A DNA stretch of 64,000 nucleotides from Halosolutus gelatinilyticus (GTDB lineage Archaea > Halobacteriota > Halobacteria > Halobacteriales > Natrialbaceae): the NCBI RefSeq assembly GCF_023028105.1, contig NZ_CP095491.1, positions 992,001 to 1,056,000 of the forward strand. Reading direction: 5' to 3'. Within the stretch, counting starts at the first letter, position 1; every line of letters starts with the position of its first letter. Under the pieces are notes generated by a model that had not been told where the DNA came from, ran no database searches, and worked only from the letters and a program-made list of their open reading frames with translations. Below, piece after piece: positions 1 to 64,000 of the stretch. Position numbers and translations under genes: made by a program.

Positions 1-1
1 T

Positions 2-115
2 CTGCAATGGGTTAATTATTCCGCCGTGGAGCGGATCGTGAGCGCGGTTCCGGTCGTCCCGGTCTCTGACGACGAACCGGCGATCGACAACCGAAAACGG
101 AAACTGGCTTACTGA
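2..115 (+). CDS. possible 3' end of an unidentified gene
   Basis: An open frame runs from the first bases of the window to a TGA at 113-115 and translates to 37 residues ending RKRKLAY. Most third positions are G or C, as in real genes here, and the end overlaps the convergent pan gene by 7 bases. The product is too short to assign to a family. The frame may instead be chance, because its first codons are AT-rich and atypical. Confidence 0.3.
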   Translation: MQWVNYSAVERIVSAVPVVPVSDDEPAIDNRKRKLAY

Positions 116-1341
116 TAGAAGTAGCCCGCCGAGGAGACCACGTCGCTCGAATCGTCGTCCTCGAGTTTCTCCACTGCATCGACGAAGTCGTGGTGGGTGA
201 CCTCGTCTCGATCGTTCCGGATGGCGAACATGCCGGCCTCGGTCGCGAGGCTCTCGATGTCGGCGCCCGAGTAGCCCTCGGTTTCGTCGGCGAGGGAGTC
301 GAAGTCGACGTCGTCGTCGACGCTCATGTTTCGAGTGTGGATCTGAAGGATCTGCTCGCGGCCGTCGCGGTCGGGTTCGGGCACCTCGATGAGGCGATCG
401 AAGCGGCCCGGTCGGAGGATGGCGCGATCGAGCATGTCGAAGCGGTTGGTCGCGGCGATGATGCGGATCTCGCCCCGGGCCTCGAAGCCGTCCATCTCGG
501 AGAGCAGTTGCATCATCGTCCGCTGAACCTCTGCGTCGCCCGACGTTTTGGATTCGGTGCGGGTGGTCGCGATCGCGTCGATCTCGTCGATAAAGATGAT
601 GGCGGGTTCGCGCCCGCGGGCCATCTCGAAGAGATCGCGGACGAGGCGCGAGCCCTCGCCGATGAACTTCCGGACGAGTTCGGAGCCGGCCATCTTGATG
701 AAGGTGGCGTCGGTCTGGTTGGCGACGGCCTTCGCGAGCATCGTCTTGCCCGTCCCCGGCGGGCCGTACAGCAGGACGCCGCTCGGCGGGTCGATGCCGA
801 CCTCCTCGAACATCTCCGGCTCGGACAGCGGCTGTTCGACGGCTTCCCGCACCTCGCGGACCTGGTCGTCGATGCCGCCGATGTCCTCGTAGCTCACGTC
901 GGGCCGTTCGGTGATCTCCATCGACTGTGCGCGCGCGTCGGTCTCGGTGGAGAGCACTGACTGGATCGCGAACGAATCGTTGACCGCGACGCGATCGCCG
1001 GGGTCGACGCGCTCGACGATGCGCGGGGAGACGTCGGTGAGCACTTCCTGGTTGTTGCCGTGCTGTTTGACGATGACCTCGTCATCGTCCATCACGTCCT
1101 CGACGGTCGCGAGGTACAGCGACGAGCTTTTGAGCGTCTCGTTTTCGCGTTCGACGCGGTCGACTCGCTCGCGGAGGCGATTTCGGCGTTCGGTGGCGTC
1201 GTCGAGTTGGTCGGACAGCTGCTCGTTGATCTCGACGAGATCCTCGTAGTGGCCCCGGAGCGCCTCGAGCCGCTCGTCGTCCGGAAGATCGGGATCGATA
1301 TCACGGTGTGGTCGATCGGGGATAGACGGGCTTCGAGACAT
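109..1341 (-). CDS. pan: proteasome-activating nucleotidase (PAN)
   Basis: This is the hexameric AAA+ ATPase that unfolds substrates and feeds them into the archaeal 20S proteasome in the cytoplasm. The 410-residue form starts at ATG 1339-1341; an upstream extension is possible but arginine-rich and not PAN-like. In order it has an N-terminal coiled coil (about 27-73), an OB-like region (75-135), Walker A GPPGTGKT at 193-200, Walker B with IIFIDEID at about 248-255, and the second region of homology (ATNR...RPGRFDR) at about 297-316. The last residues, FYQ, fit the C-terminal HbYX motif that docks into proteasome alpha-ring pockets and opens the gate. The length is normal for haloarchaeal PAN. 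No proteasome subunit gene lies nearby. Confidence 0.96.
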   Translation of the reverse strand: MSRSPSIPDRPHRDIDPDLPDDERLEALRGHYEDLVEINEQLSDQLDDATERRNRLRERVDRVERENETLKSSSLYLATVEDVMDDDEVIVKQHGNNQEVLTDVSPRIVERVDPGDRVAVNDSFAIQSVLSTETDARAQSMEITERPDVSYEDIGGIDDQVREVREAVEQPLSEPEMFEEVGIDPPSGVLLYGPPGTGKTMLAKAVANQTDATFIKMAGSELVRKFIGEGSRLVRDLFEMARGREPAIIFIDEIDAIATTRTESKTSGDAEVQRTMMQLLSEMDGFEARGEIRIIAATNRFDMLDRAILRPGRFDRLIEVPEPDRDGREQILQIHTRNMSVDDDVDFDSLADETEGYSGADIESLATEAGMFAIRNDRDEVTHHDFVDAVEKLEDDDSSDVVSSAGYFYQ

Positions 1342-1368
1342 CCTGACGTGCACGGATAAGTCCCCGAC

Positions 1369-1375
1369 GATAAAT
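1369..1375 (-). promoter_or_regulatory. TATA box of pan
   Basis: On the minus strand the sequence is ATTTATC, centred 31 bases upstream of the pan ATG. The same heptamer occurs at the same distance before acn (49357-49363). This spacing fits a near-leaderless haloarchaeal transcript. Confidence 0.6.
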
Positions 1376-1541
1376 GTGCCTTTGGGTCCCGGTTGGTTTT
1401 CCGCGATCGGTCGGGCGATCGGTCGACCGGAAGCGGCCGACCAGCGGGGGACGAAACCCGTCCCTCGGCGGCGTAAACCGCGGTTCCGTCCAGTTCGTGT
1501 ATTTCGAAAATCATTATAGTACGTCGGCACACATGACAAAT

Positions 1542-2009
1542 ATGACTCGGTTTCAGCGCCGCGCTACTCTGATCCTCGGAATCGGCCTTCTCGCCTCCGT
1601 CTTCGGGTTCGTCGCGTTTGCGGGGATCGATGGCCTTCGGCCGTCGACGATCAGCGGCGCGGTTCTCCTCGCCGGTGCAGGGGCGGCGGACGTCGCCTCG
1701 TACGCCCGCGACGAGTACCGGATCGCCGGTCGAACGGTGCGCTGGCGTCACCTGTACGCCGTCGGGACGGGGCTGCTCGCGATCGGACTGGTCGTCACGA
1801 CGCTCCCGACGATCGACTCGACGCCGGGACTGGGCGTCGCGACGCTTCTCGGCGCGTCGAGTCTGCTCTTTTTCAGCTACCAGGCGCTGGTCGACGGGCC
1901 GCACCTCGATCTCGACGCCGAGCCCTCGAAAACGCGGCTGCTCGTCGTCGCGCTCGCCGCGATCGGATGCGTGGGTCTGGGGGCAGTCGCCACCATCGTC
2001 CTCTCGTGA
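1542..2009 (+). CDS. small multi-pass membrane protein, unknown function
   Basis: The product has about 155 residues and four hydrophobic segments: near the N-terminus after an RFQRR basic start, around residues 35-55, 70-95 and 125-150. There are no catalytic motifs. ATG 1542 is preferred over ATG 1533 because an AT-rich box (cattata, about 1511-1517) lies roughly 27 bases upstream, as in leaderless haloarchaeal genes. It is divergent from pan. I do not recognise the family; it looks like one of the conserved haloarchaeal integral membrane proteins. Confidence 0.65.
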   Translation: MTRFQRRATLILGIGLLASVFGFVAFAGIDGLRPSTISGAVLLAGAGAADVASYARDEYRIAGRTVRWRHLYAVGTGLLAIGLVVTTLPTIDSTPGLGVATLLGASSLLFFSYQALVDGPHLDLDAEPSKTRLLVVALAAIGCVGLGAVATIVLS

Positions 2010-2025
2010 TCGGCGTCGGTGTCCT

Positions 2026-2290
2026 GTTACCGCAGTCGTCCTCGTCGATTACCGCTGGAGCGACCGGCTTCCGGACGCCGATTTGACCGCCTCGTTCGGT
2101 GCGGTAGTAATCGCCACGTTTCTGCTGGCCGTTCTCGGATGGTTCGTAGCCGTCCGTTCGATAGCGGCGACGGTCGGGTTCCCTCCTGAGGAAATCCGAG
2201 AACTATCCGCGAGACCAGCCGCCGGTACGGTGCCTGCTCGACCGCTCTCCGGCGGTATTGCGACCGGTTCCGACTATCCACGCGCCGTCC
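2026..2290 (+). other. possible remnant of a membrane-protein gene
   Basis: One plus-strand frame here lacks any nearby ATG or GTG but reads like genuine protein. It has a charged stretch, then a strongly hydrophobic segment (AVVIATFLLAVLGWFVAV), then a PPEEIRELSARP tail. GC at third positions is high. It lies in a different frame from the preceding gene. It may be a decayed gene or a frameshifted extension; it may also be chance, so confidence is low. Confidence 0.25.
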
Positions 2291-2299
2291 ACCTGGACG

Positions 2300-3313
2300 T
2301 TACTGCTCGATCGCGTCGACGCGGTGTTCGAAGAGTCGCTCGCCCGTGTCCTCGCACGTGACGGCGACGACGTCGTGCGACTGACAGCAGGATTCGACCG
2401 TCTCCTCGCTCATGACGACCTCGCCGCCGGAGGTCGGGCACGTCTCGAGGAACAGGCGGAGGCTGTTCAGGAGTTGCCCCTTCGTCTCGGAGCCGTACGA
2501 CTCCCAGTCGTCGTCGCGATCTTCGAGGGCTCGGGCGGCGGTCACGTCGGCGACGAGCGCGGCCTGCGAGGGCCACTTGCCGACGACCATGCCGTCCCGT
2601 TTCAGCACCCGGGCGTCGTCGTACCGCTCGATCTCGAAGGCGTCGTCGATCGAGTCCGGTTCGGTGCCGTCCTCGCCGTCGGCGGCCTCGAAGTCGTCGA
2701 AGCCGAACGCGCTCGCGGCGTCGCCGGCGTCGATCGCGTCGGCGTCGCCGGCGTCGATCTCGTCGGCCCAGACCGTCTCGAACGCCTCGGTGAGACAGAG
2801 GTCGTCGACGTCGTCGCAGGGTTCGACGACGTCGTGATCGAGGAAGTACGTCTCGGGGTCCGAAATCTGGACCGCCGCAGTCTCGGCGCGGGCTTCGTCG
2901 GCACCGCTCTCGCGACCGCCCTCGTCGAACGCCAGTTCGCGATCGTCTTCGGCGGCCGGCCGGCGACCGGCGCCCGACCCGCCGTCGATCGGGGACGGTT
3001 CGGCGGCGGGCGAGTCGATCGCTCCGAGACCGGATCGGATCTCGGGTTCAGATGGTTCCTTGCCGAACCAGCGCAGCACCTCCGGCGGCAGATACCGCTT
3101 GGTTAGCGTCGGCGTCCCCGGAACGAGGTAGCCCCGGAGGTAGATCAGCGCGACCGAGGCCGCGACGGCGATCGCGCCGGAGAGTTTCGACTTTCGTGCG
3201 ACGACGGCGCCGAGAACGCCCGCGATGACGAGGTTGACGACCGTACAGGCTTCGCACCGGTTCTCTCCGGTGTACTCCGGTTGGTGCAGCGCATCGACTA
3301 TTTCGTCTTTCAT
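2300..3313 (-). CDS. haloarchaeal membrane-anchored Cys-motif protein, unknown function
   Basis: The 337-residue protein has an N-terminal CEAC motif (about 19-22), one or two membrane segments at about 27-62, a long acidic low-complexity linker, and a soluble C-terminal domain from about residue 225. That domain ends with CPTSGG...SCC, a second possible metal site. The linker contains a duplicated DAIDAGDA block, encoded by a direct repeat near 2710-2760. The paired cysteine clusters suggest zinc or Fe-S binding, but no function can be assigned. Start at ATG 3311-3313. Confidence 0.7.
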   Translation of the reverse strand: MKDEIVDALHQPEYTGENRCEACTVVNLVIAGVLGAVVARKSKLSGAIAVAASVALIYLRGYLVPGTPTLTKRYLPPEVLRWFGKEPSEPEIRSGLGAIDSPAAEPSPIDGGSGAGRRPAAEDDRELAFDEGGRESGADEARAETAAVQISDPETYFLDHDVVEPCDDVDDLCLTEAFETVWADEIDAGDADAIDAGDAASAFGFDDFEAADGEDGTEPDSIDDAFEIERYDDARVLKRDGMVVGKWPSQAALVADVTAARALEDRDDDWESYGSETKGQLLNSLRLFLETCPTSGGEVVMSEETVESCCQSHDVVAVTCEDTGERLFEHRVDAIEQ

Positions 3314-3436
3314 TTGACCGTTAATTCAGGGCCAACTACCATCGTTTTTTCGGTGGGAGAACCGGGAAGCCGGTTCATCCCCTCGATGAACTCGTCGACT
3401 CGACGGGCAGGGAGAGCGCGGTAGGGACGCGATCGA

Positions 3437-5230
3437 TCAGTCGGTCAGGGACGCCATCTCCTCCAGTCGGTCGCCGTAGGTCGCAAGCGCCCGGTCGATC
3501 GGCTCGGACGTACTGACGTCGACGCCGGCGATCCGGAGGAGTTCGAGCGGGTACTCCCTGGAGCCGCGCCGGAGGAACTCGAGGTAGTCCTCGGCGGCTT
3601 TCTCGCCCTCGTCGCCGATGCGATCGACGATCGCGAGCGCGGCCGAGATGCCGGTGGCGTACTGATAGACGTAGAACGCCCGGTAGAAGTGGGGGATGCG
3701 CATCCACTCGCGGGCGATCCGATCGTCGACGGCGGCGGATTCGTAGTAGTCCTCCTTGAGACCGCGGTAGAGGTCGTCGAGCCGATCGGCAGTCAGCGGT
3801 TCGCCGTTCTCGTCGAGACGGTGAGCCTCGTGCTCGAACTCGGCGAACAGCGTCTGGCGGTAGAGCGTCGAGCGGACGCGTTCGAGGAACTCGTTTAAGA
3901 CGTGTTTCTTGAACTCCGGATCGTCGACCGTCTCGAGGAGGTGGTTCGTCAGCAGCGCCTCGTTGACCGTGCTGGCGACCTCGGCGACGAAGATCTCGTA
4001 GCCCGAGTAGACGTAGGGCTGTTCCTCCCTCGACAACTCGGAGTGCATCGAGTGACCGAGTTCGTGGGCCAGCGTGTACATCGAGGAGATGTCGTCCTGA
4101 TAGTTCATCAGGATGAACGGTTGGGTGTCGTACGTGCCGCCGGAGTAAGCGCCGGACTGTTTCCCCTCGTTCTCGTAGACGTCGACCCACTGGGAGTCGA
4201 GTCCCTCAGCCACACGGGACTGGTACTCCTCCCCCAGCGGGGCCAGCGAGTCGACGACGTACTCGGTCACCCGATCGTACTCGACTTCGGGTCCCTCGTC
4301 ACCGGTCAGCGGCATGTACACGTCCCACATTCGAAGCTCCTCGACGCCGAGCGCGTCCCGTTTGAGTTCGGCGTGGCGGTGAAGCTTGTCGAGGTTGTCG
4401 TGAACCGTCTCGACGAGGGTATCGTACACCTCGACGGGAACGTTGGGGCCGTCGAGCGCGGCTTCTCGCGCAGTATCGTAGTTGCGCGCTCGGGCCATCT
4501 TCACGTCGGCCTTGACGCTGTTCTTGTAGGACGCGGCGACCGTGTTCCGGACTGACTCCCACTCGTCGAAGTACCCCTCGTAGACTCGCTCCCGGAAGTC
4601 GCGATCGGGCCGTTTGAGCAGGTTGACGAAGTTACTCTGGGTGATCTCGACGGCCTCGCCGGAGGGATCCTCCACCGTCGGGAACGCCATGTCGGCGTTG
4701 GAGAGCATGTTGTACACCTCGCCCGTCGCGCCCGTCACCTCGCTCAGGTCGGCGAGCAGCGCCTCGACCTCGGCCGATCGGGTGTGGGGTTTCATCCGCA
4801 GGACGTCGTCGACGTAGTGGTCGTACGTTTCGAGGGAAGGATCCGCCTCGAGCATCGCCTCGAACTGCTCGCGAGTCAGCTCCTGGAGCTCCGGTTCGAT
4901 GAACGAGGCCGCGGAGTGGGCGTCGGCGGCGAGCGACTGCGCCCGCGCGCTCAGCGCCTGATAGTGCTGATCCGTCGTATCCTCGTCGCTGCGCATCCGG
5001 GCGTAGGCCACGACCGTCGACACCTCGCGCATGAGTTCGTCGCGCAACTCGAGCACCGAGCGGAGGGTCTCGGCGTCGTCCGTCGTCTGCCCCTCGAAGG
5101 CTGCGAGATCGTCGATCCGATCGGCGGCGGTCTCGTAGGCCTCCTCCCAGTCGTCGTCGCTCGCGTAGATGCTCTCGAGATCCCACGTGTATTCGTCGTC
5201 GATCTCGGAGCGTTCGGGAACGGAACTCAT
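3437..5230 (-). CDS. pepF: oligoendopeptidase F, M3 family metallopeptidase
   Basis: This is a cytoplasmic zinc peptidase that degrades short oligopeptides. The 597-residue protein has the M3 architecture: a helical N-terminal PepF domain (about 110-180) followed by the catalytic domain. The zinc motif HELGH is at about 389-393, and the third ligand, a glutamate in FVAEVAS, is near residue 417. A conserved GIS-type region with Tyr and His (IPHFYRAFYVYQYATG) lies near the C-terminus. The length matches bacterial PepF (about 600). The start is ATG 5228-5230, with an AT-rich box (gctttacc on the minus strand) about 30 bases upstream. It is divergently arranged with the GH16 gene. Confidence 0.94.
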   Translation of the reverse strand: MSSVPERSEIDDEYTWDLESIYASDDDWEEAYETAADRIDDLAAFEGQTTDDAETLRSVLELRDELMREVSTVVAYARMRSDEDTTDQHYQALSARAQSLAADAHSAASFIEPELQELTREQFEAMLEADPSLETYDHYVDDVLRMKPHTRSAEVEALLADLSEVTGATGEVYNMLSNADMAFPTVEDPSGEAVEITQSNFVNLLKRPDRDFRERVYEGYFDEWESVRNTVAASYKNSVKADVKMARARNYDTAREAALDGPNVPVEVYDTLVETVHDNLDKLHRHAELKRDALGVEELRMWDVYMPLTGDEGPEVEYDRVTEYVVDSLAPLGEEYQSRVAEGLDSQWVDVYENEGKQSGAYSGGTYDTQPFILMNYQDDISSMYTLAHELGHSMHSELSREEQPYVYSGYEIFVAEVASTVNEALLTNHLLETVDDPEFKKHVLNEFLERVRSTLYRQTLFAEFEHEAHRLDENGEPLTADRLDDLYRGLKEDYYESAAVDDRIAREWMRIPHFYRAFYVYQYATGISAALAIVDRIGDEGEKAAEDYLEFLRRGSREYPLELLRIAGVDVSTSEPIDRALATYGDRLEEMASLTD

Positions 5231-5558
5231 GGCCGTTGTTTAGAAATGCACGTGGTAAAGCTTGCCGAAGCGGCCCAACGCCTCGATAGAGCGCGACGTA
5301 CCGGCGGAACGTTCGGAGCGCCCGGCCAGTTGTTGCCCGCCTGGCCGGGCCATCAAGGCGCGTGCTGGCGGAGGGACGGCCGATCGGATCGCGGTTCGTC
5401 TCGGCGATCCCGAACCTGTGAGACTGCTGTTTCCGACCGGCCGGTGGCCGGAGACGCGTATTCTGAGATGTTCTATATGTATAGTTATATATAAACATTA
5501 ACTATCTCTGAGGGAAATTAATAGTTTCTGAGAGAGTAGCGGCCGGGAGAGATCGGTT
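5231..5558. other. divergent intergenic region with hairpin and AT-rich promoter
   Basis: No gene is seen in these 328 bases. A perfect 10-bp inverted repeat (gcccggccag at 5320-5329, ctggccgggc at 5341-5350, 11-base loop) could form a hairpin. The half nearer the glucanase is AT-rich (about 5470-5530), with a TATA-like ttaata at about 5518 and a gggag stretch 8-12 bases before ATG 5559 that may act as a ribosome-binding site. The block 5500-5535 also contains two similar copies of a ctctgag/tctgaga motif, possible regulator sites. Confidence 0.5.
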
Positions 5559-6908
5559 ATGCCACGACTCGATCGAGAGGCGAGCGAAACCGATGACGAA
5601 TCGAGAGCACCAGCCGACTCGCTGCAGCGGCGCGGGTTCCTGGGCGCGGCGGCCGCGGTCGCCGGAACCGGATTCGCGATTTCGACCGCGAGTGCAGCCC
5701 CCTACGCGCCGAACGAGATTCCCGGCCGCATCCAGGCCGAAAACTACGACACCGGCGGTCAGGGCGCCACGCACTACGACACCACGGACGGCAACGCCGG
5801 CGGCGCGTACCGCGACGACCACGTCGATATCGAGCCGTCGGTCGACGGCGGATACAACGTCGGCTGGATCCAGCCCGATGAGTGGCTCGAGTACACCGTC
5901 GACGTCCAGTCGTCGGGAACGTACGACCTCACGGCCTGCGTCGCGTCCCTCGAGTCGGGCGGTCAGTTCCACGTCGAGGTGGACGGGGCGAACGCGACGG
6001 GACCCGTCAGCTTCGGGGCGACCGGCGACTGGCACGCGTGGACGACGGTCGACGCGGGCAGCGTCGACTTCTCCGCGGGCGAACACGTGATCCGGGTCTA
6101 CTCGGAGGCCGCCGGGTGGAACCTCGACTGGCTCGAGTTCCGCGCCGACGGCGACGACGAGCTCGACGGTCGGTCTTGGACCCTGACGTGGAGCGACGAG
6201 TTCGACCAGGGATCCATCGACGACTCCGTCTGGTCGTACGACCTCGGAAACGGCCAGGCCGTGGGCGTCCCCGGGTGGGGCAACGAAGAATCGCAGTACT
6301 ACCAGCGCGAGAACTCGTGGATCGAAAATAATCGCCTTGTCATCGAAGCCCGGGAGGAACACGTCACCGACGAGTACGGCAGCTACGACTACACCTCGGC
6401 CCGAATGAAGACGATGGACGGCGTGAACAAACAGTACGGCCGCATCGACGTTCGGGCCCGGCTCCCCCAGGGCCAGGGGATCTGGCCCGCGATCTGGTCG
6501 CTCGGCAGCACCGGTACGTGGCCGGACAGCGGCGAGATCGACATCACGGAACTCGTCGGCCACGAGCCCTCGATCGTCCACGGCACCGTCCACGGTCCCG
6601 AGTATCTGGGCGAGGGTGGCATCAGCGGTAGCTACACCCTCCAGAACGGCACGTTCGCGGACGGCTTCCACGACTTCTCGATCGTCTGGGATCCCGACGA
6701 GATCACGTGGTTCGTCGACGGCGAGCAGTACCACACCGTCACCCGCGCCGAGATCGAAGGGGCCGGCAACACGTGGGTCTTCGACAAGCCGTTCTACATC
6801 CTCCTGAACGTCGCCGTCGGCGGCGAGTGGCCGGGGTACCCGGACCAGACGACGACGTTCCCCCAGCGCATGGAGGTCGAATACGTCCGGTTCTACGACG
6901 AAGCGTAG
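5559..6908 (+). CDS. Tat-exported GH16 endo-beta-glucanase with CBM6-like module
   Basis: This is a secreted glycoside hydrolase probably cutting beta-1,3 (or mixed beta-1,3-1,4) glucans. The 449 residues start with a twin-arginine signal (RRGFLGAAAAVAG, about 24-36, then an Ala-rich region ending near 47). A carbohydrate-binding module of CBM6 type follows at about 50-195 (opening with IQAENYD), then a GH16 domain at about 205-449. The catalytic GEIDITELVG at 325-334 gives Glu326 as nucleophile, Asp328 as helper and Glu331 as acid/base. GQGIWPAIW and WHDF-like elements also fit the family. Export by Tat is usual for haloarchaeal enzymes that fold before secretion. Exact substrate specificity cannot be read from sequence. 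Confidence 0.92.
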   Translation: MPRLDREASETDDESRAPADSLQRRGFLGAAAAVAGTGFAISTASAAPYAPNEIPGRIQAENYDTGGQGATHYDTTDGNAGGAYRDDHVDIEPSVDGGYNVGWIQPDEWLEYTVDVQSSGTYDLTACVASLESGGQFHVEVDGANATGPVSFGATGDWHAWTTVDAGSVDFSAGEHVIRVYSEAAGWNLDWLEFRADGDDELDGRSWTLTWSDEFDQGSIDDSVWSYDLGNGQAVGVPGWGNEESQYYQRENSWIENNRLVIEAREEHVTDEYGSYDYTSARMKTMDGVNKQYGRIDVRARLPQGQGIWPAIWSLGSTGTWPDSGEIDITELVGHEPSIVHGTVHGPEYLGEGGISGSYTLQNGTFADGFHDFSIVWDPDEITWFVDGEQYHTVTRAEIEGAGNTWVFDKPFYILLNVAVGGEWPGYPDQTTTFPQRMEVEYVRFYDEA

Positions 6909-7013
6909 GCTGACCGCGGACGGCGCACGTCGCCCGGGATGGCGACGCGGAACGGCCTCGCCGATCGTCGGTCACACCGGAGCTTTTGCCGCTCGGGACG
7001 TGAATGGGGACGT

Positions 7014-8483
7014 ATGGACGACCGCGGATCACTGGTCAGCATCGAGCGCGCGCTCGGTCGAGCGTGGACCGACGACCGCCCGTGGAACCTCCTGACGCGC
7101 CTGACCGAACTCCCCCACAGGATGGGAGGCTCGCCGTTCGAACGGCAGGCGGCGGAACTCGTTCGCGACGCTCTCGTTGACGCGGGGGTCGCGAACGTCC
7201 GCTTCGAGGAGTTTCCGATGCAGTATTGGGAGCGGGGAACGGCCGAGTTCGCCGTCCTGAGCGACGTATCTGCGGTGGATGCTGATTCCGCCGGCACAGC
7301 GTCCGGAGGCGTCGATAGATCGTTCGAGGCGATCGCGCTGCCCTACTCGCCGGCGGGTGACGTCGAGGGGCCGCTGGTCGACGTCGGCTACGGGACGCCG
7401 GAAGAGATCGACGAGACCAGTGTCAAGGGCGCCATCGCGGTCGCGAACACGACGACGCCCCCCGAAAAGCGGTTCGTCCACCGGATGGAGAAGTTCGGCC
7501 ACGCCGTCGCCGCCGGCGCGAAGGCGTTCATCTTCGGGAACCACGTCCCCGGACAGCTGCCGCCGACGGGCGCGCTGCGGTTCGACGCCGAGGCGGCGAT
7601 TCCCGGCGTCGGCGTCAGCGCCGAGACCTACGACTGGCTCACCGACTACGCCGATCGCGGCGCGCGCGCGCGGCTTCGCGTCGACGCCGATACCAGGGAG
7701 GGATCGAGCCAGAACGTGATCGGGACGATCGGGGCCGATCGAACCCGGAGCGCGGGTGCGAGCGACGAGGGCGACGCTGACGCGGCCGACGAGGGGACCG
7801 ACGCATCCGGCGGCGACGGAGAAATCCTCGTGGTAGCCCACTACGACGGCCACGACATCTCCGAGGCCGCGCTCGACAACGGCTGCGGGGTCGCGACCGT
7901 CGTCGGCGCCGCGCGCATCCTCGCGGCGATCGAGGACGATCTCGCGCGCCCGGTCAGGATCGCCGCCGTCGGCTGCGAGGAACTCGGGCTCATGGGCGCC
8001 GAGGCGCTCGCGGATGACCTCGATCTCGACTCGATTGGCGCGGTGGTCAACGTCGACGGCGCCGGACGATTCCGAAACCTGCGAGCGCTCTCGCACGGCT
8101 CCGAGTTCCTCGCGGACCTCGCCGACCGCGTCGCCGACGAGGCTGGCCAGCCGCTCGGTCGCGACCCCGACCCGCACCCGTTCAGCGACCACTGGCCGTC
8201 CCTCCGAGCCGGCGTGCCCGCGCTGCAACTGCACAGCGAGCCGCCGGCGGGACGCGAGCGCGGCCGCGGCTGGGGGCACACCGGCGCGGACACGCGAGAC
8301 AAAGTCGACCCGCGGAACCTGCGCGAACACGCGATACTGACGGCGCTGCTCGTACGGGGACTCTCGACGGCCGACGTGCCGCCGATCGACGAGGTCGACC
8401 TCCGAGAGCGGCTTCGGGAGCAGGATTACGAGCCGGGAATGCGGGCGGCCGGGATCTGGCCGCCCGCGTGGGACGACGAGTGA
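7014..8483 (+). CDS. M28-family zinc peptidase with PA domain
   Basis: This is an aminopeptidase-type zinc peptidase of 489 residues from ATG 7014; an upstream ATG at 6939 would add an unlikely arginine-rich tail. A protease-associated (PA) insert lies at about 90-235. The M28 core follows with VVAHYDGHD (first zinc His), LDNGCG (bridging Asp), CEELG (catalytic and metal Glu), NVDGAG (metal Asp) and a late WGHTGADTRDKVDP His. An acidic Asp/Ala-rich loop of about 25 residues precedes the core. No signal peptide is visible, so the enzyme is probably cytoplasmic. Its substrate is unknown. Confidence 0.87.
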   Translation: MDDRGSLVSIERALGRAWTDDRPWNLLTRLTELPHRMGGSPFERQAAELVRDALVDAGVANVRFEEFPMQYWERGTAEFAVLSDVSAVDADSAGTASGGVDRSFEAIALPYSPAGDVEGPLVDVGYGTPEEIDETSVKGAIAVANTTTPPEKRFVHRMEKFGHAVAAGAKAFIFGNHVPGQLPPTGALRFDAEAAIPGVGVSAETYDWLTDYADRGARARLRVDADTREGSSQNVIGTIGADRTRSAGASDEGDADAADEGTDASGGDGEILVVAHYDGHDISEAALDNGCGVATVVGAARILAAIEDDLARPVRIAAVGCEELGLMGAEALADDLDLDSIGAVVNVDGAGRFRNLRALSHGSEFLADLADRVADEAGQPLGRDPDPHPFSDHWPSLRAGVPALQLHSEPPAGRERGRGWGHTGADTRDKVDPRNLREHAILTALLVRGLSTADVPPIDEVDLRERLREQDYEPGMRAAGIWPPAWDDE

Positions 8484-8628
8484 CCGCTTCCGGACGCGAG
8501 GATCGGCGAGCCGGGCGGCGCGCAGGCGCGGACGCTCTCCGACGGTATCGGACTATATAGCGCTCCCGAGAGGCAATATAAACACGAATACGTTCGGACG
8601 GTGAGCGTGGCATCAATAGCGGTCGCCG

Positions 8629-9450
8629 ATGAAAGAGTACATCATCGCCGTCATCGCTGGTGTCGTCCAGGGGATCGTCGAGTGGCTGCCGGTTTCGAGC
8701 CAGGGAAACGTCGCGCTCGCCCTGACCGTCTTGGGCGTCAGCCCCGAGATCGCCCTCCAACTCGCGCTGTTCTTTCAGGTCGGGACGACGCTCTCCGCGG
8801 CGACGTACTACCGCGACGACATCGCGACCGTGCTCCGATCGCTTCCGCGGTGGCGACCGGACAGCGCGTACCGCGGCGAGAACGCGGTCACGTCGTACGT
8901 CGTCGTCGCGTGCCTGCTGACCGGGCTGGTCGGAATCCCGCTTTACCTGTTCGCGGTCGATCTCGCGGGGCGAGTGTCCGGCGGCGTCTTCATCGCCGCG
9001 ATCGGCGTCCTGTTGCTACTCACCGGCGCCGTCCAGCTCGCCTCCGAGTCGGTCTCGGCGGAGCTTCGCAACCAGCCGACCCTGCTCGACTCCGCGCTGG
9101 TCGGCATCGCTCAAGGCGTCGCGATCCTGCCCGGGATCTCCCGATCGGGCGTCACGACGAGCGCGCTGTTGTTCCGGAGCTACGATCCGGCCGCCGCGTT
9201 TCGGCTGTCGTTCTTGCTCTCGATCCCCGCGAGCCTCGGGGCCGCCGCGCTCACGGTCGTCGGCGCCGGCGGCCTCCCCGGGGTCAGCCCCGGCGCCGCG
9301 GCGACGGCATTGGTCGTGAGCGCGCTGGTGGGATACCTGACGATCGACGCCCTGATGCGAGTCGTCGATCGCGTTCCGTTCCCGCTCGTCTGTTTCGGGC
9401 TGGGCGCGCTCGCGATCGTGGGCGGGGGCGTCGTCGCCGTCCTCGTCTGA
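8629..9450 (+). CDS. uppP: undecaprenyl-diphosphatase-type polyprenyl pyrophosphatase (UppP/BacA)
   Basis: This membrane phosphatase removes the terminal phosphate from C50-C60 polyprenyl diphosphate to recycle the lipid carrier. In haloarchaea the likely substrate is dolichol-type carrier used for N-glycosylation. The 273 residues form about eight membrane segments. Both signature regions are present: VVQGIVEWLPVSSQGN at about 12-27 (the bacterial E-x-L-P-x-S-S-x-G-H site, with N replacing H) and PGISRSGVTT at about 164-173. TATA-like boxes lie at 8552-8559 (ctatatag) and 8577-8582 (tataaa). Confidence 0.93.
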   Translation: MKEYIIAVIAGVVQGIVEWLPVSSQGNVALALTVLGVSPEIALQLALFFQVGTTLSAATYYRDDIATVLRSLPRWRPDSAYRGENAVTSYVVVACLLTGLVGIPLYLFAVDLAGRVSGGVFIAAIGVLLLLTGAVQLASESVSAELRNQPTLLDSALVGIAQGVAILPGISRSGVTTSALLFRSYDPAAAFRLSFLLSIPASLGAAALTVVGAGGLPGVSPGAAATALVVSALVGYLTIDALMRVVDRVPFPLVCFGLGALAIVGGGVVAVLV

Positions 9451-9644
9451 AGTCAGGCAAGCGAATTTCTACTGTACGATTCTCCTCGAAATCTGCCTCA
9501 ATAGTCTAATTGTCGCGGATGGTTTTGCGTGGGGAATCTACCTAGCCGGCTTCAGCCACGACGATCTCGTCGCCGAGAAAATTCCACCAACATGTGAGTT
9601 TACTATCACAAAGCCCACAATGCGAGCCGACTACATAGCCGGTC

Positions 9645-10298
9645 ATGGGTCAGCAAAACCGGGCAGCGGATTGTCGAGTCACGCGGCTGATCGCTGCGGC
9701 TGTGGGTCTCGCAATCGTCATCGTTGGTCTCCGCACGGTTCGATCTCGTCGCAATCCATCAGCCTGCCCATATCACGCACGATTGGCTCTCTCATTGCCG
9801 CGTCCGTTCGTAACGCGGCGCCGACTTCGACGAGCGCTCGCACCACAGCCCGGCGAACAGATTCTTGAGATCGGACCAGGAATCGGGTACTATACCCTTG
9901 ATGTTGCAGAGTGGGTCACTCCCGATGGAACGCTCGACGTAATCGACATCCAACGAAAAATGCTTGCTCGTCTTGAACAGCGGGCAACCGAACGGGAGAT
10001 CACGAATATCACCGCCCAACAGGGTGACGCACGACGCCTGCCATACGACGATGACTCATTCGATGCTGCTTATTTGGTGACCGTGCTCGGCGAGGTTCCG
10101 GATCAAGACGCGGCACTACGCGAACTCTCTCGAGTGGTGAAACCTGGTGGTCGCGTGGTTGTTGGTGAAACGCTCCCAGACCCGCACATGGTTCCATTTG
10201 ACTCACTTCGTGATCGCGTCGCAAATGCTGGGTTCGAATATGATCGCCGATTTGGCTGGGCTGGTGGCTACGTCGCCCGCTTTCGTGTTTCATCCTGA
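9645..10298 (+). CDS. membrane-anchored class I SAM-dependent methyltransferase
   Basis: The 217-residue protein has an N-terminal hydrophobic segment (about 14-30) and a Rossmann methyltransferase domain. Motif I is ILEIGPGIGYYT (about 73-84), the acidic end of strand 2 is DVIDIQ, motif II region is GDARRLPYDDDSFD, and the post-motif is VVKPGGRVVVGE. The substrate is unknown; lipid or quinone methylation would fit a membrane anchor. Codon use is less GC-biased than in neighbouring genes and the 5' flank 9460-9644 is unusually AT-rich, which hints at acquisition. Confidence 0.82.
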   Translation: MGQQNRAADCRVTRLIAAAVGLAIVIVGLRTVRSRRNPSACPYHARLALSLPRPFVTRRRLRRALAPQPGEQILEIGPGIGYYTLDVAEWVTPDGTLDVIDIQRKMLARLEQRATEREITNITAQQGDARRLPYDDDSFDAAYLVTVLGEVPDQDAALRELSRVVKPGGRVVVGETLPDPHMVPFDSLRDRVANAGFEYDRRFGWAGGYVARFRVSS

Positions 10299-10477
10299 AA
10301 TATCAATCACAGGGCCCACAGCGGTTACAGATGATACTGTGCCGAGACCGATCAGCACCTGTTTATTATGCTTAGATGGACTCAGAAATGAATGCCGATC
10401 TGTGCATTGAGCGGCTGCCTAGCCGATAACAGGCCCGCGTGTAGGCACAACTCACTCGAACGCGAACGGGAGCACGA

Positions 10478-10888
10478 TCATCCGCCGATAACGCCGAGAA
10501 AGCCCGTTACCAGCAATCCTAGCGGCGGCTCGTCCTGCGAAGGAACCGCGGGCAGGGCGAACGATCCGATCCCGAGAGCGGCCAAGCCGAGCACGAGGAC
10601 GAGATCGGACCACCGGTTCCAGGCATCTTCGAGCGCGGGTTCGACGTCGGCGAGCCACCAGGAGGTCTCGCCGGCCGTCCCGTCGGTCGATCGCGGTCCG
10701 CCGAACACGGTCCGTACTGCCGACGGACCGGCGGCGACGAGCAGCCCGCCGATACCGACCGCGAACAGCCCCGCCAGTACGGGCAGCGGCGTCCCGCCGA
10801 CCTGGAGCAGTAGGAAGTCCAGCACGAACGCGAAAACCGCCGCTCCGGCGCAGATCCCCCGACCGGCGTCCGTAAGCGACGATCGCAT
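10478..10888 (-). CDS. small haloarchaeal membrane protein, unknown function
   Basis: The protein has 136 residues from ATG 10886-10888; a GTG at 10922-10924 would add 12 residues. There are four hydrophobic segments (about 8-28, 32-52, 88-108 and 115-135) and an aromatic WW pair in the middle loop. There are no catalytic signatures. It lies immediately downstream of another small membrane-protein gene on the same strand, so the two may be co-transcribed. Family unknown. Confidence 0.65.
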   Translation of the reverse strand: MRSSLTDAGRGICAGAAVFAFVLDFLLLQVGGTPLPVLAGLFAVGIGGLLVAAGPSAVRTVFGGPRSTDGTAGETSWWLADVEPALEDAWNRWSDLVLVLGLAALGIGSFALPAVPSQDEPPLGLLVTGFLGVIGG

Positions 10889-10920
10889 CGGTCGTGAAAA
10901 CGCGCGCCGGGTGGAAACAG

Positions 10921-11291
10921 TCACGAATGTGATGGGTCACCGCGAGGGCGGGAGTCCGGGGCGATCACCGAAGCGTCGAAAGGATCCCCGCGGTACGATC
11001 GATCTCCTCTCGGCGGCCGCGGCGCCGGTCGGTGCGGGGCCGACACTGATTGGGCGAACAGAATAAGTACTGTCTCGAGAACCAAACCGACGATACAGAG
11101 CACTGCGACCCCGATTCTGAGCGCAGCGATTCTCCACGGGTACGTCTCCGGAGTGACTTCCGAGACGCCCGACAGAACGGACCCCAGTCCGATCACCATC
11201 GGGAGCTGTCGAAACCACCCTGTGCTACTACCCCGCCGGACGAGACGATACTTTCGAGAGAAACGAGGGCGAATACGGTTCCTACTAGCAT
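10921..11291 (-). pseudogene. small membrane protein gene, probably frameshifted
   Basis: Two overlapping minus-strand frames together make a sensible two- to three-TM protein. The first starts at ATG 11289-11291 and gives 32 residues with a hydrophobic start (MLVGTVFALVSLESIVSS) ending at TGA 11193-11195. The second contains ATG 11197-11199, overlapping that stop region, and continues 92 residues with segments VIGLGSVLSG and IGVAVLCIVGLVLETVLILF and a basic tail. Either a single gene suffered a frameshift near 11195, or two translationally coupled peptides are made. A longer reading from 11319 gives an arginine-rich, non-membrane N-terminus and is less likely. Confidence 0.45.
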
Positions 11292-11292
11292 G

Positions 11293-11652
11293 AAGGAGGC
11301 AGCCGTTCTCTTCCGGCATAAATGATCGAATAAGACGCGACTCACACTGTTTTTAGTCCACCCAACAATATAGTGACATATCTAACCGAGAGTATAGGAG
11401 TTTCGCCGGGACGCATACGACTCCACACGGGTTCTACGGGTGAGTTCACCCTCGGGCGTACCGAACCGTTCGCCCCGGGTTGTGTTCACGCGCCTGCCGA
11501 TCGCGGCGTCGTTCGGTGCAGGCGGACGAGACACTGCGGCAAGCGGATACGTTAACCGACAACGTATCGACGAGCCGGGCCGAATGGTCAAATCGCTGAA
11601 CTCAGAGAAGAGGGCGAAGGCTTCATACTGGTCGATCCCATTTCACCTGAAG
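11293..11652. other. intergenic stretch without a convincing gene
   Basis: About 360 bases between the small membrane protein and the MEDS kinase. Short frames exist on both strands but have arginine/serine-rich, out-of-frame character. The part at 11350-11395 is AT-rich (cccaacaatatagtgacatat), resembling promoter DNA. A weak TATA-like ttcata at about 11623-11628 lies 25-30 bases before the proposed kinase start. Confidence 0.4.
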
Positions 11653-13136
11653 ATGAGTCATGAGTCAGATCGCGGCCATCAGCAGGAATTTCGGGATGAT
11701 GTGAGCAGCCCTGATTCGCTGACCGTCGAAAGCGGACTCGAGGCGCTCCAGTCGAGTCCGGAGTTTCGCGGCACGATCGAACCGCTCGACGGCCTCGACG
11801 AACTCAAAACCTGCGAGCACATCGCGCTGTTCTACAATTCCTTCAACGAACGGTTCGCAACGGTCGCGCCGTTCATTCGGCAAGGGATCAAGCGAGGCGA
11901 GCGAGTCATGTACGTCATCGACGATCTCCCGAAGTCTACGATTCTCGCGGAGCTCCGCGGCGGGGACGTCGATATCGATGGCGCTCTCGAATCGGGGCAA
12001 CTGACGTTTCACTCGCTCGAGGAAACCTACTCCGGTCCGGTCGATTCGATCCCGACGACATGCTCGAGGTGTACGCCGAGGCCATCGAGGAGGCGAAAGC
12101 GGAATATCCGGGACTTCGAGTGACCGCGAACACGAATTTCGTCCTCGACGACCACGCGACGATCGAGGACTTTATGGCCTACGAGAGCCGGGTGAACAAA
12201 CTATTCGAAGGGGAGGACTGTATCGCCCTCTGTCACTACGACTGCGATGCGATCCCGCCGGAAACGCTCGTGGACGTGGTCCGGACGCATCCGCACATCG
12301 TGTACGACGACACGGTTTGTCACAACTTCTACTACACGCCGCCGGAGGAGTTCTTCGAGCCCGACGAATCGGCCCGAGACGTCGAGCGAATGTTAAATAC
12401 GCTGGTAGATCGGTCCCAGGCGCGGGCTGAACTCAACGAAACGATCAAGGAACTGGAGGAATCGAACGAGCGGCTCAAACGGTTCGCGTACGTCGCCTCA
12501 CACGACTTACAGGAACCATTGCGGATGATTTCGAGCTACCTTCAGTTGCTCGAATCCAACCACGCGGACGAACTCGACGGGGAAGCGCGAGAGTACATCG
12601 ACTTCGCCGTGGACGGTGCCGATCGCATGCGGGAGATGGTCGAGGGCTTGCTCGCGTATTCGCGGATCGACATGGATGATTCGGAGTTCGAATCGGTCTC
12701 GTGTACGGACATCGTCGACGACGTATTGACCGACCTACAAGTCCGGATCGACGAAACCGACGCCACGATCCGCGTCGAATCGCTCCCCGCCGTCACCGGT
12801 GACGCACAGCAAATCGAGCAACTCTGCTCGAATCTGCTCTCGAACGCGATCAAGTACAGCGGTGACGAGCCGCCGCACGTGGAGATCAGTGCCGAGCGGC
12901 AAGGCAATCGCTGCGTCTTCTCGGTCGCCGATCAGGGGATCGGCATCGATCCGGAGTACGTCGATCAGATCTTCGAGATTTTCAACCGGCTGCACTCGAA
13001 CGACGAGTGCCAGGGAACCGGTATCGGACTCTCGCTGTGTCAAAAGATCGTCGACCACCACGGCGGAGACATCTGGGTTGATACCGAACCGGGAGCAGGG
13101 ACGACGTTTTACTTCACTCTCCCCGCGGCCAACTAA
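11653..13136 (+). pseudogene. MEDS-domain sensor histidine kinase, frameshifted by a 5-base tandem duplication
   Basis: The first frame from ATG 11653 encodes a MEDS (DcmR-type) sensor domain: HIALFYNSFNERFATVAPFIRQG and RVMYVIDD, up to EETYS. There the frame is lost. The second frame, continuing from GRFDPDDMLEVYAEAI, completes the MEDS domain. It then carries a coiled linker, HisKA with the phospho-His in ASHDLQEPLRM, and HATPase_c with NLLSNAIKYS, DQGIGID and GTGIGLSLCQ. The break coincides exactly with ccggt at 12032-12036 repeated at 12037-12041; removing one copy restores one frame of about 490 residues. The 12060-13136 part alone could still yield a kinase. The kinase half resembles that of the multi-PAS kinase at 17540. 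A response regulator follows after 17 bases. Confidence 0.85.
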
Positions 13137-13153
13137 GAACGCGTTCGGAGCCC

Positions 13154-13612
13154 ATGCCCGATGAACCGTTGGACGTGCTGGTGGTGGAGGACAACCGCGG
13201 CGATGTTCGGCTAATCAAAACCGGGCTCGACGAGAGTAGCGTCGAACGCTCACTAACCGTCGTGAGTGATGGAGAAGCGGCGCTCGACTACCTCTATCAG
13301 CGCAACGGGTACGAATCCGAAGCGTATCCCGATCTCGTACTGTTAGATCTGAACGTACCGAAAAAGTCCGGACGAGACGTTCTCGAACGGATGAACGAGA
13401 CGGAGGAGCTTCGTTCGGTTCCGGTGGTCGTCCTTACGGGTTCGCGAGCCGACAATCACGTGCAGGAAACCTACCAACTGGGAGCGGACGGGTATTTCGT
13501 GAAGCCGGTCGATCCCCACGAGTTCATTTCGCTCGTGGAAGCCGTCGCGAATTCGATCGCCTCCTCGGGAACGCTCCTGCCGGGGAAGTACGCAGATATC
13601 GATCGCGAGTGA
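13154..13612 (+). CDS. single-domain response regulator (Rcp1/CheY-like)
   Basis: A 152-residue receiver domain with no output domain. The acidic pocket is VVEDNRGD (about 11-17), the phospho-acceptor Asp65 sits in LVLLDLNVPKKSG, the switch Thr in VLTGS, and the conserved Lys in FVKPVDP. The extended N-terminal loop and the KKSG sequence after the phospho-site are typical of Rcp1-type regulators paired with phytochrome or PAS histidine kinases. It starts 17 bases after the MEDS kinase stop, so it is the obvious partner of that (damaged) kinase. Confidence 0.93.
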   Translation: MPDEPLDVLVVEDNRGDVRLIKTGLDESSVERSLTVVSDGEAALDYLYQRNGYESEAYPDLVLLDLNVPKKSGRDVLERMNETEELRSVPVVVLTGSRADNHVQETYQLGADGYFVKPVDPHEFISLVEAVANSIASSGTLLPGKYADIDRE

Positions 13613-13626
13613 TCCGATCGCGATGG

Positions 13627-13848
13627 TCACGACCGTCGTATCGCACCGGTTGACGCCCCGTCCGGCGAATACCCGATCCACCCCAGGTGAAACGCATAGA
13701 GCTCGAATTCGACGGGCGGCTCGTCGCCGTACCCCACGTCGGTACGCGAGGAGAGCAGTACTTCCGGGACGGAAAGCGCGATCAGAACCGCCACGAGCGC
13801 GCCACTCGGGAGAAACCCGGCCGCAACGATCGTCGATCGATTCCGCAC
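13627..13848 (-). CDS. small membrane peptide, unknown
   Basis: A 73-residue minus-strand frame starting with a short basic run (MRNRSTIV) then a hydrophobic segment (GALVAVLIALSVPEVLL). It continues with a polar part containing GYGDEPPVEFELYAFHLGWIGY, and ends almost against the response regulator gene. The balanced composition argues for a real product; haloarchaeal genomes carry many such peptides. No family is recognised. Confidence 0.45.
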   Translation of the reverse strand: MRNRSTIVAAGFLPSGALVAVLIALSVPEVLLSSRTDVGYGDEPPVEFELYAFHLGWIGYSPDGASTGAIRRS

Positions 13849-13991
13849 GGGAAGCTGTTTTCAACCACCCAACGATCTGGTGGGCGGAGACGACGCGGAC
13901 AGGATCACCGCGTCGCGATCGACCGGAACTGCAAGAAGCGACGGGTGTGCTCGCCGAGTCCGGCGGCGAGTCCGAGCCGCCGATCGGCGGT

Positions 13992-14171
13992 TTACTCGCG
14001 ATCGGTGTCAGACTCGCGACCGGCGCCGTCGAACAGCTCGGGCGAGACGACGCAGCCGCAGGGGCTGGCGATCGCGACCATCGGCCCGAGGACCGTGACC
14101 GCCACTACCGTCCCGCCGCACTCCGAACACGGCGGGTACGCGGTCGAGTCGTCTGAGTGGTCAGCGCTCAT
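13992..14171 (-). CDS. 59-residue Cys-rich small protein (zinc-ribbon-like)
   Basis: ATG 14169-14171 to TAA 13992-13994 encodes an acidic peptide with CSECGG near residue 15 and a second knuckle CGC near residue 39, separated by a hydrophobic VVAVTVLGPMVAIAS stretch. The CxxC plus CxC pattern suggests a small zinc-binding or zinc-ribbon-like protein, a class abundant and poorly studied in haloarchaea. It may be co-directional with the 73-residue peptide downstream. Function unknown. Confidence 0.6.
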   Translation of the reverse strand: MSADHSDDSTAYPPCSECGGTVVAVTVLGPMVAIASPCGCVVSPELFDGAGRESDTDRE

Positions 14172-14274
14172 CGGCGCCTCCGGTAGGCGATGGCGATCGC
14201 TGGCGATCGTACTCGTGTGTGGCGATACGTCGATCGTGCGGGACGTTTATATCCCGGTAGAATGAACGCAATCA

Positions 14275-14364
14275 TGGCTTCGAACCCCTGGTAGGGTTTG
14301 GAAGCCACGTCTCGGGTGCTGCTACACCCGGGGCATTTCATTCATGCCCGCCGGTGTGGCTTCC
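14275..14364. other. multi-hairpin structured element with mutually exclusive stems
   Basis: Four inverted repeats lie in 90 bases: tggcttcgaaccc (14275-14287) with gggtttggaagcca (14294-14307); cgggtg/cacccg (14313-14318/14325-14330); gggcat/atgccc (14331-14336/14344-14349); and ggaagccac (14300-14308) with gtggcttcc (14356-14364). The first and last compete for 14300-14307, so two alternative folds exist. It sits in an AT-rich gap (14172-14599) with no convincing gene. It could be a small RNA, an RNA switch, or the structured end of a lost IS200/IS605-type element; the strand is unknown. Confidence 0.5.
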
Positions 14365-14599
14365 GTTCTAATTGTTGATGTACCGTTACTTATAACTACT
14401 GCAAATTTGACGGAACAAGTGAGTATCTGTCGAGTTCGATTGATGGTTGCGGTGGCTGCTTGGAAAGTGTGGGAGTCGGAATCGATTGGCTTTCAGATAA
14501 TGAATAAGGGTATAAAGCGTCACATACATTTCCACTGTTTCAATTGAAATAGCGGCAGCAGAGCAGGCAGTTTGGTCCTTTGGCCGTAGACATAATCAT

Positions 14600-14911
14600 T
14601 CAGCGATACCGGGTTGAAGGCTTTGACGAAGATGGTGTATTAAGCCGAGGCGAAGGATCTACTGCCTCAGTCGAATCACCCATGATCTTAGAAAGCCACC
14701 GGTTATATGTGGAATCTTCTGGCTTTATCTGGGATTCTATAGTCCAAAATAGCAGGAAAGCCAACGGTAGTATAGCTATTGAAAATGCGTAAAGATAGAG
14801 GGACCCGTTCTGAAGATAACCGGTTGCAGCCACGCCACCGATTAGACTCCCGAAGAATACTTTTCCTGTATCCGCAAACACAGCGGCGGCATTTTCGGTC
14901 ATCACATACAT
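14600..14911 (-). CDS. small two-TM membrane protein, unknown
   Basis: A 103-residue frame with two hydrophobic stretches (about 17-33 with FFGSLIGGVAATGY, and 37-58 with LYLYAFSIAILPLAFLLFW) and a polar tail rich in Ser, Pro and Lys. It is markedly less GC-rich than most genes in the window, like its surroundings, which suggests an acquired segment. The start could be ATG 14909-14911 or the Met three codons later. No family recognised. Confidence 0.5.
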   Translation of the reverse strand: MYVMTENAAAVFADTGKVFFGSLIGGVAATGYLQNGSLYLYAFSIAILPLAFLLFWTIESQIKPEDSTYNRWLSKIMGDSTEAVDPSPRLNTPSSSKPSTRYR

Positions 14912-14930
14912 ATTTCTAATCTGATACTAA

Positions 14931-15341
14931 TTATCTTATGGGATATCTGGATAGAAAGGCCAAAAGGAATGCATCGGGTGCTTCGACTGGAGATCGCGTG
15001 CGGAGGTGGATGCTGTGACTTTTTGCGCTATCGCCTTGGCGGTGCCCGCCAAAGAACGCTTCTCGCGTAACACTAAAACCGACCCGCAGGCGCTGGAATA
15101 CGATCGACACGATCGAGCCCATCATCCCGACCACAACTGAGATCGCGAACGGAAGTTCCTGCTGAACGTGTCGGTGCGCAACCGGACTGACGGAGGTAAT
15201 ATCACTTTCCGAGCCAGAGTAGCGATCGCCACCGATCCCGTCGAGAAACGGTCCAGTTTCGATCCGATCGACAGCCCGCGAACCGATCGGAACCGAAGAC
15301 GCGGATACGGACTGGCGATCGGTTGTACTGCGCGCTGGCAT
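14931..15341 (-). CDS. hypothetical single-TM protein
   Basis: A 136-residue frame with one hydrophobic segment (LPFAISVVVGMMGSIVSIVF, about 64-83), a Ser-rich N-terminal half and a basic C-terminal half. Other frames overlap and no motif helps choose, so this is a tentative call. It lies between the AT-rich small-gene island and a divergent promoter at 15425-15435. Confidence 0.35.
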   Translation of the reverse strand: MPARSTTDRQSVSASSVPIGSRAVDRIETGPFLDGIGGDRYSGSESDITSVSPVAHRHVQQELPFAISVVVGMMGSIVSIVFQRLRVGFSVTREAFFGGHRQGDSAKSHSIHLRTRSPVEAPDAFLLAFLSRYPIR

Positions 15342-15425
15342 ACCTGGTTGAATACAACGCGCGAGCGGAACAGGAGTCGCTGGCCGATCGAGTGGGGCGA
15401 TCGTTCAGCGGCGCGTGAAACCAAA

Positions 15426-15434
15426 TTTTATATA
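15426..15434 (+). promoter_or_regulatory. TATA box before the 58-residue membrane peptide
   Basis: ttttatata is centred about 31 bases before ATG 15462, the same spacing as the boxes of pan and acn. It is the clearest plus-strand TATA element in this region and supports the short gene downstream. Confidence 0.6.
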
Positions 15435-15461
15435 CCTTAGCTCAGCACTTCGACACGATAG

Positions 15462-15638
15462 ATGAATGGTACGCAATTGGTGGTGTTCCTCTTATCGCAT
15501 CTACTCGGATTGGTGATTACTATTATGTGGGTGCTGATGGGCCCAATTTACGTTCTCATCGGCCTGCTATTCGGACTCATCGTGGCAGCATTCGCGCTGT
15601 CTCTAGCAGCTAGCGTGGTCGGTACGGAGGGCGACTGA
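15462..15638 (+). CDS. 58-residue two-TM membrane peptide
   Basis: ATG 15462 to TGA 15636-15638 encodes a very hydrophobic peptide with two membrane segments (about 6-24 and 28-52, joined by MGPIY) and a short acidic end TEGD. A strong TATA box at the canonical distance supports expression. The size and shape fit the many uncharacterised haloarchaeal micro-membrane proteins. Function unknown. Confidence 0.65.
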   Translation: MNGTQLVVFLLSHLLGLVITIMWVLMGPIYVLIGLLFGLIVAAFALSLAASVVGTEGD

Positions 15639-15690
15639 GCGGCTGATTCAGTGCCGATCCCCGGACAGCGATCTCTACCATCGGCGAACC

Positions 15691-15828
15691 ATGAACGAGA
15701 CAGTCAACGCAACGATCAAACGGAAGTTCGGTGCGTTCGTACGGTCACGCCGTTGGTGGAAGCGATTCCGCGAACTCGTCATCAAGTGTGTCGTCCATAA
15801 CTTGGAGCAAGCGCTCACCATTTCACAC
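15691..15828 (+). pseudogene. remnant of an IS transposase C-terminus
   Basis: The first 45 residues from ATG 15691 (ETVNATIKRKFGAFVRSR, then WWKRFRELVIKCVVHNLEQAL) look like the last helix region of haloarchaeal DDE transposases of the IS5/ISH type. The typical pattern there is TVN-AIKR-GAFVRSR-WW-FREL-KC-VHN. No catalytic DDE portion, intact upstream gene or terminal repeats remain, and the frame then runs on into sequence antisense to the neighbouring lipoprotein gene. This is the degraded end of an insertion sequence. The family assignment is from memory of the motif. Confidence 0.65.
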
Positions 15829-15926
15829 ACGGAGGGAATTGGTCGTACGTCCGAGAAGAATGTCCCCGCTGAATACAGCGGATGGATTGATCGACCGGGC
15901 GACCCGATCGGTCTCGAGCCGAGTAG

Positions 15927-16736
15927 TTACGACTCCGCCGTCGCGTTCGCCGCCCAGTCCGGTTTCTCGACGTCGGTGCTCCCCACGTCGGACAGGGTGT
16001 ACGACTGCGTAATCCTCCGGGTCGCGGATTCGGCCCAGACGAATTCGTACTCGTAGTGGCGGATGACGCCGTCTTCGTCGAGCAGGAGCGTCGCGGAGAA
16101 CTCCTCGTACCGCGAACTCGCGTTCTCGCCTCCCGCCCACGAGTCGGCCAGCGCGTCGACGCCAGTGGCCTCGTAACGCATCACCGGAACGCCCTGGAAC
16201 GTTTCGACGCCTTCGCGCTCGTAGGTGGCGTCAATCGCAGCGTGATCGAGCTGGTGCATGCTGTCGTTGCTGAACAGTCCACGCCAGAGATACCGGTCGC
16301 TCGATTCGTTGAACGCCGACACGGGGGAGAGTGTCCTCACCTCCGACCAGTTGTTCTCCCGCGACAGCATGTACTCCGTGCTTCCGTCCGAATAGATGGT
16401 GCCGTTCCCCGAAAAGTAGCCGGTGGTGTGTACGAGGTACTGTGAATTGCTGGGCTCGGCGAGAAACCGGCCCGTGTCGTTCATGTGCCTGAAGTTCTTC
16501 TCCGAAGAGTGGAAAACGCGGTCCTTCCGGGTTTTCTCGGTTGAGAGCGTGAAACTCGTGTTCGCCATCGCGGTCGCGTGTCTATCGAACACCGACTGGT
16601 CGATGGCCGACGCGTTCGGGAACTCGTCGGGGGACGCGTCGGGCGACGGGTCCCCGCCCGTGCCTGGAAGCCCAGCACATCCCGCGAAGACTAGGAGGGC
16701 GACGACGGCGATCGCTGAGAGCGGAGACGCACGCAT
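15927..16736 (-). CDS. secreted lipoprotein (DUF7537-like)
   Basis: The protein has 269 residues from ATG 16734-16736, chosen because the lipobox LLVFAGC places Cys at about residue 20. After an acidic Pro/Ser linker there is a globular domain with repeated Asn-x-Ser/Thr sites (possible N-glycosylation), an STEYMLSRENNWSEV region, and a YEYEFVWAESATRRITQSYTL beta-rich end. This arrangement matches the large haloarchaeal lipoprotein family currently labelled DUF7537. It is cell-surface; function unknown. Confidence 0.72.
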   Translation of the reverse strand: MRASPLSAIAVVALLVFAGCAGLPGTGGDPSPDASPDEFPNASAIDQSVFDRHATAMANTSFTLSTEKTRKDRVFHSSEKNFRHMNDTGRFLAEPSNSQYLVHTTGYFSGNGTIYSDGSTEYMLSRENNWSEVRTLSPVSAFNESSDRYLWRGLFSNDSMHQLDHAAIDATYEREGVETFQGVPVMRYEATGVDALADSWAGGENASSRYEEFSATLLLDEDGVIRHYEYEFVWAESATRRITQSYTLSDVGSTDVEKPDWAANATAES

Positions 16737-17053
16737 AGGATACTGTTCAATTGCCTCACAGTTAACGCTGACGGGTAATTCCACCTCTCGGACAGAGGGC
16801 GATGCCACCCTGATCCGGCGTCGTGACTCTCGGGAGAATCAGTTCCGAACCGGTTGTAAGATACGCGCTCTGTATTCATCGCGGCTTGTGGAACCCGTCG
16901 CCGATTGAGGGGTTCAACGAGGCCTAGCTGCTGTATCTCGGACGCTGTTCTCGACACCGCTCCGGGAGAGCGCGCGGCTGGCGCCGAATACGCGTCCCGG
17001 AGCGATCGGCCCGGGTCACGACCAATACCGAGCCGCCGCGTCGCCGGTAATCG
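16737..17053. other. intergenic region with inverted repeat
   Basis: In these 317 bases I see no convincing gene; an 88-residue minus frame at 16691-16957 has no recognisable features. A perfect 10-bp inverted repeat, cgctccggga (16958-16967) and tcccggagcg (16995-17004), lies about 50 bases beyond the nifU-like stop on the minus strand. It could stabilise or end that transcript. The section near the lipoprotein start is AT-richer and probably holds its promoter. Confidence 0.4.
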
Positions 17054-17371
17054 TTAGAACGGAACGTCGTCCGGCGCGCCGCGGGGCGTCCCCTCGCCGG
17101 CCATGCCGTCGAAGCCGAGCGAGACGTCGACGCGATCGATCCCGTCGACCTCGCTCGGGAGGCGCCGCTGGATCGCCTGGGTCGTCATCGGGCTGATCCC
17201 GCAGCCGTCGCAGGCGCCGCTCAAGGTGATCGAGACGCTGCGCTCGTCGGGATCGACGTCGGTGATGGCGAAGTCGCCGCCGTGCGCTTCGATCTGCGGG
17301 AAGTTCCGGCGCAGGAACAGCGAGACGGAGTCGCTGATCTCGTCGACCGTCGGTACCGAACGGGTGTCGCT
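17054..17371 (-). CDS. NifU C-terminal-domain Fe-S scaffold protein
   Basis: The 105-residue protein is essentially one NifU C-terminal (Nfu) domain that assembles or carries an Fe-S cluster for delivery to apo-enzymes. The cluster-binding CxxC is in SGACDGCGISPMTTQAIQ; the preceding FPQIEAHGGDFAITDVD is the family's N-terminal signature. The start ATG 17369-17371 gives MSDTRSVPTVDEI, the usual beginning. The tail (GTPRGAPDDVPF) is acidic and probably disordered. Confidence 0.9.
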   Translation of the reverse strand, partial: SDTRSVPTVDEISDSVSLFLRRNFPQIEAHGGDFAITDVDPDERSVSITLSGACDGCGISPMTTQAIQRRLPSEVDGIDRVDVSLGFDGMAGEGTPRGAPDDVPF

Positions 17372-17539
17372 CATACGCGTCCACAGGCACCGGAGACGAA
17401 TAGCTCTGTCCACGATCGATCCGCCGGGGCGCCGATCGGAGCGGCGCGAGAGCACCGCCGGTCGACCCGACTCAGCGCCCGCACGACCGTCGAGAGGCGG
17501 GTTGCGAGCCTTTATCCGGGTCGGTAGCAACTAGGATTT

Positions 17540-20092
17540 ATGAGCGATCGAGCACGGTCCGCCGACGTTCCGTTCTGGGGTGAGGGAGACGACAGCGAGG
17601 CGCTCGACCGCTATCGGACGCTCGTCGACGCGGTCGACGACGGCATCTATCAGCTCGATTCGACGGGCCACTTCGTCGGCGTCAACGACACGATCGTCGA
17701 GATCGCCGGCTACAGCCGCGAGGAGCTCCTCGGCGAGCACGTTTCGCTCGTGCTCGCCGAGGCGGACGTCGATCGGATCGAACGCGAGTTCGGCCGGCGG
17801 CTCGCGACCGGCGAGACGGACGGCGCCGCGTTCGAGACCGCCGTCGAAACCGCCGACGGCGAGTTCCTGACCTGCGAGCTACGGATCAGTCTCATCGTCT
17901 CCGACGGCGAATTTCGGGGATCGACCGGGATCGTGCGGGATGTCACCGAGCGGAAACGACGGGAGCGCCGCCTCGAGAACGAACTGGATCGGGTCTTCGG
18001 GCGGATCTCCGACGCGTTCTACGCGGTCGACGACGAGTTCCGCTTCACGCACGTCAACGCGCGGGCCGAAGAACTCCTGCACCACTCGGAAGAGGAGTTG
18101 CTCGGCCGGAGCCTGTGGGAGGTCTTTCCGGCCGCCGCCGCGATCGACGACGTTCGAGGGAGTTTCGAGCGGGCGCTGGACGAGCAACGGCGGACCAGTT
18201 ACGAACTCTATTACGACACGCTCGACTTCTGGGTCGAAGCGAATCTTTACCCCTCCGAAACCGGCGTCTCGGTCTACTTCCGCGACGTCACCGAGCGGAA
18301 GAAGCGCGAGCGGGAGTTAGAGCGGTACGAGAAAACGATCGAGACGATCTGGGACGGCGTCGCCACCCTCGACGCCGACGGTCGGTTCGTGGTGGTCAAC
18401 AAGGCGCTCTGCGAGATGACCGGCTACGACCGCGATGAGCTGCTCGACGAGCACGTGACGCTAATTCACGACGAAACCGTCGACGAGCTGGCCGAGGAAC
18501 TGAACGAGGGCGTAATCACGGGCGAACGGGCGTACGGCGCGATCGAGTTCGACCTCGAACTCGCAAGCGGCGACGCGATCCCCGTCGAAGGTCGGTTCGG
18601 CCCCTACGAACTCGAGGACGGCTCGGTCGGTCGGACCGGCGTCGTTCGCGATATCTCCGGGCGGAAGGAGCGCGAGCGAGAGCTAACGAAGTACGAAACG
18701 ATCGTCGAAACCGTCAACGACGGGATCTACACCGTCGACGAGGACGGCCGGTTCACGATGGTCAACGACGCCTATGCCGAGTTGACCGGCTACTCCCGGG
18801 AGGAGCTGCTCGACTCGCACGCCTCGCTGGTCGTCGACGACGAAACGTTCGAGCGGGCGAAAGCGGTCGAAGGCGAGCTGTCGGAGGGGCGCGGGGACGA
18901 GCCGATCCTGGAAGCGACGGTACGGACGGCCGACGGCGACCGCGTGCCGGCGGAGGCGACCTTCGCGATGTTGCCGGATGACGGGCACGAACGCATCGGC
19001 GTCGCCCGCGACATCACCGACCGAAAGGAACGGGAGCGGGCGCTCGAGGAGAGCGAGCGCCGGTACCGGACGCTCGTCGAGAACTTCCCGAACGGGGCGG
19101 TCGGACTCTACGACGAGGAGCTTACCTACACCGTCGTCGGCGGCGAGATGCTGAGCGACCTCGGGGTTTCGCCCGAGGAGATGGTCGATAGCAGCATCGA
19201 CGAGCGCTATCCCGACGACCTCGTCGAGGAGGTCAAACCCCACCTCCGGGCGGTCTTCGATGGCGAATCGCACTCGTTCGAGGTGGCGTATCGCGATCGG
19301 CAGCTGTTGGCGCACGCGCTTCCGGTTCGAGACGCCGACGACGAGATCTACGCGGGAATGCTGATGGTGCGGGACATCACCGAGCGCACGGAGTATCGTC
19401 GGCGCCTCGAGGAATCGAACGAACGGCTGGAGCAGTTCGCGTACATCGCCTCCCACGACCTGCAGGAGCCGCTGCGGATGGTCACGAGCTACTTGGGGTT
19501 GATCGACGATCGGTACGGCGGCGCGCTCGACGAAGACGGCGAGGAGTTCCTCGCGTTCGCCATCGACGGCGCGGAGCGAATGCGCGAGATGATCGACGGA
19601 TTGCTGAAATACTCGCGGATCGAGAGGACGGGGACGTCGTTCGAACCGGTCGATCTGGGGGCCGTGCTGGACGCGGTGCTGACGGATTTACAGGTGCGGA
19701 TCGACGAGAACGACGCCGAGATCGCGGTCGACGAACTGCCGCGCGTGGCGGGCGACAGCAACCAGTTACGCCAGCTCTTCCAGAACCTCGTGGAGAACGC
19801 GATCGCGTACAGCGGCGACGACCCGCCGCGGGTCGCCGTCTCCGCCGAGCGCGACGGCGGCCGCTGGCTCGTCTCCGTCCGCGACGAGGGGATCGGGATC
19901 GATCCGGACGATACCGATCGCATCTTCGAGGTCTTCCAGCGGCTCCACAGCCACGAGGACCACCCCGGCACCGGGATCGGCCTCGCGCTCTGTCAGCGGA
20001 TCGTCGAGCGCCACGGCGGCGAGATCGGAGTCGAATCCGAGCCCGATGAGGGGACGACGTTCGCGTTCACGCTCCCCGCCGCGAACGCGTGA
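17540..20092 (+). CDS. multi-PAS sensor histidine kinase
   Basis: An 850-residue soluble kinase with five consecutive PAS domains: about 20-140, 145-255, 260-380, 385-500 and 505-620. Each ends in a PAC-like DxTER/DISGRKERE linker. A HisKA domain follows with the phospho-His639 in YIASHDLQEPLRM, then a HATPase_c domain (NLVENAIAYS, DEGIGID, GTGIGLALCQRI). No membrane segment is present, so the signals are internal: redox, light or small molecules via PAS. It has no adjacent response regulator. The kinase module is closely similar to the MEDS kinase at 11653-13136, indicating paralogy. Confidence 0.93.
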   Translation: MSDRARSADVPFWGEGDDSEALDRYRTLVDAVDDGIYQLDSTGHFVGVNDTIVEIAGYSREELLGEHVSLVLAEADVDRIEREFGRRLATGETDGAAFETAVETADGEFLTCELRISLIVSDGEFRGSTGIVRDVTERKRRERRLENELDRVFGRISDAFYAVDDEFRFTHVNARAEELLHHSEEELLGRSLWEVFPAAAAIDDVRGSFERALDEQRRTSYELYYDTLDFWVEANLYPSETGVSVYFRDVTERKKRERELERYEKTIETIWDGVATLDADGRFVVVNKALCEMTGYDRDELLDEHVTLIHDETVDELAEELNEGVITGERAYGAIEFDLELASGDAIPVEGRFGPYELEDGSVGRTGVVRDISGRKERERELTKYETIVETVNDGIYTVDEDGRFTMVNDAYAELTGYSREELLDSHASLVVDDETFERAKAVEGELSEGRGDEPILEATVRTADGDRVPAEATFAMLPDDGHERIGVARDITDRKERERALEESERRYRTLVENFPNGAVGLYDEELTYTVVGGEMLSDLGVSPEEMVDSSIDERYPDDLVEEVKPHLRAVFDGESHSFEVAYRDRQLLAHALPVRDADDEIYAGMLMVRDITERTEYRRRLEESNERLEQFAYIASHDLQEPLRMVTSYLGLIDDRYGGALDEDGEEFLAFAIDGAERMREMIDGLLKYSRIERTGTSFEPVDLGAVLDAVLTDLQVRIDENDAEIAVDELPRVAGDSNQLRQLFQNLVENAIAYSGDDPPRVAVSAERDGGRWLVSVRDEGIGIDPDDTDRIFEVFQRLHSHEDHPGTGIGLALCQRIVERHGGEIGVESEPDEGTTFAFTLPAANA

Positions 20093-20110
20093 GGGTCCGA
20101 TCGTCCCGAC

Positions 20111-20356
20111 TCACCCGCGCATCTCGGCGTCGATCGCGGTCCGGACGACGCGTACGAGGCCGAGCGTCGCGACGAACGTCCCCGAGAGGACGAGCGCGGC
20201 GAGCAGGAAGAGCCCGATCGCGATCGCGCCGACGTTTCCGTACGAGAGCAGCGCCGCGACGACGAACCGATACCCCAGGAAGACGATGAGAGCGCCCGCG
20301 GCGATGCGGATCGAGCCGCGCCAGTAAACGCCGTACTCTTCCGGCGAGAGTTCCAT
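20111..20356 (-). CDS. 81-residue two-TM membrane protein
   Basis: Starting at ATG 20354-20356 with MELSPEEYGVYWRGS, the protein has two hydrophobic helices (about 17-38 and 43-68) and a short charged end DAEMRG. The longer frame upstream on this strand is arginine-rich and antisense to truA, so the short start is preferred. It is a conserved-looking small haloarchaeal membrane protein of unknown function, downstream of truA on the same strand. Confidence 0.68.
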   Translation of the reverse strand: MELSPEEYGVYWRGSIRIAAGALIVFLGYRFVVAALLSYGNVGAIAIGLFLLAALVLSGTFVATLGLVRVVRTAIDAEMRG

Positions 20357-20445
20357 GCACCGGCGTCCGTCGCCGTCCGTGAAAAGTGTACTCGAGTGTC
20401 GCCGGTCCGTGCCGGCGCCGGCTCGCCGCAGTGCCGATCGACGAC

Positions 20446-21315
20446 TCAGTCGATCCCGTCCGCGAGCTGCCCGGTCACCCGCGCGCCCGTTCGTCGGTCG
20501 ATCCGCCGGCGATCGAAGACGGTTCGCGCGCTCTCGGCCGCCCGCTCGTCGACCGCGAACTCGAGGAGCGGATAGGCGACGTCGGTCAGGACGAGCGGGT
20601 TCGGCGGCGCGGGTGCGATCCCCTCGTGACCGGGCAGCGGGTCTGGCGCGAGGGCGCGATCGATCTTCTCGACGGGTTCGTCGCCGGCGCCGACGGCGGT
20701 GGCGAGCGAGACGAGTCGACGCACGAGTTCGCGGGCGAACCCGCCCGCCGCGACCGTGACGACGAGATAGTCGCCATCGCGGGTCGCCTCGATCGTCGGC
20801 TCGCGCTCGGTGTTGCGATCGTCCGGCGTGAGGTTGTGGAAGTCGTGGGGGCCGGAGAGCGCGTCGCAGGCGGCGCGGAACCGATCGTCGTCGATCCGCG
20901 CGTCGGGGTCGACGGAACCGCCGCGAGTTCCGTCGCGATCGGCGGGGGGTGCGTACAGGTGGTACGCGTACTCCCGTCGGGTTGCGTCGTGGGTAGCGTG
21001 AAACGACGCGGGCGCGGCGGCGGTCGCCCAGGCCCGGACGTCCGCGGGGAGTTCGGCGTTGAGCGCCCGCGGCGTGAGCCACTCGGGGGCCTCGAGGCCG
21101 ATCGTCTGGGCGAGCGCGGAGACCCCCGCGTCGGTGCGACCGGCGGCGGCGTAGCCGGCGGGACGATCGGGGCCGTCGCCGGCGCCGGGCTCGTAGACGT
21201 CGAGCGATCGGAGCGCGTCGAAAATCGCGCCCTCGACGGTCGACGCGTCGGGCTGGCGCTGAAAACCACGATAGCCGGTGCCGTCGTAGGCGATCCGGAA
21301 CGCTCGCGGTGGCAT
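20446..21315 (-). CDS. truA: tRNA pseudouridine(38-40) synthase TruA
   Basis: It isomerises uridine to pseudouridine at positions 38-40 of the tRNA anticodon arm. The 289 residues contain the N-terminal RIAYDGTGYRGFQRQP motif and the catalytic Asp62 in AAGRTDAGVSAL. The mid-domain REYAYHLY and DFHNLT motifs and the C-terminal GGFARELVRRLV motif, typical of TruA, are also present. A short variable acidic insert (YEPGAGDGPDRP) precedes the catalytic motif, common in haloarchaea. Start ATG 21313-21315. Confidence 0.95.
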   Translation of the reverse strand: MPPRAFRIAYDGTGYRGFQRQPDASTVEGAIFDALRSLDVYEPGAGDGPDRPAGYAAAGRTDAGVSALAQTIGLEAPEWLTPRALNAELPADVRAWATAAAPASFHATHDATRREYAYHLYAPPADRDGTRGGSVDPDARIDDDRFRAACDALSGPHDFHNLTPDDRNTEREPTIEATRDGDYLVVTVAAGGFARELVRRLVSLATAVGAGDEPVEKIDRALAPDPLPGHEGIAPAPPNPLVLTDVAYPLLEFAVDERAAESARTVFDRRRIDRRTGARVTGQLADGID

Positions 21316-21439
21316 CGGTTCGACCGAGGGGCGCCCGCGTGTTAGACCCGTCGACCGACGGTTGCGGCGGCCGCCGGCGAGTTCCGGCCTCCCTGTGCGC
21401 GCTCAACGCTTACCGCCCGCGGCGATCAAGCCCCCGACG

Positions 21440-21703
21440 ATGCTCGAACTCTACCAGGCCGAGAGCTGCCCGCACAGCACCGAGGTCCGCGAGAAACTCA
21501 CCGAACTCGGCGTCTCGTACGTGATCCACAACCCGCGCCTGCCGGGCGACGAGGGCGGGGACGTGCTCAACGAACAGACCTACCGGGCGATGCGGGACAT
21601 CGGCGGCGAGGACGCGATCCCCTTCCTCGTCGACACCGATCGGGAGACGACGCGCTACGAGAGCGAGGAGATCATCGACTACCTCGAGACCCACTACGGC
21701 TGA
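21440..21703 (+). CDS. glutaredoxin / GST-N-like thioredoxin-fold protein
   Basis: An 87-residue single thioredoxin-fold domain from ATG 21440. The active-site-like CPHS sequence (Cys10) in LYQAESCPHSTEVREKL has one Cys only, as in monothiol or GST-N-type proteins. IPFLVD supplies the cis-Pro, and the end ESEEIIDYLETHYG is typical of glutaredoxin/GST N-terminal domains. It probably acts in gamma-glutamylcysteine-linked redox chemistry of haloarchaea (an inference). Confidence 0.88.
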   Translation: MLELYQAESCPHSTEVREKLTELGVSYVIHNPRLPGDEGGDVLNEQTYRAMRDIGGEDAIPFLVDTDRETTRYESEEIIDYLETHYG

Positions 21704-21920
21704 TCGCGACGGCGTCGGATCGGGCGGGTGCGGCTGCTCGCTCCGCGATCGGCCTCGCACACGCAGTTCGCGATCGGCGAGATCGGCGCGAGCGTCGACG
21801 GTGTCGGCCTCGCTCTTCGGCACCGGCTCCGTCGACGCCGGCGGCCCCCGTTGGTTTTCTGATGACTCACCTGCATACTCCGGGCGGGTGGCCTTCCGCA
21901 CGAGGCGCGGATTATCACCC

Positions 21921-23522
21921 ATGGGCGACTCCAACGAGCGTGATTCGGAGTCACACACGACTGTGCGGAACGTCGTGCTCGTGATCCTCGATACGGCCCG
22001 ATCGAAAAGCGTCGATTCGTTCGGCCGATCGATCGAAGCGAAGAACGCGGACGGCGACTCCGAGTATCGAACGGGCGACGGGACCGCGCGACCGCGACTG
22101 TCGAGCGGACGCGAGTGCGACGGACCGCAAACGACCCCCGCGCTGTCGCGCCTCGCCGCCGAGGGAACGGCGTTCGAGAACGCGTTCGCGGCCGCGCCGT
22201 GGACGCTGCCCTCCCACGCGTCGCTGTTCACCGGCCTGTACCCGTCCGAGCACGGCACCCACGGCGGCCACACCTTCCTCGACGAGGACCTGCGGACGCT
22301 CCCCGAAGCGTTCGCCGACGCGGGCTACCAGACGATCGGCGTCTCGAACAACACCTGGATCACCGAGGAGTTCGGCTTCGACCGCGGCTTCGAGGATCTC
22401 CGCAAGGGCTGGCAGTACATCCAGTCCGACGCGGACATGGGTGCGGTCGTGCGGGGCGAGGATCTCCGGGAGAAACTCCAGGCGGCGCGAAACCGCCTCT
22501 TCGACGGGAACCCGCTGGTCAACGCGACCAACATCCTCTACAGCGAGGTCTTTCAACCGACCGGCGACGACGGCGCCGCCCGATCGGTCGACTGGATCGA
22601 GCGCTGGCTCGCGAAGCGGGACGACGAGCGGCCGTTCTTCCTGTTCTGTAACTTCATCGAGCCGCACGTCCAGTACGATCCGCCGAAGGAGTACGCCGAA
22701 CGGTTCCTGCCGGCCGGAGCGTCCTACGAGGAGGCGACGGCGATCCGCCAGGACCCGCGGGCGTACGACTGCGAAGACTACGATCTGAGCGATCGCGAAT
22801 TTTCGCTGCTCCGGGGCCTCTACCGGGCCGAACTCGCCTACGTCGACGACCAACTCGCCCGGCTCCGAACGGCACTCGAGGCGGCCGGCGAGTGGGACGA
22901 CACCCTCGTCGTCGTCTGCGGCGACCACGGCGAGCACATCGGCGAACACGGGTTCTTCGGTCACCAGTACAACCTCTACGACACCCTGCTCAACGTCCCG
23001 CTGACCATCCGCGGCGGACCGTTCACCGACGGCGGGCGGCGCCGCGACCTCGTCCAGTTGCTCGACATTCCGGCGACGGTGCTGGAGACGGTCGGCGTCG
23101 ACGACCCCGAACTGCTCGCGCAGGGTTCGGGTCGGTCCGTCCACCCGGATTCGGACGCCAAACCGCGGGACGCCGTCTTCGCCGAGTACGTCGCTCCGCA
23201 ACCCTCGATCGACCGTCTCGAAGCTCGCTTCGGCGATATTCCGGATCGCGTTCGCGCGTTCGATCGGCGACTCCGGACCGTCCGCACGACGGAGTACAAG
23301 TACGTCCGCGGCGACGACGGGTTCGAACGACTGCACCACGTGCCGACCGACCCGGCTGAACGGAACGACATCACGAGCGAGACGCCCGAAGCGATCCGGG
23401 AGCTTCGGAATCGGCTCGAATCACGGTTCGAGCCGTTCGAAGACGTCGCGACCGCCGCCGACGCGGACGTGGAGATGCGGGAGGGCACCAAAGAACGGTT
23501 GGCCGATCTGGGCTACCTCTAG
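21921..23522 (+). CDS. alkaline-phosphatase-superfamily sulfatase-like hydrolase
   Basis: The 533-residue protein has the sulfatase fold: metal Asp24 in VVLVILDTAR, nucleophile region APWTLPSHASLFTGLYPSEHG (about 92-112), and CGDHGEHIGEHG with Asp335-His336. The usual Cys/Ser-x-Pro-x-Arg site reads T-L-P-S-H here, so no formylglycine can form and Thr95 may be the nucleophile, as in phospho-transferring relatives. A polar stretch of about 35 residues (about 35-70) interrupts the usual N-terminal region. The start ATG 21921 is preferred over an earlier one that adds an unstructured extension. Substrate unknown (sulfated or phosphorylated polymers or lipids). Confidence 0.85.
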   Translation: MGDSNERDSESHTTVRNVVLVILDTARSKSVDSFGRSIEAKNADGDSEYRTGDGTARPRLSSGRECDGPQTTPALSRLAAEGTAFENAFAAAPWTLPSHASLFTGLYPSEHGTHGGHTFLDEDLRTLPEAFADAGYQTIGVSNNTWITEEFGFDRGFEDLRKGWQYIQSDADMGAVVRGEDLREKLQAARNRLFDGNPLVNATNILYSEVFQPTGDDGAARSVDWIERWLAKRDDERPFFLFCNFIEPHVQYDPPKEYAERFLPAGASYEEATAIRQDPRAYDCEDYDLSDREFSLLRGLYRAELAYVDDQLARLRTALEAAGEWDDTLVVVCGDHGEHIGEHGFFGHQYNLYDTLLNVPLTIRGGPFTDGGRRRDLVQLLDIPATVLETVGVDDPELLAQGSGRSVHPDSDAKPRDAVFAEYVAPQPSIDRLEARFGDIPDRVRAFDRRLRTVRTTEYKYVRGDDGFERLHHVPTDPAERNDITSETPEAIRELRNRLESRFEPFEDVATAADADVEMREGTKERLADLGYL

Positions 23523-23648
23523 CGGATCGAGTTCACCGCCGCGAGCGAGGACCGCACAACGCGAACCGCGGACCGGTCGTGCGGCCGGGTATCAAGCTTG
23601 TACGTATGCAGCCGAGAGCGTTTCCGCCGTCGTCGGGAATCCGCGTCC

Positions 23649-23936
23649 GTGTCCCCCGTCACGTCCGCCACCGATCGATCGGTCCCGACGCGAGTCGTCT
23701 TCGATCGGATCGCGGAGCGCCTGCAGGTCGTCGTCGATGCGGCACCCGCCGACGTCGACGACGTCGCGGTCGCCGTCGGCTCGACGCGCGTTCGCGTGAC
23801 AATCGCCGGTGAATTGCCCATCGAGGTGACCGGGACGCCGCCGACGCCCCGGCATCGCTTTACCGACGACCGAGCGGCGTACTACAACAACGGCGTCCTC
23901 ACGGTGTCGATCGGAACGACGCGTCGCCGCTGGTGA
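23649..23936 (+). CDS. small Hsp20-fold-like protein
   Basis: From GTG 23649 it encodes 95 residues: a predicted beta-rich domain with RVRVTIAG and a C-terminal YNNGVLTVSIG. The latter resembles the strand pattern at the end of alpha-crystallin/Hsp20 domains and of related haloarchaeal small proteins. The expected length of a full chaperone is not reached. The call is tentative, and an upstream ATG at 23598 would only add a basic tail. Confidence 0.5.
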   Translation: MSPVTSATDRSVPTRVVFDRIAERLQVVVDAAPADVDDVAVAVGSTRVRVTIAGELPIEVTGTPPTPRHRFTDDRAAYYNNGVLTVSIGTTRRRW

Positions 23937-24032
23937 AGTCGGGCGTTCGAAGGACTCGACCGAAATCGGAGCGCGAGTCGACCGAGCGTGCGGAGAAGCG
24001 ACGCGCCGCCTTCCATCGGCGCCGCAGACGCA

Positions 24033-24779
24033 TCAGACGGCGTCCAGAATACCGCCGTCGCTTTCGTTCCCGCTGTCGCTTTCGTTCCCGCCGTTGCCCT
24101 CGCCGCTGCCCTCCGCACCGCCGGTGCTGGCGGATTCGTCGACCGTCTCGGTCACGTTCGAGACGAGTTCTAAGACGTTGTCCTCTTCCTGCGATCGGAC
24201 CAGGGACGGGTAGACGCCGATCGTGACCAGCAGATCCTCCGCGGTCTCGACGGCTTCGGTCACGTGCAGGTAGACCTCGACGTCCTGGCCGTTGAACTGC
24301 GCGTCCGCGGTGAACCGCGAGATCGTCGTCTCCTGGTCGAGGACCGCGATCTCGTCGTTGCCGTCGTGAGCGATGTCGCCGATCGCGTCGTAGTTGCTCT
24401 GAACGAGGTCGACGAGTTCGGTCGTGGACATGTCGCCGACGGGGTTGAGCTCTCGCCCGGCGATCGACACCTGCGGCGTCGTCAACACCATGAAGAGGGC
24501 GCCGCGCTGGCTGCCGAGTGGCCCCATGTCGACGCGCTTCTCGTGCTCGGTGAGGTAGTTCGTCACCGACACCGTCTCCGAGTACGGACCGAGTTCGAAC
24601 TTCTCGTCGATGACGAGGTCGTCGATCTTGGTCTGCTCGTAGCCGGTGTCGTCGCGAACGGCCGCGTCGACGCCTGCAGGGTCGGATTCGTGTTTATCGA
24701 GCCCGGCGAGGCCGAGACAGCCCGCGAGGCTCGCGAGTCCGATACTTCCCACGCCGGCCAGCACAGTTCTGCGGTTCAT
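24033..24779 (-). CDS. Tat lipoprotein, DUF6517-like
   Basis: The 248 residues begin with a twin-arginine leader and lipobox, RRTVLAGVGSIGLASLAGC, so the mature protein is anchored by a lipidated Cys at about residue 21 outside the membrane. The globular part contains DLVIDEKFELGPYSETVSVTNYLTEHEK and GALFMVLTTPQVSIAGRELNP, features of a haloarchaeal family labelled DUF6517. The end is a Gly/Asn/Ser/Glu low-complexity tail. Function unknown. ATG 24777-24779 chosen from the leader. Confidence 0.8.
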   Translation of the reverse strand: MNRRTVLAGVGSIGLASLAGCLGLAGLDKHESDPAGVDAAVRDDTGYEQTKIDDLVIDEKFELGPYSETVSVTNYLTEHEKRVDMGPLGSQRGALFMVLTTPQVSIAGRELNPVGDMSTTELVDLVQSNYDAIGDIAHDGNDEIAVLDQETTISRFTADAQFNGQDVEVYLHVTEAVETAEDLLVTIGVYPSLVRSQEEDNVLELVSNVTETVDESASTGGAEGSGEGNGGNESDSGNESDGGILDAV

Positions 24780-24897
24780 CTTGCCGATTCTTTCGGTCGC
24801 TCCCCCATGAGTTTGTTGGGTTCCGCGACGTTCAGCTGGGCGAGAAATCCGATCGGTCGAGATCGTCAGAATCGACTGACAGGACCGGGAAGTCGGT

Positions 24898-25386
24898 TCA
24901 TTCGATGTCGAGTCCGGTCCCGCACTCGGGGCAGACGAGGCCGGTGTCGTCCGCCGTCGCCATCCGCATGTCGTCGTGCCCGCAGTCGGGACACGAGACG
25001 TCGCGATCGTCCAGGACGGGAATCCGATCGATCCGGATGTCGTCGGTGTCGCGGGGCGCGCCGATCGCGAGCGCCACCAGGGGCTCGTCACCCGCGTTCC
25101 GTCCGGACTGAAAGTCGCCCGGCGCGAACCGGACGGCCTCGTCCGGCCCGACCGTCACCTCGCCGTCTCTCGTCTCGAACGCCGCGGTCCCCTCGAGGAC
25201 GACGAACACCTCCTCCTGATCCGCGTGGGCGTGAACCGACCCGCTGAACCGCTCGCCGGGCGCCAGGACGTAGCGGGTGAGCGCCACGTGCTCCGCGCCC
25301 AGCGGGTCGGTCAGGGGCCGGCGATCGGACTGCCAGGCCTCCTCGTACGGGTCCGGGTCGATCTCGTCGATCGAGACGCGTTCCAT
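24898..25386 (-). CDS. cupin-domain protein with C-terminal zinc ribbon
   Basis: The 162-residue protein has a cupin barrel at about 35-110, with a metal-type motif HAHADQEEVFVVLEG and a second motif PGDFQSGRNAGDEP. A separate zinc ribbon follows at about 130-158 (CPDCGH and CPECGTG). Cupins of this kind bind a metal and small acids or sugars; the added ribbon suggests a regulatory or protein-binding role. ATG 25384-25386 (MERVSIDEI) is preferred over the earlier MMRTTG. Confidence 0.85.
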   Translation of the reverse strand: MERVSIDEIDPDPYEEAWQSDRRPLTDPLGAEHVALTRYVLAPGERFSGSVHAHADQEEVFVVLEGTAAFETRDGEVTVGPDEAVRFAPGDFQSGRNAGDEPLVALAIGAPRDTDDIRIDRIPVLDDRDVSCPDCGHDDMRMATADDTGLVCPECGTGLDIE

Positions 25387-25492
25387 ACCCGTCGTTCGCA
25401 TCACCGCGGCAAGAAATTCGGGGTCGAGCGCGACGACCGCCCGACCCGCGAGTCCCGCGAAGCTTTATTGACGTCAGCCTGGTCCGTCGACC

Positions 25493-26278
25493 ATGGCTTC
25501 TTCGCCGCGAACGAACGTCCTTCGAGAGACGCTCGACGACGACGAGGTCGCGCTCGGCGTCCTCGAGAGTACGTACAGCCCGACGCTCGTCGAGTTCTAC
25601 GGCGACCTCGGTCTCGATTTCGTCTGGATCGACCTCGAACACGCCGGCCCGAGTCCGTGGGACGGCGATCGGATGGAGAACCTCCTTCGGGCGACCGACG
25701 TTTCGGGAACCGAACTGCTCGTTCGGCTGCCCGAACCCGACCCCGGGATGGTCCGGAAGGCGCTGGACGCCGGCGTGCGGAACCTCTTCGTTTCGCGGAT
25801 CGAGCGCGCGGACGACGCCCGGCGAGCCGTCGAAGCCGCCCGGTTCCGCTACGACGGCGAGCCCGGCAAACGCGGCTTCGCCAACCCCAGGGCGAGCCGG
25901 TGGGGAACGACCGAGAACTACGCCGACACCGAGGACGAGGAGATCGTCGTCGGCGTCACGATCGAGAACCCCGCGGCCGTCGACAACCTCGACGACATTC
26001 TGGCCGTGCCCGATCTCGGGTTCGTGTTCGCGGGCCCGCTCGACCTCGCCGTCTCGCTCGGCCACCCCGGCGAGCCGACCCACGACGAGGTGCAGGACGC
26101 GGTCGAGGAGATCCGAACGCGGGCGATCGACGCCGGCGTTCCCCTCGGCGGCCTCGGCTTCGGAATGGACGACGTCAACGAGAAGGCCGCCGCGGGGTAC
26201 CAGATCCTGAATCTCGGAAGCACGACCGGCGCGCTGGGCGGCGCGGTGCGATCGTGGCTCAACGAGTACGAGGGCTGA
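25493..26278 (+). CDS. HpcH/HpaI-family class II aldolase
   Basis: A 261-residue TIM-barrel enzyme of the 2,4-dihydroxyhept-2-ene-1,7-dioate / 2-dehydro-3-deoxyglucarate aldolase family, cleaving or forming 2-keto-acid aldols with a divalent metal. Conserved parts are FVWIDLEHAGPS (near residues 43-54), RLPEPDPGMVRKALDAGV, a metal-ligand Glu in IENPAAVDN, and GPLDLAVSLGHPG. The natural substrate cannot be read from sequence. The start ATG 25493 follows an AT-rich gctttattgacg box about 30 bases upstream. Confidence 0.9.
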   Translation: MASSPRTNVLRETLDDDEVALGVLESTYSPTLVEFYGDLGLDFVWIDLEHAGPSPWDGDRMENLLRATDVSGTELLVRLPEPDPGMVRKALDAGVRNLFVSRIERADDARRAVEAARFRYDGEPGKRGFANPRASRWGTTENYADTEDEEIVVGVTIENPAAVDNLDDILAVPDLGFVFAGPLDLAVSLGHPGEPTHDEVQDAVEEIRTRAIDAGVPLGGLGFGMDDVNEKAAAGYQILNLGSTTGALGGAVRSWLNEYEG

Positions 26279-26336
26279 TACGGCGACGACCGATCGACCT
26301 CCTCGCCGCGTCGGATACTGTCGGACTCTCGTCGCG

Positions 26337-26726
26337 TCACTCGCCGTCGCTGGGCGGCCGTCTCGCCGGCGGCGTCCGCGAGAGGACCTTCCCGAACAGG
26401 TCGCGGTTGTCAGCGACCACCCGGTAAGCGCTCTCGCGTAGTCGCTCGTAGTCCTCGAAGTTCCGCAGGAAGCCGATCGCGTCCCGCACGGGACCGACGT
26501 CGTCGGCCCGCCTGAGCGCCTCCTCGATCGACGCCCCGCAGGAGTACACCCGCCGATCGGTCACGAGGTGCGAACACTCCTCGTAGTACTCGGGCAGCCG
26601 CTCGCGCAGTTCGGGCGTGAGGTCGCTGAATCCGACGACGCGGAGGCCCGTTCGATCGTCGGCGTACTCGGCCCACCAGGTGCAAAAGCCGCAGTCGTCG
26701 TCGTAAACGAGCGTCGGCTCGATCAT
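26337..26726 (-). CDS. DCC-family thiol-disulfide oxidoreductase (DUF393)
   Basis: The 129-residue protein carries the family motif DDDCGFC at residues 9-15, whose two cysteines form the redox-active pair, followed by WW and a thioredoxin-like strand order. The C-terminal half (LRNFEDYERLRESAYRVVADNRDLFGK) is the typical helical end. The role is disulfide exchange in the cytoplasm; partners unknown. Confidence 0.9.
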   Translation of the reverse strand: MIEPTLVYDDDCGFCTWWAEYADDRTGLRVVGFSDLTPELRERLPEYYEECSHLVTDRRVYSCGASIEEALRRADDVGPVRDAIGFLRNFEDYERLRESAYRVVADNRDLFGKVLSRTPPARRPPSDGE

Positions 26727-26870
26727 ACTCGAACCGTCGGGCCGGAGGTACTACCGTCTTGCTCCGCGGATATCGGCGCTCCGACCGCGACCGCGTCGGT
26801 GCACCGTCCGGCGACGATCGCGATCGAAAACTGCCGGAACGTTCTTGGGACCCCTCCCGAATCGAAGCGT

Positions 26871-28115
26871 ATGAGCAGCGCGGCCCGGTCGCTCTCGGAA
26901 CCGCAGGTGCTGGCCCACGCGAAACGGCGGCTCTTCCCCGACGGTCTCGAGGGGGCGTCGTACGCCGTCGCCGACACCCAGTTCTCGCAGGACGAGTGGC
27001 TGCCGGGTCGGCCGATCGACCCCGACGTCCGAGAGTTGCTGGCGCCGTTCAACCACGTCCGGATCGGCGGCGGGTACCCCGACCTCGTGGGCGTGGGCAC
27101 CCTCGAGTCCGATCTGCTGGCCGTCGATCGGCTGGGCGAGGAGCCGCCGCTGATCGCCATCGAAGCGAAAGGCGAGACCGCCGACGGGGTCGATACGCAA
27201 CTCGGGATCGTCCAGGCGTACGATCGACTTCACGAGGCGAACGCAGCCTACGTCGCCGCGCCGGCGACCGCGGTCACGACGACCGATCGGACGCTCGCCC
27301 GGGAGTTGAACGTCGGCGTCCTCGGGGTCGACCCGTCGGGCGAGGTGACGGTCCTCGAAGCGCCGCGGGTCGTCGGCAACCGAACGACGACGGAGGCGAC
27401 GGCGCTGCGGTTTCAGGCCAGCGCCCAGGGGGTCGCGGACGCCTCGTTCGGATTGAACCATCCGAAAAACTACCTGGGGTACCCGCTGGCTCACTACGCC
27501 GAGGGCGACGCGGCGACCCTGCTGTCGGAGTACAAGGTCGTCAACGCGGTCGAGGACGCGAAACGCGGCGCGCGGTTCCTCGGCCTGATCGCGGACGGTC
27601 CGCGCGGGGTCGAACTCACGTCGCTCGGCGAGGAAGTGATCCGGTTCGCGATCGCCCGCCGTGGCTCCGCCGAGGCCGCGCTGGCGGAGTTCGAGGAGTG
27701 GTACCGATCGCGGAAACGCTTCGTCGATCTCGCACCCGCGTGGGGTAACCTCGCCCGCCGAGTCGTCTTCGAGTACGAGGCCACGGCGTTGCTCGTCCGG
27801 GAGCTGCAGACCCTGCACGACGACGGCGTCCCGGAACCGTCGCTCGTCGACCTGATCGAGTACCTGCACCAGCTACACCCCTCGTTCGCGGTCGAACTGT
27901 TCGTCCGGGGCGACGAGGCGGTTCGGCGCCGGGTGCTCACCGAGGACGGCGAGTTGCGATCGGCGGCGCTCGAGGACGGCGCGGTCTACCACTCGCCGAC
28001 CGTCTTTCAGCTGAAAGCCGTCCTGTATCACACCGGCATCGTGACCGATCGCGGCGCGGAACCCCACCGACTCGATCCGACGGAAGACGTGTGGGCGCTT
28101 CGCAACCCGGTGTGA
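26871..28115 (+). CDS. uncharacterised protein with PD-(D/E)XK nuclease-like N-terminal domain
   Basis: The product has 414 residues from ATG 26871. Residues about 60-125 contain GGGYPDLVGVG (Asp71), then IAIEAKGE (Glu98-x-Lys100), and a following QLGIVQAYDRL helix, the classic order of the PD-(D/E)XK restriction-endonuclease-like core. The rest (about 170-414) is a helical region with VELTSLGEEVIRF, resembling a winged-helix or restriction-associated domain, and LFVRGDEAVRRRVL. No methyltransferase or helicase is adjacent, so a defence role is not shown; DNA repair or RNA/DNA processing is equally possible. It is divergent from the DCC gene. Confidence 0.68.
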   Translation: MSSAARSLSEPQVLAHAKRRLFPDGLEGASYAVADTQFSQDEWLPGRPIDPDVRELLAPFNHVRIGGGYPDLVGVGTLESDLLAVDRLGEEPPLIAIEAKGETADGVDTQLGIVQAYDRLHEANAAYVAAPATAVTTTDRTLARELNVGVLGVDPSGEVTVLEAPRVVGNRTTTEATALRFQASAQGVADASFGLNHPKNYLGYPLAHYAEGDAATLLSEYKVVNAVEDAKRGARFLGLIADGPRGVELTSLGEEVIRFAIARRGSAEAALAEFEEWYRSRKRFVDLAPAWGNLARRVVFEYEATALLVRELQTLHDDGVPEPSLVDLIEYLHQLHPSFAVELFVRGDEAVRRRVLTEDGELRSAALEDGAVYHSPTVFQLKAVLYHTGIVTDRGAEPHRLDPTEDVWALRNPV

Positions 28116-28194
28116 CCGATTCGGTCGTCGACCGGGGTCGACTCACGCGAGGAAGAACGCCGCGATTCCGATCGTCCCGCCGCCGGGGCGGCGC

Positions 28195-28812
28195 TCACCC
28201 GAGGAGGTTGTTGAGCGTCATCCCGATGAAAAAGAGGATCACGAGTTCGCTGACCAGCCACGAGTTCTCGTTCATCCAGTCGCGAATCCGCGGGAGGGCG
28301 CGCTCCGCTCGATCGCCGGCGACGGCCAGCGTCAGCGACGGGAGCGCCAGCACGAGAAGGGTCAGCAAAACGAACGGAGCGGCGTCTACGAGCCGAGCGT
28401 CGCGGGCCGCGAGATAGGAGCCGACGGCCGCCGACGTGAGGATGTCGGTCGGAAAAAACCCCATGAGCAAAAACCCGAGTCGAAACGAGAATCGCGGCGT
28501 CGCGCGCTGGAGCGAGCCCATCCACCGCGGCGGCTCCGACGTCGCTCTGGTGCGATACGTGTGGACCATCGCCAGCAGGAGCGCGACGAGGACGATCGCG
28601 CTGAGCGTCGTGTGCGATCCGCCTCCGCCGACGGCGCCGTCGCCGAGTTCGTACACGACCGTGACGACGAGCGTGATCGAAAGCGCGGCGCCGCCGACGA
28701 ACGCGGCGGAGTTGCGCCGCCACCCGTCGCTCGTCGCGAGAAAGATCGCGCTGAGAATCTGCGGTCCCGCGACCATCACGACCACGAGCGGAAGTACTTC
28801 GAGAACGCTCAC
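28195..28812 (-). CDS. GAP-family (Sap-like) integral membrane protein
   Basis: The 205-residue protein has about six membrane segments and a conserved FFPTDILTSAAVGSYLA loop typical of GAP/Sap (sulfolipid-addressing-like) proteins. It has the duplicated three-helix organisation seen in the broader LysE-like transporter group. It probably moves a small molecule or lipid across the membrane; the substrate is unknown. Start ATG 28810-28812. Confidence 0.75.
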   Translation of the reverse strand: MSVLEVLPLVVVMVAGPQILSAIFLATSDGWRRNSAAFVGGAALSITLVVTVVYELGDGAVGGGGSHTTLSAIVLVALLLAMVHTYRTRATSEPPRWMGSLQRATPRFSFRLGFLLMGFFPTDILTSAAVGSYLAARDARLVDAAPFVLLTLLVLALPSLTLAVAGDRAERALPRIRDWMNENSWLVSELVILFFIGMTLNNLLG

Positions 28813-29027
28813 GAGTTCGTCGCTCCGGCGTTCTCGGATCGGCGGGTGTCGTGCGGCGGGGCGTGGCGTGGCGGGACGCGGTGCGGCGAGTTCGTCGGCT
28901 GCCGGATCGGATGTCGCGATCGATATCGCACGAGTAGGCGTAATTGGACGCCGAGAAGGATAACGTTTGAGCGTCCCTCCTCTCGCGCTGTACGTTCAGG
29001 CGCTCGCGGAGGTCTCGCCAGGAAGCG

Positions 29028-29498
29028 TTATACCGTCCGCCGTCGTTCGACGATCGCTTCCATCTGCATCAGTGCGCCCTTCGCTTCGTGCCGATTCGCT
29101 TCCAACTCCGCGAGGATCGGGCTCGCGAGGTCGAGGTCGGAACCGAGGAGGAGGAGTTGATCGAGGGCCGTAATCTCGAACCGTTCGTTCAGCATGCCCG
29201 TTCGCAACACGTCGAGATCCCGGAGATCCGCCGGGGCCTCGGTGGAGACGAGCGCGTTTTTCTCCGCGAGAATTCCCTCCATCACCGGGCTTCCCTCCGC
29301 CCGCGGCTCGGTCCCGAGCGCCTCGACGATCCGTTCGATCCGATTGATTTGCTCGACGGTCTCCTCCTCGTGTCCCGTGAACAGCGCCGCGACCTCGTCG
29401 CTGGCCGCGGCCGCGAGATCGCCGTGGAGATCGAGAATTTCGAGTTCCGCGTGGTAGAGCTTCCGCAACTCTCGTTCGAACATTGCTTCGGGTGTCAC
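29028..29498 (-). CDS. ferritin-like DUF892 (YciE/YciF-type) stress protein
   Basis: A 156-residue all-helical protein opening with FERELRKLYHAELEILDLHGDL, the usual start of the YciE/YciF family. Helix residues E and H follow in the pattern of a ferritin-like four-helix bundle (HEEETVEQINRIERI; NERFEITALDQLLLLG). Such proteins are stress-linked and bind di-metal centres in some cases. No partner gene is nearby. Confidence 0.82.
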   Translation of the reverse strand: MTPEAMFERELRKLYHAELEILDLHGDLAAAASDEVAALFTGHEEETVEQINRIERIVEALGTEPRAEGSPVMEGILAEKNALVSTEAPADLRDLDVLRTGMLNERFEITALDQLLLLGSDLDLASPILAELEANRHEAKGALMQMEAIVERRRTV

Positions 29499-29789
29499 GG
29501 CCGTCAGCGGTCAGTCTCCCTCGTATTCGTGCGAACTACTCGCACGACCGTATCCATTTGGTCTCCGGTTCGGGCCGCGGATCCGAACGTTCGGCTCGAT
29601 CGCCGTTCTCCACCTCGAATCCCGTGTTCCGTCGCTGCCGCTCGCGTATGTGCTCGCGACAGGACGACTCGGACCGAACGGGTTCGACGAGACTTGAATT
29701 AGCAAACGGCGAGTGAAACGAGCCGTTCACGTGGTTCAAATCTGCGCGATCCGCTAGTCGCACCTCATCGGCGTTCGTCGCAGAATAGC
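29499..29789. other. gap downstream of tRNA-Arg, no clear gene
   Basis: About 290 bases between the DUF892 gene and the tRNA 3' end. Minus-strand frames reading out of the tRNA are arginine/serine-rich and unconvincing. Regions after archaeal tRNAs are common integration sites, but I found no integrase fragment and no repeat of the tRNA 3' end. Confidence 0.4.
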
Positions 29790-29861
29790 GGGCGCGACGG
29801 GATTTGAACCCGCGACATCTTGGTCCGGAACCAAGGACTCTGTCCACTGAGCTACGCGCCC
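29790..29861 (-). tRNA. tRNA-Arg (anticodon CCG)
   Basis: The 72-base minus-strand sequence folds as a cloverleaf. The acceptor stem is GGGCGCG/CGCGCCC, the D arm is GCTC...GAGT, and the anticodon stem CTTGG/CCAAG closes the loop TTCCGGA with anticodon CCG (codon CGG). The T arm GCGGG-TTCAAAT-CCCGT has the standard TTC. No intron and no encoded CCA are present. Confidence 0.96.
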
Positions 29862-29919
29862 TCGATCGGACCTAGCGCCAACGGCGACATAACGGTTCTC
29901 CTTTTCGTCGCCCGATCGG

Positions 29920-30258
29920 CTACGACGATTCGGTGCCGGTCCCCCGAGCGTTCGCAGAGTCTCCGGCCGAGACGCCGCCCTCGACCGCGATTTCGATCTC
30001 GTCGCCGGCGTTCGTGATGGTTACCGTCCGTCCGCAGTACGGAAACTCGAGCGAGACGAATCCGGAACAGCCGTCGCAGAGCGCATCGATCGCGTCGGGA
30101 TCGATCGCGTCGTACAGCGGATCGAGGGCGAGCGGATCGACGCCGTCGGCGCGAGCGCGGAGTTCGACGACGATCGTGCTGGGGTTTCGGTCCCCGTCCC
30201 TGGAGACCGTCGTCGAGGCGCCCGGTGTGTGCATGACCGGGTGAACGGAATTAAACAT
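29920..30258 (-). CDS. HalOD1 output-domain protein
   Basis: About 112 residues (start uncertain: ATG 30256-30258 here, alternatives at 30285 and 30234). STIVVELRARADGVDPLALDPLYDAIDPDAIDAL and SLEFPYCGRTVTITNAGDEIEI match the HalOD1 domain, a haloarchaeal output module found in signalling proteins and as a stand-alone protein. A CDGC pair lies in the middle. Its function is unknown; a regulatory role is inferred from fusions in other genomes. Confidence 0.8.
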   Translation of the reverse strand: MFNSVHPVMHTPGASTTVSRDGDRNPSTIVVELRARADGVDPLALDPLYDAIDPDAIDALCDGCSGFVSLEFPYCGRTVTITNAGDEIEIAVEGGVSAGDSANARGTGTESS

Positions 30259-30389
30259 AATGAACGTGACGTAATCGTTCGCCACTGTTCGGCCGGAACG
30301 AAACCCGGATCGGCGGATACGAGGAGGTACGGCGGCAATCCGGATGGATCAGGGCGGTGATCCGGAGGAGCGCCGATCGGCAGCGCACG

Positions 30390-31085
30390 TCACCCCCTGG
30401 AGAGGGCGTATCGCATGACGAGCTGGAGGACGTGGACGAACACCCCGGCGACGGCGACGTAGACGCCGATCGTCTGCAGGCCGATCGAGGCGCCGCGCCG
30501 ATCGCGAACCTGCCAGATCTGGTACCCCAACTGGAACAGAAAGCCGAGGAAGATGAGGACGAAGCCGACCAGGAGGATCGGCTGCACGAACGTCCCCGCG
30601 AGGACGGCGACGATCCCGCCGATGAACGCGAACGTCGCGTACCGGCCCCAGTTCTCGAAGGTCTTCGCTCGAGCGTAGACGTAGCCCGCGATCACGGCGG
30701 TCAGCAGGGCTGTGACGATCGCCGTCACGGCGAGGATCGTCAGATGCTCCTCCCGTGGTGCGAACCGGAGCACGCCCGCGCCGAAGACCCCGAACGCCAA
30801 CTGGAGGATCACCATCCCGACGAAGGCGATTCCCATGTCGCCGCTCTTGACGCCGCGTTGGGCGACCATGTTTCCGCCCGTGATCGCCGCCCCGTAGACG
30901 AGGACGCCGACGATCGGAACCGAGAACAGGTACTCGTTGACGGCCGCCAGCGGCGTCGCGACGATCGCGTACATGAGCGCGACGTTGATCGCCATCAGCG
31001 CGCTCGCGCCGCCGATCACCCGCGCTTCGCGGGTCGAGAGACCGAATCCGCGCTCCGTTTCGCGTGATGTTTCGAGGGAGCTCAC
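30390..31085 (-). CDS. seven-TM Bax-inhibitor-1/YccA-like membrane protein
   Basis: The 231-residue protein has a short polar N-terminus (SSLETSRETERGFGLSTREARV) and about seven membrane helices. The last segments (GLQTIGVYVAVAGVFVHVLQLVM) fit the BI-1/TMBIM end. These proteins are putative calcium-leak or stress modulators. GTG 31083-31085 is chosen; a TTG nine codons earlier is possible. Family assignment is moderate because the N-terminal signature is divergent. Confidence 0.65.
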   Translation of the reverse strand: MSSLETSRETERGFGLSTREARVIGGASALMAINVALMYAIVATPLAAVNEYLFSVPIVGVLVYGAAITGGNMVAQRGVKSGDMGIAFVGMVILQLAFGVFGAGVLRFAPREEHLTILAVTAIVTALLTAVIAGYVYARAKTFENWGRYATFAFIGGIVAVLAGTFVQPILLVGFVLIFLGFLFQLGYQIWQVRDRRGASIGLQTIGVYVAVAGVFVHVLQLVMRYALSRG

Positions 31086-31199
31086 GTCTCGAACGTACGG
31101 TCTCGATCGCAATAGGCTGATCCCTCAGTATGCATCCATGGCTGGCGGGCGCGGAACGCGGGCGCCGATCGGGGCGCGCTCGGAGACCGGCGGCCGGAA

Positions 31200-31637
31200 T
31201 TAGGCGTCCGGCTCTGCGTTCGCGTTCCACCGATCGGAGTACGCGGTTCCGCACTCACACCTCGCGTACGCGTGAACGACGTCACCGTCGGCGTAGATTC
31301 CGCCGACGTCCTCGTTCCGTTCCTCGGCGAAGGCGAAGACGAATTGCGGGTCGTGATCGCCCTCGCCCGCGTCGTCCGGACAGGTCCCGTCCGTGAGATC
31401 GTCGGCGATCGGACTCTCCCGTCCCATCGCGGACTGCGCGAACTCCATCGCCCCGGTGCCGGTCGCGGCCTGGAAGGCGCTGCGGCCGCGTTCGCCGTCG
31501 ACGACCATCACCACGCCGCCATCGACGCGGTCGCCGAACCGCTCGAGACGATCGTCGGAGACGAACGAGTCCGCGAGAAACAGCGCGACGTCGTCGGGCC
31601 GCCGGCCGGCAAGAAACTCTTCCCGTGGATCACTCAT
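31200..31637 (-). CDS. DUF5807-like haloarchaeal protein
   Basis: A 145-residue acidic protein with LAGRRPDDVALFLADSFVSDD near the N-terminus, VVMVVDGERGRSAFQAATG in the middle, and a final CECGTAYSDRWNA with a partial Cys knuckle. The layout matches a conserved haloarchaeal family (DUF5807). It belongs to a co-directional cluster with the DUF7112-like gene and ribosomal protein S6e. Function unknown. Confidence 0.75.
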   Translation of the reverse strand: MSDPREEFLAGRRPDDVALFLADSFVSDDRLERFGDRVDGGVVMVVDGERGRSAFQAATGTGAMEFAQSAMGRESPIADDLTDGTCPDDAGEGDHDPQFVFAFAEERNEDVGGIYADGDVVHAYARCECGTAYSDRWNANAEPDA

Positions 31638-31733
31638 GGTACGAACTCGTCGCTCGACGTGGAAAAGTGGTGCGTCATCGGTTCGGGGAGATCCAGCGGC
31701 GAGTCGGTCGAAACTGACGGGCTGGCCGGTCGG

Positions 31734-32168
31734 TTACTCGTCGAGGTTCTTCGCGATCGAAGAGAGGCTATCGCTCGGCGGCTCGTACGCGTCGTAGTAG
31801 GCCGTCTCCCCTGGGGCACGGAGGCCGTAGAGGAACTCCGGTTCGACGACGTCGATGAGGACCGAGCCGCCGGTCTGGACGTCCCGATCGGCGAGCCACT
31901 CGGCGAGGCGGTTCTCGCCGCCGCTCGGATCGCGTGCGACGTCCGGCGTGTCGTAGACGCCGTGGATCGACAGTTCGTCGCCCGTGAGCGCCCGCTGGGT
32001 CGTCGCGAACCGTTCGTCGCCGTCGAGGACGACCCGGACGACGTCGTCGACCGGAAACGCATCGCGGTCGTCGCTCGGGACGTCGAGACGGACGCCCGTC
32101 GCCGTCTTCGAGAGCGTCGCTCGGACCGTTCGCACCGACGGATGGTCGCTCGAAATGCGGTCTGCCAT
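31734..32168 (-). CDS. DUF7112-like haloarchaeal protein
   Basis: A 144-residue acidic protein beginning MADRISSDHPSV with a beta-barrel-like first half (VRATLSKTATGVRLDVPSDD) and an Arg/Glu-rich end. Its position 30 bases beyond the S6e stop and on the same strand suggests co-transcription with the ribosomal gene. It matches a conserved haloarchaeal family of unknown role; the family name is from memory. Confidence 0.7.
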   Translation of the reverse strand: MADRISSDHPSVRTVRATLSKTATGVRLDVPSDDRDAFPVDDVVRVVLDGDERFATTQRALTGDELSIHGVYDTPDVARDPSGGENRLAEWLADRDVQTGGSVLIDVVEPEFLYGLRAPGETAYYDAYEPPSDSLSSIAKNLDE

Positions 32169-32198
32169 GGTGAGACTGTAGAGAAGTCGCTGCTCGCG

Positions 32199-32591
32199 TT
32201 ATTCGTCGTCGCCGCCCAGCAGCTCGTCGACGTCGGCGCTGCCGCGGTCGACGATCGAGGCGTTGACCTGTGCAACGGCGTCGGAGATTTCGCTGCCGCG
32301 AACCGTGATGCGGCGGCGTTCGCCGTCGCGAGAGGGCCGGTAGCCGGTCTGTCGGCCCTCCATCAGCACTTCCTGCAGGTTCGCGCCGTCGACGTCCGGG
32401 TTGAGCGGGCGGCCCGCGTCGTCGGAGCCGCCGGTGATCTCGAGCGTGTAGCCGTCGAGACCAACCGCGGAGCCGTCGACTTCCTCGCCGATCGACTTGC
32501 CGATGAATCGGTTCGCGTCCTGTTCCTCCGCCTCGAGCTGGTAGGACGACCCGGATTCGGGGTCGCCGACGACGACAGTGAAACTTGCCAT
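32199..32591 (-). CDS. rps6e: 30S ribosomal protein S6e
   Basis: The 130-residue archaeal/eukaryotic-type small-subunit protein starts at ATG 32589-32591 ([14 protein letters not shown]). The S6e signature is clear: [33 protein letters not shown] and [17 protein letters not shown]. The C-terminal tail [11 protein letters not shown] is acidic, as in haloarchaeal homologues. It is the first gene of a minus-strand cluster with the DUF7112- and DUF5807-like genes. Confidence 0.97.
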
Positions 32592-32777
32592 GCACGGGCA
32601 AAAACGGTCGGCGCTCAAAAACACATCGAAACGAGACCCGGCGCGAGCCCCGTCAACCCGACCGACGACGGCCCGACGACGGCCCGACGACGGTCAGCTT
32701 CGGCGTTTCGACCGTCGCCGCGAGAGACGCGATCGGCTGGCAGCGAACCTTTGGCGGATCGCGCCGAATCGACGGGC

Positions 32778-33056
32778 ATGACGATCGAACCGGACCGGCT
32801 CGAGGAGCGCCTGCGCGATGAGTTCGGCGGCACGGCGGGGGCCGCCCGCGTCGTCGCCCGACAGGCGGCTGATCTCGCCGACTCGGGGCGGTACCGCGAG
32901 GACGTCGGCGTCGAACTCACGAACGGGGTCGTGCTCGACGAACTGGCCGACGCGCCCGACGGGACGCCGCCCGATCGGTGGAACTGGTGGATCGGGGCGC
33001 TCGACATCGCGTACGGCGGATACGAGCAGTTCGGGATCCGGCGGTACCGGACCTAA
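32778..33056 (+). CDS. conserved haloarchaeal hypothetical protein, 92 residues
   Basis: From ATG 32778 it encodes an acidic helical protein (EERLRDEFGGTAGAARVVARQAADLADSGRYRED) followed by DGTPPDRWNWWIGALDIAYGGYEQFGIRRY, an aromatic conserved-looking end. There is no known motif. It is divergent from rps6e and precedes the TetR gene in the same direction with a gap of about 90 bases. Confidence 0.7.
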   Translation: MTIEPDRLEERLRDEFGGTAGAARVVARQAADLADSGRYREDVGVELTNGVVLDELADAPDGTPPDRWNWWIGALDIAYGGYEQFGIRRYRT

Positions 33057-33129
33057 GGAATCGATCGGTGCCTCTCCGGGACGGTGCGCTCGTGCCGTGT
33101 TTCGAACCGAAACACCTTTTTCCGTCCTG

Positions 33130-33147
33130 ACTAACTAGTCAGTTAGT
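33130..33147. promoter_or_regulatory. inverted-repeat operator at the tetR start
   Basis: ACTAACT (33130-33136) and AGTTAGT (33141-33147) form a perfect inverted repeat with a 4-base AGTC spacer. It ends inside the GTG start codon of the TetR gene. This is the expected position for autorepression of the regulator and the co-transcribed efflux pump. Confidence 0.7.
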
Positions 33148-33922
33148 GACTGATCCGGACGTACGCGAAGCGATCATGGTCGGAACGTACGAGGCCCTGT
33201 GCGATCGGGGGTACACCGATCTCACCGCGCAGGACATCGCCGACAGGACCGACAAGAGCAAATCCCTGCTGTTCTACCACTACGACTCGAAGGAAGACCT
33301 CGTCGCGGATTTCATCGGTTACCTCGTCGAGCGCTTCGACGAGCGCGTCGGAGCACTCGACGATCGGCCACCCGTCGAACGGCTGGCGGCGTTCGTCGAC
33401 TGGTTCCTGTACGGGCCCCGCGACGACGATCGGCGCTCGTTTCACACCGCACTGCTCGAGCTCCGAGCGCAGGCTCCGTACAACGAGCGGTACCGCGACC
33501 AGCTCCGAAAGAGCGACGATCGGCTCCGAACCGCGCTCGAGGGGATCCTGCGCGACGGGATCGAGTCCGGGGAATTCCGGGAGCACGATCCGGAGGAGAC
33601 GGCCGCGCTGTTGATCGCCGCATTCGACGGCGCGCGCATCCGACAACTGACGCTCGGCTGCGACGCCTACCTCGATCGGGTCCGATCGGGGGCCGTCCGC
33701 ACCGTCCTCGACGACGTCCTCGCCGACGGCGTCGAGTTTCCGACCGATCGGCGGCCCGCCACAGCGCCGACGGACGACCCCGACGGGCTCCGGATTACGC
33801 TCGGCCGGACGGCGAACGGCGGCGATGCGGACGGGAGCGGCCGCGGTACGGACGGAGCCGGCGAGGAAGCGGCCGACGCCGAGGCGACGGACGAACGAGC
33901 GGACGGAACCGACGCCGCATGA
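33146..33922 (+). CDS. TetR/AcrR-family transcriptional regulator
   Basis: The 258-residue repressor has an N-terminal helix-turn-helix (LTAQDIADRTDKSKSLLFYHYDSKEDLVADF, about 25-55) and a helical ligand-binding domain to about residue 200. A disordered Asp/Gly/Ala-rich tail of about 55 residues follows, unusual for TetR proteins but common in haloarchaea. Start GTG 33146 overlaps the palindromic operator. Its stop overlaps the ATG of the MATE pump (ATGA), so the two are one operon and the pump is the likely regulated target. Confidence 0.92.
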   Translation: MTDPDVREAIMVGTYEALCDRGYTDLTAQDIADRTDKSKSLLFYHYDSKEDLVADFIGYLVERFDERVGALDDRPPVERLAAFVDWFLYGPRDDDRRSFHTALLELRAQAPYNERYRDQLRKSDDRLRTALEGILRDGIESGEFREHDPEETAALLIAAFDGARIRQLTLGCDAYLDRVRSGAVRTVLDDVLADGVEFPTDRRPATAPTDDPDGLRITLGRTANGGDADGSGRGTDGAGEEAADAEATDERADGTDAA

Positions 33923-35391
33923 GCGGGGCCGCAGATCGATCGGTCGACGTGACCGACGGCGACCTGTTCAAACCGCTGGTCGTCCTCTCGGGACCGATCG
34001 TCGCCTCCCAATTGCTGAACGTCGGCTACAACCTCGCCGACACCTACTGGGTCGGCCGCCTCGGCAACGACGCCGTCGCCGCGCTCTCGTACTCGTGGGC
34101 GATCGTCTTCCTGATGGTGAGCGTCGGCGGCGGGCTGACGGTCGCCGGAACCGTCCTCGTCTCGCAGTACAAGGGAGCGGGCGACTTCACGAAGTCGTCG
34201 CACGTCGCCGGGCAGACCCTCTCGTTCGTCACGCTCGTCGCGCTCGGCTTCGCCGTCGTCGGCTACGTCCTCACGCCGCAGTTGATGCAACTGATCGGCG
34301 CACAACCGGGCAGCGACGCGTTCGTCTACGCCGTGACGTACACGCGGATCATCTTCGTCGGCGTCTGCTTCATGTTCTGGTTTTTCATCTTCGACGCGCT
34401 CTCTCGCGGGTGGGGCGACACCCGCACGCCGCTGTACCTGATGGTCGTCAGCGTGGCGCTCAACGTCGTCATCGACCCGGTCCTGATCCTCGGGTTCGAC
34501 GGCAATCCCCTGTTCGCGTGGCTCGGCGCGACGGGGCTGGAGGCGACGCTCTACGACGCGACCGGTTTCGAGGGGTTCGGCGTTTCCGGCGCCGCGATCG
34601 CGACGATCTTCTCTCGCGGGCTGGCCGCCTCGATCGGCCTCTTCTTGCTCTTTTCGGGCCGCGTGGGGCTCGAGCCGTCGCTATCGGACCTGCGGCTCCG
34701 CTCGGAGACGGTGCGGAAGATCCTCGATATCGGCGTCCCGACGGCGACCGAACAGGGCTTTCGGGCGTTCGGAATCACCGTCCTCACCGCGCTGGTCGCG
34801 CTGGCCGGCACGGACGCGGTCGCCGCCTACGGGATCGTCAACCGGCTCTCCTCGCTGCTGTTCCTCCCGGCGCTCGGACTCGCGCGCGGGACCGAGACCG
34901 TCGTCGGGCAGAACCTCGGCGCCAGACAGGTCGATCGGGCCAGGAGCGCGGTCACGTACAGTTCGATCCTGATCGTGGCGATCTTCGCCGTCGCGATCGC
35001 GATCGCCTATCCGCTGGCCGAGGAGATCGCCGGCGTCTTCATCGAAGGGGAGAACGTGGCGCAGGTCGTCGAGTACGCGGCCGCCTACATCCTGATCGCC
35101 GGCCCCTCGTACGTCTTTCTGGGAGTCTTCCAGGTGCTCCTCGGCGGGATCAGGGGTAGCGGCTCGACCCGCGCCGCGATGCTCCTTTCGATCCAGGAGC
35201 TGTGGCTCTACCGCATCCCGATCGCGGCGATCGCGATCGTCGGCCTCGGCACGGGCGTCGTCGGCGTCTGGTACGCCGTCGCGATCTCGTTCGTCTGCTC
35301 GGCGATCACGACCGCCGCGTGGTTCCTCCGGGGCACCTGGACCGAGGGCGTCGTCACCGATGAGCCGACCGCGGCGACCCCCGGCGATTGA
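33919..35391 (+). CDS. MATE-family multidrug/sodium efflux transporter
   Basis: The 490-residue membrane protein has about twelve helices in the two-bundle MATE arrangement: LVVLSGPIVASQLLNVGYNLADTYWVGRLG at the start and VPTATEQGFRAFGITVL beginning the second half. The motif GNDAVAALSYSW fits MATE helix 2. It likely exports cationic drugs or metabolites in exchange for Na+ or H+. It starts with ATG 33919 overlapping the TetR stop by four bases. Confidence 0.94.
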   Translation: MSGAADRSVDVTDGDLFKPLVVLSGPIVASQLLNVGYNLADTYWVGRLGNDAVAALSYSWAIVFLMVSVGGGLTVAGTVLVSQYKGAGDFTKSSHVAGQTLSFVTLVALGFAVVGYVLTPQLMQLIGAQPGSDAFVYAVTYTRIIFVGVCFMFWFFIFDALSRGWGDTRTPLYLMVVSVALNVVIDPVLILGFDGNPLFAWLGATGLEATLYDATGFEGFGVSGAAIATIFSRGLAASIGLFLLFSGRVGLEPSLSDLRLRSETVRKILDIGVPTATEQGFRAFGITVLTALVALAGTDAVAAYGIVNRLSSLLFLPALGLARGTETVVGQNLGARQVDRARSAVTYSSILIVAIFAVAIAIAYPLAEEIAGVFIEGENVAQVVEYAAAYILIAGPSYVFLGVFQVLLGGIRGSGSTRAAMLLSIQELWLYRIPIAAIAIVGLGTGVVGVWYAVAISFVCSAITTAAWFLRGTWTEGVVTDEPTAATPGD

Positions 35392-35493
35392 TCCGCGACG
35401 GATCGATTCGGTCCGATCGGGTCGGAGCACACTTCCGCCCCGGCCGAGAGTGTCATGAGTGTCATTTTTGATCGCGGGCGTCATACGTGGCGT

Positions 35494-35925
35494 ATGGGCC
35501 GGCTCGCTACCGCTGCGTTGAAGGGGCTCGGCGTGCTCCTGCTCGCGTTCATCGTCCTGTCCGTGATCGCGACGATCGTCGGCATCGCGCTCTCCCTCGT
35601 GGCGACCGTGATCTCGATCGTCGTGACGCTCGCCGTCGTCGGCGCCTTCCTGCTGGCGTGCTACGGCTTGTGGTCGCTCGTTCGCGGCGGCGACGACGAG
35701 ACGGTCGAATCCGAGCGGACCGTCGACGAGCGGTCGATCGACGATCGCGATCCGAAAGAGCAGCTTCAGGATCAGTACGTCGGTGGCGAACTCACCGACG
35801 AGGAGTTCGAACGGGAACTCGACCTGCTGCTCGAGACCGAAGAGACGGCCGCGCGGCTGGACGACCTGGAACGGAAGCGAGCGAGCGATCACGGAACCGA
35901 TCGCTCGCGGCTCCGGGATCGCTAG
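35494..35925 (+). CDS. SHOCT-domain membrane protein
   Basis: 143 residues from ATG 35494 (an upstream ATG 35455 adds 13 residues). Two hydrophobic helices (about 10-33 and 37-62) are followed by a Glu/Asp-rich linker. A C-terminal SHOCT motif comes next (LQDQYVGGELTDEEFERELDLLLE), then a basic-acidic tail. SHOCT domains are short oligomerisation or protein-binding modules found at the ends of membrane proteins. Function unknown. Confidence 0.82.
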   Translation: MGRLATAALKGLGVLLLAFIVLSVIATIVGIALSLVATVISIVVTLAVVGAFLLACYGLWSLVRGGDDETVESERTVDERSIDDRDPKEQLQDQYVGGELTDEEFERELDLLLETEETAARLDDLERKRASDHGTDRSRLRDR

Positions 35926-36034
35926 CACGACGCCGCCGTTCGCCGACGAGACCGACGGTCGAGAGCCGTCGCGCTCGTCGCCGCCCCGCCTCGAACCAAC
36001 GGAGGCAAACCGATCGAACCCCTACGCGATCGAA

Positions 36035-37336
36035 ATGGACGTCCAGTTGCTGGGTGGCGCACGCGAGATCGGTCGGAGCGCGGTGCTGATCGACGATCGG
36101 CTGTTGCTCGATTTCGGAATGGACTCGGGCAACCCGCCGTCGTTCCCGATCGGCGACGTCGATCCCGAGGCGATCGTCGTCAGCCACGGCCACCTCGACC
36201 ACGTCGGCTCGGTCCCGACGCTGCTCTCCGGCGACGCCCGGCCGCCGATCCACTGGACGCCGCCGACGTACGACCTGACGATGATGCTCGCGCGGGACAC
36301 CATCGACCTGCACGGCGGGACCTACGACTGTCCGTTCACGGAGGCGGAACTGGCACGGGTAACCGAGGTCTCGGAGACCCACGGCTACGAGGAGCCGTTC
36401 GAGGCCGCGGGCTACGAGATCACCTTCTTCGACGCGGGGCACGTCCCGGGCAGCGCCCACGTCCTGGTCGACGACGGCGAGACGCGACTCCTGTACACCG
36501 GCGACTTTCACACCGAAGACCGTCGAGGCGGCGAAGCCGCCCCGGGCCGCGCGAACGGGCGCTCCGCGCCCGTGAGCGGACAGCGACTGCTCGCCGGGAC
36601 GACCGCCAGACCCGAGGCCGACGCCGTCCTCTGCGAGAGCACCTACGCGGACACGATCCGGCCGCCGCGAGCCGAGATTGAACGCGAGTTCGCCGAGAGC
36701 CTCCGCTCGACGATCTGGGAGGGCGGCACCGTCGTCGTCCCCGCGTTCGCGATCGGTCGGACCCAGGAGGTGCTGTGCATCTGCGAGCGGTACGATCTCG
36801 ACTGTTACGTCGACGGGATGGGCAAGCGGGTGACCGAACTCTTCTTGCGGCCGCGAAACCGCGGGTTCCTGCGCGATCCGGATCTGCTCCGTCGGGCGAA
36901 GGGCAACGCCAGGTTCGTCGACGGCCGCGACGGCCAGCGGAAACGGATCGCCGAGCAGAACACCGTGATCGTCACCACCAGCGGGATGCTCCACGGCGGC
37001 CCCGCGATGACCTATGTTCCCGCGATCCGCTCGCACCCGGCGAACAAGATCGCCATGACGGGCTATCAGGTCGAGGGGACGCCCGGTCGAGATCTGCTCG
37101 ATACCGGCAGCGCCGAGATCGACGGTCGGGTGATGCGCGTCAGCGCGCAGGTCGAGCAGTACGACTTCTCGGCCCACGCCGATCGGAGCGGGTTACTCGA
37201 ATTCCTCTCGAGCTACGAGGACGCGACGGTCCTCGTGAACCACGGCGATCGGTGCGAGCGGTTCGCGACGGAGCTGTGCGACGACGGGTTCGACGCGACC
37301 GCGCCGGCGCTCGGCGCGTCCGTGAGGGTTCGCTGA
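36035..37336 (+). CDS. metallo-beta-lactamase/beta-CASP ribonuclease-like protein
   Basis: This is an RNA-processing nuclease-type enzyme of 433 residues from ATG 36035. It has the MBL zinc motif HGHLDH (about 51-56), a GHVPGSAH second histidine region, a TGDFHTED Asp, and beta-CASP parts: ESTYAD, VVPAFAIGRTQEVL, TTSGMLHGGPA and the late YDFSAHADRSG with NHGD. It resembles archaeal CPSF-related exonucleases lacking KH domains. Residues about 163-182 are a Gly/Arg/Ala-rich insert encoded by a double hairpin (36521-36580), placed between HTED and RLLAGTTARPEAD where relatives run directly on. The insert keeps the frame, so the enzyme may still be active. Confidence 0.9.
   Translation: MDVQLLGGAREIGRSAVLIDDRLLLDFGMDSGNPPSFPIGDVDPEAIVVSHGHLDHVGSVPTLLSGDARPPIHWTPPTYDLTMMLARDTIDLHGGTYDCPFTEAELARVTEVSETHGYEEPFEAAGYEITFFDAGHVPGSAHVLVDDGETRLLYTGDFHTEDRRGGEAAPGRANGRSAPVSGQRLLAGTTARPEADAVLCESTYADTIRPPRAEIEREFAESLRSTIWEGGTVVVPAFAIGRTQEVLCICERYDLDCYVDGMGKRVTELFLRPRNRGFLRDPDLLRRAKGNARFVDGRDGQRKRIAEQNTVIVTTSGMLHGGPAMTYVPAIRSHPANKIAMTGYQVEGTPGRDLLDTGSAEIDGRVMRVSAQVEQYDFSAHADRSGLLEFLSSYEDATVLVNHGDRCERFATELCDDGFDATAPALGASVRVR
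36521..36580. repeat. double-hairpin in-frame insert within the beta-CASP gene
   Basis: Two inverted repeats are adjacent: ggcggc-gaa-gccgcc (36527-36541) and acgggcgc-tcc-gcgcccgt (36555-36573). The block of about 60 bases encodes a Gly/Arg/Ala-rich loop absent from my recollection of homologues, and its length is a multiple of three. It resembles the 58-base double hairpin at 46887-46944 in size, tandem arrangement and stem-loop style. Confidence 0.55.
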
Positions 37337-37356
37337 ACTGCGGCCGTGAGGCGGCG

Positions 37357-37977
37357 TCACAGGCCGAATTGAAGGACGTCCCCCTCCCCGACGCCGCGAT
37401 CGGCGGTCCACTCGTAAACGACTTCCAGCACGTACTGTCCGGTTCCGGGATAGACCTGTTCGCTCCCGTCCTCGTTGGGTCCGGGTTCCGGCGCGTGGTG
37501 GATTCCCGTGATGACGCCTTCGTCGTCGGCGAAGACGATGTCGATCCCGAAGGACATGTCGGGCATGATGAACTCGCGTTCGTCGACGGAATCGAAGACG
37601 AACAACATCCCGCGGTCTTCGGGAAGTTCGTCGGTGTCGCTCAGTCCGGTCGCCTGGAGTTCCGGCGTGTCGGCGATCGCCGCGGTCACCTCCCCCAGCG
37701 CCTCGCCGTCGGGGGTCTCCACGCGAACGTCGGTCGTGTCGTACTCCGCGTGAAGCGTCGACGACTCGCCGTCGTCGCTCGCGGACTCGTTTTCGGTCTC
37801 CTCCTCGTCGCCCGAACCGGTCTCGTTCGCCGGCTCGTCGCTCCCGTTGGAATCGTCCCCCGTCGTCGCGTCTCCATCGGCGTCCATACACCCCGCGAGA
37901 ACGAGTCCGCCGAGGGTCGTTGCGACTCCCCCCAGAACGGTCCGTCGGTTCGACCGTGGCGATCGCAATCCTGGCAT
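37357..37977 (-). CDS. DUF192 Tat lipoprotein
   Basis: The 206-residue protein starts with NRRTVLGGVATTLGGLVLAGC, a twin-arginine plus lipobox leader giving a lipid-anchored surface protein. A Glu/Asp/Asn-rich linker of about 40 residues precedes the DUF192 domain (ADTPELQATGLSDTDELPEDRGMLFVFD, then MPDMSFGIDIVFADDEGVITGIH). DUF192 domains are short, conserved and of unknown function. The gene ends 20 bases from the convergent beta-CASP gene. Confidence 0.87.
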   Translation of the reverse strand: MPGLRSPRSNRRTVLGGVATTLGGLVLAGCMDADGDATTGDDSNGSDEPANETGSGDEEETENESASDDGESSTLHAEYDTTDVRVETPDGEALGEVTAAIADTPELQATGLSDTDELPEDRGMLFVFDSVDEREFIMPDMSFGIDIVFADDEGVITGIHHAPEPGPNEDGSEQVYPGTGQYVLEVVYEWTADRGVGEGDVLQFGL

Positions 37978-38062
37978 TCCGGTGGAGGCTGATCACAGTG
38001 GCGGTGATAAACGTTTGTTCGTCTCTCGATGACCGTCAGTTCGCGCTCACTGTGTGGCTTCC

Positions 38063-38194
38063 GGTCACGACTTGCTCGAGACGGACAGCGCCGAACTCGA
38101 CGCCCGGATGATGCGCGTCAGCGCGCGGGTCGAGCAGTACGGCTTCTCGGACCGCCGGTCGCCATCTGAATGGCATTCGGGTGTGAACGCGTGA
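38063..38194 (+). pseudogene. fragment of a beta-CASP nuclease paralogue
   Basis: The translation HDLLETDSAELDARMMRVSARVEQYGFSD closely follows the RDLLDTGSAEIDGRVMRVSAQVEQYDFSA part of the intact gene (about 37085-37180). DNA identity across the block looks like about 80%. The fragment has no start and ends at TGA 38192-38194 after unrelated sequence. It is a decayed piece of a related gene, not an exact recent duplicate, lying 870-970 bases downstream of its counterpart. Confidence 0.75.
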
Positions 38195-38257
38195 ACGTCG
38201 CGGCGCTCCGGGTTTCAGCAGGCAGTGGGTTCAAGCGATCGACGGGTGACCGTCCTG

Positions 38258-40360
38258 ATGATGCTATCGCGACGGGAACTGTTCGCCGCGAGCGCGGTCT
38301 GGCTCCTGTTCGCCGCGCTCTGTGCGGTCGTCGACGCCCCGTACCTTCGGCCCGTCGTCGTCGGGAGCTATCTCCTCGTCGTGCCCGGGTTGAGTACGTT
38401 ACTCGCGATCGCACCGGAGTCACCTCGAATCGAGATCACCGTTCTCGGCGCCGTGTCGGTCGTCTTCTCGCTCGCCTGGATCGCGGTCGCGACGACGCTC
38501 CTCGCGATCGGCGACGTTCCGCTGGGGTATCTCTTCCCGCTGTCGGGACTCTGGATCGCCGTCCTCTCGCCGCGCATTCGGTCGGTCGCGCCCAAGATCG
38601 AGTACACGCGCTCGGAAGGCGCGGCGATCGGAGCGATCGTGCTCGCCGTCGTCGTCGCGCTGGTCGTCCCGCACTTCCGGAGCGCTCGGGTGTCGCTCTC
38701 GGCGCACGGTGCGCTCCACAGTTCGATGGCGTACAGCGTCGTCCACGGCGCGATTCCGCCGGTGCACCCCGGGTTTGCCTACGAGCCGTACACGGCGTAC
38801 TACTGGACGTATCACGTGCTCCTCGCGGGCCTTTCGGAGACGATGGGTATCGTCCCCGTCTACGGCAGCCTCGTTCTCACCTGGTTCTCGATGGCCGCGA
38901 TTCTCGCGCTTTTGTACCGCCTCGCTCGCGACTCGTTCGGCCTGTCGCCCCGGGCCGCGGGCGTCGCGATGGTCGGGCCCGTGTGGGCGATGTCTACGGT
39001 CGTGCCGATCGTCGAGCGCCTGCTCGGGATCGAGGTTCGCGGAACGATCCTCCTGCCCGGACGAATCGGCCTGTTCGTCGAGAAGTTCCTCACGATCAGC
39101 GGCTTCCCGCTCGGCCTCTTCCTGTTCGCGACCATGACCGTCCTGTTGTTCCGAGCGCTCTCCGAAGGGACGGAAAACGAAGCAAGCCGAGTGACGTGGG
39201 CCGGATTCGTCGCCGCCGCCGTGTTGCTGTTTCACGTTCACACGAGTACCGCGGTATTCGCGTTCCCGGCCCTCGGTATCGCCACGCTCGTCGCCGTCCT
39301 CGACCGGTATCGAGCGCGTGAGCGTTCGGACCTCGATCTCGGGTGGACGGCGTTTCGTCCGCCCGATCGGGAGTGGCTGCCGATCGGATCCTGGATCGCG
39401 ATCGGCCTGTGCTGTCTCCCGTTCTTCTACGCGCTCGTTTCGGCGGGCGAGACCGGCGACTCGATCCGACTGCTCGCCGAGGGCCGACGCGCGTTCGGAC
39501 CGGTAACGCTCGAGGGGCCGCACGCACAGTACCTGCGCAACGCTTGCAATTTCGCGGTCCCGTTCCTCGTCGCCGGTCCGCTCGCCGCGATCGGGTACCG
39601 GAGCCTTCGATCGCGGCATCCGCGGGAGGCGCGCGTGCTCGCGGCGCTCGCGCTCGCGATCGCCGCGGCCGGGATCGTCGTCACCCTCCCGGACGCCAAC
39701 CAGTACAAGGCCGCGTACATGCTGGCCGTGCCGATCGCGCCGCTGGCCGCCGTCGGACTGGTCCGGGTCGCCGATCGGCTGGGCCCCGTTCGGCCCGTCC
39801 TGGCCCTCGCCTTCGTCGCGATCCTGATCTTCAACCCGATCGCGTTCCTGGTAACGGGTCCTCTCGCGTCCCCGCTGGCGGACGACCATAACTACGAGTT
39901 CGAGGAGACGGACGTCCGCCTCTCCGGGTCGGCGCCGTACGATCCGGCCCCCTTCGAGTGGGTCGCAGAGAACGCCTCGACGGAGAGTTCGATCGTCGTC
40001 TCGCCGAGCGTCTACGACGAACTGGCGTACCAGCCGGCGAACGTGCAGACGGAGTTGATCGTCGCGGCGCTGACCGAGCGGCCCCTCTACTACGCCCACC
40101 GGGAACTCCCGGCGCACTTGCTGCCCGCCGACGCTGCTCCAAGGGGGCGAGACGTCGATCGGCTCCTGGCCTGCGAGGGCGAGGCGGCGCAGTTCGCCGA
40201 TCGGGAGGGACCGCTGTACGCGATCGTGACGACCGGCGAGAACGAACGCGGCTGCGACCTCCACGGCGAACTCGAGGATTCCGATCGGTGGACGCGCAGG
40301 GCCGGCGGGGAGTCGATCGGCGTGTTCGAGTTCACGCCCGACGATCGCCACGATCGGTAG
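38258..40360 (+). CDS. large polytopic membrane protein, glycosyltransferase (GT-C)-like
   Basis: About 700 residues from ATG 38258 (a GTG at 38225 is also open). Roughly 13-14 helices fill residues 1-545. Loops carry AYEPYTAYYWTYHVLLAGLS, RGTILLPGRIGLFVEK and LPDANQYKAAYML. A soluble domain of about 150 residues ends the protein (EFEETDVRLSGSAPYD... to the C-terminus). The layout resembles GT-C enzymes that transfer sugars from dolichol carriers to surface glycans, but no catalytic DD/DxE can be named. A GT2-GtrA pair lies immediately downstream on the other strand, which supports a glycan role. Confidence 0.62.
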   Translation: MMLSRRELFAASAVWLLFAALCAVVDAPYLRPVVVGSYLLVVPGLSTLLAIAPESPRIEITVLGAVSVVFSLAWIAVATTLLAIGDVPLGYLFPLSGLWIAVLSPRIRSVAPKIEYTRSEGAAIGAIVLAVVVALVVPHFRSARVSLSAHGALHSSMAYSVVHGAIPPVHPGFAYEPYTAYYWTYHVLLAGLSETMGIVPVYGSLVLTWFSMAAILALLYRLARDSFGLSPRAAGVAMVGPVWAMSTVVPIVERLLGIEVRGTILLPGRIGLFVEKFLTISGFPLGLFLFATMTVLLFRALSEGTENEASRVTWAGFVAAAVLLFHVHTSTAVFAFPALGIATLVAVLDRYRARERSDLDLGWTAFRPPDREWLPIGSWIAIGLCCLPFFYALVSAGETGDSIRLLAEGRRAFGPVTLEGPHAQYLRNACNFAVPFLVAGPLAAIGYRSLRSRHPREARVLAALALAIAAAGIVVTLPDANQYKAAYMLAVPIAPLAAVGLVRVADRLGPVRPVLALAFVAILIFNPIAFLVTGPLASPLADDHNYEFEETDVRLSGSAPYDPAPFEWVAENASTESSIVVSPSVYDELAYQPANVQTELIVAALTERPLYYAHRELPAHLLPADAAPRGRDVDRLLACEGEAAQFADREGPLYAIVTTGENERGCDLHGELEDSDRWTRRAGGESIGVFEFTPDDRHDR

Positions 40361-40385
40361 GATCGACGATCGGACGACGGCGCCG

Positions 40386-40826
40386 CTACGACGCGTCTCG
40401 GTCCTGCACCTTCCAGGTGTACGTGCTCTCGAGGAGGTAGTTGACGACGAACCCGGCGCCGATACCGACGAGATTCGCGATCAGGTACCAGACGCCGAAC
40501 CAGGCGTGGAGGGCGTAGAGCGCGCCGATCGCGACGGCCGTTCCGGCGATCCGGACGGCGTGTGACTTCGCGAGACGGGCGAGGATCCGACGGGCGGTTC
40601 GGAGCCCGTGGCCCCCGAACGTCCACCGCTCGTTGAGCGCGAACATGACGACGATCGCCAGTTCGACGGCGACCAGCTTCGCCGCGAGCGGCTCGAGGGC
40701 GCCGCTCTCGACGAGCAGGCCGAGCGCCGAACTGTCCACGATCGCGCCCACGACGCCCACGCTCGCGAACTGCCCGGCTCTCGCGGGCGACTCGATCGCC
40801 GAGCGGAGATCCGACGGTTCAATCAT
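40386..40826 (-). CDS. GtrA-family membrane protein
   Basis: The 146-residue protein has four helices and the GtrA signature: FASVGVVGAIVDSSALGLLV, NERWTF and the C-terminal NLVGIGAGFVVNYLLESTYTW. GtrA proteins are thought to help flip polyprenyl-linked sugars made by a partner glycosyltransferase. Its start overlaps the stop of the GT2 gene (40819-40826), a tight operon. Confidence 0.92.
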   Translation of the reverse strand: MIEPSDLRSAIESPARAGQFASVGVVGAIVDSSALGLLVESGALEPLAAKLVAVELAIVVMFALNERWTFGGHGLRTARRILARLAKSHAVRIAGTAVAIGALYALHAWFGVWYLIANLVGIGAGFVVNYLLESTYTWKVQDRDAS

Positions 40827-41571
40827 CGAGTACCAGGGGCCGAGAGCGGTTCGGGAGCACGGAGTGCACGGGGTGGCCCTGAAGAACCTTCGCTCGGTGG
40901 CGGACCGAGACCATCGCCCTGCACAGTTCGATCGGCGTCGCGATCGGATCGACCGTCGATCGTTGCACGTCGTTCCAGACTACCGGCTGCTCCGCGACGT
41001 CGAACCCCATCGCGGCGGCGATCGCCAGCAGTTCCAGATCCCACGCGAATCCGCGCTCGTAGAGGTGCGTGCGGACCGATTCCCAGGCGGGCCGGGTGAG
41101 CGCCTTCGCCCCGCACTGGTAGTCGTACAGGGAGACGTCGAGAACCTGACGGGCGAGCCAGGCGAACCCGTCGCCGAGCAGTCGCCGACCGACCGTCCGG
41201 TGTGACTGCTCGGGCGCCGTCGGATGACGACGCGATCCCGCACAGACCGGCGCAACGCCGTCGACGACGACGTCGACGACGGCGGCGAGCGATCGAGCGG
41301 GCGTCGATCCGTCCGCATCCGCGAACGCGAGAACCGGCGTCTCGAGCGCTTCGAACCCGTCCGTTATCGCGGCTCCCTTCCCTCGTCGATCGGCGACCGC
41401 GTTGATCTGCGCGGGGAGCGACGAGAGCGCGTCTCGCGTCGCCGGATCGGGCGCGTCGAGTTCGATTCGAATCGTCTCCGGGGCGATCCGATCGTCGAGG
41501 GCCGCGACGTACGAGACGAGGCGATCGACGTCGGGCCGAAACGCGGGAACGACGATGCCGACGGACGTCAT
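40819..41571 (-). CDS. GT2-family glycosyltransferase (DPM-like)
   Basis: The 250-residue cytoplasmic GT-A enzyme starts at ATG 41569-41571 (MTSVGIVVPAFRPD). The donor-binding region includes RRGKGAAITDGFEAL and the acidic FADADGST in place of a DxD. LYDYQCGAKALTRPAWESV is typical of dolichol-phosphate hexose synthases. It probably transfers a sugar from a nucleotide donor to a polyprenyl phosphate, with the adjacent GtrA protein flipping the product. Confidence 0.9.
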   Translation of the reverse strand: MTSVGIVVPAFRPDVDRLVSYVAALDDRIAPETIRIELDAPDPATRDALSSLPAQINAVADRRGKGAAITDGFEALETPVLAFADADGSTPARSLAAVVDVVVDGVAPVCAGSRRHPTAPEQSHRTVGRRLLGDGFAWLARQVLDVSLYDYQCGAKALTRPAWESVRTHLYERGFAWDLELLAIAAAMGFDVAEQPVVWNDVQRSTVDPIATPIELCRAMVSVRHRAKVLQGHPVHSVLPNRSRPLVLDD

Positions 41572-42031
41572 GCGACCACTCCGCGCGTCGGATCGATCGC
41601 TCCCGAAACGAGGTCGCAACGGCTCATGACAGAGGGATTCAAGCGCAGTACGCGTATGAATGTGCTGCCGGCAGTGACGCGGACTCGAGCGGCCGAACGG
41701 GTCCCGAACGAGCCGTCGTCGCGTTCCGGTCCGTCGCAACGAACCGTCGTCCGTGTCCGTCGTCTCGTCCGAAACAGGGTGCGATCCCGGGAAGGGCGAC
41801 GTCGATCGGAACGATGCGGCAGGAACGGCGATCACCCGAGACTTAACTACGTTGCGCGGCCAAGAGTACCCGAGTCGGATCGACTCCACGAACCGATTTC
41901 TCACGGTACGTAGCCCGCGAATCAACGATGAACGCGACGAACGAACCGGTCACGAGGGAGTGCCGACGGACGCCAACGGTCGATCGGCCGTCACCAGGGC
42001 GAGCGGCGGGGCCGGACGAGGGTGATCGCCC
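41572..42031. other. 460-base divergent intergenic region, no convincing gene
   Basis: Open frames across this stretch are arginine/serine-rich and lack motifs. Between the divergent GT2 and antiporter genes it should contain both promoters. A TATA-like gacttaacta lies at about 41840-41849 and AT-richer DNA at about 41890-41930. Nothing else stands out. Confidence 0.4.
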
Positions 42032-44413
42032 GTGCGGTTGATCGACGTCCCCCTCCAGGTCGATCCGTCGGAACTCGAGGCGATTCCGCACGAGGAACTC
42101 GTGTGGCTGTTCGCCATGCTCACCCTGTTGTTGCTGTTCGCTCGCGGCCTCGGCGAGGTGGCGAAGCGCTTCGGCCTGCCGTCGGTCGTCGGCGAGTTGA
42201 CCGCCGGGATCGTCCTCGGCCCCTCACTGCTGGGGGCGATGTCGGCGACCGCCGCCGCGGTCGAGTTCACGACGGGCCACGGCGTCGACCTTCAGGTCGG
42301 GATCAATCTCATCAGCGTGTTGTCGTGGATCGGGCTGATCATGCTGATCATCCTGACCGGCCTCGAGACCGACCTCGACCTCATCCTCTCGAAGGCGACC
42401 GAGGCGACGGTGATCGCGGTCGCGAGCATCGTCGTCCCGTTCGCGCTCGGCTTCGGCTTCGCCTGGTACCTCCCCGAGACGTTCCTCGCGGAAGGCGGGA
42501 GCCGACTCACGTTCAGCCTCTTCGTCGCGGTCGCGATGAGCATCTCCGCCATTCCGGTGATCGCCAAGATCCTCATGGACATGGGCCAGATCCGCCGGAA
42601 CTTCGGGCAGATCACCCTCGCCGCGGGGATGATCAACGACACCGTTGGCTGGATCCTCCTCGCGCTCGTGGCGGGCCTCGAGCGCACCGGGCAGGTCGAA
42701 CTCTCAAGCATCGGCGGCACGATCCTCTCGCTGGCGATCATCCTCGGCGTCGGCTTCACGATCGGCCAGCGGGTCGTCCGCTGGATCTTCGTCCTGGTCG
42801 ACAACTACGTCGGCGGGCAGATGGCCAAGATCACGACGCTCATGGTGCTCGCCCTCGGGATGGGGACGGTTACGCACGCGCTGGAACTCGAGGTCGTCCT
42901 GGGTGCGTTCATTGTGGGCATCCTCGTCGGCCAGGTCAACCGGTTCGACTACGAGACCGAGCACGTCTTCGAGATGGTGACGCTCTCGATCTTCGCGCCG
43001 ATCTTCTTCGCGGCGGCCGGCCTGCGCGTCGACCTCGGGCGGTTGCTCGAACCGACGGTCTTCACCGTCGCCGCGGCCGCCCTCGCGATCGCCGTCGTCG
43101 GCAAGTTCGTCGGCTCGTACGTCGGGGCGAAGGCCGTCGGCCTCGGCCACTGGGAGGGAATCACGATGGGCGCCGGTCTCAACGCCCGCGGCGCGATGGA
43201 GATCATCGTCGCCCTCGTCGGCCTCACCCTCGGCGTCCTCACCATCGAGATGTACAGCATCATCGTCTCGATCGCCGTGCTCACCTCGGTCATGGCGCCG
43301 CCGATGCTCCGGTACACGCTCCCGCGGGTCCCCATGACCGAGGAGGAGCGCGAGCGCATCGAGCGGGAGGAACGACAGCGCAAGAGCTTCCTCGGGGCCG
43401 TCGCGCGGATCCTGCTCCCGACCCGCGGCGGCGCCGACACGCAGTACGCCGCCCGGCTGCTCGGCCCGCTGATCCGCGATCGCGACATCGAGCTGACGTC
43501 GATGTACGTGGCGACCGCGCGCGACGGCCGCGACGACGGGCTGTTCGCCAATCCGATCGATCGCCTCCGCGGTCGCCGGCCGACGCGGTCCGACGGCAGC
43601 GGGCCGTCGGAGGACGGCTCGTCGACCGCCGCGACCGGCGACGCGGCGCCGGATCTCGAAGCCCTGGCCGACGACGCCGAACACGCCGAATCCGCCGAAC
43701 ACGACGTCACCGCGCGGGCGTTCGAACTGATCGAGCGGCGCCTCGGCGACCAGGACCGCCCGCCCCGAACCCGCGTCCGCGAGGTCGAGGGCAGCGTCGC
43801 CGACACGATTCTCGACGAGTCGACCAACTACGACCTGACCGTCCTCGGCGAGGCCGGCCGCGGGCGCGATCCGGACGAACCGCTGTTCAGCGAGACCGTC
43901 GATCGCGTGCTCCAGGAGACCTCGCGTCCGACGATGGTCGTCAGCACTCCCTACTCGGGGGAGAGCGCCCTCGAAGAGATGGACGCGGAGTTACGGCGGA
44001 TCCTCCTGCCGACCGCGGGGACGGAGTACAACCGCCACGCCGCCGAGATCGCGTTCGCGATCGCCACGCGGGAGAACGCGATCGTCGAGATCGTCCACGT
44101 CGTCGACGAGCCGCCGGTCGACGAGCGGTTCGTCGACCAGCCCGACCTCTCGAAGGCGATCGGGATCGGCGAGGAGATCGTCGACCGCGAGGCCGACCTC
44201 GGACACGAGATGGGCGCCGACGTGCTGACGACCGTCGAAGTGAGCGATCGGCCCGAAGCGACGATGGTCGAACTCGCCCACCAGGACGACGTCGACCTCA
44301 TCATCATGGGAACCGAGATGCGCCCGATCAGCAAGCGCGCGTTCTACGGCCACCGCGTCGAGCACGTCCTCCAGAACGCCGACTGTCCCGTCGCCGTCGT
44401 GAGTTCGGTCTGA
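42032..44413 (+). CDS. CPA2-type cation/proton antiporter with C-terminal UspA domains
   Basis: The 793-residue protein has an N-terminal transport domain of about 12 helices (residues 1-430), with LPSVVGELTAGIVLGPSLLG, the AIPVIAKIL segment and GAGLNARGAMEIIVALVG. Two stacked universal-stress-protein-like domains follow (about 435-650 and 655-793), the second with PEATMVELAHQDDVDLIIMGT. A Ser/Asp-rich linker (about 515-560) interrupts the first. Such UspA tails may bind ATP and regulate Na+/K+ versus proton exchange. The start is GTG 42032. Confidence 0.92.
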   Translation: MRLIDVPLQVDPSELEAIPHEELVWLFAMLTLLLLFARGLGEVAKRFGLPSVVGELTAGIVLGPSLLGAMSATAAAVEFTTGHGVDLQVGINLISVLSWIGLIMLIILTGLETDLDLILSKATEATVIAVASIVVPFALGFGFAWYLPETFLAEGGSRLTFSLFVAVAMSISAIPVIAKILMDMGQIRRNFGQITLAAGMINDTVGWILLALVAGLERTGQVELSSIGGTILSLAIILGVGFTIGQRVVRWIFVLVDNYVGGQMAKITTLMVLALGMGTVTHALELEVVLGAFIVGILVGQVNRFDYETEHVFEMVTLSIFAPIFFAAAGLRVDLGRLLEPTVFTVAAAALAIAVVGKFVGSYVGAKAVGLGHWEGITMGAGLNARGAMEIIVALVGLTLGVLTIEMYSIIVSIAVLTSVMAPPMLRYTLPRVPMTEEERERIEREERQRKSFLGAVARILLPTRGGADTQYAARLLGPLIRDRDIELTSMYVATARDGRDDGLFANPIDRLRGRRPTRSDGSGPSEDGSSTAATGDAAPDLEALADDAEHAESAEHDVTARAFELIERRLGDQDRPPRTRVREVEGSVADTILDESTNYDLTVLGEAGRGRDPDEPLFSETVDRVLQETSRPTMVVSTPYSGESALEEMDAELRRILLPTAGTEYNRHAAEIAFAIATRENAIVEIVHVVDEPPVDERFVDQPDLSKAIGIGEEIVDREADLGHEMGADVLTTVEVSDRPEATMVELAHQDDVDLIIMGTEMRPISKRAFYGHRVEHVLQNADCPVAVVSSV

Positions 44414-44482
44414 CGGCCGCGGGACAGGACGCCGGCAACCGCAACGGCGACGGCTTTCACTCGGGCCTCCCATCGAAATCCC

Positions 44483-44920
44483 GTGAGCGATCGCACTACC
44501 GGCGCGGGTTCCGAGCCCGACGTCGACGACCTCGAGTTGAGCGACGCCGAACAGGAGGCGCTACACGACATGCAACTCGGGATGGAGTACGTCCACCGGG
44601 CCTACGGCAGCCTCCTCGAGTTTCACCACCAGCTCGGCCACGCGATGGACCGGATGAGCGACGCGGAAGACGGACTTCGCCGGGCGGGTCGCGAGGACTG
44701 GGCGAACCAGCTTCGCGACGAACACCTCCCCGCGGGGGCGATCAGCGACCAGTGGACGTTCGAACTCGTCGAGGAGTTCTCGACGGCGTTTCTCGGCGAG
44801 GTCGACGCCTTCGAATCCGATCTGCGAGACGAGCTGGCGGACGGCGTCGATCACGTGACCGAACGGCGCCAGAAACGGCGGGTCCGCGAGCGCGCGGAGC
44901 GCGCCGACGGGGACGGCTAA
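44483..44920 (+). CDS. conserved haloarchaeal helical protein, unknown function
   Basis: 145 residues from GTG 44483 with an acidic, alpha-helical sequence (LHDMQLGMEYVHRAYGSLLEFHHQLGHAMDRM; FELVEEFSTAFLGEVDAFESDLRDELADGVD). A basic coiled end (ERRQKRRVRERAERA) follows. The His/Glu content might allow metal binding, but no motif is decisive. It sits between the antiporter and the amine oxidase, in the same direction, with a short gap. Confidence 0.7.
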   Translation: MSDRTTGAGSEPDVDDLELSDAEQEALHDMQLGMEYVHRAYGSLLEFHHQLGHAMDRMSDAEDGLRRAGREDWANQLRDEHLPAGAISDQWTFELVEEFSTAFLGEVDAFESDLRDELADGVDHVTERRQKRRVRERAERADGDG

Positions 44921-44960
44921 GATACCAAGCGTTTTCGCGGTTCGCGTCGGAACGGTCGGT

Positions 44961-46091
44961 ATGACCGATCGGTACGACGCCATCGTGATCGGCGTCGGCG
45001 GCATGGGTAGCGCGACGGTCGCCCATCTCGCCGACCGCGGCGCGGACGTGCTCGGCCTCGAACGGTACGACGTCCCGCACGGGTACGGCTCCTCCCACGG
45101 CATCACCCGGATCATCCGGCTGGCCTACTACGAGGGAGCCGACTACGTCCCGCTGTTGCAACGCGCGTACGATCTCTGGCGCGACCTCGACGTCGACCAC
45201 GATCGTCAACTCCTGTACCGGACGGGCTCGATCGACGCCGGACCGGCCGGCGATCCGCTCGTCGAGGGATCGAAACGGTCCTGCGAGGAACACGACCTCG
45301 AGTACGAGCACCTCTCGAGTTCGGAGCTTTCGGAGCGCTACCCGGGCTATCAGCTCCCCGACGAGTACGAGGCGATCTACCAGCCCGACGGGGGCTTTCT
45401 CGTCCCCGAGCAGTGTATCGTCGCCCACGTCGAGCGCGCCCACCGGGCCGGCGCGACGATCCGCGCCAGGGAGCGCGTCGTCGACTGGCGGTCGACGCCC
45501 GACGGCGGCGTTCGCGTCGAGACGGATCACGGCGAGTACGAGGCCGACTCCCTCGTGATCACCGCCGGCGCGTGGGCGGCCCGGTTCGTCGACGCGCTCG
45601 ACGGCGTCGCCGTCCCCGAACGGCAGGTGCTCGCCTGGCTCCAGCCCCGCGAGCCCCACTACTTCGAGCCCGATCGGTTCCCCGTCTGGAACCTCCGGAC
45701 GCCCGAGGGGCGCTACTACGGGTTTCCCGTTCACGGCGTTCCGGGGTTCAAGTTCGGCCGCTACCACCACCGCGAGGAGACGGTCGACCCCGACGCGTTC
45801 GAGCGCGAACCGACGCAGGCGGACGAGCGGCTGCTCCGGTCGTTCGCCGAGCGCTACTTCCCCGACGGCGCGGGGCCGACGATGCGACTGCAGACCTGTC
45901 TCTTCACTAACACCCCCGACGGTCGCTTCGTCCTCGACACGCTCCCCGACCACCCGCAGGTCGCCGTCGGCGCGGGCTTTTCGGGCCACGGCTTCAAGTT
46001 CGCCAGCGCGATCGGCGAGGTCCTCGCCGACCTCGCGCTCGACGGCGAGACCGAGCACCCGATCGAGCAGTTCTCGATCGACCGGTTCTGA
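44961..46091 (+). CDS. solA: monomeric sarcosine oxidase / N-methyl-tryptophan oxidase-type flavoenzyme
   Basis: The 376-residue FAD-dependent oxidase oxidises secondary amines such as N-methyl amino acids, releasing formaldehyde and H2O2. It has the dinucleotide fold GVGGMGSA at about 12-19, ERYDVPHGYGSSHGITRI, PDGGFLVPEQ, and the covalent-flavin Cys region RLQTCLFTNTPDGRFVLD (Cys313). The end GAGFSGHGFKFASAIGEVLADLALDG is the usual C-terminal flavin cover. The preferred substrate is not evident; the gene symbol names the family, not a proven activity. Confidence 0.88.
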   Translation: MTDRYDAIVIGVGGMGSATVAHLADRGADVLGLERYDVPHGYGSSHGITRIIRLAYYEGADYVPLLQRAYDLWRDLDVDHDRQLLYRTGSIDAGPAGDPLVEGSKRSCEEHDLEYEHLSSSELSERYPGYQLPDEYEAIYQPDGGFLVPEQCIVAHVERAHRAGATIRARERVVDWRSTPDGGVRVETDHGEYEADSLVITAGAWAARFVDALDGVAVPERQVLAWLQPREPHYFEPDRFPVWNLRTPEGRYYGFPVHGVPGFKFGRYHHREETVDPDAFEREPTQADERLLRSFAERYFPDGAGPTMRLQTCLFTNTPDGRFVLDTLPDHPQVAVGAGFSGHGFKFASAIGEVLADLALDGETEHPIEQFSIDRF

Positions 46092-46172
46092 GCCTCCGAT
46101 CGGTTCCGACCGTTCGGAGCCGACCGAGACGGCGCGTTCGAACGCGCCGTCTCGGTTCGATCGCCGCCCGCA

Positions 46173-47151
46173 TCACAGTTCGTCGACGATTTCGTCGGCG
46201 AACCGCGTCAGTCCGCGTTCGCTGTCCTCGTTCTCGATCGAGACGATCGCGCGATCGACGCCCAGTTCGTCGAGCCGCGCGAAGTAGTCCCTGAACCACT
46301 CGACGCCGGCCCGATAGCCGAGGTGCAACGGCTCGGGGTCGGCCGTCCGATCGTCCGCGAGTTCGACCCGGACGGCCATCGCGAACGGCTTGTCGCCGGC
46401 ATCGGCGCGCCACGCCTCGAGATAGCGCTCCAGGGTACGGTCCGGCAGGTGGTAGAACAGCCAGCCGTCGCCGTGTTCGGCGATCCACTCGCGGGACTGG
46501 CGGGCGTGCCCCGTCGGCAGCAGCGGGAGCGTCCCCGCCGTCGGCTTCGGGACGACGTCGAGATCTCCCTCGCGCGCGCCCCACTCGCCCTCGAGGCCGG
46601 GGTAGTCCTCCCGCCAGACCGTTCGGAGCGTTTCGACCGCCTCCCGGAACCGATCGCCCCGCGCCTCCCGATCGACGCCGAACGCGGGAAACTCGGGGTC
46701 CCGATCGCCGGTCGCCACGCCGAGGACGAGTCGGCCGTCCGCGAGCCGATCGACCGTCGCGGCGGCCTTCGCGACGTGGAGCGGATGTCGAAGGGAGAGG
46801 ACGATGCTCGCCGTCCCGAGCGCCGCCTCGTCGGTGTGCGCGGCGACGTGGGAGAGCCACGGCCAGGTGTCGAACGTCTGCCCGGCGTCCTCAGAAGCGG
46901 TTCGCGCTTCTGATGGGCTGCACGAGAGCGAAGCTCTCGTGAACGTCGCCGAACTTCGGCCAGTGCGTGGGAACGTCCAGCGCCCAGAGGCCGTCGAAGC
47001 CGACCGACTCGGCGCGTTTCGCGAGCCGAATCTCTTCGGCAACGTCCGGCGTCGATCGGTTCGTCCCCGTAAGCGGAAAACCGGTGACAAAGGTGAGGCC
47101 GTCGCGGGCGAAGAGTCGCTGGTACCCCGCGTTCTCGTGATCGGCGGCCAT
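46173..47151 (-). pseudogene. luciferase-like (TIGR03571-type) oxidoreductase, disrupted by a 58-base insertion
   Basis: The N-terminal frame starts at ATG 47149-47151 (MAADHENAGYQRLF...) and runs to WPKFGD. It then reads VHESFALVQPIRSANRF and stops at TGA 46891-46893. The C-terminal frame resumes with AGQTFDTWPWLSHVAAHTDEAALG, GLVLGVATGDRDPEFPAFG-like and PLLPTGHARQSREWIAEHGDGW, ending at 46173. Relatives read FGDAG without a break, so deleting 46887-46944 restores one frame of about 306 residues. This is a coenzyme F420/flavin-dependent LLM-class oxidoreductase gene, now split, unless the insertion is suppressed in some way. Confidence 0.88.
46887..46944. mobile_element. 58-base double-hairpin insertion
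   Basis: It contains tcagaagcg-gttcg-cgcttctga (46891-46913) and cacgagag-cgaag-ctctcgtg (46921-46941), joined by tgggctg, with gtc at both edges (46887 and 46945) that could be a target duplication. Inserted between the codons for GD and AGQ of a well-conserved protein, it is precise and shifts the frame by one. The source is unknown. Confidence 0.8.
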
Positions 47152-47358
47152 TCAGTTGCGATATCGGCTCCGGGACCATGACGCTGTTCGTTCTCGAACG
47201 ACGGCGATCGATCGTCGTCCGTAATCGAGATGGCGGCCCGGTCACGCGGCTTCGGCAGTGTCTCGATCGCGAACAGTTCAGATGGATATCTACGTAGTCC
47301 CTATCCGCAACGTGACGAGACAGCGCGAAGAAAAATCGAAGATCGGACCGGTACGCGA

Positions 47359-49329
47359 TCAGTCGTCGGCCGTCGCGGCGCCGCTCCCTTCGGCCTGGTC
47401 GCGGGTCCAGGAGAGCTTGCCGCCGGCGGCGAGGATGTCGCGTTCGCGCTCGGAGGCGTCGAGCGTCGTCGTGTACTCCTCGTCGCCGTTGACGCGGATC
47501 GTGAACTCCTCCTGACCGCTGGTGACGGCCTCGAAGACGTCGTCGACGATCTCGATTTCGTCGCCCTGATCGATCGCGTCGTAGGTTTCCTCGTCGATCG
47601 TCAGCGGGACGATGCCGAAGTTGAAGAGGTTCGCGCGGTGGATCCGGGCGAAGCTCTGGGCGAGGACGGCCTCGATGCCGAGGTACATCGGACACATCGC
47701 GGCGTGCTCGCGCGAGGATCCCTGGCCGTAATTCTCGCCGGCGACGAGGACGCCGCCGTCGGCTTCGCGGGCGCGCTTAGCGAAGGTCTCGTCGACGCGC
47801 GAGAGGGTGAACTCGCTCAGCTTGTCGATGTTCGACCGGTACATCAGGATGTCCTGCGTGGCGGGGATGATGTGGTCGGTCGTGATGTTGTCCGCCATCT
47901 TCAGGAGGGCTTCACCTTCGATGTCCGAGTCGAGTTCGTCCCGCAGGGGGACGTCGCCGATGTTCGGGCCCTTGACGAGTTCGTCGTCGACGGCCTCGTC
48001 GGGCGTGATGAGGTCCGTCTTCGAGCCGGTGTACTCGTCGGGCAGTTCGACGCCGGGCGCCTCGAGATCGCCGAGTTCGTCGGCCAGGTCGCGCGGGTCG
48101 ACGATCTCGCCGGCGATCGCCGCGGCGGCGGCGACTTCCGGCGAGCAGAGGTAGACGTTGTCGTCCTCGATGCCGGAGCGGCCCTCGAAATTGCGGTTGA
48201 ACGTCCGCAGGGAGACGGAGTCGCTTGCGGGAACGTGGCCGATGCCGATACACGCCCCGCAGGTGGCCTCGGAGAAGTTGACGCCGGCGGCCATCATCTC
48301 CGCGACCCACCCTTCGCGGGCGAGCATCTCGGAGGCCTGCTTGGAGCCGGGCGCGACGATCATCTCGGTCCTCATGTCGACCTCGCGGCCCTCGAGTATC
48401 TTCGCGGCGGGGAGGATGTCCTCGTAGCCGCCGTTGGTACAGGAGCCGATGATGACCTGATTGACGTCCTGGCCCGCGACCTCGCGGACGGGGACGACGT
48501 TGTCGGGCATCGACGGCTGGGCGATCAGCGGCTCGAGATCGGAGAGGTCGACGACGATCTCGTCGTCGTACTCGGCGTCGTCGTCGGGCTGCAACTCGAC
48601 GTACTCGTCGCCGCGACCGACGCGCTCGAGGTAGTCCTGGGTCTGCTCGTCGGTCGGGAACAGCGACGAGGTCGCGCCGAGTTCCGTCCCCATGTTGGTG
48701 ATCGTCATCCGTTCCGGCGCGGTGAGCGACTCGGCACCGGGGCCGGTGTACTCGAGGATCTTGCCGACGCCGCCTTTGACCGAGAGGCGACGCAGCATCT
48801 CGAGGATGACGTCCTTCGCCGTCGCCCAGTCGGGCAGTTCGCCCTCGAGGCGGACGTTGACGACTTCCGGCATCTCGATGTAGTAGGGCGCGCCGCCCAT
48901 GGCGACGGTGACGTCGATCCCGCCGGCGCCGATCGCCAGCTGGCCGAGGCCGCCCGGCGTCGGGGTGTGTGAGTCGGAGCCAAGCAGCGTCTTGCCGGGG
49001 GCCGCGAAGTTCTCGCGGTGGACGTTGTGACAGATGCCGTTTCCGGGGCGAGAGAAGTACGCGCCGTAGGTGCCAGCAGCAGAGCGGAGGAAGCGGTGGT
49101 CGTCGGTGTTCTTAAAGTCGAACTGATACGTCTGGTGGTCGCAGTACTGCGCGGCGACCTCGGTCTGGACCTCGTCCAGTCCCATCGCTTCGAACTGGAG
49201 CCAGACCATCGTCCCGGTCGTGTCCTGCGTGAGAACCTGATCGATCTCGATCCCGATCTCCTCGCCGGTCTCGAGTTCGCCCTCGACGAGGTGATCGTCG
49301 AGAATCTTCTCGGTGAGCGTTTGTCCCAT
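47359..49329 (-). CDS. acn: aconitate hydratase (aconitase A family)
   Basis: This [4Fe-4S] enzyme interconverts citrate and isocitrate in the TCA cycle. The 656-residue haloarchaeal form is shorter than bacterial AcnA (about 890). Cluster cysteines are Cys297 (GSCTNGG), Cys357 and Cys360 (CGACIG). GSDSHTPTPGGLGQLAIGAGG is the N-terminal signature, and the swivel-domain GENYGQGSSREHAA motif is present near the end. Start ATG 49327-49329. Minus-strand ATTTATC at 49357-49363 is the TATA box. Confidence 0.96.
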   Translation of the reverse strand: MGQTLTEKILDDHLVEGELETGEEIGIEIDQVLTQDTTGTMVWLQFEAMGLDEVQTEVAAQYCDHQTYQFDFKNTDDHRFLRSAAGTYGAYFSRPGNGICHNVHRENFAAPGKTLLGSDSHTPTPGGLGQLAIGAGGIDVTVAMGGAPYYIEMPEVVNVRLEGELPDWATAKDVILEMLRRLSVKGGVGKILEYTGPGAESLTAPERMTITNMGTELGATSSLFPTDEQTQDYLERVGRGDEYVELQPDDDAEYDDEIVVDLSDLEPLIAQPSMPDNVVPVREVAGQDVNQVIIGSCTNGGYEDILPAAKILEGREVDMRTEMIVAPGSKQASEMLAREGWVAEMMAAGVNFSEATCGACIGIGHVPASDSVSLRTFNRNFEGRSGIEDDNVYLCSPEVAAAAAIAGEIVDPRDLADELGDLEAPGVELPDEYTGSKTDLITPDEAVDDELVKGPNIGDVPLRDELDSDIEGEALLKMADNITTDHIIPATQDILMYRSNIDKLSEFTLSRVDETFAKRAREADGGVLVAGENYGQGSSREHAAMCPMYLGIEAVLAQSFARIHRANLFNFGIVPLTIDEETYDAIDQGDEIEIVDDVFEAVTSGQEEFTIRVNGDEEYTTTLDASERERDILAAGGKLSWTRDQAEGSGAATADD

Positions 49330-49356
49330 AGCACCCGAAACTCGGCTTTCCGTCCT

Positions 49357-49363
49357 GATAAAT
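49357..49363 (-). promoter_or_regulatory. TATA box of acn
   Basis: On the minus strand it reads ATTTATC, centred 31 bases upstream of the acn start. It is the same heptamer and spacing as before pan. Confidence 0.6.
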
Positions 49364-49573
49364 CCAGCGTGTTTCTGTAGCGATCAACCGTGTTAATTCC
49401 CCGCAGAACGGCAGATTCGCGTAATTATTGCCGGCTACGAAGACGGGCGACAGCACGTGCTCCTCGACGATCGCTTCCGGCGCTGGACGTCGACCGATCG
49501 GCTCCGGTACGCATCCGCGACGTCGCGGACCGGACTCGAAATGTGTTTCACACTCGGACGACCACCAGGGATC

Positions 49574-50056
49574 ATGTACCGATCCGGCACCTTCGTCGCC
49601 GAACACGTCTCGCCGACGACCGACGAGCAGATCCAGCCAAACGGTGTCGATCTCACCCTCGACGTCGTCTTCGAACAACTGGAACCGGGACGGATCGGCC
49701 GCGACGGGAAACAGATCGGCGAGCGAATCGCGCGGCCGCTCGAGGAACTCGAGCAGAAGGCGCCCGAGACGTACTATCTCCCGCGGGGCGCCTACGTCGC
49801 CCGCTACGGCGAACGCATCGCGATCCCCGAAGGCCACGTCGGATTCGTCTACCCTCGATCGTCGCTGATGCGCAACTCCTGTATGCTCAACACGGCGGTC
49901 TGGGACGCCGGCTACGAGGGCCGCGGCGAGGGGCTATTGCAGGTCCACCACGACGTCGAGATCGAGCGCGGCGCCCGGATCGCGCAACTGGTGTTCGCCG
50001 AGGCGAACCACGAGAACGTCTACGACGGCAGTTACCAGGGCGAAAACCTGGAGTAA
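49574..50056 (+). CDS. dut: dUTPase / dCTP-deaminase-fold nucleotidohydrolase
   Basis: The 160-residue enzyme starts at ATG 49574 (MYRSGTFVAEHV). It contains EQIQPNGVDLTLD, YVARYGERIAIPEGHVGFVYPRSSLMRN, and WDAGYEGRGEGLLQVH with its trailing RIAQLVF, the ordered motifs of dUTP pyrophosphatase/dCTP deaminase. Its small size fits the haloarchaeal dUTPase (dUTP to dUMP), although the deaminase is a close relative. The downstream frame continues after the stop with unrelated-looking sequence (see next entry). Confidence 0.85.
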   Translation: MYRSGTFVAEHVSPTTDEQIQPNGVDLTLDVVFEQLEPGRIGRDGKQIGERIARPLEELEQKAPETYYLPRGAYVARYGERIAIPEGHVGFVYPRSSLMRNSCMLNTAVWDAGYEGRGEGLLQVHHDVEIERGARIAQLVFAEANHENVYDGSYQGENLE

Positions 50057-50314
50057 CCGTTCTCGACCGGGATCTATCGACTCGAGGAAGTCCTCGCCGG
50101 CGACCCGGATCCGCCCACGCTGACGTTCGCCGACGAGGCCCGGTCGCTGGTGTCCGCCGGCGATAGAAGCCTAGAGCGAGATCCGTTCGCCGGCGGTGAC
50201 GTCGAAGACCGGCAGTGGAGCCGGGCGAGCGGCTACGCCCGGTTCCTGCTCGCGAAGGGATTCTGCGAGCGTCTCCACGACGCCGTGGACGTGCTAGACG
50301 GCGGGAACTCGTAG
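50057..50314 (+). pseudogene. gene remnant in frame after the dut stop
   Basis: Directly after the dut TAA, the same frame stays open for 85 codons with good codon bias but no start codon near its beginning. It reads STGIYRLEEVLAGDP, LTFADEARSLVSAGDR, RQWSRASGYARFLLAKG and FCERLHDAVDVLDGG. The sequence looks like a helical protein end, possibly a decayed separate gene or a lost C-terminal part. I do not recognise the family. Confidence 0.5.
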
Positions 50315-50373
50315 AGTTGCTGTCGCGAGCCTCCGGCTCGGCGGGAAGCGCCAGATTCGCGCCGCCGATCGTC

Positions 50374-50661
50374 CTACGCCGTCTCGTTGTCCTCCATTTC
50401 GTCGCCGTCGGTCGCGTTGCCTCCCGTTTCGTTGCTGCCGGTTTCGTTCTCCTCCGATTCGTTGCCGCCGGTTTCGTTCTCCGCGCGGTCCTGGCCGTCG
50501 CCCGTTCCCTCCTCCGCCTCGGGCTCTTCGTTCTCTTCGCCGCCCCCGCCGGGTCCGCCGCAACCGGCGACGAGCGCGGTCGATGCCGTGAGTGCTGCCA
50601 TCCCGAGGACGCGTCGACGCGTTCGGGGTTCGGGTCGTGCGGATCGGTCTGACCGGTCCAT
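50374..50661 (-). CDS. short Tat lipoprotein with acidic Asn/Glu repeat tail
   Basis: The 95-residue frame from ATG 50659-50661 opens with RTRRRVLGMAALTASTALVAGC, a twin-arginine signal with lipobox. The rest is low complexity: Gly-rich, then NETGGNESEENETGSN-type repeats ending DNETA. A surface-anchored acidic stub like this may be a spacer or wall decoration. The Asn-x-Thr/Ser sites are potential N-glycosylation sites. No enzymatic domain is present. Confidence 0.6.
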   Translation of the reverse strand: MDRSDRSARPEPRTRRRVLGMAALTASTALVAGCGGPGGGGEENEEPEAEEGTGDGQDRAENETGGNESEENETGSNETGGNATDGDEMEDNETA

Positions 50662-50844
50662 ATTCGCGTTTTCAGAGCCATCCCAATAAGCCAGAAACCA
50701 GCATTCGCGGGGTCCGCCTCTCGGTACGCGATCGATCGCGGGGCGGGCGCCCGAAGCGATCGTCAGCGACGGTCCCGCTGATCGGGTGTCGGCTGCCGAT
50801 TCACGTATCGTTTTGCCGATCGCTCGCGAAGGGGACGCGTACCG

Positions 50845-51399
50845 ATGATGGCGACGACCCACGCGTTCGCGGGCCTGGCGATCGTCGCGCCGATCGCGGT
50901 CGTCGTCCCGGAGTTCGCCCCGGCGCTGGCCGTCGGCGCGATCTTCGGCGGGGTGGCGCCCGATTTCGATCTCGCCTTCGAACACCGCCGCACGTTCCAC
51001 TACCCCATCCTCGGCGCCGTTCCGACCGCGATCGCGACGGGGCTGGCCGCGTTCGCTCCCGCGCCGCCGACCGCGGCGATCGCGGCCTTCTCGGCGACGG
51101 CGTGGCTCCACGCGGCGAGCGACGCCCTCGGCGGCGGGCCGGAGATGGACCCGTGGACGAACCCGAGCGATAGGGCGGTCTACGATCACCGTCGTGGTCG
51201 GTGGATCCGCCCGCGCCGGTGGATCCGGTACGACGGCGCGCCGGAGGACGGCCTGCTCGCGGTCGCGCTCGCGGTGCCGGCGCTGCTCGTCTTCGACGGC
51301 TGGATCGCGATCGCCGTCCTCGGGGGAGTCGCCGTCTCGCTCGTCTACACCCTGCTTCGGCGACGACTGGTGGCGTGGACGCCGGAGCGATTCGAGTGA
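50845..51399 (+). CDS. metal-dependent hydrolase-type membrane protein (DUF457/YdjM-like)
   Basis: The 184-residue protein begins MMATTHAFAGLAIVAP, with a His in the first helix and GGVAPDFDLAFEHRRTFHYPILG, the His/Asp-rich pattern of the DUF457 membrane hydrolase family. WLHAASDALGG supplies a further ligand, and hydrophobic segments lie at the N-terminus, in the middle and in two C-terminal helices. The substrate is unknown. Confidence 0.82.
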   Translation: MMATTHAFAGLAIVAPIAVVVPEFAPALAVGAIFGGVAPDFDLAFEHRRTFHYPILGAVPTAIATGLAAFAPAPPTAAIAAFSATAWLHAASDALGGGPEMDPWTNPSDRAVYDHRRGRWIRPRRWIRYDGAPEDGLLAVALAVPALLVFDGWIAIAVLGGVAVSLVYTLLRRRLVAWTPERFE

Positions 51400-51507
51400 C
51401 CGCGGTCGCGATCGGCCCCGGGCGGGCCTGAGAACCATCGGGTCCGCCAATCGCCGGTCGCGTCCGCAGTCGGAACCCTGATACTATCGTGCTTCGAGAC
51501 GTTCGGT

Positions 51508-51972
51508 ATGATCGATGGGGTTCTCGCACAGACCGTTCACCTGATCTTCGCCGCGATCTGGGCCGGGAGCGTCTTCTACGTCGCGTTCGTCGTGTTACCG
51601 ATCGCGCGTGACGGCGCGTTCAACTCGACGAAACCGCTCGAACGCATCTCGAGCGCGCTCACGACGATCTCACGGGTCAGCGCCCTCGTCTTGCTGCTCA
51701 CCGGCGGTCACCTGGCCGGCACGCGATACACCGCGGACGGACTCGTCGGGACGACCAACGGCCGCCTGGTGCTCGCGATGGTTGCGCTCTGGTTCACCTT
51801 CGCCGCCCTCGTCGAGATCGGAGCGAAGCGACTCGACGGCGGCCTCACCGGCAAGAAGCTGCGCGAACCCGCGGCGACCGCGTTGCCGTTCTATCGGGCG
51901 GCGGCGGCCGTCGGCGTCGCGTTGCTCGTCGTCGGGGGCGCCATCACGACGAACGTCTCCGCGCTCGTCTGA
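51508..51972 (+). CDS. CopD-family membrane protein
   Basis: The 154-residue protein has four membrane segments: TVHLIFAAIWAGSVFYVAFVVLPIA at the start, then ISRVSALVLLLTGGHLAG, VLAMVALWFTFAALVEIG and AAAVGVALLVVGGAITT. The conserved His in helix 1 and the HLAG region fit the CopD domain of copper-resistance and related redox membrane proteins. Here it is probably a stand-alone four-helix unit rather than a full exporter. Confidence 0.72.
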   Translation: MIDGVLAQTVHLIFAAIWAGSVFYVAFVVLPIARDGAFNSTKPLERISSALTTISRVSALVLLLTGGHLAGTRYTADGLVGTTNGRLVLAMVALWFTFAALVEIGAKRLDGGLTGKKLREPAATALPFYRAAAAVGVALLVVGGAITTNVSALV

Positions 51973-52221
51973 TTCTTCGTTCGCACCCGTCCGATTCCCG
52001 GCCGCCGGTCGACGGCGCCGCTCGATCCGCTCGCGTCCCGATTGAACGGCCGAATCGATCGCGTCGACCGTCGTTTTCGGTCGAGTTATCCCGATCTCAC
52101 CGACGTCCGTTCCGGCCGATCCTCGTCGATATCCGCCCCGATCGACCCCGTCGAAACCTGTCATCGGTCCTGGATAGTCTGCCGAAAGATACTTAGCCGG
52201 TTACTGTAACGTACTCGCATA

Positions 52222-52650
52222 ATGATCAGGGGTAAAGAGATGGCCCTGTCGCTTCTCGCGGTGGGGACGGCAGCCGTCGCCGGCTACGTGATCCAGTCGG
52301 GGCGCAACCGGCGCGCGACGGCACGATCGAAGGCAGACCTCGGCGCGCGCATCGTCAACGAGGTTCCAGAGGGGGCGACCGTCGTCGACGCGACGTCCCG
52401 GAAGCTCGACGACATCCCCGGCGCGCGGCGCGCGATCGATCGCGCGATCCGTAACGAGGCACGCGAGGAGTGGGAGCACGTGACCCTCGAACGCGACGGC
52501 GCGTGGTCGATCGTCGACGCGATCCGGCAGTCGCTGCCCTACCACGACGCCAGGGGAACCGAGTACAACGGCGTCTACGTCAGCGACGGCGACCGAGTGA
52601 TCGTCCTCGACGCGATCGGGTGGGCCCGACTCGAAGACCCGCTGTACTAA
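52222..52650 (+). CDS. haloarchaeal hypothetical protein with N-terminal membrane anchor
   Basis: The 142-residue protein has a hydrophobic segment near the N-terminus (ALSLLAVGTAAVAGYVI) followed by a soluble domain. That domain contains VNEVPEGATVVDATSRKL, ARRAIDRAIRNEAREEWEHVTL and AWSIVDAIRQSLPYHDARGTEYNGVYV. Its N-terminal start is supported by a gatactta box about 30 bases upstream. The acidic conserved-looking C-terminal half may be extracellular or cytoplasmic. Function unknown. Confidence 0.7.
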   Translation: MIRGKEMALSLLAVGTAAVAGYVIQSGRNRRATARSKADLGARIVNEVPEGATVVDATSRKLDDIPGARRAIDRAIRNEAREEWEHVTLERDGAWSIVDAIRQSLPYHDARGTEYNGVYVSDGDRVIVLDAIGWARLEDPLY

Positions 52651-52842
52651 CCTCGAGACGACGGTCGGTTCGAGCGGCGAGTTCGTCGCAACGTCGATCC
52701 GTCGGCGGCTTCGTCGCCGATCGTACCGCGTGTGCGGTTCCGAGAGCCCGGCGGAACCGTCGGCTTCCGGCCCGTCGAACGCGACGGACGGACCGGCGAT
52801 CGAATCACAACCCCTACCTCACCGCACCGCACATCTCCCGCC

Positions 52843-53742
52843 ATGCAACTGGGCGTAATCGGACTCGGACGCATGGGGCAGATCGTCGTCGATCGAACGC
52901 TGGCGGCCGGCCACGACGTCGTCGCCTTCGACCTCGACCCCGACCCCGTGGCGACGGCCGCCGACGCCGGCGCCGAACCGGCGGACTCGATCGCGAATCT
53001 GGCCGATCGACTCGGCGACGACAAGCGCATCTGGCTGATGGTCCCCGCGGGCGACCCCGTCGACGCGACGCTCGAGGAACTCGACCCGCGCCTCGACGCG
53101 GACGACGTGGTCGTCGACGGCGGCAACTCCTACTTCGAGGACTCCGTTCGGCGCGCAGCGGCCTGCTCCGCGGCCTACCTCGACTGCGGCACCTCCGGCG
53201 GTCCCGCGGGGGCGGAACTCGGCTTCTCCCTGATGGTCGGCGGCCCCGAGTGGGCCTACGAGGAACTCTCGCCGGTCTTCGACGCGGTCGCGACCGGCCC
53301 CGACGGCCACGAGCGCATGGGTCCCGCGGGTTCCGGCCACTACGTCAAGATGGTCCACAACGGCGTCGAGTACGCGCTGATGCAGGCCTACGGCGAAGGG
53401 TTCGAACTCCTCCACGAGGGTCGGTACGACCTCGACCTCGAGAAGGTCGCCTCGGTCTGGAACAACGGCGCGGTGATCCGATCGTGGCTGCTCGAACTCT
53501 GCAAGGAGGCGTTCCGCGAGGAGGGCACCGACCTCGGCGACGTCGCCGATCGGGTCGAGGGCGGCTCGACGGGCACCTGGACGGTCCAGGAGGCCCTCGA
53601 ACAGGAGGTCCCGCTGCCGCTGATCTACACCTCGCTTTCCGAACGGTTCGGCTCCCGGGCCGACGACGGCCGCTTCTCGCGACGACTCGCGAACCGGCTG
53701 CGGTACGGCTTCGGCCGCCACGAGGTTCAACGGCAGGAGTAA
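52843..53742 (+). CDS. gnd: 6-phosphogluconate dehydrogenase, decarboxylating
   Basis: It oxidises and decarboxylates 6-phosphogluconate to ribulose 5-phosphate in the oxidative pentose phosphate pathway. The 299-residue protein is the short haloarchaeal type. It has a Rossmann start GLGRMGQ, a VVDGGNSYFEDS Asn region, GTSGGPAGAELGFSLMVGG for the substrate site, and KMVHNGVEYALMQAYGEG with the catalytic Lys. Start ATG 52843; the earlier frame would add basic residues. Confidence 0.93.
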   Translation: MQLGVIGLGRMGQIVVDRTLAAGHDVVAFDLDPDPVATAADAGAEPADSIANLADRLGDDKRIWLMVPAGDPVDATLEELDPRLDADDVVVDGGNSYFEDSVRRAAACSAAYLDCGTSGGPAGAELGFSLMVGGPEWAYEELSPVFDAVATGPDGHERMGPAGSGHYVKMVHNGVEYALMQAYGEGFELLHEGRYDLDLEKVASVWNNGAVIRSWLLELCKEAFREEGTDLGDVADRVEGGSTGTWTVQEALEQEVPLPLIYTSLSERFGSRADDGRFSRRLANRLRYGFGRHEVQRQE

Positions 53743-53814
53743 CGTCCAGGTTGTCGGATTTTCGCAGTAGAGATTCGATCGGTATGGGATGCGGACGGTA
53801 CTGCGACGATCGAA

Positions 53815-54030
53815 AACACCACGAAAGCCCCTGGCGTTGAGCAGACGCTCCGCATCTGCTCAACGACAGCCCCTTTCACTCCCACCCGTTCTGGCTACTC
53901 GGACAGGCCACCGCGGGTGGGAGTGAAAGGGGCTGGCACTCTCGAGGAAGGCGCGCGATGCAAGCACCGAACGACGTGAGGTGCGCAGCGAGCGCACCGA
54001 CTTGAGAGTGTCAGGGGCTTTCGTGGTGTT
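53815..54030. repeat. 216-base cloverleaf-like inverted-repeat element
   Basis: A perfect 19-bp outer stem (aacaccacgaaagcccctg at 53815-53833 and its complement at 54012-54030) encloses three arms. The first is gttgagcag/ctgctcaac (53836-53844/53856-53864). The second is a perfect 20-bp stem agcccctttcactcccaccc (53868-53887) with its complement at 53915-53934. The third is an 11-bp stem with two G-U pairs (53936-53946/54001-54011) holding an inner hairpin ggtgcgc/gcgcacc (53980-53986/53992-53998). No gene fits inside. The G-U pairs hint at an RNA, and the long perfect arms at a palindromic insertion unit. Confidence 0.75.
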
Positions 54031-54075
54031 GTAATACCGAGAGATCGGTTGTCTCTGAACCGAATCGATGATCGA

Positions 54076-55356
54076 TTACGACGAGGTGCCGGAATCCGCG
54101 CTCTCGGACTCCCTTTCTTCCTCTTCGTCTGCGTCCGTCTCAGTCACCGATCGGAACGCGTCGAGGATGACCTGCTTCGCGACCGCGCCGCGGGAGGTCC
54201 AGTGGGTCGCGTAGTCGAGCATGTCGTCGTAGATGTCGGGTTTGCAACCCGCGGCCTTGGGGTGGCCGCCGCCGTTGACCAGGCCCGCGACCTCGTGGCA
54301 GCGATCGAATTCGTCGGTGCCGCGGATCGAGGCGGAGCCGGCGGGTTTGACGATCACGGAGGCGTCGGCGCCCTGCTCGCGCATCGCCTCGGCGACTTCG
54401 TTCTGCGAGCAGCGGCCGTAGGTGACGCCGACCGTGTAGCCGCCGATCTCGCGGAGGTCCGCGCGGGCGACGGCGCGATCGATCAGCGCCTGCTTCTCGA
54501 CGCGGCGCTCCTCGAGGAAGGCCAGGACCCACTCGGGGAGGTCGGCGCCGTACTCGCGGACGACCTCGACGTACTCGGCCGGATCGGTCCAGTAGGCGAA
54601 GTCCGCGAGGTCGTCGCTGCGGGGGTCCTCGCGCAGCCAGAGGTCGTGGTCCCGGGTGACGGCTGCGAGTTCCTCGTACCGCTCGTCGAAGTCGTACTCG
54701 AGCGATCGGTAGACGACGTCCGCGCTGCACTCCTCGTCCGAGTCGCCGACGACGAGGTCGACGCCGGCGTCGCGAACGGCCGCGGCGACGTCGTCGTGCC
54801 ACTGGTGGTGGTCGTACCAGGCGACTCGCGAGGCCGCGTCGAGCGCCATCGCGAGTTCCTCCTCGACGTACTCGTACTTGTCCGGCGCGAGGTCGCAGAC
54901 GTAGAGGTCGATTCCGTCGTCGCCGTACTCGGCGACTCGGGCCAGCGCGTCTTCGACGTCGTGGGGGCCGGCCGGGACGAGGGCGACGGAGTGCGGCGTC
55001 GGTTCGGGTTCGTCGAGCGGACTCTCCGCGTCGCCCGCGAGGACGGTGGGGTCCGCCTCGACGTCGTCGACGGCGTCGGCCGCCTCGGGCTCCGGGGCCG
55101 AGTCGTCTGCTTCGTCACCGTCCGGTTCCGGCACGTTCCGGACGTCGTCGTAGGCCTCCCGGAGCAGGGCGACGCAGGCCAGGCCGTCCGCGTCGGGGTC
55201 GGCGACGACGGCGACCTCGGCGCCCTCGAGCGCGGCTGCCGTCCGTTCGTCTTCGAGGTCCTCCTCCAGGGAATCGGGCAAGAAGAAGCCGGTTCCCGGC
55301 AGGACGGACTTGCGGGCGATCGACAAGTCGCGGCTGTCGATGAGCTCGTCGTACAT
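54076..55356 (-). CDS. DHH/DHHA1-family phosphoesterase
   Basis: The 426-residue protein belongs to the RecJ/DHH superfamily of metal-dependent phosphoesterases that cleave cyclic dinucleotides, oligonucleotides or single-stranded DNA. It has VVADPDADGLA near residues 51-60 (motif I), CDLAPD, AWYDHHQWHDD (the DHH motif III), a later DHDLW, and the DHHA1 GGGHPKAAG. A very acidic linker (about 75-130) interrupts the first part. The exact substrate is unresolved. Start ATG 55354-55356. Confidence 0.9.
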   Translation of the reverse strand: MYDELIDSRDLSIARKSVLPGTGFFLPDSLEEDLEDERTAAALEGAEVAVVADPDADGLACVALLREAYDDVRNVPEPDGDEADDSAPEPEAADAVDDVEADPTVLAGDAESPLDEPEPTPHSVALVPAGPHDVEDALARVAEYGDDGIDLYVCDLAPDKYEYVEEELAMALDAASRVAWYDHHQWHDDVAAAVRDAGVDLVVGDSDEECSADVVYRSLEYDFDERYEELAAVTRDHDLWLREDPRSDDLADFAYWTDPAEYVEVVREYGADLPEWVLAFLEERRVEKQALIDRAVARADLREIGGYTVGVTYGRCSQNEVAEAMREQGADASVIVKPAGSASIRGTDEFDRCHEVAGLVNGGGHPKAAGCKPDIYDDMLDYATHWTSRGAVAKQVILDAFRSVTETDADEEEERESESADSGTSS

Positions 55357-55413
55357 GGCCAGTTCTGGGCGCCGGGTGCGGAAGTAACCGCCGGTCTTCG
55401 TTCTGTCGCGGAT

Positions 55414-55875
55414 TCAGGCGTCGGAGACCGACTCCTCTCCGCCGCCGCTCGCGGGGTCGAGCTGCCGGACCGTCAGCACGGGAACCGGCGAGGTGCGAAC
55501 GACGCGTTCGGCGACGCTCCCGAGTAGGAGGCGATTCTCCCCGTGGCGACCGCGGGTCCCGGTCGCGATCAGGTCGGCGTCGATCTCGCGGGCGTACTCG
55601 CGGATTTCGGGGGCGGGACGACCCTCCCGGATCGCCGTCGCCACGTTCCGATCGATTCGCTGCTCGACCGTGGCGAGCGCGGCGTCGGCGGTGGTTTCGA
55701 GGGCGGTGCGGAGTTCGTTCCGAAGCTGTTCCGGCGAGGCGTCGACCTCGCTCGCGTCGATCACCGAGAGCGCGTGGACCTCGGCGTCGAATCGATCCGC
55801 GAGATCGATCGCGATGTCGACGGCCCGTTTCACGCTGTCGGAGCCGTCGGTGGCGACGACGACCGTATCGAACAT
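55414..55875 (-). CDS. universal stress protein (UspA family)
   Basis: A 153-residue UspA protein from ATG 55873-55875. It has an ATP-binding pattern: VVVATDGSDSVKRAVDIA at the start, DLIATGTRGRHGENRLLLGSVAERVVRTSPVPVLTVR at the end. The G-x-R-G-R-x(n)-G-S motif is intact, as in ATP-binding members. It is divergent from another UspA gene and is part of a stress cluster. Confidence 0.93.
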   Translation of the reverse strand: MFDTVVVATDGSDSVKRAVDIAIDLADRFDAEVHALSVIDASEVDASPEQLRNELRTALETTADAALATVEQRIDRNVATAIREGRPAPEIREYAREIDADLIATGTRGRHGENRLLLGSVAERVVRTSPVPVLTVRQLDPASGGGEESVSDA

Positions 55876-56053
55876 GCTCGTGGATTGCGACCGAATCGGC
55901 ATAAATTCACTCGACGGTTCTCGTCGTCGGGAATCCGACCGAGACACCACCGGAGACTTCTCACTCCGTCGACGGGCGAGGGCGAGACGTCGTATTCCGA
56001 ATCCGGGTCGACGCGGGGGAGCCTTTTTGACGGCGGGCCACGCACTGGCGCCC

Positions 56054-56512
56054 ATGGACGCCAGCGAGCCGTTCGCCGTCGACACCGTCCTCGCGCCGGT
56101 CGACGGGAGCGACGAGTCCGCTACCGCCGTCGAGTACGCCGTCGCGATCGCCGATCGATACGACGCGTCCGTGCACGTGCTGTTCGTGCTCGGTCGGGGC
56201 GTCGTCCGCGGAATGGACGTCGGCACGGTGGACGAATCCGCCGTCGCGGAGAACACGCAGGGGTTTCTCGACGACGTGAGCGCGATCGCGGACGACGAGG
56301 GCGTCCCCCTGACCACGTCCGTCGACAACGGCTTCTCGCAGACGCGAAAGACGCGCCACCCCGGGAACGTCGTCCTCGACACCGCCGACGCGGTCGACGC
56401 GGACTTCATCGTCCTGCCGCGCGAACCGGTGACCGGAGCCTCCGCCGAAGTCCTCGAAAAAGCGGCCGAGTACGTTCTCTCCTACGCGAGCCAGCCCGTG
56501 CTGTCCGTCTGA
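56054..56512 (+). CDS. universal stress protein (UspA family)
   Basis: A 152-residue UspA domain from ATG 56054: VLAPVDGSDESATAVEYAVAIADRY at the start and a final ADFIVLPREPVTGASAEVLEKAAEYVLSYASQPVLSV. The ATP-motif glycine-rich loop is replaced by EPVTGASAE, so nucleotide binding is doubtful. It is adjacent to the previous UspA gene and the GNAT gene. Confidence 0.88.
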   Translation: MDASEPFAVDTVLAPVDGSDESATAVEYAVAIADRYDASVHVLFVLGRGVVRGMDVGTVDESAVAENTQGFLDDVSAIADDEGVPLTTSVDNGFSQTRKTRHPGNVVLDTADAVDADFIVLPREPVTGASAEVLEKAAEYVLSYASQPVLSV

Positions 56513-56516
56513 GTCG

Positions 56517-57083
56517 CTAGTCCAGCACGATCGCCATCTCCTGTTCGAAGCTCTCCGCGCCGGTCGTCTCGAACCCGACGCGCTTGTAGAGGGCGATCGC
56601 CGGGTTGTTCCAGCGTTCGACGGTGAGCCACACCCGTTCGATGCCGAGGTCGCTCGCGCGGCCGAGCAGGTTCTCGAGCAGGACGGTCCCGATGCCGGCC
56701 CGCTGATACGTCTGCAGGACGAAGATCGCCAGCTCCCACTCGACGTCACGACGCTCCTCGATCGCGGACGGATCGTCGGTGTCGGGGACGAGCATCGCGT
56801 GGGCGATCACGTCGCCGTCGTGGCGCGCGACGACGTTGATGCTGTCGCCGCCGATCGCCTCGAGCCAGTTTCGGATGCGCTCCTCGCCGGTCGGCGGAAT
56901 CCCCTGCGCGCGGTCGGTGGGATCGAACTGATCGTACATCTCGACGACGTCGTCGAGGACGTCGCCGTCGAATCCGTCGACGGCCTCGAGGACGATCGGC
57001 CGATCGTCGCCGTCCTCGAACGACGTCGGCGGCGACTGAAACGGGCCCGCCGGTTCGTCCGGATACGAACGTGCTCGGTCCAT
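56517..57083 (-). CDS. GNAT-family N-acetyltransferase
   Basis: The 188-residue acetyltransferase has an N-terminal leader of about 25 residues, then a GNAT fold. VVARHDGDVIAHAMLVPDTDD marks the beta-strand 2-4 region, ELAIFVLQTYQRAGIGTVLLENLLGRA contains the acetyl-CoA Q-x-x-G-x-G motif (motif A), and WNNPAIALYKRVGFE motif B. Its target could be a small molecule or a protein N-terminus. The gene is close-packed between UspA genes. Confidence 0.9.
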   Translation of the reverse strand: MDRARSYPDEPAGPFQSPPTSFEDGDDRPIVLEAVDGFDGDVLDDVVEMYDQFDPTDRAQGIPPTGEERIRNWLEAIGGDSINVVARHDGDVIAHAMLVPDTDDPSAIEERRDVEWELAIFVLQTYQRAGIGTVLLENLLGRASDLGIERVWLTVERWNNPAIALYKRVGFETTGAESFEQEMAIVLD

Positions 57084-57085
57084 CG

Positions 57086-57454
57086 TTATCGTACCAGCGT
57101 AACCGTGATCGGGGAGTTCAACAGGACGAACTCGGTGACCGGCCCGAGCTGGATCTTCCCCATCGGACTCAGCGTGCCGCCGCCGATGACCAGTTGGTCG
57201 AACTCGCCCTGTTCGGCGTGGTCGACGAGGGCGCTGCCTGGATCGCCGTCCAACCGTTCGATCGCGGCGTCGATCCCGGCCTTCGAGAGGAGATCCTCCG
57301 CCTGCCGGCGCATCTCGTCCTGCGATCGCTCCGCCTCGGGCTTCTCGACGATGGCGACAGTGAGGTCGTCGCCGGCAGCGCGCGTCCGCTCGATCGTCCG
57401 GCGAAGCGCCGTGATCGACTCGTCGCTACCCGCGAGTCCCAGCAACACGTTCAT
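57086..57454 (-). CDS. universal stress protein (UspA family), short form
   Basis: A 122-residue UspA-like protein, ending two bases before the GNAT start and therefore very likely co-transcribed with it. MNVLLGLAGSDESITALRRTIERTR starts the fold; FDQLVIGGGTLSPMGKIQLGPVTEFVLLNSPITVTLV ends it with a GGG-x5-G-x8-G pattern. It is 20-30 residues shorter than the usual UspA, mainly in the middle helix. Confidence 0.88.
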   Translation of the reverse strand: MNVLLGLAGSDESITALRRTIERTRAAGDDLTVAIVEKPEAERSQDEMRRQAEDLLSKAGIDAAIERLDGDPGSALVDHAEQGEFDQLVIGGGTLSPMGKIQLGPVTEFVLLNSPITVTLVR

Positions 57455-57617
57455 ACGTACGCGTGTGAGCTACGAGACGAAAACGATTGTGCCGGTCGAA
57501 TCGCCGCGCCGCCGCCGATCTCGCGGATCGCGCATCAGCTGTTATCCCGCGGGTCGTGTGCGACGACGTCGGCGCGTGACGACGGCGTTAAGGGTATGTG
57601 GTGAATAGGTCCACGGA

Positions 57618-59039
57618 ATGAGTGACGCGGCGCTCGATGTCGTCGAGTTTTTGCTCACGACGAGCGTGTATTCGGACGATAGACGACTGGACGAGAACGA
57701 TCTTCCGCCGGCGTACCGCCGGGTATACTGGTCCGGCGGCGTCGACGACGACGGGAGCGAAACCGGCGGTACGCAGGCGAAGCCGGCCGGAATCAGTCGT
57801 CCGCTCACCGTGACGAACGCGGCCGCGCGCGAGGCGACCGAGATCGATCAGCCCTGGGCGGCCGTCTCGGAGCTGATGTTCACCGAGCGCGACGAGTTCT
57901 CGGGGACGATCACGCTCGCCGATGAGGGGCTCGCGGAGCAGTGGTTCGCGGAGCGCGTCGACGACGATCGACTGCTCGAGAATCCGACGCTGGCGAGACA
58001 TTTCACCGAGCACGACGAGTTCGACGTCGACGTCGATTACGAGGCGGCGCGCGATCGCAACCGGCCGATTCAGGCCGATCGGGTCTGGATCGACGGCCTG
58101 CTCGAGCAGTACTTCGACGAGGAGGAAGACGAGGAGATGCTCGACCTCGTGGAGGTTCGCGCCCCCGAGGAGGTCGACATGTCGCTGGACGACCTCGTGT
58201 TGACCGCCGACCAGGAGAACGAACTCGACAAGATCTCGAAGGCGATCGAACACCGCGACTACCTCGCTGACATCGGCCTGCGCGAGATCGGGAAACTGCT
58301 GTTCGTCGGGCCGCCGGGGACGGGGAAGACGTCGACCGCGCAGGCGCTGGCCCAGGACATGGACCTGCCGTTCGTCGAGGTAAAACTCTCGATGATCACC
58401 TCGCAGTACCTGGGCGAGACGGCGAAGAACGTCGACAAGACGTTCGAGGTCGCGAAGCGACTCTCCCCCTGCATCCTCTTTATCGACGAGTTTGACTTCG
58501 TCGCCAAGACCAGAAGCAGCGACGAACACGCCGCGCTGAAGCGGGCGGTCAACACCCTGCTGAAGAGCATCGACAACATCTCGCTCATCCAGGACGACGT
58601 CCTGCTCATCGGCGCGACGAACCACCCCGACCAGTTGGACGCCGCGGCCTGGCGGCGCTTCGACGAGATCGTCAACTTCCCCAAGCCGGACTACGGCATG
58701 CGGGCGGACATCCTCCGGGTCATCACCCGCCAGATGACGATCGAGGAGTTCGACCCCGAACTGATCGCCGACGCGACCGAGGGGTTGACCGGCAGCGACC
58801 TCCGAATGGTCCTCCGGGAGGCGGTGCTCGAGGCGCTCACCGAGGATCGGACGAGCCTGACCCAGGAGGATCTGCTCGAGGCCGTCGAGGAGTTCGAGGA
58901 GCGCGACACCTTAAAGAACATGGATATGATGGGCGGCGATCACGACGCGCTCGTCGCCGGCGGCGACATCAGCAAGGCGAGTTCCGACGGCGGACATGAC
59001 CACGGTCACGATCACTCGCACGATCACGGCGACGACTAG
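57618..59039 (+). CDS. haloarchaeal AAA-family ATPase with His-rich C-terminus
   Basis: The 473-residue protein has a unique N-terminal domain (1-190), with VDDDGSETGG and a very acidic FDEEEDEEM segment. A single AAA+ module follows: Walker A GPPGTGKTS (about 231-239), Walker B CILFIDEFD (about 284-292), GATNHPDQLD sensor 1, an arginine-finger-like WRRFDE and DLRMVLREA sensor 2. The end HDHGHDHSHDHGDD is a His/Asp-rich tail suited to binding Zn or Ni. The substrate is unknown; the fold is close to PAN/Rpt-type remodelling ATPases. A gttaagg box lies about 30 bases upstream of ATG 57618. Confidence 0.82.
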   Translation: MSDAALDVVEFLLTTSVYSDDRRLDENDLPPAYRRVYWSGGVDDDGSETGGTQAKPAGISRPLTVTNAAAREATEIDQPWAAVSELMFTERDEFSGTITLADEGLAEQWFAERVDDDRLLENPTLARHFTEHDEFDVDVDYEAARDRNRPIQADRVWIDGLLEQYFDEEEDEEMLDLVEVRAPEEVDMSLDDLVLTADQENELDKISKAIEHRDYLADIGLREIGKLLFVGPPGTGKTSTAQALAQDMDLPFVEVKLSMITSQYLGETAKNVDKTFEVAKRLSPCILFIDEFDFVAKTRSSDEHAALKRAVNTLLKSIDNISLIQDDVLLIGATNHPDQLDAAAWRRFDEIVNFPKPDYGMRADILRVITRQMTIEEFDPELIADATEGLTGSDLRMVLREAVLEALTEDRTSLTQEDLLEAVEEFEERDTLKNMDMMGGDHDALVAGGDISKASSDGGHDHGHDHSHDHGDD

Positions 59040-59147
59040 CCGGTCAACGGGGTCCGTAGGAGCGCATCCGGCACCGTTCTCGCGTCTCGGAAAGATTGCC
59101 GTCGACCGCGGTCGCTCACCCGAACCCCCGGATACCCCCGCGAACGC

Positions 59148-60251
59148 TCAGGGACAGTCGATCGACGCGGCGGTTTCGACGAGTTGCGTCCGCTCGAGGT
59201 CGCCGCTCAGGCTGTACTCGAGATCGCCGCACGTCCAGTAGAGGGCGTTCACCCGTCCGTCGACCAGCGTGGCCTCGGTGCCGTCGACCGTCACCTCCTC
59301 GCCCGGCGGCTCGGCGTCGCGGTCGTCCGTCACGGACAGCCACAGGCCGTCGTCGGGACCTGCGTAGGTCGCGCTGACCGTTATCGTCCCAGTACCGTCG
59401 TCGATCACGGTGGCCGTTTCGAAGCTGTATCCGTCGGGCTCGTCGGGCGCCGCGACGTCGAACGGCGCGGCGTCGGACGCGGCCTCGAGGCCGTCGAACG
59501 TCTCTCTGGTGACGTCCTCGGCGGTCACGATCTCGGCGCCTTCGGGCGGGTCGAACGCGAACCGCTCGTCGGCGACGTCCGCATTGAATTCGATCTCCTC
59601 GAAGGTGGTCGTCACGGTTTGCGACTCACCGCCGATCGTCAGTTCGGCGCGCTGCTGAAGTGGATACCAGTACTCCTCGTCGACCCAGAGCTTGAGTTCG
59701 TCGTAGATCCCGGCCAGTTCGTCGTCGGCCGCGCTCTCGTTGCTCGGCGTGAGTCTGATGACGTGAACGTCGCGGTCGGCGACCGTGTCGGTCCCCAGGT
59801 GTTCGACGTCGAACGTCTCGAGGAATCGCTCGAGTTGCGCTTCGTCCATGGTGCCGATCGTACCGCCGGCGCCGGCGTCGCTCTCGAACTCGAACGTCCG
59901 AACGACGTCGTCGCTCGCGCTGTAACTCCACACGCCGGATTCGTTGGCGACGGTGACGTCTCCTTCGGTCGTGTGGCCGGCGGTCGACGACCGAACCTCC
60001 TGGCGGTACTGATCCGGCGATCGTTCCCACACCTCGAGGGTCGTCGTCGTGGTCTCGTCGCCGAACTCCACGGTCGTCCGCTGAACGCCGCGGAGGTCGT
60101 CGATCTCCTCGTGGCGCTCCTGAACGTTTTCGGCGATCGTTTCCGCGTCGAGGGTACTTCCGTCGATCGGTGCGTTCGTACACCCCGCCGTCACGAGCAA
60201 AACGGCGACGCAGAGGACGCCGAGCCGCGGCGGGAACCAATTAGTTGTCAT
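59148..60251 (-). CDS. LolA-like/DUF4367-type surface lipoprotein
   Basis: The 367-residue protein starts at ATG 60249-60251; an ATG four codons earlier exists, but a leaderless TATA fit selects this one. A hydrophobic leader ends in LLVTAGC (lipobox Cys about 24). The mature part has DLRGVQRTTVEFGDETTTTTLEVWERSPDQYRQEV and TTFEEIEFNADVADERFAF, the beta-rich LolA/LppX-type fold found in many haloarchaeal lipoproteins. A second beta domain follows (DGYSFETATVIDDG). It sits directly below a palindromic operator shared with the ArsR-like regulator upstream, so its expression is probably controlled by it. Confidence 0.8.
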   Translation of the reverse strand: MTTNWFPPRLGVLCVAVLLVTAGCTNAPIDGSTLDAETIAENVQERHEEIDDLRGVQRTTVEFGDETTTTTLEVWERSPDQYRQEVRSSTAGHTTEGDVTVANESGVWSYSASDDVVRTFEFESDAGAGGTIGTMDEAQLERFLETFDVEHLGTDTVADRDVHVIRLTPSNESAADDELAGIYDELKLWVDEEYWYPLQQRAELTIGGESQTVTTTFEEIEFNADVADERFAFDPPEGAEIVTAEDVTRETFDGLEAASDAAPFDVAAPDEPDGYSFETATVIDDGTGTITVSATYAGPDDGLWLSVTDDRDAEPPGEEVTVDGTEATLVDGRVNALYWTCGDLEYSLSGDLERTQLVETAASIDCP

Positions 60252-60293
60252 TGCAATTTGCACTTCGAATTGGTACGTATTATGGATTGTATT

Positions 60294-60315
60294 GACTCAA
60301 AACCGGTTTTGAGTC
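60294..60315. promoter_or_regulatory. operator palindrome upstream of the lipoprotein gene
   Basis: A perfect 22-bp palindrome, gactcaaaacc followed by ggttttgagtc, with core TCAAAA-N4-TTTTGA, lies 43-64 bases before the lipoprotein start. A box reading tacgtacc on the minus strand (60272-60279) lies 17 bases below the core, towards the gene, at the TATA position. The same core and box occur before the regulator gene at 61764-61779. Confidence 0.75.
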
Positions 60316-60343
60316 TCCGCGGCCGACGAACCTTCGACCGGCG

Positions 60344-61159
60344 TCACTCGAGGACGCCCTGCACGTAGAGATGACAGAGCACGAGCGCGGAGATGGCCGT
60401 CGACAGAAACGTCGCGGTGGTACTCAACCCGAACACGGCGAGCCGCACCGTCTCGTTCCCCAGGAGAGGGTACGGTTCGGTCGCCGTACCGAGTTCGCTG
60501 ACGAACACCGCCGTCGCGATCGTCAGCACCAGCCCGACCAGCAGAATCGTGGCCCGTCGCAGGAGCGAGACGATCCCCCAGCTCACCCGGAACGCGGCGA
60601 TCGGACCGTATCCGCCGACGATGGCCGCCGTCGGCGCGAGGACGGACTTGGCCCCGGCGACGACGAGCAGTCCGAATAGCGCGACGGTCCCGAGCAGCCA
60701 GCCGATCGTGGCGGCCATCCCCGACGCTGAAACGGCGAAAACCGCCGTGAGAACGATCTCAACCAGCAATATCCCCGTGACGACGAACCAGATCAGCATC
60801 GTTCCGATCACCGCCGGCGACCGACGAAGCGCGTACGCGACCGCCGTCGTCGGGGCGTACCGGCGATCGGCAATCGCCCCGGCGGCGAGCGTTGCAGCGT
60901 AGCAGTAGACGAACGGTCCGACGGCGAACGTGACGCCGGCGAGCGCGAGTTCGAGGCGAAACGATCCGAGGTGCCCGATAAGCCGGGCGGCCGCGAGCGC
61001 GAGAAACAGAAGCGGGATCGACGGCCGCGACGGGAGCACGCCGAGCGCCCACAGGAACACGTCTCCGATCCCCCGGCGCGCGACGATCGAGTCCACGCCG
61101 CGGCACTCGAGACACGCACAGCCGTCCGTTTCCGTTCGGCGTTTGATCTGTTCGACCAT
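60344..61159 (-). CDS. polytopic membrane protein with N-terminal Cys motif
   Basis: A 271-residue protein with a polar, Cys-containing start (TDGCACLECRG) followed by about seven membrane helices. No catalytic motif is recognised. It may be a transporter component or a signalling membrane protein. It has its own likely promoter (TATA-like tattttta about 30 bases upstream) and lies between the regulator and its probable target on the same strand. Confidence 0.65.
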   Translation of the reverse strand: MVEQIKRRTETDGCACLECRGVDSIVARRGIGDVFLWALGVLPSRPSIPLLFLALAAARLIGHLGSFRLELALAGVTFAVGPFVYCYAATLAAGAIADRRYAPTTAVAYALRRSPAVIGTMLIWFVVTGILLVEIVLTAVFAVSASGMAATIGWLLGTVALFGLLVVAGAKSVLAPTAAIVGGYGPIAAFRVSWGIVSLLRRATILLVGLVLTIATAVFVSELGTATEPYPLLGNETVRLAVFGLSTTATFLSTAISALVLCHLYVQGVLE

Positions 61160-61237
61160 TCACACGAAAGGCGCGTACCGACGCACGTAAAAATACCTGT
61201 AGGTACGGAACTCTCGACCGGCCGTGGGACCCGAGCG

Positions 61238-61702
61238 TTACGCCTCTCCGACGTCGCTCCCGACGATCCAACCGAGAGCGCCCCAAACGATGGCGAGAAT
61301 GCCCGCCGGTCCGACCGCCGACGCGAGGTTCTTCAGGGCCACGCGCAGCCCCGGCTGGTCGTCTTCGGTTCCCAGAAACAGGACCAGCGGCTCGTCGGAA
61401 ACGGTGTAGACGTCCATCTCGCGGCCCTTCTTGGAGTAACAGGTGTCGGCGACCTCGATGAGACCGACCTCCGAGAGGTTTTCGAGGTGGTAGCTGACGC
61501 TCTGGATCGACATCTCGAGTCGGTCGGCCAGGCCGGCGGCCGTCGACGGGCGATCGTTCAGTTCGCGGAACACGGATCGGGCCGTCCCCGAGGACAGCGA
61601 CGCGAGCACGTCGTCCGTCCGTTCGTCGTCGATACACAGCAGCGACGGGTCGCCCGTACGATCGGTCGACGCGTCCGGCGTCGTCGGAAGGAGTCGTGAC
61701 AT
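61238..61702 (-). CDS. ArsR-family-like winged-helix regulator with C-terminal hydrophobic end
   Basis: A 154-residue protein with a winged-helix DNA-binding core (about 30-90). It contains SSGTARSVFRELNDRPSTAAGLADRLEMSIQSVSYHLENLSEVGLIEV, then DTCYSKKGREMDVYTV as the wing. The last 35 residues are hydrophobic (VGPAGILAIVWGALGWIVG), suggesting a membrane-tethered regulator. It probably recognises the TCAAAA-N4-TTTTGA palindrome that lies in its own promoter and in that of the lipoprotein gene (an inference). Confidence 0.85.
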   Translation of the reverse strand: MSRLLPTTPDASTDRTGDPSLLCIDDERTDDVLASLSSGTARSVFRELNDRPSTAAGLADRLEMSIQSVSYHLENLSEVGLIEVADTCYSKKGREMDVYTVSDEPLVLFLGTEDDQPGLRVALKNLASAVGPAGILAIVWGALGWIVGSDVGEA

Positions 61703-61763
61703 AGGTGGCGATATTCGCAGTAGCCGGGGGTTCGCGCTCCCGGTACGTAACTACTGCCGTGGT

Positions 61764-61779
61764 TCAAAATCGATTTTGA
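61764..61779. promoter_or_regulatory. operator palindrome in the regulator promoter
   Basis: A perfect 16-bp palindrome, tcaaaatcgattttga, lies 62-77 bases before the regulator start, with a minus-strand box reading tacgtacc (61742-61749) 14 bases below it. The core and box match those before the lipoprotein gene, which suggests autoregulation by the winged-helix protein. Confidence 0.72.
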
Positions 61780-61864
61780 GTCACGGGGGCGACGGAACGC
61801 GGCGGCTGCTCGCGGCCGCGACGATCGGTATACCCTTTATGCGACGGGCGCGAATCACATTCAC

Positions 61865-62233
61865 ATGAGAGAGCACGTGCCACGCGGAGCGGACGATCCC
61901 GCCGCTCCCGTCAGGCCCGAAGCCGAGGCCGACGCTGCGGACGCGTTTGCCGAGCGGGCGCGGGCCGAACACGGCGACGCGATCCGGGACCTGGTCGCCT
62001 TCGGCGACTCGGTACAGGGCGAGCGCAACATCCACGCCGAGGCCGAGGTGCTGGTCATCCTCGAGGCGGCCGACGAGGTGCGCGAACGGCAACTCGAGCG
62101 ACTCGCGGAGACTGTCGGGATCGAACGCGGCGTCGTCGTTTCGGTGTACGTCCTCCCGGCGGATCGAGTCGACGCGCATGACGAACACCCGCTTCTCCAG
62201 CGAGCGTTCGCGGAAGGGCAATCGTATGTGTAG
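61865..62233 (+). CDS. nucleotidyltransferase-fold protein with altered active site
   Basis: The 122-residue protein has the G-S pair of a minimal nucleotidyltransferase in FGDSVQGERN. The usual SDID acidic pair is replaced by AEAEV, so E-A-E may stand in for D-x-D. A single helix-strand-helix arrangement follows. It may be inactive, or use Glu for metal binding. Its gene is just upstream of the PhnP-like gene, possibly co-transcribed. Confidence 0.6.
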   Translation: MREHVPRGADDPAAPVRPEAEADAADAFAERARAEHGDAIRDLVAFGDSVQGERNIHAEAEVLVILEAADEVRERQLERLAETVGIERGVVVSVYVLPADRVDAHDEHPLLQRAFAEGQSYV

Positions 62234-62275
62234 GCTCGAATCCGAAGCCGAGCGACACGGAGGTCCGACGTGACG

Positions 62276-63100
62276 ATGCGCCTAACGCTGCTCGGAACCG
62301 GCGACACGACCGGCACGCCCACCGTCGGCTGCGACTGTGATACGTGCGAAACCGCCCGCGATCGCGGCGTCGAGCGCACCCGCTTCTCGGTCCACGTCGA
62401 GAACGATCGACGCGGCGAGTCGCTGCTGGTCGACTTCAGCCCCGACTTCCGGTACCAGTTCCTGCGCGACGACGTAGCGCTCCCCGACGCCGCCGTCGTC
62501 ACCCACGTTCACTTCGATCACCTCGACGGCCTCGGCAACGTCTTTCGGGTCTTCGACTCGATCGACATCTACGCGGCCGACGAGACCGATCCCGCGACCG
62601 GCGAGAGCGTCGCCGAGACCGTCCGTTCGGACTACGACTACCTGGATCCGATCGCCGTCCATCCGACCGCGCCGTTCGATCCCGTCGGGATCTGCGGCTT
62701 CGACGTGACGCTCGTACCGGTCGACCACCCGCCGCTGGTCTGTTACGGGCTCGCGATCGAGGACCCCGAAACCGGCGCCAAGCTGTCGATCACGGGCGAC
62801 ACGAGCTACGACGTCCCCGACCGCTCGCGCGAGGCGCTCGCCGATCCCGATCTGCTACTGGCCGACGCCATCGTTCCGGCTCACCTCTGCGAGTACCACC
62901 CGATCGGCGGGCGACACGAAGACCCCGAGGGCGTTCCGCGGACGTTCGGGACGAAACACATGACCCGCGAAGGAGCGCTCGCCCTGGCCGACGACCTGAA
63001 CGCCGATCGGACGCGACTCGTGCACCTCGCCCACTACTACCCGTCCGACGAGGCGTTCGAGGAGCCGCTCGCGATCGACGGCGAGCGGTACGAGCTGTAG
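62276..63100 (+). CDS. PhnP-like metallo-beta-lactamase-fold phosphodiesterase
   Basis: The 274-residue protein has the N-terminal extra Cys cluster GCDCDTCETA (Cys19, Cys21, Cys24), the structural zinc site known in PhnP. The MBL zinc site is HVHFDH (about 77-82), then a second pair in VDHPP and LLADAIVPAHLCEYHP. It probably hydrolyses a cyclic phosphodiester or lipoyl-type substrate. ATG 62276 is chosen over GTG 62270. Confidence 0.85.
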   Translation: MRLTLLGTGDTTGTPTVGCDCDTCETARDRGVERTRFSVHVENDRRGESLLVDFSPDFRYQFLRDDVALPDAAVVTHVHFDHLDGLGNVFRVFDSIDIYAADETDPATGESVAETVRSDYDYLDPIAVHPTAPFDPVGICGFDVTLVPVDHPPLVCYGLAIEDPETGAKLSITGDTSYDVPDRSREALADPDLLLADAIVPAHLCEYHPIGGRHEDPEGVPRTFGTKHMTREGALALADDLNADRTRLVHLAHYYPSDEAFEEPLAIDGERYEL

Positions 63101-63225
63101 TCGACCCTCGCTCCGTCGCCCGAGAGATGTCAGCGCAGTAGTTTCTCAGTTCTCGACTAATATTTTCGCTGTCATACGTTTCGAAAAGAAGTCCATTCAT
63201 TACTGCCAATGTCTTTGGCCAGCGT

Positions 63226-64000
63226 ATGAGTGGCCGCGTCTCATCGATACGGAGCAGAATCGACGGGCTCGACGAACTGCTCCACGGCGGACTCGGTACC
63301 GGCCGGATGTATCTCGTCCAGGGAAAACCGGGAACGGGAAAGACGCTACTCGGAATGCACTTCCTTGAGGAAGGGGTGAGAAACGACGAGACGGTGCTAT
63401 TCATTCACGGCGAGGAGTCGCGCGAGGAGGTCCTTGCGAACGGGAGGGCAGTGGGCGTCGACATCTCCGACGCGGAGTTTCTCGATCTGGGGCCTGACTC
63501 CGACTTCTTCACGGAGGATTACTCGTACGATCTGGTGAACCCGAGCGATATCGAACGGGAACGGTACACCCGTGATATCCACGACGCAATTCGGGAGATC
63601 GACCCGAACCGCGTCGTCATCGATCCGATCACGCAGTTGCGCTACGTCGAGGCGAACGACCACCAGTTCCGGAAGCGGATCCTCTCGTTCATGCGGTTTC
63701 TCAAACAGGGGGAGGTGACCGTCATCACCACGGCGACGCCGTCGCCGGACCAGGAGTACGACATGGAGATTCGATCGCTCAGCGACGGGATCATCGAACT
63801 GGAGTGGGGCGAGAACGGACGCCGAATCGAAGTCTCGAAACACCGCGCGTTCGGACAACGCGAGGGCGATCACGGAATGGAGATCCGCGACACCGGGATC
63901 GAAGTCTATCCGCAGCTACTTCCCAGACAGAACGACCGGTCGTTCGAATCGAGTCTGCTTTGCTCCGGAATCGACGAGCTCGATGACCTGATCGGCGGCG
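63226..64000 (+). CDS. KaiC-like RecA-superfamily ATPase (partial, 3' end outside)
   Basis: A partial gene of 258 codons from ATG 63226, open to the window end. It has Walker A GKPGTGKT at residues 33-40, HGEESREEV (catalytic Glu pair), RVVIDPITQL (Walker B) and TTATPSPDQEYDMEIRSLSDGIIEL. A second repeat starts at the window end (SGIDELDDLIGG), as in two-domain KaiC/RadA-like proteins. Haloarchaeal members often carry a C-terminal signalling domain and act in circadian or stress output, but this end is not visible. Confidence 0.9.
   Translation, partial: MSGRVSSIRSRIDGLDELLHGGLGTGRMYLVQGKPGTGKTLLGMHFLEEGVRNDETVLFIHGEESREEVLANGRAVGVDISDAEFLDLGPDSDFFTEDYSYDLVNPSDIERERYTRDIHDAIREIDPNRVVIDPITQLRYVEANDHQFRKRILSFMRFLKQGEVTVITTATPSPDQEYDMEIRSLSDGIIELEWGENGRRIEVSKHRAFGQREGDHGMEIRDTGIEVYPQLLPRQNDRSFESSLLCSGIDELDDLIGG

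Follow-up and report, generated by a model that had tools for sequence, protein, structure and literature searches.

Among described systems, those nearest to the element considered here are haloarchaeal MITEs of the IS6 type and the Haloquadratum SMRs. The former, among them ISFinder MITEHarch3 (named in PMC6807381), are short and noncoding with terminal inverted repeats (TIRs) and 8–9-bp duplications, and the archaeal IS6 group ISH14/15/29 is 696–697 bp long with 8–9-bp duplications (PMC6807381). The SMR-A/B elements of Haloquadratum walsbyi are gene-less, measure approximately 80–110 bp and occur in up to dozens of copies, with TIRs that match no transposon in the genome and without a target duplication; these small palindromic elements nest inside larger palindromes, SMR-A targeting those of PATE/IS605 type (PMC3119063). 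The searchable literature, covered mostly without subscription papers and without ISFinder, yielded the MITE, PATE and SMR papers and no published description of the present repeat family. The element analyzed here is very probably a copy of a non-autonomous, hairpin-built, MITE-like interspersed repeat family found throughout the haloarchaeal class.

Within the window (the whole 64-kb stretch of DNA analyzed), a 222-bp folded element was located between a gnd gene and a DHH gene. Its features are as follows.

52846–53742, + strand: gnd-like 6-phosphogluconate dehydrogenase gene, upstream neighbour, convergent (function as named in the preliminary description)
53812–54033, no strand assigned: whole element, 222 bp, in the order TIR, short arm, central hairpin, full arm, TIR
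53812–53831, + strand: left TIR GAAAACACCACGAAAGCCCC, one mismatch to the family consensus GAGAACACCACGAAAGCCCC
53835–53865, + strand: short replacement arm, a perfect 11-bp hairpin CGTTGAGCAGA/TCTGCTCAACG (fold)
53867–53935, + strand: central hairpin, perfect 22-bp stem and conserved loop motif (fold and family comparison)
53916–54022, − strand: core unit, GAAAGCCCC – arm – GCCCCTTTCACTCCCACC (match to model R1, 109.6 bits)
53936–54011, + strand: full arm hairpin, covarying outer stem GCACTCTCGAG/TTGAGAGTGT, interior semi-conserved (fold and covariation)
54014–54033, − strand: right TIR, TACAACACCACGAAAGCCCC on the − strand (TIR search)
54076–55356, − strand: DHH-family gene, downstream neighbour, convergent (function as named in the preliminary description)

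One arm is therefore full and the other replaced by a short hairpin, which is a trimmed version of a nested mini-hairpin arm seen in the copy at C1:2858652 and gave a weak R1 match (53823–53886, + strand, 48.9 bits). The central loop carries TGGCTACTCGGACAGGCCACCG, the family motif being CGGCTG..CGG...GCCACCG. The perfect 19-bp outer stem claimed in the preliminary description was recovered with all 19 pairs (53815–53833/54012–54030) and is among only five inverted pairs of at least 19 nt in the window at the settings used. The 216-base boundary (53815–54030) had to be widened to 53812–54033 to hold 20-bp TIRs, and the first arm, given as 9 bp, has a perfect stem of 11 bp (53835–53845/53855–53865). 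The next arm is perfect as had been said; its stem was put at 20 bp and measures 22–23 bp (53867–53888/53914–53935). The third arm is approximately 76 nt long; its outer stem has 11 bp and its inner stem is imperfect. The element was rightly called noncoding, as overlapping ORFs are all antisense or off-frame and it has no protein-coding ORF of its own. The RNA fold of 53790–54060 has a minimum free energy of −172.7 kcal/mol, whereas 200 shuffled sequences gave −100.5 ± 5.3 kcal/mol, none of them as stable (z −13.6). The sole Rfam match at gathering level in the window is a tRNA (29789–29861, − strand).

The host chromosome (3.9 Mb) holds approximately 45–50 copies, with about 49 places carrying the modular repeat; a BLAST search of this chromosome with the element returned 70 matching pieces. 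The 20-bp end was found at 64 chromosomal sites with at most three mismatches, while a reversed-pattern control gave none in the host genome and the TIR search of the other (plasmid) contigs of the host found no site. TIR pairs lie 74–438 bp apart. The full form reads TIR, arm, central hairpin, inverted arm, TIR, with one or both arms sometimes missing; copies are modular and often truncated, or bear mini-hairpins nested in the arms. In the smallest copy (74 bp) the central hairpin is reduced to its inner part between the two TIRs; the largest spans 438 bp. According to a rough ORF caller, some 45 of the 49 places are intergenic, i.e., outside predicted genes.

The nests are built of small perfect hairpins of variable stem, paired, with constant linkers, e.g., GTTCGA(hairpin)TCGTGATCACGA(hairpin)TCGAAC. 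They have a REPIN-like look in a host without a Y1 transposase and were seen at the following loci.

C1:2482431–2482672: nested mini-hairpins, locus L029
C1:1261250–1261535: nested mini-hairpins, locus L015
C1:2509868–2510157: nested mini-hairpins, locus L030
C1:2776565–2776862: nested mini-hairpins, locus L033
C1:1741010–1741447: nested mini-hairpins, locus L022

At two sites (C1:1859540 and 1868200) the element is absent from both congeners with collinear flanks, and the congener gaps are shorter by about the length of the element; the insertion junctions are not visible base by base, because the intergenic DNA of the empty-site species no longer aligns. The gnd–DHH interval, proposed earlier as an empty site, proved unusable for this comparison, since the gene pair is not conserved in the genus and gnd has other downstream genes in both congeners. 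No convincing target duplication was detected among the 31 host copies scanned, IS6-type ends are absent from the host copies, and no host TIR pair encloses a transposase or other gene, nor was an autonomous IS with the same TIR found. A search of the host for a Y1 transposase (PF01797) was negative with positive controls, and IS605/RAYT mobilization in the host was rejected on this ground. One TnpB zinc-ribbon match was present, and no TnpA. It should also be noted that an IS6-type TIR pair 231 bp apart and without an R1 core lies on plasmid contig C4 (58066–58296, L267) and represents a further small IS6-type MITE candidate.

A mobile relative was found in a genome of another family (G248). 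Its copies are near-identical (99% identity over approximately 350–377 bp) with sharp ends, carry GGTACTGTTTAGATTAGC outside the shared inner TIR and can be aligned with the window family over the full length of the cloverleaf, the central loop motif included. Exact 8- or 9-bp duplications (TCAGCGAC, TGTGACAGC, TCGAACCG and GGTGCGTGA) lie directly at the TIR ends in four of the eight TIR-bounded copies, the chance of an 8-mer duplication at a fixed offset being approximately 1.5e-5 per copy. The same genome has a 697-bp IS with a PF13610 transposase and TIRs matching those of the copies, which fits the archaeal IS6 group (PMC6807381). The cloverleaf has moved there in recent times, flanked by IS6-type ends. 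The window family can be regarded as a MITE-like passenger on account of these cloverleaf copies with target duplications and the IS6-family IS sharing their ends. Mobility of the superfamily is demonstrated in this relative, and we infer that a mobilizer exists or has existed in the host lineage. Separately, a 53-bp double hairpin inside the arm is present in four near-identical G248 copies (L247–L250) and absent from two (L251 and L252; contig C7), which shows a nested insertion in progress.

The non-autonomous palindromic insertion unit offered in the preliminary description is supported by the roughly 49 dispersed places, by lineage-specific presence and by a mobile relative of full architecture, which has TIRs and 8–9-bp target duplications and is accompanied by an IS6-family IS that matches it; the earlier interpretation as a whole is partly supported.

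To describe the core of the family, 48 of the 82 units found in loci were aligned into a 108-nt model (R1) of the form GAAAGCCCC – arm – GCCCCTTTCANTCCCACC. RNAalifold of these units gave 27 pairs, 19 of them with double changes. In the alignment 93.5% of cells are paired, and covariation scores 0.404, compared with 0.102 for shuffled and at most 0.098 for slid alignments. The unpaired stretches (CCC of GCCCC, CTCGCTGCG and TGCTT) are near-invariant. Such covarying stems and fixed unpaired bases suggest recognition of a folded single strand. The search of haloarchaeal genomes called for earlier found the core unit in 66 of 78 genera of the class (245 of 292 genomes), often with at least 13 matches per genome, and a one-off rearrangement is clearly not the case. 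Other genera have different end sequences, and both ends of full elements change together (CAGCAA/TTGCTG, CACCTC/GAGGTG and CATCTT/AAGATG). No match above the gathering score was obtained in Rfam 15, where miRNA-type and similar matches fell far below the cut-offs, and phages and viral contigs gave no match to the element. Across copies of many genomes no common neighbour gene of note appeared save a plasmid RPA-like gene.

The plasmid matches in Natrialbaceae are mostly not scattered; of the 17 records found initially, 11 place them approximately 350–620 bp upstream of this gene, which encodes an OB-fold protein of approximately 290 aa and occurs in 194 haloarchaeal plasmid records, pNRC100 included. 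R1 was detected at 23 loci, nearly all of them the leader of the RPA-like gene. These gave 10 pairs with double changes and 47 double-changed cells (17.6 when shuffled), with a covariation of 0.200 against 0.085. The alignment leans towards R1, and its counts of pairs and pair types are not clearly above shuffles. Fixation of the core fold at this plasmid site suggests a real function there. A broken RPA-like gene (stop/frameshift) with an R1 match upstream was also found on the host chromosome (C1:1905614–1906473, L208) and is a probable integrated plasmid piece.

The leader itself comprises approximately 700 nt of noncoding DNA that precedes the plasmid RPA-like/OB-fold gene. Several haloarchaeal families share it, and it is extremely folded, with energies of −400 to −500 kcal/mol per 950 nt. 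It has no Rfam family; an origin, an ssDNA promoter and a large RNA are possible identities. Its loci are as follows.

Plasmid leader: L177; L191 (pNRC100 144598–150491); L193 (pHME132); L173–L183; L192; L194; L195

The basic unit of the family is GAAAGCCCC – arm hairpin – GCCCCTTTCANTCCCACCC, and the full form consists of two such units, inverted, around the central hairpin, so that the outer GAAAGCCCC/GGGGCTTTC become the TIRs. Under the MITE-like reading, an enzyme provided from elsewhere would mobilize the repeat in trans, one of the IS6 family in the G248 lineage and another in the lineage of the window. Copies landing in genes would be purged and the remaining ones would decay. The folded strand, as ssDNA at replication or as RNA, may be recognized at some step of spreading; alternatively, the recognition might belong to the working of the copy that is fixed on plasmids ahead of the RPA-like gene. 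Against the MITE-like reading stand the host copies, lacking convincing target duplications, IS6 ends, a transposase-bearing TIR pair and a Y1 transposase, and against a pure parasite stands the part of the family fixed at one plasmid site.

A more speculative proposal, tentative and on balance doubtful, sees in the core unit a structured nucleic-acid module that is ancient in the haloarchaea and has a genuine task to perform. It would be the distal domain of the approximately 700-nt folded plasmid leader of the RPA-like ssDNA-binding protein gene, and the chromosomal repeats would be copies spread because the same folded strand serves as a mobility signal. The leader could then be, for example, a single-strand-activated promoter or a replication start, by analogy with leading-region ssDNA promoters.

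It is unlikely that every dispersed copy is a working structured small RNA gene or cis element with its fold under selection. The double-changed pairs, the invariant unpaired stretches, the very strong folds and a core conserved with covariation at a fixed plasmid site would agree with such a role, whereas the copies differ from one another in nested insertions, in truncation and in the loss of arms, their presence varies between congeners, and there is no Rfam family. The check for compensatory changes proposed in the preliminary description was positive, with 19 core pairs showing them, but in the host the TIR halves, off consensus at approximately 2 of 20 positions, drift independently in each copy (6 variants shared between halves against 4.8 in shuffled copies, p 0.33). 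The pairing is for this reason no sign of a functioning small RNA at every copy, and the non-shared variants are as expected for decaying inserts.

Considerably less probable is a DNA site, i.e., a cruciform-forming or protein-binding palindrome of BIME/REP-like kind with a nucleoid or supercoiling role, spread and kept for that role. Perfect dyad symmetry at several scales, mostly intergenic copies and the conserved loop of the central hairpin would suit it, but the plasmid contigs of the host have no copies by TIR search and many decayed copies are tolerated. By the same rough ORF calls, the neighbour genes are tandem at 26, divergent at 15 and convergent at 7 of 48 classable places, the convergent share being 7 of 48 against 13 of 50 neighbouring gene pairs in the window, with no bias to convergent genes or 3′ ends; this distribution does not agree with a terminator or 3′-end element. 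That the element terminates transcription in both directions between gnd and DHH, which are convergent, is hardly credible, for although position and strong hairpins agree at this one site, the divergent copies lie upstream of both genes, no T-run follows any stem of the window element in a scan for bacterial terminators, and the element is far bigger than required.

The MITE-like family is a class-wide haloarchaeal repeat of hairpins within hairpins, absent from Rfam and the searchable papers, which can be traced through stages of decay up to copies that moved recently. An IS6-family element is its sequence-level partner in one lineage, making the mover elsewhere a defined question, and its link to a conserved plasmid leader adjoining an ssDNA-binding protein gene is directly testable.

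In comparison with known systems, the host family resembles the bacterial REP/REPIN-RAYT and ERIC/Correia repeats in being intergenic and palindromic, and the nested paired mini-hairpins are REPIN-like; it differs in its much larger multi-armed fold and other sequences, and the REP-associated Y1 transposase is absent. The PATEs of Haloquadratum are likewise palindromic, transposase-free haloarchaeal repeats, but they have no TIRs and derive from IS605-type ends (PMC3119063), whereas the host family has prominent 20-bp TIRs. By description, the SMRs are alike in being gene-less and present in dozens of copies with nested palindromes, and within the host genome the TIRs are similarly unrelated to known transposons and without target duplication; the host copies differ in lying in intergenic DNA rather than in PATE/IS605 palindromes and in their range of 74–438 bp. 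As with MITEs in general, the host copies are short, noncoding and repeated with TIRs (64 sites, no ORF); target-site duplications and TIRs shared with an autonomous element are lacking in the host and present in G248, in four of eight copies and in the IS6-type IS, respectively. The window copy and its siblings, without IS6 ends or duplications, also depart from the IS6-family MITEs; the window copy lacks at least one defining feature of each of the two closest systems. The G248 relative, likened to MITEHarch3 by description rather than by sequence, has exactly the features of the IS6-family MITEs.
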